Below, piece after piece: positions 1 through 9,458 of a DNA stretch of 9,458 bases. The notes under the pieces were generated by a model. The model did no database searches. It had not been told where the DNA came from and was given only the letters and a program-made list of their open reading frames with translations. The stretch is taken from NCBI GenBank assembly GCA_020853255.1, contig JADYZI010000350.1:1-9458 (forward strand). The letters are read 5' to 3'. The position numbers were made by a program, and so were the translations under genes. How positions within the stretch are numbered: position 1 is the first letter of the stretch; every line of letters starts with the position of its first letter. Source of the DNA: Acidobacteriota bacterium. Its GTDB lineage: Bacteria > Acidobacteriota > Blastocatellia > Pyrinomonadales > Pyrinomonadaceae.

Positions 1-162
1 CTTCCAGCGCTTTTCAATATGTACCTTCGGATCGGGGCACGAGTTTGTGGCCCGCCGATGATCGATAGCGAATTTGGCACGATCGATTTCTTCGTCGTGT
101 TCGATGTAGAGGAGATGACCGAGAAATGCGGGCAAACACGATAATTTCACCCATTCAAACAC
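1..162 (-). CDS. Unrecognised protein, 5' part only (runs off window)
   Basis: An open minus-strand frame of 54 codons runs off the left edge. It reads with balanced composition ([19 protein letters not shown], then an acidic/basic stretch ending HIEKRWK), unlike the Arg-rich alternative frame, so it looks coding. I do not recognise the family. The start is uncertain. There is no in-frame ATG: candidates are GTG at 162 and GTG at 150, neither with a clear Shine-Dalgarno sequence, and an in-frame TGA lies further upstream at about 195. An ATG TTT TGA mini-frame sits just upstream in the same frame. The gene follows the adhesin operon after a gap containing two palindromes, so it may have separate control. 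It could also be a remnant. Confidence 0.45.
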
Positions 163-168
163 GATAAT
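133..168. repeat. 13-bp direct repeat, two copies 23 bp apart
   Basis: CAAACACGATAAT occurs at 133-145 and again at 156-168, identical in both copies and separated by 10 bp. The copies lie at the very start of the partial minus-strand frame, overlapping both candidate GTG starts. They could be a protein-binding pair (iteron-like) near the start of that gene, or a small tandem duplication. Nothing in the sequence decides between these. Confidence 0.5.
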
Positions 169-181
169 GCCCGGAATTTCG

Positions 182-240
182 TTTTGACTGTATCAAAACA
201 TTTTCAGCTATTCGGCCTCTGTTTTTTGACCTGTTCAAAA
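182..240. promoter_or_regulatory. Twin palindromic sites, candidate operators
   Basis: Two copies of TTTTGA-N5-TCAAAA are present, at 182-198 (TTTTGACTGTATCAAAA) and 224-240 (TTTTGACCTGTTCAAAA). They match at 13 of 17 positions including both arms. In the first copy the arms extend to 7 bp (181-199). The centres are 42 bp apart, close to four helical turns, as expected for cooperative binding of a dimeric regulator to one DNA face. They sit between the TAG of the last adhesin gene (246-248) and the partial gene at 1-162, in the only sizeable non-coding gap here. I found no convincing -35/-10 pair on either strand. The stems are short and AT-rich with no strong U-tract, so a rho-independent terminator is less likely. 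Confidence 0.5.
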
Positions 241-245
241 TCATA

Positions 246-1235
246 CTATGCGTTCATGGTGTCGAAGGAGTAGTTGAAGCGCCATGTGACGTCGCTGCCT
301 TGTTCGCGGATGCTGGATGCAAATTTGGACGTGATGTCCTTATATGGCGTATAGCGATAGTCTCGCATGGCGAACGGGCTGATCGGGCGATGCTGCTGCC
401 AAAACGCGACCGCCGCCTCATATTCCTGTTGGATCCTCGTCGGATAGATCCATTGATAAGAATCGACATCGGCACGCACCAACGCCTTCTGTGCACCATC
501 ATACGGGTCGCTTAGATAATGTTCAACCGCGAGGTCGCGGCCGCGTTGCCTCGCTGACGGGAACGGGAACACGTTCAGGCCGCTCACAGTTTGCGGCCAC
601 ACGCGGAAACGCATGGCGTGGTACATGATCAGCTTCAACCGGGCGATGTCGCCCAGCAGTGAGGAATAGATGAACGCTCCCAGCCACCAGCCGTTGAACA
701 GGCGTGCGGGCGTCTCCACCAATTGCTTACCGATCTGTATGCCGTCCATCGTAATGCCGGCACCGGGCAGCACCTGCTCGACCAGGGCAAAGGTCCCGTT
801 CATCGGGGCCTGCTCGTTGACGTCGGCAAATTCCGCATCGTTCTTCCTATATATATAACCGGTCGAATTTGGCCCGAACGGAAAGAACGTGGTCCCGGCG
901 TTCTGCGAGGTCAGGATGTTGCCGACAGTCAGGCCCGACATCACGCCCTCATAGCCGGTGAATGCAGGTTTATCGAACGCGATCACCGTAAAAACGTGCT
1001 TTGCGGTCACGCTGCCGGTATATGCCAGCGGGTCACGACTGCCGTTGAAATAGTACCCGAGCTCGTTATTCTGGGGCGAGGTGCCAAAAACAGGCGGGTT
1101 TGATGCACCACAGGTCAGGTGCCGCCCTTTTCCCGAAAAATCAGGAGCGAGTACTGCCGTCGAAGTGGTATCGATTTGATACCAGGCCTCCAGCCCCGCC
1201 GTTGGGATGAGATCCATTTTTGACCAATCGGGCAT
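246..1235 (-). CDS. Putative tail fibre/adhesin with LamG-like N-terminal domain
   Basis: A 329-residue protein, last complete gene of the operon. Residues about 10-215 look like a LamG/concanavalin-type beta-sandwich: GLEAWYQID at 14-22, DFSGKGRHL at 32-40 (the common 'D-x-SG-x-G-x-x-L' start of such domains), and alternating strands to FNGWWLGAFIYSS at 180-192. The C-terminal 90 residues are aromatic- and charge-rich (EYEAAVAFWQQHRP, RDYRYTPY, DVTWRFNYSFD) and I do not recognise them; they may be a tail-attachment or trimerisation part. The start is supported by GGAAGG (1242-1247) 6 nt upstream of the ATG. The gap to the preceding stop is 3 nt. Inferred role: surface glycan binding on the virion. 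The LamG call is by pattern only. Confidence 0.75.
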   Translation of the reverse strand: MPDWSKMDLIPTAGLEAWYQIDTTSTAVLAPDFSGKGRHLTCGASNPPVFGTSPQNNELGYYFNGSRDPLAYTGSVTAKHVFTVIAFDKPAFTGYEGVMSGLTVGNILTSQNAGTTFFPFGPNSTGYIYRKNDAEFADVNEQAPMNGTFALVEQVLPGAGITMDGIQIGKQLVETPARLFNGWWLGAFIYSSLLGDIARLKLIMYHAMRFRVWPQTVSGLNVFPFPSARQRGRDLAVEHYLSDPYDGAQKALVRADVDSYQWIYPTRIQQEYEAAVAFWQQHRPISPFAMRDYRYTPYKDITSKFASSIREQGSDVTWRFNYSFDTMNA

Positions 1236-1238
1236 AAT

Positions 1239-2246
1239 TTACCTTCCGATCTGCACAATGCCATTTTTTCGCCGGATGCCATCGACGGTTACAGTCGAAC
1301 CGGCGGCGGCATCCACCACAACGCCGGGCGAATTTACAATATCAAGCACGGACGTCGCATCGACCTCGATCCGTGTTACGCCATGATCGACCGTAATGCC
1401 ATCGACGCGGGCCTTACTGTTAACCAATTTGATCGCTGGACGGTCACCAGTCGCATATCCGAAGTGGTCCTGAATGATACGTGCATCGCCCACGTTCGTT
1501 AGATAAATGCCTCGTCCCGCCCCGGAATTGTTCACGTTGAACCTGTTCCGCTCGGAGGTGAATGTTTTATAACCATTCACCGAAATGCCATTCCCAGCAC
1601 CTTCATCAAGCTGGGAGTCTCGAACGATGATCGCATTTGCACTGGCTCCGTCACCATTTGTCGGACTTACGCAGTCGATCCATGACCCAACTCCGCTTGG
1701 AGTTTTTGAATGATAGACATTCGCCATCGTTTGGTAATCGTAAAAAGTGCAGTTTTCGACCAAAAGGCCTCGACCGCCGTCAAGTTTGATACATGACGGG
1801 CCTGTATTTCCGCCCATTTGGCAATTCTTGATGTGTCCCCACGTCGATGCCCCGACTCGAACGACGGTCGCGGAAACGCCGAGCCCGCATAAATAACAGT
1901 CTTCGACCATTAACGAATTTGTATAATCCGCCGTGATCGCCGCCGCACAGTCTGGCGTTCCTGAACCAAATACCCCATGAATAACAAGATCGCGATAGCA
2001 TGCACCGGTCAAATTTCCGGTGTTAAAGCCATAATTCGAGCCGCCTTTGTTCAGCTCAATACGGCTCGAACCATCGCCTTGAATGATCAACGGCACCTGA
2101 CGCGGAGAGTCGGGATATAAATTCACCGTCGCACCGGTGAACGTTCGGCTCTGCTCGTCCATTACGATTGTTCCGCCGTCCGCTTTGACGGCGGCCCATG
2201 CGTTGGCAAGATTACCCGAATAAGTTGAAAAATTTACTTTAGCCAT
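1239..2246 (-). CDS. Right-handed beta-helix protein, putative tailspike/adhesin
   Basis: A 335-residue protein with the repeating short-strand pattern of parallel beta-helix (pectate-lyase-like) proteins. Successive rungs read LVIHGVF, LMVEDCYL, GHIKNCQM, LLVENCTF, IIVRDSQL, TSERNRF and ARIIQDHF, spaced roughly 20-30 residues apart from about residue 85 to 265. The N-terminus (AWAAVKADGGTIVM, about residues 16-29) is the usual capping segment of phage tailspike-type beta-helices. Such folds in phages often bind or cleave surface polysaccharide; no catalytic residues can be assigned here, so activity is unknown. The start ATG lies 5 nt after the previous stop with no clear Shine-Dalgarno sequence, suggesting translational coupling. 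GC appears more variable and lower than in the hub gene, in keeping with exchangeable receptor-binding genes. Confidence 0.8.
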   Translation of the reverse strand: MAKVNFSTYSGNLANAWAAVKADGGTIVMDEQSRTFTGATVNLYPDSPRQVPLIIQGDGSSRIELNKGGSNYGFNTGNLTGACYRDLVIHGVFGSGTPDCAAAITADYTNSLMVEDCYLCGLGVSATVVRVGASTWGHIKNCQMGGNTGPSCIKLDGGRGLLVENCTFYDYQTMANVYHSKTPSGVGSWIDCVSPTNGDGASANAIIVRDSQLDEGAGNGISVNGYKTFTSERNRFNVNNSGAGRGIYLTNVGDARIIQDHFGYATGDRPAIKLVNSKARVDGITVDHGVTRIEVDATSVLDIVNSPGVVVDAAAGSTVTVDGIRRKNGIVQIGR

Positions 2247-2251
2247 CGGTT

Positions 2252-3571
2252 TTAATAAATCGTATAGTATGCGTTTATGTTCGTTTGAGCGTCGGTTCGC
2301 TGCCCTGTCGTTGAGGCGATCGGAACTATCACCAGTTCCTTCACAGCCCCTGTTGCTTGGTATGCGAGGCCGTAATGAACCCCCACGTAGAACGTCCCAT
2401 TGCCCATGTTGCCGCTCAAAGTATCGCTATTTGCAACATTTGTGGCCTCGGTGCCGTTGATCCAGACTTTCGTTTTATCCGCCGCAGTCGCTTGGGAGCG
2501 ATCCAGAACGGCGGCGGCCAGGTGATAGCTGGCCGAATACGCGGCATCCTTTCCGTTGTATGTACCGGCGTTTTCTTGGCCATAACCAAGTTTCGCTGCA
2601 CCGTCCGCAAAATAGCCCCTTGGCCCATTATTGTTATGTGCATAGAGAAATGCATCAGCCCCGACGTCGGTTAGTTTTGCCACCGAATAAATACTTGCCT
2701 TATCCGTCGCGGAAAGATTCAGCGAAACCGACATGTATTTAATATTCGCATCTGGCACCAGATCGATCTCATGATTGGTCAGGTCAAGTTGTGGCTGATT
2801 CCCTGCAGTCGTCTGTGACAGATTCACCGCATTGCCCGATTGGTCATACCAAGTTTTTACGAACAGATTACCGCCGGAGGCAAAACTCGTTGCGGCGGCC
2901 CAATCGAGATCATTGCCGGAGAATCCGATGTCCTGCTCGGTCGAGTCGCTCGAACGCCTGACGCGAACGGCTGAACCGGCGTAGGCATCACGCAGTTTCC
3001 GCAGTCCCCACGCCGCCGAGGCCGTGCCGCCAAGCAGCGTGACCAGGTCATAGACCGGCGGCGGCGGCGGTGTCAGCGGTCCGCCGCCGTGCACTAGAGT
3101 GACGATCAGGCCGCTCGCGGTCGAGCCGGAATTGTTGGTAACGTCAACGATGACCTCCTGCCCAGCAGTGTATTCGCCCGTTCCGGCCAGTGCCGCCGCG
3201 ACAGCCGCCGTCGCTGTCGTCCTCTCGTTCGCGTCTATCGTCGGCTTGGTCGTAAATACGCTCGTTCCGCCTATCCGCACATCGACCTCAAACGTCCCCG
3301 TCCCGTGTGCCACCAAACTCACCGGCACCGACTGGAGATTGATATTAAACGGCAGATGAAAGCTAAACACATTATTCGCCTGCGGAATAGTCGTCGTCCG
3401 ATCCCCGCAAACCAGCGGCAACGCCTGCAGGCTGCCTGAAATGCCCAGATCGTTCGGCACCACGCGGACGAATGTTCCCGTCGCCGGATCGATCGCGATC
3501 ATCTGTATCGCGTCGGCGTCCGGCGTTGTGTCCAGTGGTTTCCCATTCAAAAACGCAATTATATCGCCCAT
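2252..3571 (-). CDS. Putative tail fibre with arabinofuranosidase-B-like/LamG-like region
   Basis: A 439-residue protein. The N-terminal part (1-165) is probably virion-anchoring and beta-rich. A poly-Pro linker (TPPPPPV, about 167-173) follows. Residues 186-262 carry the stretch seen in alpha-L-arabinofuranosidase B catalytic-domain-like phage and bacterial proteins: LRKLRDAYAGSAVRVRRSSD, DIGF, LDW, then WYDQSGNAVNLSQ and QPQL. Residues about 263-439 resemble the second half of a LamG/concanavalin sandwich (ASIYSVAKL, KVWINGTE, GTFYVGVHYG, VKELVIVP). The ATG at 3571 is chosen over an in-frame ATG at 3646: it has GGAGGA 12 nt upstream, sits 2 nt after the preceding stop, and avoids a 75-nt overlap with an Arg-rich N-terminus. 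Inferred role: glycan binding at the tail tip. Catalysis is not shown. Confidence 0.78.
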   Translation of the reverse strand: MGDIIAFLNGKPLDTTPDADAIQMIAIDPATGTFVRVVPNDLGISGSLQALPLVCGDRTTTIPQANNVFSFHLPFNINLQSVPVSLVAHGTGTFEVDVRIGGTSVFTTKPTIDANERTTATAAVAAALAGTGEYTAGQEVIVDVTNNSGSTASGLIVTLVHGGGPLTPPPPPVYDLVTLLGGTASAAWGLRKLRDAYAGSAVRVRRSSDSTEQDIGFSGNDLDWAAATSFASGGNLFVKTWYDQSGNAVNLSQTTAGNQPQLDLTNHEIDLVPDANIKYMSVSLNLSATDKASIYSVAKLTDVGADAFLYAHNNNGPRGYFADGAAKLGYGQENAGTYNGKDAAYSASYHLAAAVLDRSQATAADKTKVWINGTEATNVANSDTLSGNMGNGTFYVGVHYGLAYQATGAVKELVIVPIASTTGQRTDAQTNINAYYTIY

Positions 3572-3573
3572 AA

Positions 3574-5292
3574 TTATGAATCTTCCTCCAGCACCTCGCC
3601 ATCGCCGAACAGCAGATCGCCGTCGCCCGTCAACTCGTTCGTCCAAAGCAGGAGCTTGAAATATCTATTGTCCGCGGCCGTGTCGATCGACAGATCTGTC
3701 GCCTCCAGCACCACAAAGCCCTTGTCCGTCCAGCCGGGCAGCGAATGGGTCAGCCGCACGCGATCGCCCGGTAGAACGGGCAGCGTTTGCGGCATTCCAA
3801 CAAATTCACATACGCGCGGGCTGGTCCGCATTTTCGCGTAGTGCCGCAGGTTCGTCAGGCCCTGCCAGCGGTTCACATTCCCGACGAATACAGTCTCTTC
3901 GATAATCCGGCCGGCCAGTTCCTGCAGCTCCGTCACGTCGTAATACAACTGCGGGTCAAACTTTTCCAGATACCGCGAGTCCAGATCGCGGCCCTCGGCA
4001 ATAAACCGATTCGGCAGGCTAAGCAGCTCCTGCTGCGTAAACCTTGGCGATGATTTGAAAGTGTTCTTTACGATGTTCGCCTCGTCAAAATCAAAGCTCG
4101 AAGAGATCTGATCGATCGAAAAGAACCGCAGCGTCCCGTTCACGTCCTGGAAGCTCCCGTTGCAAGTGAACAGGACGGACTTCAAGAAGTCGTCAAATGA
4201 GGTCCGCTGGGTGAACGCGATATTTGACCGAAATCGCGGGATCGCCTCATTTTTTGGGTAAAGCCTATCCTGCGGAATGACCTGCAGGCTCACGCTCGTC
4301 GATGACCATTGGAGCCAAAATTGCGAATCGCCCGACGCATTTGTCCACTCAATTTTGACATCAACGTATTCATCCGCCGTCGCCGCCCATGTCGTCGTGT
4401 GCGTTCCGGCCGCGGCCTGATCTATCACCGGCGAACCGACCACATCATCTATCCACAGTTTGACGCTGTCGTTGTGAATGACCGTGATCGTGGTCGTTTC
4501 CGAATATTTGAACCGAATCTTGCCTTCCCAGCGGACGCTGAATGCCGTCGGCGTCAGGTTCAATGCAGGTGCACCGGTCGAAATATCGTACTGGATGACC
4601 GGATCGACCCGCTGCGATTTGAACGTATCAAAAGCCGCACCGTCGTAATATTTACCAGCCAACCCAACGCCGACGGGCAAGATCGTATAATCCGGCGTCA
4701 CCGTCTCGTCCGCAAACGCCCGGAGTGTATCCAGAGCGGCCCAATCTACGCGGGCCAACGCGTATCGGCGGATCTCGACACAACCAAACGCCAGCACATC
4801 GGCCGGGTTGACCAGCAGCACGCCCGCGGCTGTTACCGTGCCCGTGTCGTCGTAAATATCGCCAAGCTGGCAGGCATAAATTCCGGTCGTTCCCGTCGGC
4901 GGGTTTTCCTTTGTATCAAAATCTGGAATGCCGACCTCGGCTCCGTTCGGGCATTCCAGCCGCAGCCATGCTGTGTTCGAATGCGGCGTGTCCTGGTCAA
5001 ACACGGCGTCAACGCCCTGAACAGGATCTGCCGGGCCGGACGATTGTTTGCCCGGATGAAAAACATATTTCGCCGCCGGCCGGTTCGTGCCCCTGAACCA
5101 CACACCGAGCGGTCCCGACCAGCCTTTTCCAAACGCCTCGCCCAGCATTTGCTGCACTTTTACAATGTGCGTCGGGTTTGAACCAGTCACGATCGACTTC
5201 GCCAGATCACCGGCGATCACATGGTTCCCGAAAGCGACCTCAAGCACAAGGTCCTCCTGCCGCGTTCCTTTTAAATGATCGACGAATGTCAT
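3574..5292 (-). CDS. Tail-tip (gpJ/Phage-tail_3-like) protein with inserted PA14 domain
   Basis: A 572-residue protein. Residues 1-200 fit a tail-tip attachment N-terminus, ending in an NPADVLAFG...RVDWAALDTLRAFADE stretch like the 'NPA-x-V-x-x-x-L' region of gpJ-type tip proteins. Residues about 210-346 form a PA14-like domain (LAGKYYDG, VRWEGKIRFKYSETTTITV, DSVKLWIDD, EYVDVKIEW, LQWSS, IPQDRLYP). PA14 is a carbohydrate-binding beta-barrel known from toxins, adhesins and glycosidases. Residues about 365-445 return to a baseplate/tip hub pattern (FDDFLKSVLFTCNGSFQDVNGTLRFFS, NIVKNTFKSSPRF, NRFIAEGRD), as in Phage-tail_3 proteins, followed by a beta-rich C-terminus. The PA14 module thus interrupts the tip fold. 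The start ATG lies just outside the left inverted repeat. The nearest Shine-Dalgarno-like GGAGG (5319-5323) is 26 nt away, too far for normal use, so initiation may now be weak or depend on other elements. Confidence 0.8.
   Translation of the reverse strand: MTFVDHLKGTRQEDLVLEVAFGNHVIAGDLAKSIVTGSNPTHIVKVQQMLGEAFGKGWSGPLGVWFRGTNRPAAKYVFHPGKQSSGPADPVQGVDAVFDQDTPHSNTAWLRLECPNGAEVGIPDFDTKENPPTGTTGIYACQLGDIYDDTGTVTAAGVLLVNPADVLAFGCVEIRRYALARVDWAALDTLRAFADETVTPDYTILPVGVGLAGKYYDGAAFDTFKSQRVDPVIQYDISTGAPALNLTPTAFSVRWEGKIRFKYSETTTITVIHNDSVKLWIDDVVGSPVIDQAAAGTHTTTWAATADEYVDVKIEWTNASGDSQFWLQWSSTSVSLQVIPQDRLYPKNEAIPRFRSNIAFTQRTSFDDFLKSVLFTCNGSFQDVNGTLRFFSIDQISSSFDFDEANIVKNTFKSSPRFTQQELLSLPNRFIAEGRDLDSRYLEKFDPQLYYDVTELQELAGRIIEETVFVGNVNRWQGLTNLRHYAKMRTSPRVCEFVGMPQTLPVLPGDRVRLTHSLPGWTDKGFVVLEATDLSIDTAADNRYFKLLLWTNELTGDGDLLFGDGEVLEEDS
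3584..3589 (-). promoter_or_regulatory. Ribosome binding site deciding the 3571 start
   Basis: GGAGGA on the minus strand lies 12 nt before the ATG at 3571, inside the last codons of the upstream tip gene. It supports 3571 rather than the upstream in-frame ATG at 3646. Confidence 0.55.
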
Positions 5293-5293
5293 C

Positions 5294-5325
5294 TATATAT
5301 ATGGGATTTATATACTTACCTCCCT
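5294..5325. repeat. Left inverted repeat of the mom-like cassette
   Basis: This 32-bp stretch matches the reverse complement of 5895-5926 at 28 of 32 positions without gaps; mismatches are at positions 1, 14, 18 and 26. Its outer part is TATATATATGGGA and its inner part ATACTTACCTCCCT. It contains the TAA stop (5316-5318) and last codons of the mom-like gene. Its outer edge lies 1 nt beyond the tip-protein ATG. Confidence 0.75.
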
Positions 5326-5885
5326 AGCCTCCTGAATTTGTGCTTTGGAAACATGCCGAGAAACTCCGCACCCAATGCCAACATTTCAGCATGAGTTCGA
5401 GTCTTTGGCCCTGCTTTGCGAGATGTCAGCCGACCGTTGATCGTGTAACACGGTTGAGGCTTTGTCTCTCCAACGTAGTCCCAATTATCTGCTCTATAAA
5501 TGGCTCCTGAGTGTCCTCGCCACTTGTCGGCATAGGTTACGAGGCACGGCCAGATAAACCTGTCTATTAGCTTCCTTGAACGGGCGAGAAGAAAGGTCGC
5601 GGCGTTCTTTGGAATTGTTGGCTCAATCACAAGCCGTGAAAGACAAAGAACGCCATGAGGATCAGCCGGATAAGTAGCTTGTCCGGCACTTTTTGTAGGG
5701 GGTATCCACCAAGTCACGCCGACGCACTGCTCGTCAAAAATGTCGCCTTTCTTAAACAGACCGTGCAGATAGGTTGCGGTATTCGAGGCTCCTGCGGCGT
5801 AGTGATATTTCTCTATCAATCGACGTGCAGTTGTGATGCCTACGGGATGCGCTTCCCAATCTGATTTTCTAAGGCCGTCTTTCAT
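5316..5885 (-). CDS. Mom-like DNA adenine modification protein (GNAT fold)
   Basis: A 189-residue protein resembling phage Mu Mom and related phage GNAT-fold proteins. Mom converts adenine in phage DNA to a methylcarbamoyl-type N6 derivative, protecting the DNA from many restriction enzymes; it acts on phage DNA in the host cytoplasm. Family landmarks in order: EKYHYAAGAS (25-34), CVGVTWWIPPTKSAG (54-68), LSRLVIEPTIPKNAATFLLARS (82-103, the acyl-CoA-binding-like helix region), LVTYADKWRGHSGAIYRADNWDYVGET (115-141) and CYTINGR (146-152). The Y-H-Y and Y-A-D...G-H-x-G-x-I-Y...N-W sets are the most telling. Mu Mom is somewhat longer (about 240 residues). No good Shine-Dalgarno sequence precedes the ATG. 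The gene is flanked by inverted repeats and lower in GC than its neighbours, suggesting acquisition. No Com-like regulator is seen. It is read with the tail operon, so late expression is likely, as for Mu mom. Confidence 0.78.
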   Translation of the reverse strand: MKDGLRKSDWEAHPVGITTARRLIEKYHYAAGASNTATYLHGLFKKGDIFDEQCVGVTWWIPPTKSAGQATYPADPHGVLCLSRLVIEPTIPKNAATFLLARSRKLIDRFIWPCLVTYADKWRGHSGAIYRADNWDYVGETKPQPCYTINGRLTSRKAGPKTRTHAEMLALGAEFLGMFPKHKFRRLGR

Positions 5886-5894
5886 ATTTCAGAA

Positions 5895-5926
5895 AGGGAG
5901 TTAAGTATGTAATTCCCATATATATT
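5895..5926. repeat. Right inverted repeat of the mom-like cassette
   Basis: The reverse complement of this stretch matches 5294-5325 at 28 of 32 positions. It lies upstream of the mom-like ATG (5885), and its outer end overlaps the TAA stop (5925-5927) of the hub gene. A TATAAT hexamer on the minus strand (5924-5929) straddles its edge, but no -35 element stands at a suitable distance. Confidence 0.75.
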
Positions 5927-7070
5927 ATATAAGTTCCGGGTCATCGCCCGTGTCCCATTTCCGGTTGTGGCAAACGATGAACTTCTCCCGTGAATCGCCG
6001 TAGCAGTAAACCTTTTCGGCGTCGGTCGGGGCATCCATGGTGATCATCATCACGTCGGCCGTCTCGCCCGTCGGCCGCGAAAGCACGGCCAGCGTGTTCA
6101 CGATCCGTTTCTTCTGCACGCACAACACCGGGTTGCCCGCAATAAAATTCTCGACAGGCTCGCCCGTCGCGTGCTCCTGGTACCACAGCACCGGGTGCCT
6201 GAACGATGAATAACCGACCGCACCCGAGCTTGTCACCAGCTCCCAGATCGGCTCCTTCACGATCCGTACCGCCGCGATCGGGTAAAACTGCTTTCGCACC
6301 GGATTCCAGATCTCGTCTTCCTCGGTCACATAGGCCGCCATCTTCGGCCTCGGCTCGCCGTCCGCCGCTCTGACCAATACAAATTGATCCAGCCGCGGGC
6401 ATGGCGGGTGTATCGGCCCCGGATTTATCGGGTTGCCGCCGGTGCCGGGCACGTTTATATCCGGGTTGTTCCGGTGCTCCATCCCGCCGAAATGATGGGC
6501 GTTGTTGTCACCATCGCATCCGGCCGGCGACTTCAAAACGTGGTTGCATGTCAGCCGTGCCGTCGCCGAACCGCACGTTTTTGCGTCCTTATATTTGAAG
6601 CCGCACGTCAGGCTCAATGTCCGGTTGGCCACTATCAGCCCCGGAGCGATCGTGTCCGGTATCAGGTCGAACTTGATCTGCAGATCATCCGCATCGGGCC
6701 GCTGCACCGCACCCCGGAACCGCTCGACCCATTCGCTCAAGGCGTAATCGGCACCTCCCCGGTAATATCGCCCGATCACGGCCTCGGCCGTCCGCCACTT
6801 CTGCCAATAGGTCGCAACGTGCAGCCCAAGCACGCGATCAACGTTCTGGATCCCAACCGACACGCTGTTTACCGGCGATTCTATCGTCCGATTTATATCG
6901 CCGACGTTTTCCAGGTCGTTTGCATACACACCGCGGCCGGCGATGTTGAGCGGCGAGGTCGCAAAGCGGAACGTCGTCGCGTCCGGGAACAGCAGGTCGA
7001 TCGTGTGATCGACCTTGCGGTTCTGGCCCGCCATTATGTTCTGCATTGTTACCGAAAGCGTCTGGCCCAT
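5925..7070 (-). CDS. Tail hub/minor tail protein (gpL-like) with C-terminal Hint (intein-like) domain
   Basis: A 381-residue protein whose ATG directly follows the tape measure stop (TAAATG). Residues 1-195 fit a tail hub/minor tail protein of the lambda gpL or gene-transfer-agent hub type. Four cysteines (C156, C166, C175, C185; spacing C-x9-C-x8-C-x9-C) precede NN and FGG (189-190, 194-196), the arrangement that binds an Fe-S cluster in gpL. A Gly/Pro linker (about 205-223) leads to a Hint-like domain: Cys224 followed by V231-L232 at the block A spacing, GAVGYSSFRHPVL (283-295; HP of block B, with Ser in place of the usual Thr), and VYCYGDSREKFIVCHN (354-369), ending in the classic His-Asn. 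Arg370 rather than Cys/Ser/Thr follows and only 12 residues remain, so cleavage is more likely than splicing. The length of 146 residues suits a bacterial intein-like or Hint domain. The Hint call is from motif pattern alone. Confidence 0.75.
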   Translation of the reverse strand: MGQTLSVTMQNIMAGQNRKVDHTIDLLFPDATTFRFATSPLNIAGRGVYANDLENVGDINRTIESPVNSVSVGIQNVDRVLGLHVATYWQKWRTAEAVIGRYYRGGADYALSEWVERFRGAVQRPDADDLQIKFDLIPDTIAPGLIVANRTLSLTCGFKYKDAKTCGSATARLTCNHVLKSPAGCDGDNNAHHFGGMEHRNNPDINVPGTGGNPINPGPIHPPCPRLDQFVLVRAADGEPRPKMAAYVTEEDEIWNPVRKQFYPIAAVRIVKEPIWELVTSSGAVGYSSFRHPVLWYQEHATGEPVENFIAGNPVLCVQKKRIVNTLAVLSRPTGETADVMMITMDAPTDAEKVYCYGDSREKFIVCHNRKWDTGDDPELI

Positions 7071-9458
7071 TTAGATTTTCCGTTTCTGCCGCAGGTCCGC
7101 AATCACCGAAACAAGCGTCCGCTTGCCGTTGTCGCCTTCTATCCAGGCTTTTGCTCCCTCGTTGAACGTCACGCCTTCCAGGTGGATGACCGGCTGTACA
7201 TTCACGACCGGAGCGGATGCGGGGGACAACCCTGCCCCCGCGATCCCGCCCGCCGCCAGCTTGGCCGTGCTGGACGCCCTTGGATAATTCGGAATGCCGG
7301 CACCGGCGAAAACATCGAACCCGGCCAGGGCACGAACGCGGTTCTGCTGCATTGGGTTTATCACCATTTCGCCTCTGCTGATCATAGCCAGAATGTTGTC
7401 GGCACCGTCAAATGAACCGGGCAGCAGACCGTTCGGCCTGAAATAATCGGCAAAATAGCTTCCGCCCGCAAATTCGGGCAGTATCCGTTTTGACCGGTCC
7501 GCCGCCCCGCGTGAGATCTCCGCCGCCGCTTTGATCTGGTCAATTATCGAATCCGCCTGTCCAAGCTTTGCCTGGATCATTTTCTGAGCTTCTTTCCGGT
7601 ATTTCTTCGATTTGAATTCGATCCCGAATCCGCCCGCTATCTCGCCGCGTATTTCGTTCGCCCGCGAAATGGCCTCATCCGGGTCTATCGTCATCTGCCT
7701 CACGCCGGTCAGCACATCGTTCAGCCGCTTGAACGCCTCAGTAAAGCCTTTGTTAAGGTTCGGAATATTGACATTCTTATCTTCCTTCCGCTTCGGATCG
7801 CCCTGCAAAAATCCGAATATCGCCCCTATTCCGGCACCTATCGCCGCTCCCCACGGGCCAAACATTGCACCCATCGAAGCTCCGGCACCGATCGCCGAAA
7901 TAATTCCGCCCACGCGTCCGCCTATCATTCCGCCGATCATTGACGCAATGTCACCGGCACCGCCCAAAATGCCGCCAAGTTTGCTTGTTTGGCCCGTCAG
8001 CACATTTTCACGCGGCCCGAACACGCTCAGCGGCCCGCCCTTTCCGGTTAGTTTTTCCCACATCGATCGTCCGTCGGTCGTGATCGCGTCTTCGCCGTTC
8101 GGCAACTGGGTGATGGATCCTGTCCGGTCGCCAAAAATGCTTCTCCATCCGCCCGAACCGCCGCCGCCAAAATATCCCGGGTTGAATGGCGGCGTATTTC
8201 CGCCACCGCTCATCCCGCCGCCAAAACCACCGCCGAATACGTTTGGAATCCCCGGCAGAGACATACCCGGCTTTACGCCGACCGCCGCGGCTATGCGCTC
8301 AAGTATTTTGTTCGTATCGCCCAGTTTATCGACCACCGGCCCGACGATCGGTGCGTTCGAATCCGGGTCAAAGCCCAAAATGCTCGTCGCAAACCAGTCG
8401 CTCAGCTTGTCCGTGAACCGGTCGATCACATTGCGCCGGAGGTTCTCGAACAATCCTTCAAAATCGCCTTCGAACACATATCGCAGATTGTCCGCGAAAA
8501 ACGCCTTCAGCTCCGCGTGTTTCCGGTTCAGTTCCTCCAGGGCGTCGGCCTGCTGGGCCAAAACGACGAGGTTTTTTTGCGTCGCTTCTTCCCAGGTGGT
8601 CGTCCCGCGGGCTATTGCCTGCAGCAGGCGTTCATACCGCGTCAGCTCACGCCCGCCGCGTGACAGCATCATTATTTCGTCCTCAAGCGATTCCTGCATC
8701 GCCTGTGCCGCCGCCTGTACCTCACGCTTTTTCTGTAACGCCTCAAGCTGCTTGTACATCTCCAGCGTGATCGCCTGATGAAAGGCGAGCTCCTTTTTGG
8801 CATCATCGATCGCGGCAGCGGTCAGTCCTGCCTTCTGGCCTTTGATCTCTAGGTCGATCAGCTCCTGCTTCATCTCTATCCGTCGGCGTTCCGTTTCGGT
8901 CAGGTCACGGCCGAGCGAGATCTCTTTTTGCAGTGCTTCGATATTTACGCCAAGGCCTGATTGCTCCGAATAGGCCATGTCGTTGATCTCCTGCAATACG
9001 GCCGTGTACGCTTTCGCCGCACGCTCCGCATCCACACGGGCGGCGGTCAAACGGGCCTGTGCCGCCGTCTCTTCGGTGATCAATGCGTTCCGCTTAGGGT
9101 CCGCAAGCAATGCATCAATTTTTTCAAGAGCAGTCTTCTGGTCACCGATGCCGGCCAGCTCGTCCTGAAACTGCTTGAGCATGTCTTTTGCCGTCTCAAG
9201 GCCTTTCTCGTTGTCCCTTATCGCCTCGATCTCGGCGTTCAACCCCTCAAGCGTCTTCGGTATCGCAAAACCCTTGTTCACTTCCAGCCGGTCCCGCAGC
9301 TTCAACAGTTCTTCCAGCTTCGATTTCTGCTCGTTTATCTTCGCAGTCTCCACCGTCAGTTGCTGTGCATAGGCCGACCCCGACAACAGATCAAACGCCG
9401 CCTGCCCCTCCCGCAGCCGCTTCTCCATCTCCTGTATCGGCGTCAACTTCGCCGCACC
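7071..9458 (-). CDS. Tail tape measure protein, N-terminus outside window
   Basis: The frame is open to the right window edge, so the N-terminus is missing; 795 residues are visible. The TTG at 9446 is not a credible start, because four further in-frame codons precede it with no stop. Numbered from that TTG: residues about 1-320 are charged, heptad-rich coiled coil (KLEELLKLRDRLE, ALQKEISLGRDLTETERRRIEMKQELIDLE); 404-433 are Gly-rich; 488-548 form a long Gly/Ala/Ile hydrophobic segment (IASMIGGMIGGRVGGIISAI, then GAAIGAGIGAIFGFLQGD) typical of tape measure proteins that reach the host membrane; 655-705 carry the common C-terminal pattern (FAGGSYFADYF, GSFDGADNILAMISRGEMVINP). The protein sets tail length and helps genome passage. 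It is placed directly before the hub gene, as in lambda-like tails. Confidence 0.88.
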   Translation of the reverse strand, partial: GAAKLTPIQEMEKRLREGQAAFDLLSGSAYAQQLTVETAKINEQKSKLEELLKLRDRLEVNKGFAIPKTLEGLNAEIEAIRDNEKGLETAKDMLKQFQDELAGIGDQKTALEKIDALLADPKRNALITEETAAQARLTAARVDAERAAKAYTAVLQEINDMAYSEQSGLGVNIEALQKEISLGRDLTETERRRIEMKQELIDLEIKGQKAGLTAAAIDDAKKELAFHQAITLEMYKQLEALQKKREVQAAAQAMQESLEDEIMMLSRGGRELTRYERLLQAIARGTTTWEEATQKNLVVLAQQADALEELNRKHAELKAFFADNLRYVFEGDFEGLFENLRRNVIDRFTDKLSDWFATSILGFDPDSNAPIVGPVVDKLGDTNKILERIAAAVGVKPGMSLPGIPNVFGGGFGGGMSGGGNTPPFNPGYFGGGGSGGWRSIFGDRTGSITQLPNGEDAITTDGRSMWEKLTGKGGPLSVFGPRENVLTGQTSKLGGILGGAGDIASMIGGMIGGRVGGIISAIGAGASMGAMFGPWGAAIGAGIGAIFGFLQGDPKRKEDKNVNIPNLNKGFTEAFKRLNDVLTGVRQMTIDPDEAISRANEIRGEIAGGFGIEFKSKKYRKEAQKMIQAKLGQADSIIDQIKAAAEISRGAADRSKRILPEFAGGSYFADYFRPNGLLPGSFDGADNILAMISRGEMVINPMQQNRVRALAGFDVFAGAGIPNYPRASSTAKLAAGGIAGAGLSPASAPVVNVQPVIHLEGVTFNEGAKAWIEGDNGKRTLVSVIADLRQKRKI

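Follow-up and report, generated by a model that had tools for sequence, protein, structure and literature searches.

A mom gene between two tail genes very probably lies in a mobile insertion cassette with IS1595-family ends

Here we describe a 615-bp unit with a single gene, mom, that is inserted between two tail genes in the window, that is, the whole stretch of 9,458 bp of DNA that was analysed. The unit is very probably a non-autonomous transposon of the IS1595 family, or mobile insertion cassette (MIC), with mom as its cargo. Its ends are shared with a large set of elements, mostly in viral contigs, some of which carry an IS1595-type transposase, and its insertion site is empty in related contigs.

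Of the inverted repeats listed for the window, the longest pairs positions 5295-5325 with 5895-5925 (31 nt, 90% complementary), so that the inverted repeats of 32 bp described in the original prediction are real. However, each arm is a composite of an outer 8-bp sequence, ATATATAT, and an inner 23-bp terminal inverted repeat that begins with GGGA. The two terminal repeats (5303-5325 and 5895-5917) are identical at 20 of 23 positions, and the copies of ATATATAT at 5295-5302 and 5918-5925 form a direct duplication, with 8 bp as the longest exact match between the flanks. The duplication was mistaken for inverted repeat because the 8-mer is palindromic, and the ends first assigned to the unit, 5294 and 5926, each lie one base beyond the duplications (5295, 5925). 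As ATATATAT is a low-complexity dinucleotide repeat, the window's own duplication carries little weight by itself. A pattern for the repeat core, GGGANTTAYATACTTAMCTCCCT, matches the window at these two places only, even when up to three mismatches are allowed, and has no match in 200 shuffles. The features at the insertion site are the following:

5295-5302, left 8-bp target duplication ATATATAT, an exact match to the right copy
5303-5325, plus strand, left 23-bp terminal inverted repeat, which holds the mom stop codon (repeat and pattern search)
5316-5885, minus strand, mom gene, 189 aa, co-directional with the tail operon (PF25680, phrog_1384, structure match)
5895-5917, minus strand, right 23-bp terminal inverted repeat (repeat and pattern search)
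5918-5925, right 8-bp target duplication ATATATAT, its last base common to the stop codon of gene 5925-7070
5925-7070, minus strand, upstream tail-operon gene at the insertion site (the "hub" gene), 381 aa (61 homologues; no Pfam or PHROG match)
3574-5292, minus strand, downstream tail-operon gene at the insertion site (the "tip" gene), 572 aa, with a PA14 domain (PF07691, 9.8e-13)

The element proper, 615 bp at 5303-5917, encloses exactly one intact ORF. Its GC content is below that of its flanks, as had been noticed (0.491 versus 0.563 in the rest of the window), and is lower than in any 615-bp stretch sampled every 5 bp outside the element. The repeats were also thought to supply the stop codon of the hub gene and to abut the ATG of the tip gene, which proved incorrect: the stop (5925-5927) and the start (5290-5292) of the flanking genes both lie outside the terminal repeats, whereas the stop codon of mom (5316-5318) does fall within the left one, 23 nt ahead of the ATG of the next gene. 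The element gave no match to a transposase, Pfam likewise detected none in the seven main ORFs of the 9,458-bp window, and the unit contains no recognisable transposase remnant.

The same ends occur elsewhere. Exact scans with the terminal repeat matched 30 viral-contig and 17 genome-contig stretches, and a looser scan matched at least 120 viral-contig stretches; the exact matches, the at least 120 looser viral matches and the window make up a family sample of 160 loci. Every outward-facing pair of repeats 120-3,500 bp apart was tested (n = 119). Of these pairs, 81 are flanked by an 8-bp duplication that has no more than one mismatch and is exact in 76, in all of which the longest exact match between the flanks is exactly 8 bp, and at six shifted control positions a duplication was found for none of the 119 pairs. 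The remaining 38 pairs lack an 8-bp duplication, and some of them are cross-combinations of neighbouring ends. Counting duplicates, 75 of the 81 duplication-flanked elements are found in viral loci and five in genome loci, and one is that of the window. The exact duplications are 83% A+T, the first base being mostly A or C and the last mostly T or G, and in other contigs the same ends enclose different genes. The original prediction had suggested a small mobile unit that has no transposase of its own and possibly uses a TA-rich target, and these shared ends and duplications support it; two of the things it had proposed to look for, a target duplication (8 bp, ATATATAT in the window) and other loci with the same repeats around different cargo, were both found, the latter in many contigs.

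Which transposase recognises these ends? In locus L021, an element of 1,542 bp with the same ends and the target site duplication (TSD) AAAATAAT on both sides encodes a 313-aa transposase with an IS1595 DDE domain (PF12762, 2e-46) and a zinc ribbon (PF12760, 1.3e-10). L021 is the one transposase-bearing member that was run through Pfam, and the others were matched to it by tblastn: 19 of the 81 elements match its transposase over more than 150 aa, and the 15 listed besides L021 are 60-72% identical to the L021 protein. The IS1595 family usually produces 8-bp TSDs and has a single transposase gene, with an N-terminal zinc finger in all but one group (PMC8101967). The 8-bp duplications and the DDE_Tnp_IS1595 domain with its N-terminal zinc ribbon in L021 resemble this description and, judged by sequence, the ends of the window unit are IS1595-family ends. 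Unlike a family member in the strict sense, the window unit has no transposase, and as a unit that encodes mom alone it does not qualify as an IS.

Among annotated plasmid transposases the nearest, on an Entomospira plasmid, is 44.5% identical, and the best match in the phage collection is 37% identical. The Entomospira plasmid IS was considered as a named parent of the ends and rejected, as there are no comparable ends there. A deltaproteobacterial MAG contig carries a 2,027-bp element with the same ends (L096:2910-4936), in which a 305-aa ORF resembles the transposase of L021. The 8-mers on either side of this element have two mismatches.

Transposase-bearing and transposase-less forms can be found side by side: the L022 contig has a transposase-bearing copy together with a transposase-less unit, and the L161 contig has one together with a short remnant unit. 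Across 40 hand-chosen cassette-bearing viral contigs, which include L022 and L161 and may be partial, an IS1595-like transposase is encoded in six, with close and near full-length matches in four (60-68% identical, one match with a TGA), a match of 36% in another and fragments in the last. Because the transposase is present in just six of 40 cassette contigs, possibly partial ones, the enzyme may often come from outside.

Has the window unit simply lost its transposase, so that it is now a dead remnant of a mom-carrying IS1595-type transposon and an immobile resident gene? Such an origin would explain the absence of a transposase from the element, is consistent with the finding of the window's unit at no second site among close relatives, and has a parallel in the short units of L017 and L161, which retain no more of the transposase than 19 and 26 N-terminal residues and look like intermediates. 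We nevertheless regard it as unlikely, as both ends and the 8-bp duplication of the window unit are intact and a recognisable transposase remnant is missing from it. In addition, the compact one-gene layout is a repeated one: the 59 units without a transposase match, reduced to 51 unique units by removing seven duplicates and one composite, contain a unit-spanning ORF in 43 cases (ORFs were picked by rule and some may be spurious). A gain or loss of a transposase-less unit can moreover be seen in a near-identical phage pair. Around the site, L162 and L195 share 97-99% identity and differ by one 605-bp cassette and one copy of the TSD: L162 has one unit flanked by CAATATAG, and L195 has that unit and a second one of 605 bp, with CAATATAG on each side. 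The two tandem units with their common target CAATATAG occupy L195:477-1956, the only unit of L162 lies at 997-1862, and the arrangement suggests that arrays can form by the stacking of cassettes. Another sign of movement is seen in L016, where one unit is inserted within the terminal repeat of another element.

Homologous recombination between shared ends or flanks, for instance by phage recombinases, might instead be the main route of exchange, transposition being rare or ancient. Several loci are in favour of this. L019 and L170 are 99.97% identical over 5,650 bp and then continue into different cassette material, L019 does not have the left flank of L016 and has no matching duplication, and 38 of the 119 pairs are without a duplication. 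The pattern in L019, L170 and L016 points to recombination as a process that is probably also at work. As the main route we consider it quite improbable, because the 76 exact 8-bp duplications differ in sequence and empty sites occur at unrelated loci, which together are a signature of transposition. One such locus is L011, where a C5-methylase unit (L011:2249-2959) interrupts a gene whose homologues in L203, L107 and L133 (71-74% identical) are uninterrupted at the junction. The interrupted gene and the methylase that L137 has as cargo are themselves related (64%), and possibly one modification gene was here swapped for another.

At the insertion site of the window unit, single-protein scans of the viral contigs with mom and both tail genes found no relatives, nor did tblastn of both tail genes against the phage collection. 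A search of the viral contigs with an alignment of 25 homologues of gene 5925-7070, of which 61 were found, yielded three related contigs (L226-L228), with a homologue of this gene that is 45-49% identical and a homologue of gene 3574-5292 that is 57-65% identical. In all three the two tail genes are directly joined, twice with an overlap (ATGA and TAATG) and once with a gap of 2 nt, and none of the three loci has a mom match. It follows that the window element was inserted into a conserved junction of two genes, in agreement with the proposed insertion between two tail genes. As the upstream gene of the nearest site relatives shows no more than 45-49% identity, the insertion carries no date. 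Two outcomes had been named in advance as speaking against mobility, relatives that all carry mom here without repeats, and repeats that belong to the operon's conserved coding or RNA structure and occur nowhere else; neither was seen. A regulatory or RNA structure of the operon, unrelated to mobility, would fit the complementarity of the arms and the position of one of them across the mom stop codon, but it is in effect refuted by the three related operons, which have the genes joined with neither repeats nor mom, and by the same ends around different genes in other contigs.

The tail region has two further features of interest. The gene at 2252-3646 has an arabinofuranosidase-type domain (PF09206, 5.6e-8), and its product and that of gene 3574-5292, with its PA14 domain, perhaps bind cell-surface sugars. 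MAGs of Pyrinomonadaceae, Acidobacteriota and Pirellulales are named as the source of some homologues of gene 5925-7070, which hints weakly at the group of the host.

The cargo itself belongs to the Mom family, in support of the Mom-like gene first proposed: the 189-aa product of the ORF at 5316-5885 (minus strand) matches PF25680 (9.4e-21) and phrog_1384 (3e-24), and its AlphaFold2 model (mean pLDDT 84) finds Mom of phage Mu as best PDB match (8bv8, E 1.9e-8). The two proteins share family and predicted fold, but the identity is about 20% over the structural alignment. Mom modifies the DNA of phage Mu against restriction, and the window protein would likewise introduce into phage DNA a modification, at adenines, that protects against restriction. 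The mom gene of Mu itself is not known as a terminal-repeat cassette. In cultured phages, tblastn with the window mom gave 101 records, each less than 60% identical. Elsewhere 50 mom loci were found, 25 of which were checked (24 distinct, two being identical), and none of the 25 has paired ends with a duplication; L038 and L039, identical in sequence, have one recognisable end, and no second end was found there. The possibility that mom is generally part of a mobile unit was rejected on account of these 24 distinct loci. For the same reason, mom seems usually to travel by other means and to have been captured here.

What do the other transposase-less units carry? The spanning ORF has its stop codon at most 22 nt from the unit end, in or at the repeat, in 32 of 43 units and its start 33-47 nt from the other end in 28 of 43. 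DNA-modification genes occur in 13 of the 51 unique units, 12 recognised by Pfam and one (L087) by PHROGs, where Pfam covered 45 units and the unscanned L020, L022, L116, L140, L148 and L195 are counted as negative. The recognised cargo is:

Mom: window, L110 and L027 (L027 below the Pfam cut-off)
Dam: L009 and L114
C5 methylase: L011 and L137
N6/N4 methylase: L105, L141, L147 and L168
MT-A70, split over two ORFs: L025
DNA methyltransferase: L087 (PHROGs, 7.5e-45)
NUDIX: L014
MazG-like, below the Pfam cut-off: L005
PTPS: L107
Nucleoside deoxyribosyltransferase: L085
Cysteine-dioxygenase-like PHROG: L120
TnpB: L181

Most of the remaining cargo ORFs have no Pfam match. As a control we used 139 of 140 ORFs of 75-260 aa drawn randomly from 612 flanking ORFs, those of the window excluded; among the 25 listed of the 26 families that they matched, none is a modification family. 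Modification genes in 12 of 51 units versus at most one in 139 flanking ORFs gives a Fisher p of 5e-7, for a control that is rough, as some ORFs are spurious frames and cargo ORFs were picked by hand, control ORFs by rule. The units are placed between genes in 27 cases and within genes in 16, and the flanking genes are co-directional in 28 and opposite in 21, figures affected by longest-ORF calling, which picks antisense frames in these contigs and even in the window, so that we draw no site or orientation preference from them.

Several individual units deserve mention. The 1,178-bp unit at L181:2157-3334 has these ends, the TSD ATATTTTT and a 377-aa TnpB (PF01385, 1.4e-22; PF07282, 2.5e-19), a gene of RNA-guided-nuclease type inside IS1595 ends, and of the two ORFs listed for it none besides TnpB reaches 85 aa. 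A small-protein family that starts with MHYxNGREAKNGDK is the cargo of seven units (L010, L020, L116, L128, L140, L162 and L188) with differing target duplications; it has no Pfam match (L010, L128, L188) and no PHROG match (L010). Related 188-aa cargo proteins are found at different target sites in L191:1000-1604 (phrog_12600, 6.3e-72) and L195:477-1081. A larger unit, L107:9791-10945, holds a 215-aa ORF and a 6-pyruvoyl tetrahydropterin synthase homologue (PF01242, 5.3e-12), which may be linked to 7-deazaguanine DNA modification. In L025, L110, L120, L137, L140 and L147 some of the terminal repeats read GATGACTCCC or its ATG variant, and ORFs of such units can begin within the repeat (Met-Thr-Pro...), so the terminal repeat itself may supply the start codon of the cargo.

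How might the window unit move and act? An IS1595-family DDE transposase supplied from elsewhere, by a host IS, a co-infecting phage or the same phage, would bind both ends in trans and insert the unit at an 8-bp AT-rich target. The signs of such mobilisation are indirect, namely the same ends on transposase-bearing elements, an IS1595-like transposase in six of 40 cassette contigs and the one pair of phages that differ by a cassette. With a stop codon on one side of the insertion and a start codon on the other, the tail genes are intact, and since mom has the direction of the operon it is probably read with them; termination of mom within the repeat, at a distance of 23 nt from the following start, may spare the translation of the following gene. 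The Mom product would then modify adenines of the phage DNA, with protection from restriction as the outcome.

More broadly, and as a tentative proposal, a gene-cassette economy may be common to environmental phages, with one IS1595-type end as its basis, in which compact, mostly one-gene units without a transposase hop between phage genomes by means of transposases of hosts or other phages and stack in tandem or nested arrays at AT-rich sites. Anti-restriction methyltransferases, Mom, nucleotide-pool enzymes and even TnpB would be the cargo. The gain and exchange of single accessory genes by phages, and especially of counter-defence genes, is mostly ascribed to illegitimate and homologous recombination; if the proposal is true, these cassettes would represent the viral equivalent of integron cassettes and give phages a general means of gaining or swapping counter-defence genes. 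The recognisable end and the 8-bp duplication make the process traceable, which allows a list of cassettes to be drawn up, a search for empty sites and tests of movement in trans. The DNA-modification genes in 13 of 51 unique units hint at what phages repeatedly re-acquire and, if movement in trans holds, the transposase of a host or a rival phage would be a shared resource in the spread of anti-restriction genes.

Finally, the window unit can be compared with known kinds of non-autonomous or gene-carrying elements. MITEs are likewise short and non-autonomous with IS ends; to our knowledge they carry no full gene, whereas the window unit holds an intact ORF of 189 aa. Transporter ISs (tIS) have passenger genes besides the transposase (PMC3129680, PMC7986276) and thus resemble the window unit in the passenger gene between IS ends, but they retain the transposase, which the window unit lacks, and it is therefore not a tIS. 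MICs are defined by two inverted repeats with no transposase nearby and usually a target duplication (PMC3913671), and the window unit has two inverted repeats, no transposase within the 9,458-bp window, a target duplication and mom as passenger gene. Known examples are MIC231 of Bacillus cereus and, on Proteeae plasmids, mic-qnrD (PMC3913671, PMC3129680); the IS231A transposase is reported to be able to mobilise MIC231A1 in trans (PMC3913671). The original prediction knew of no described element of this kind. Since its ends are IS1595-family ends the window element, as a MIC, has precedent, and in this respect MICs are against that statement; in its favour, our literature search found no IS1595-type cassettes in phages, which, with incomplete coverage, is weak evidence of novelty. 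Like the window unit, MICs place IS-family inverted repeats around a passenger gene, with no transposase and with a target duplication. MIC231 and mic-qnrD are, however, described in bacterial chromosomes and plasmids, the ends of MIC231 are those of IS231 (IS4 family), and the mic-qnrD duplication is 2 bp, whereas units of the window type have IS1595-type ends and 8-bp duplications, lie mostly in viral contigs and have DNA-modification genes as frequent cargo. MICs as such are already known, and what seems new here is an IS1595-type, phage-borne variant.
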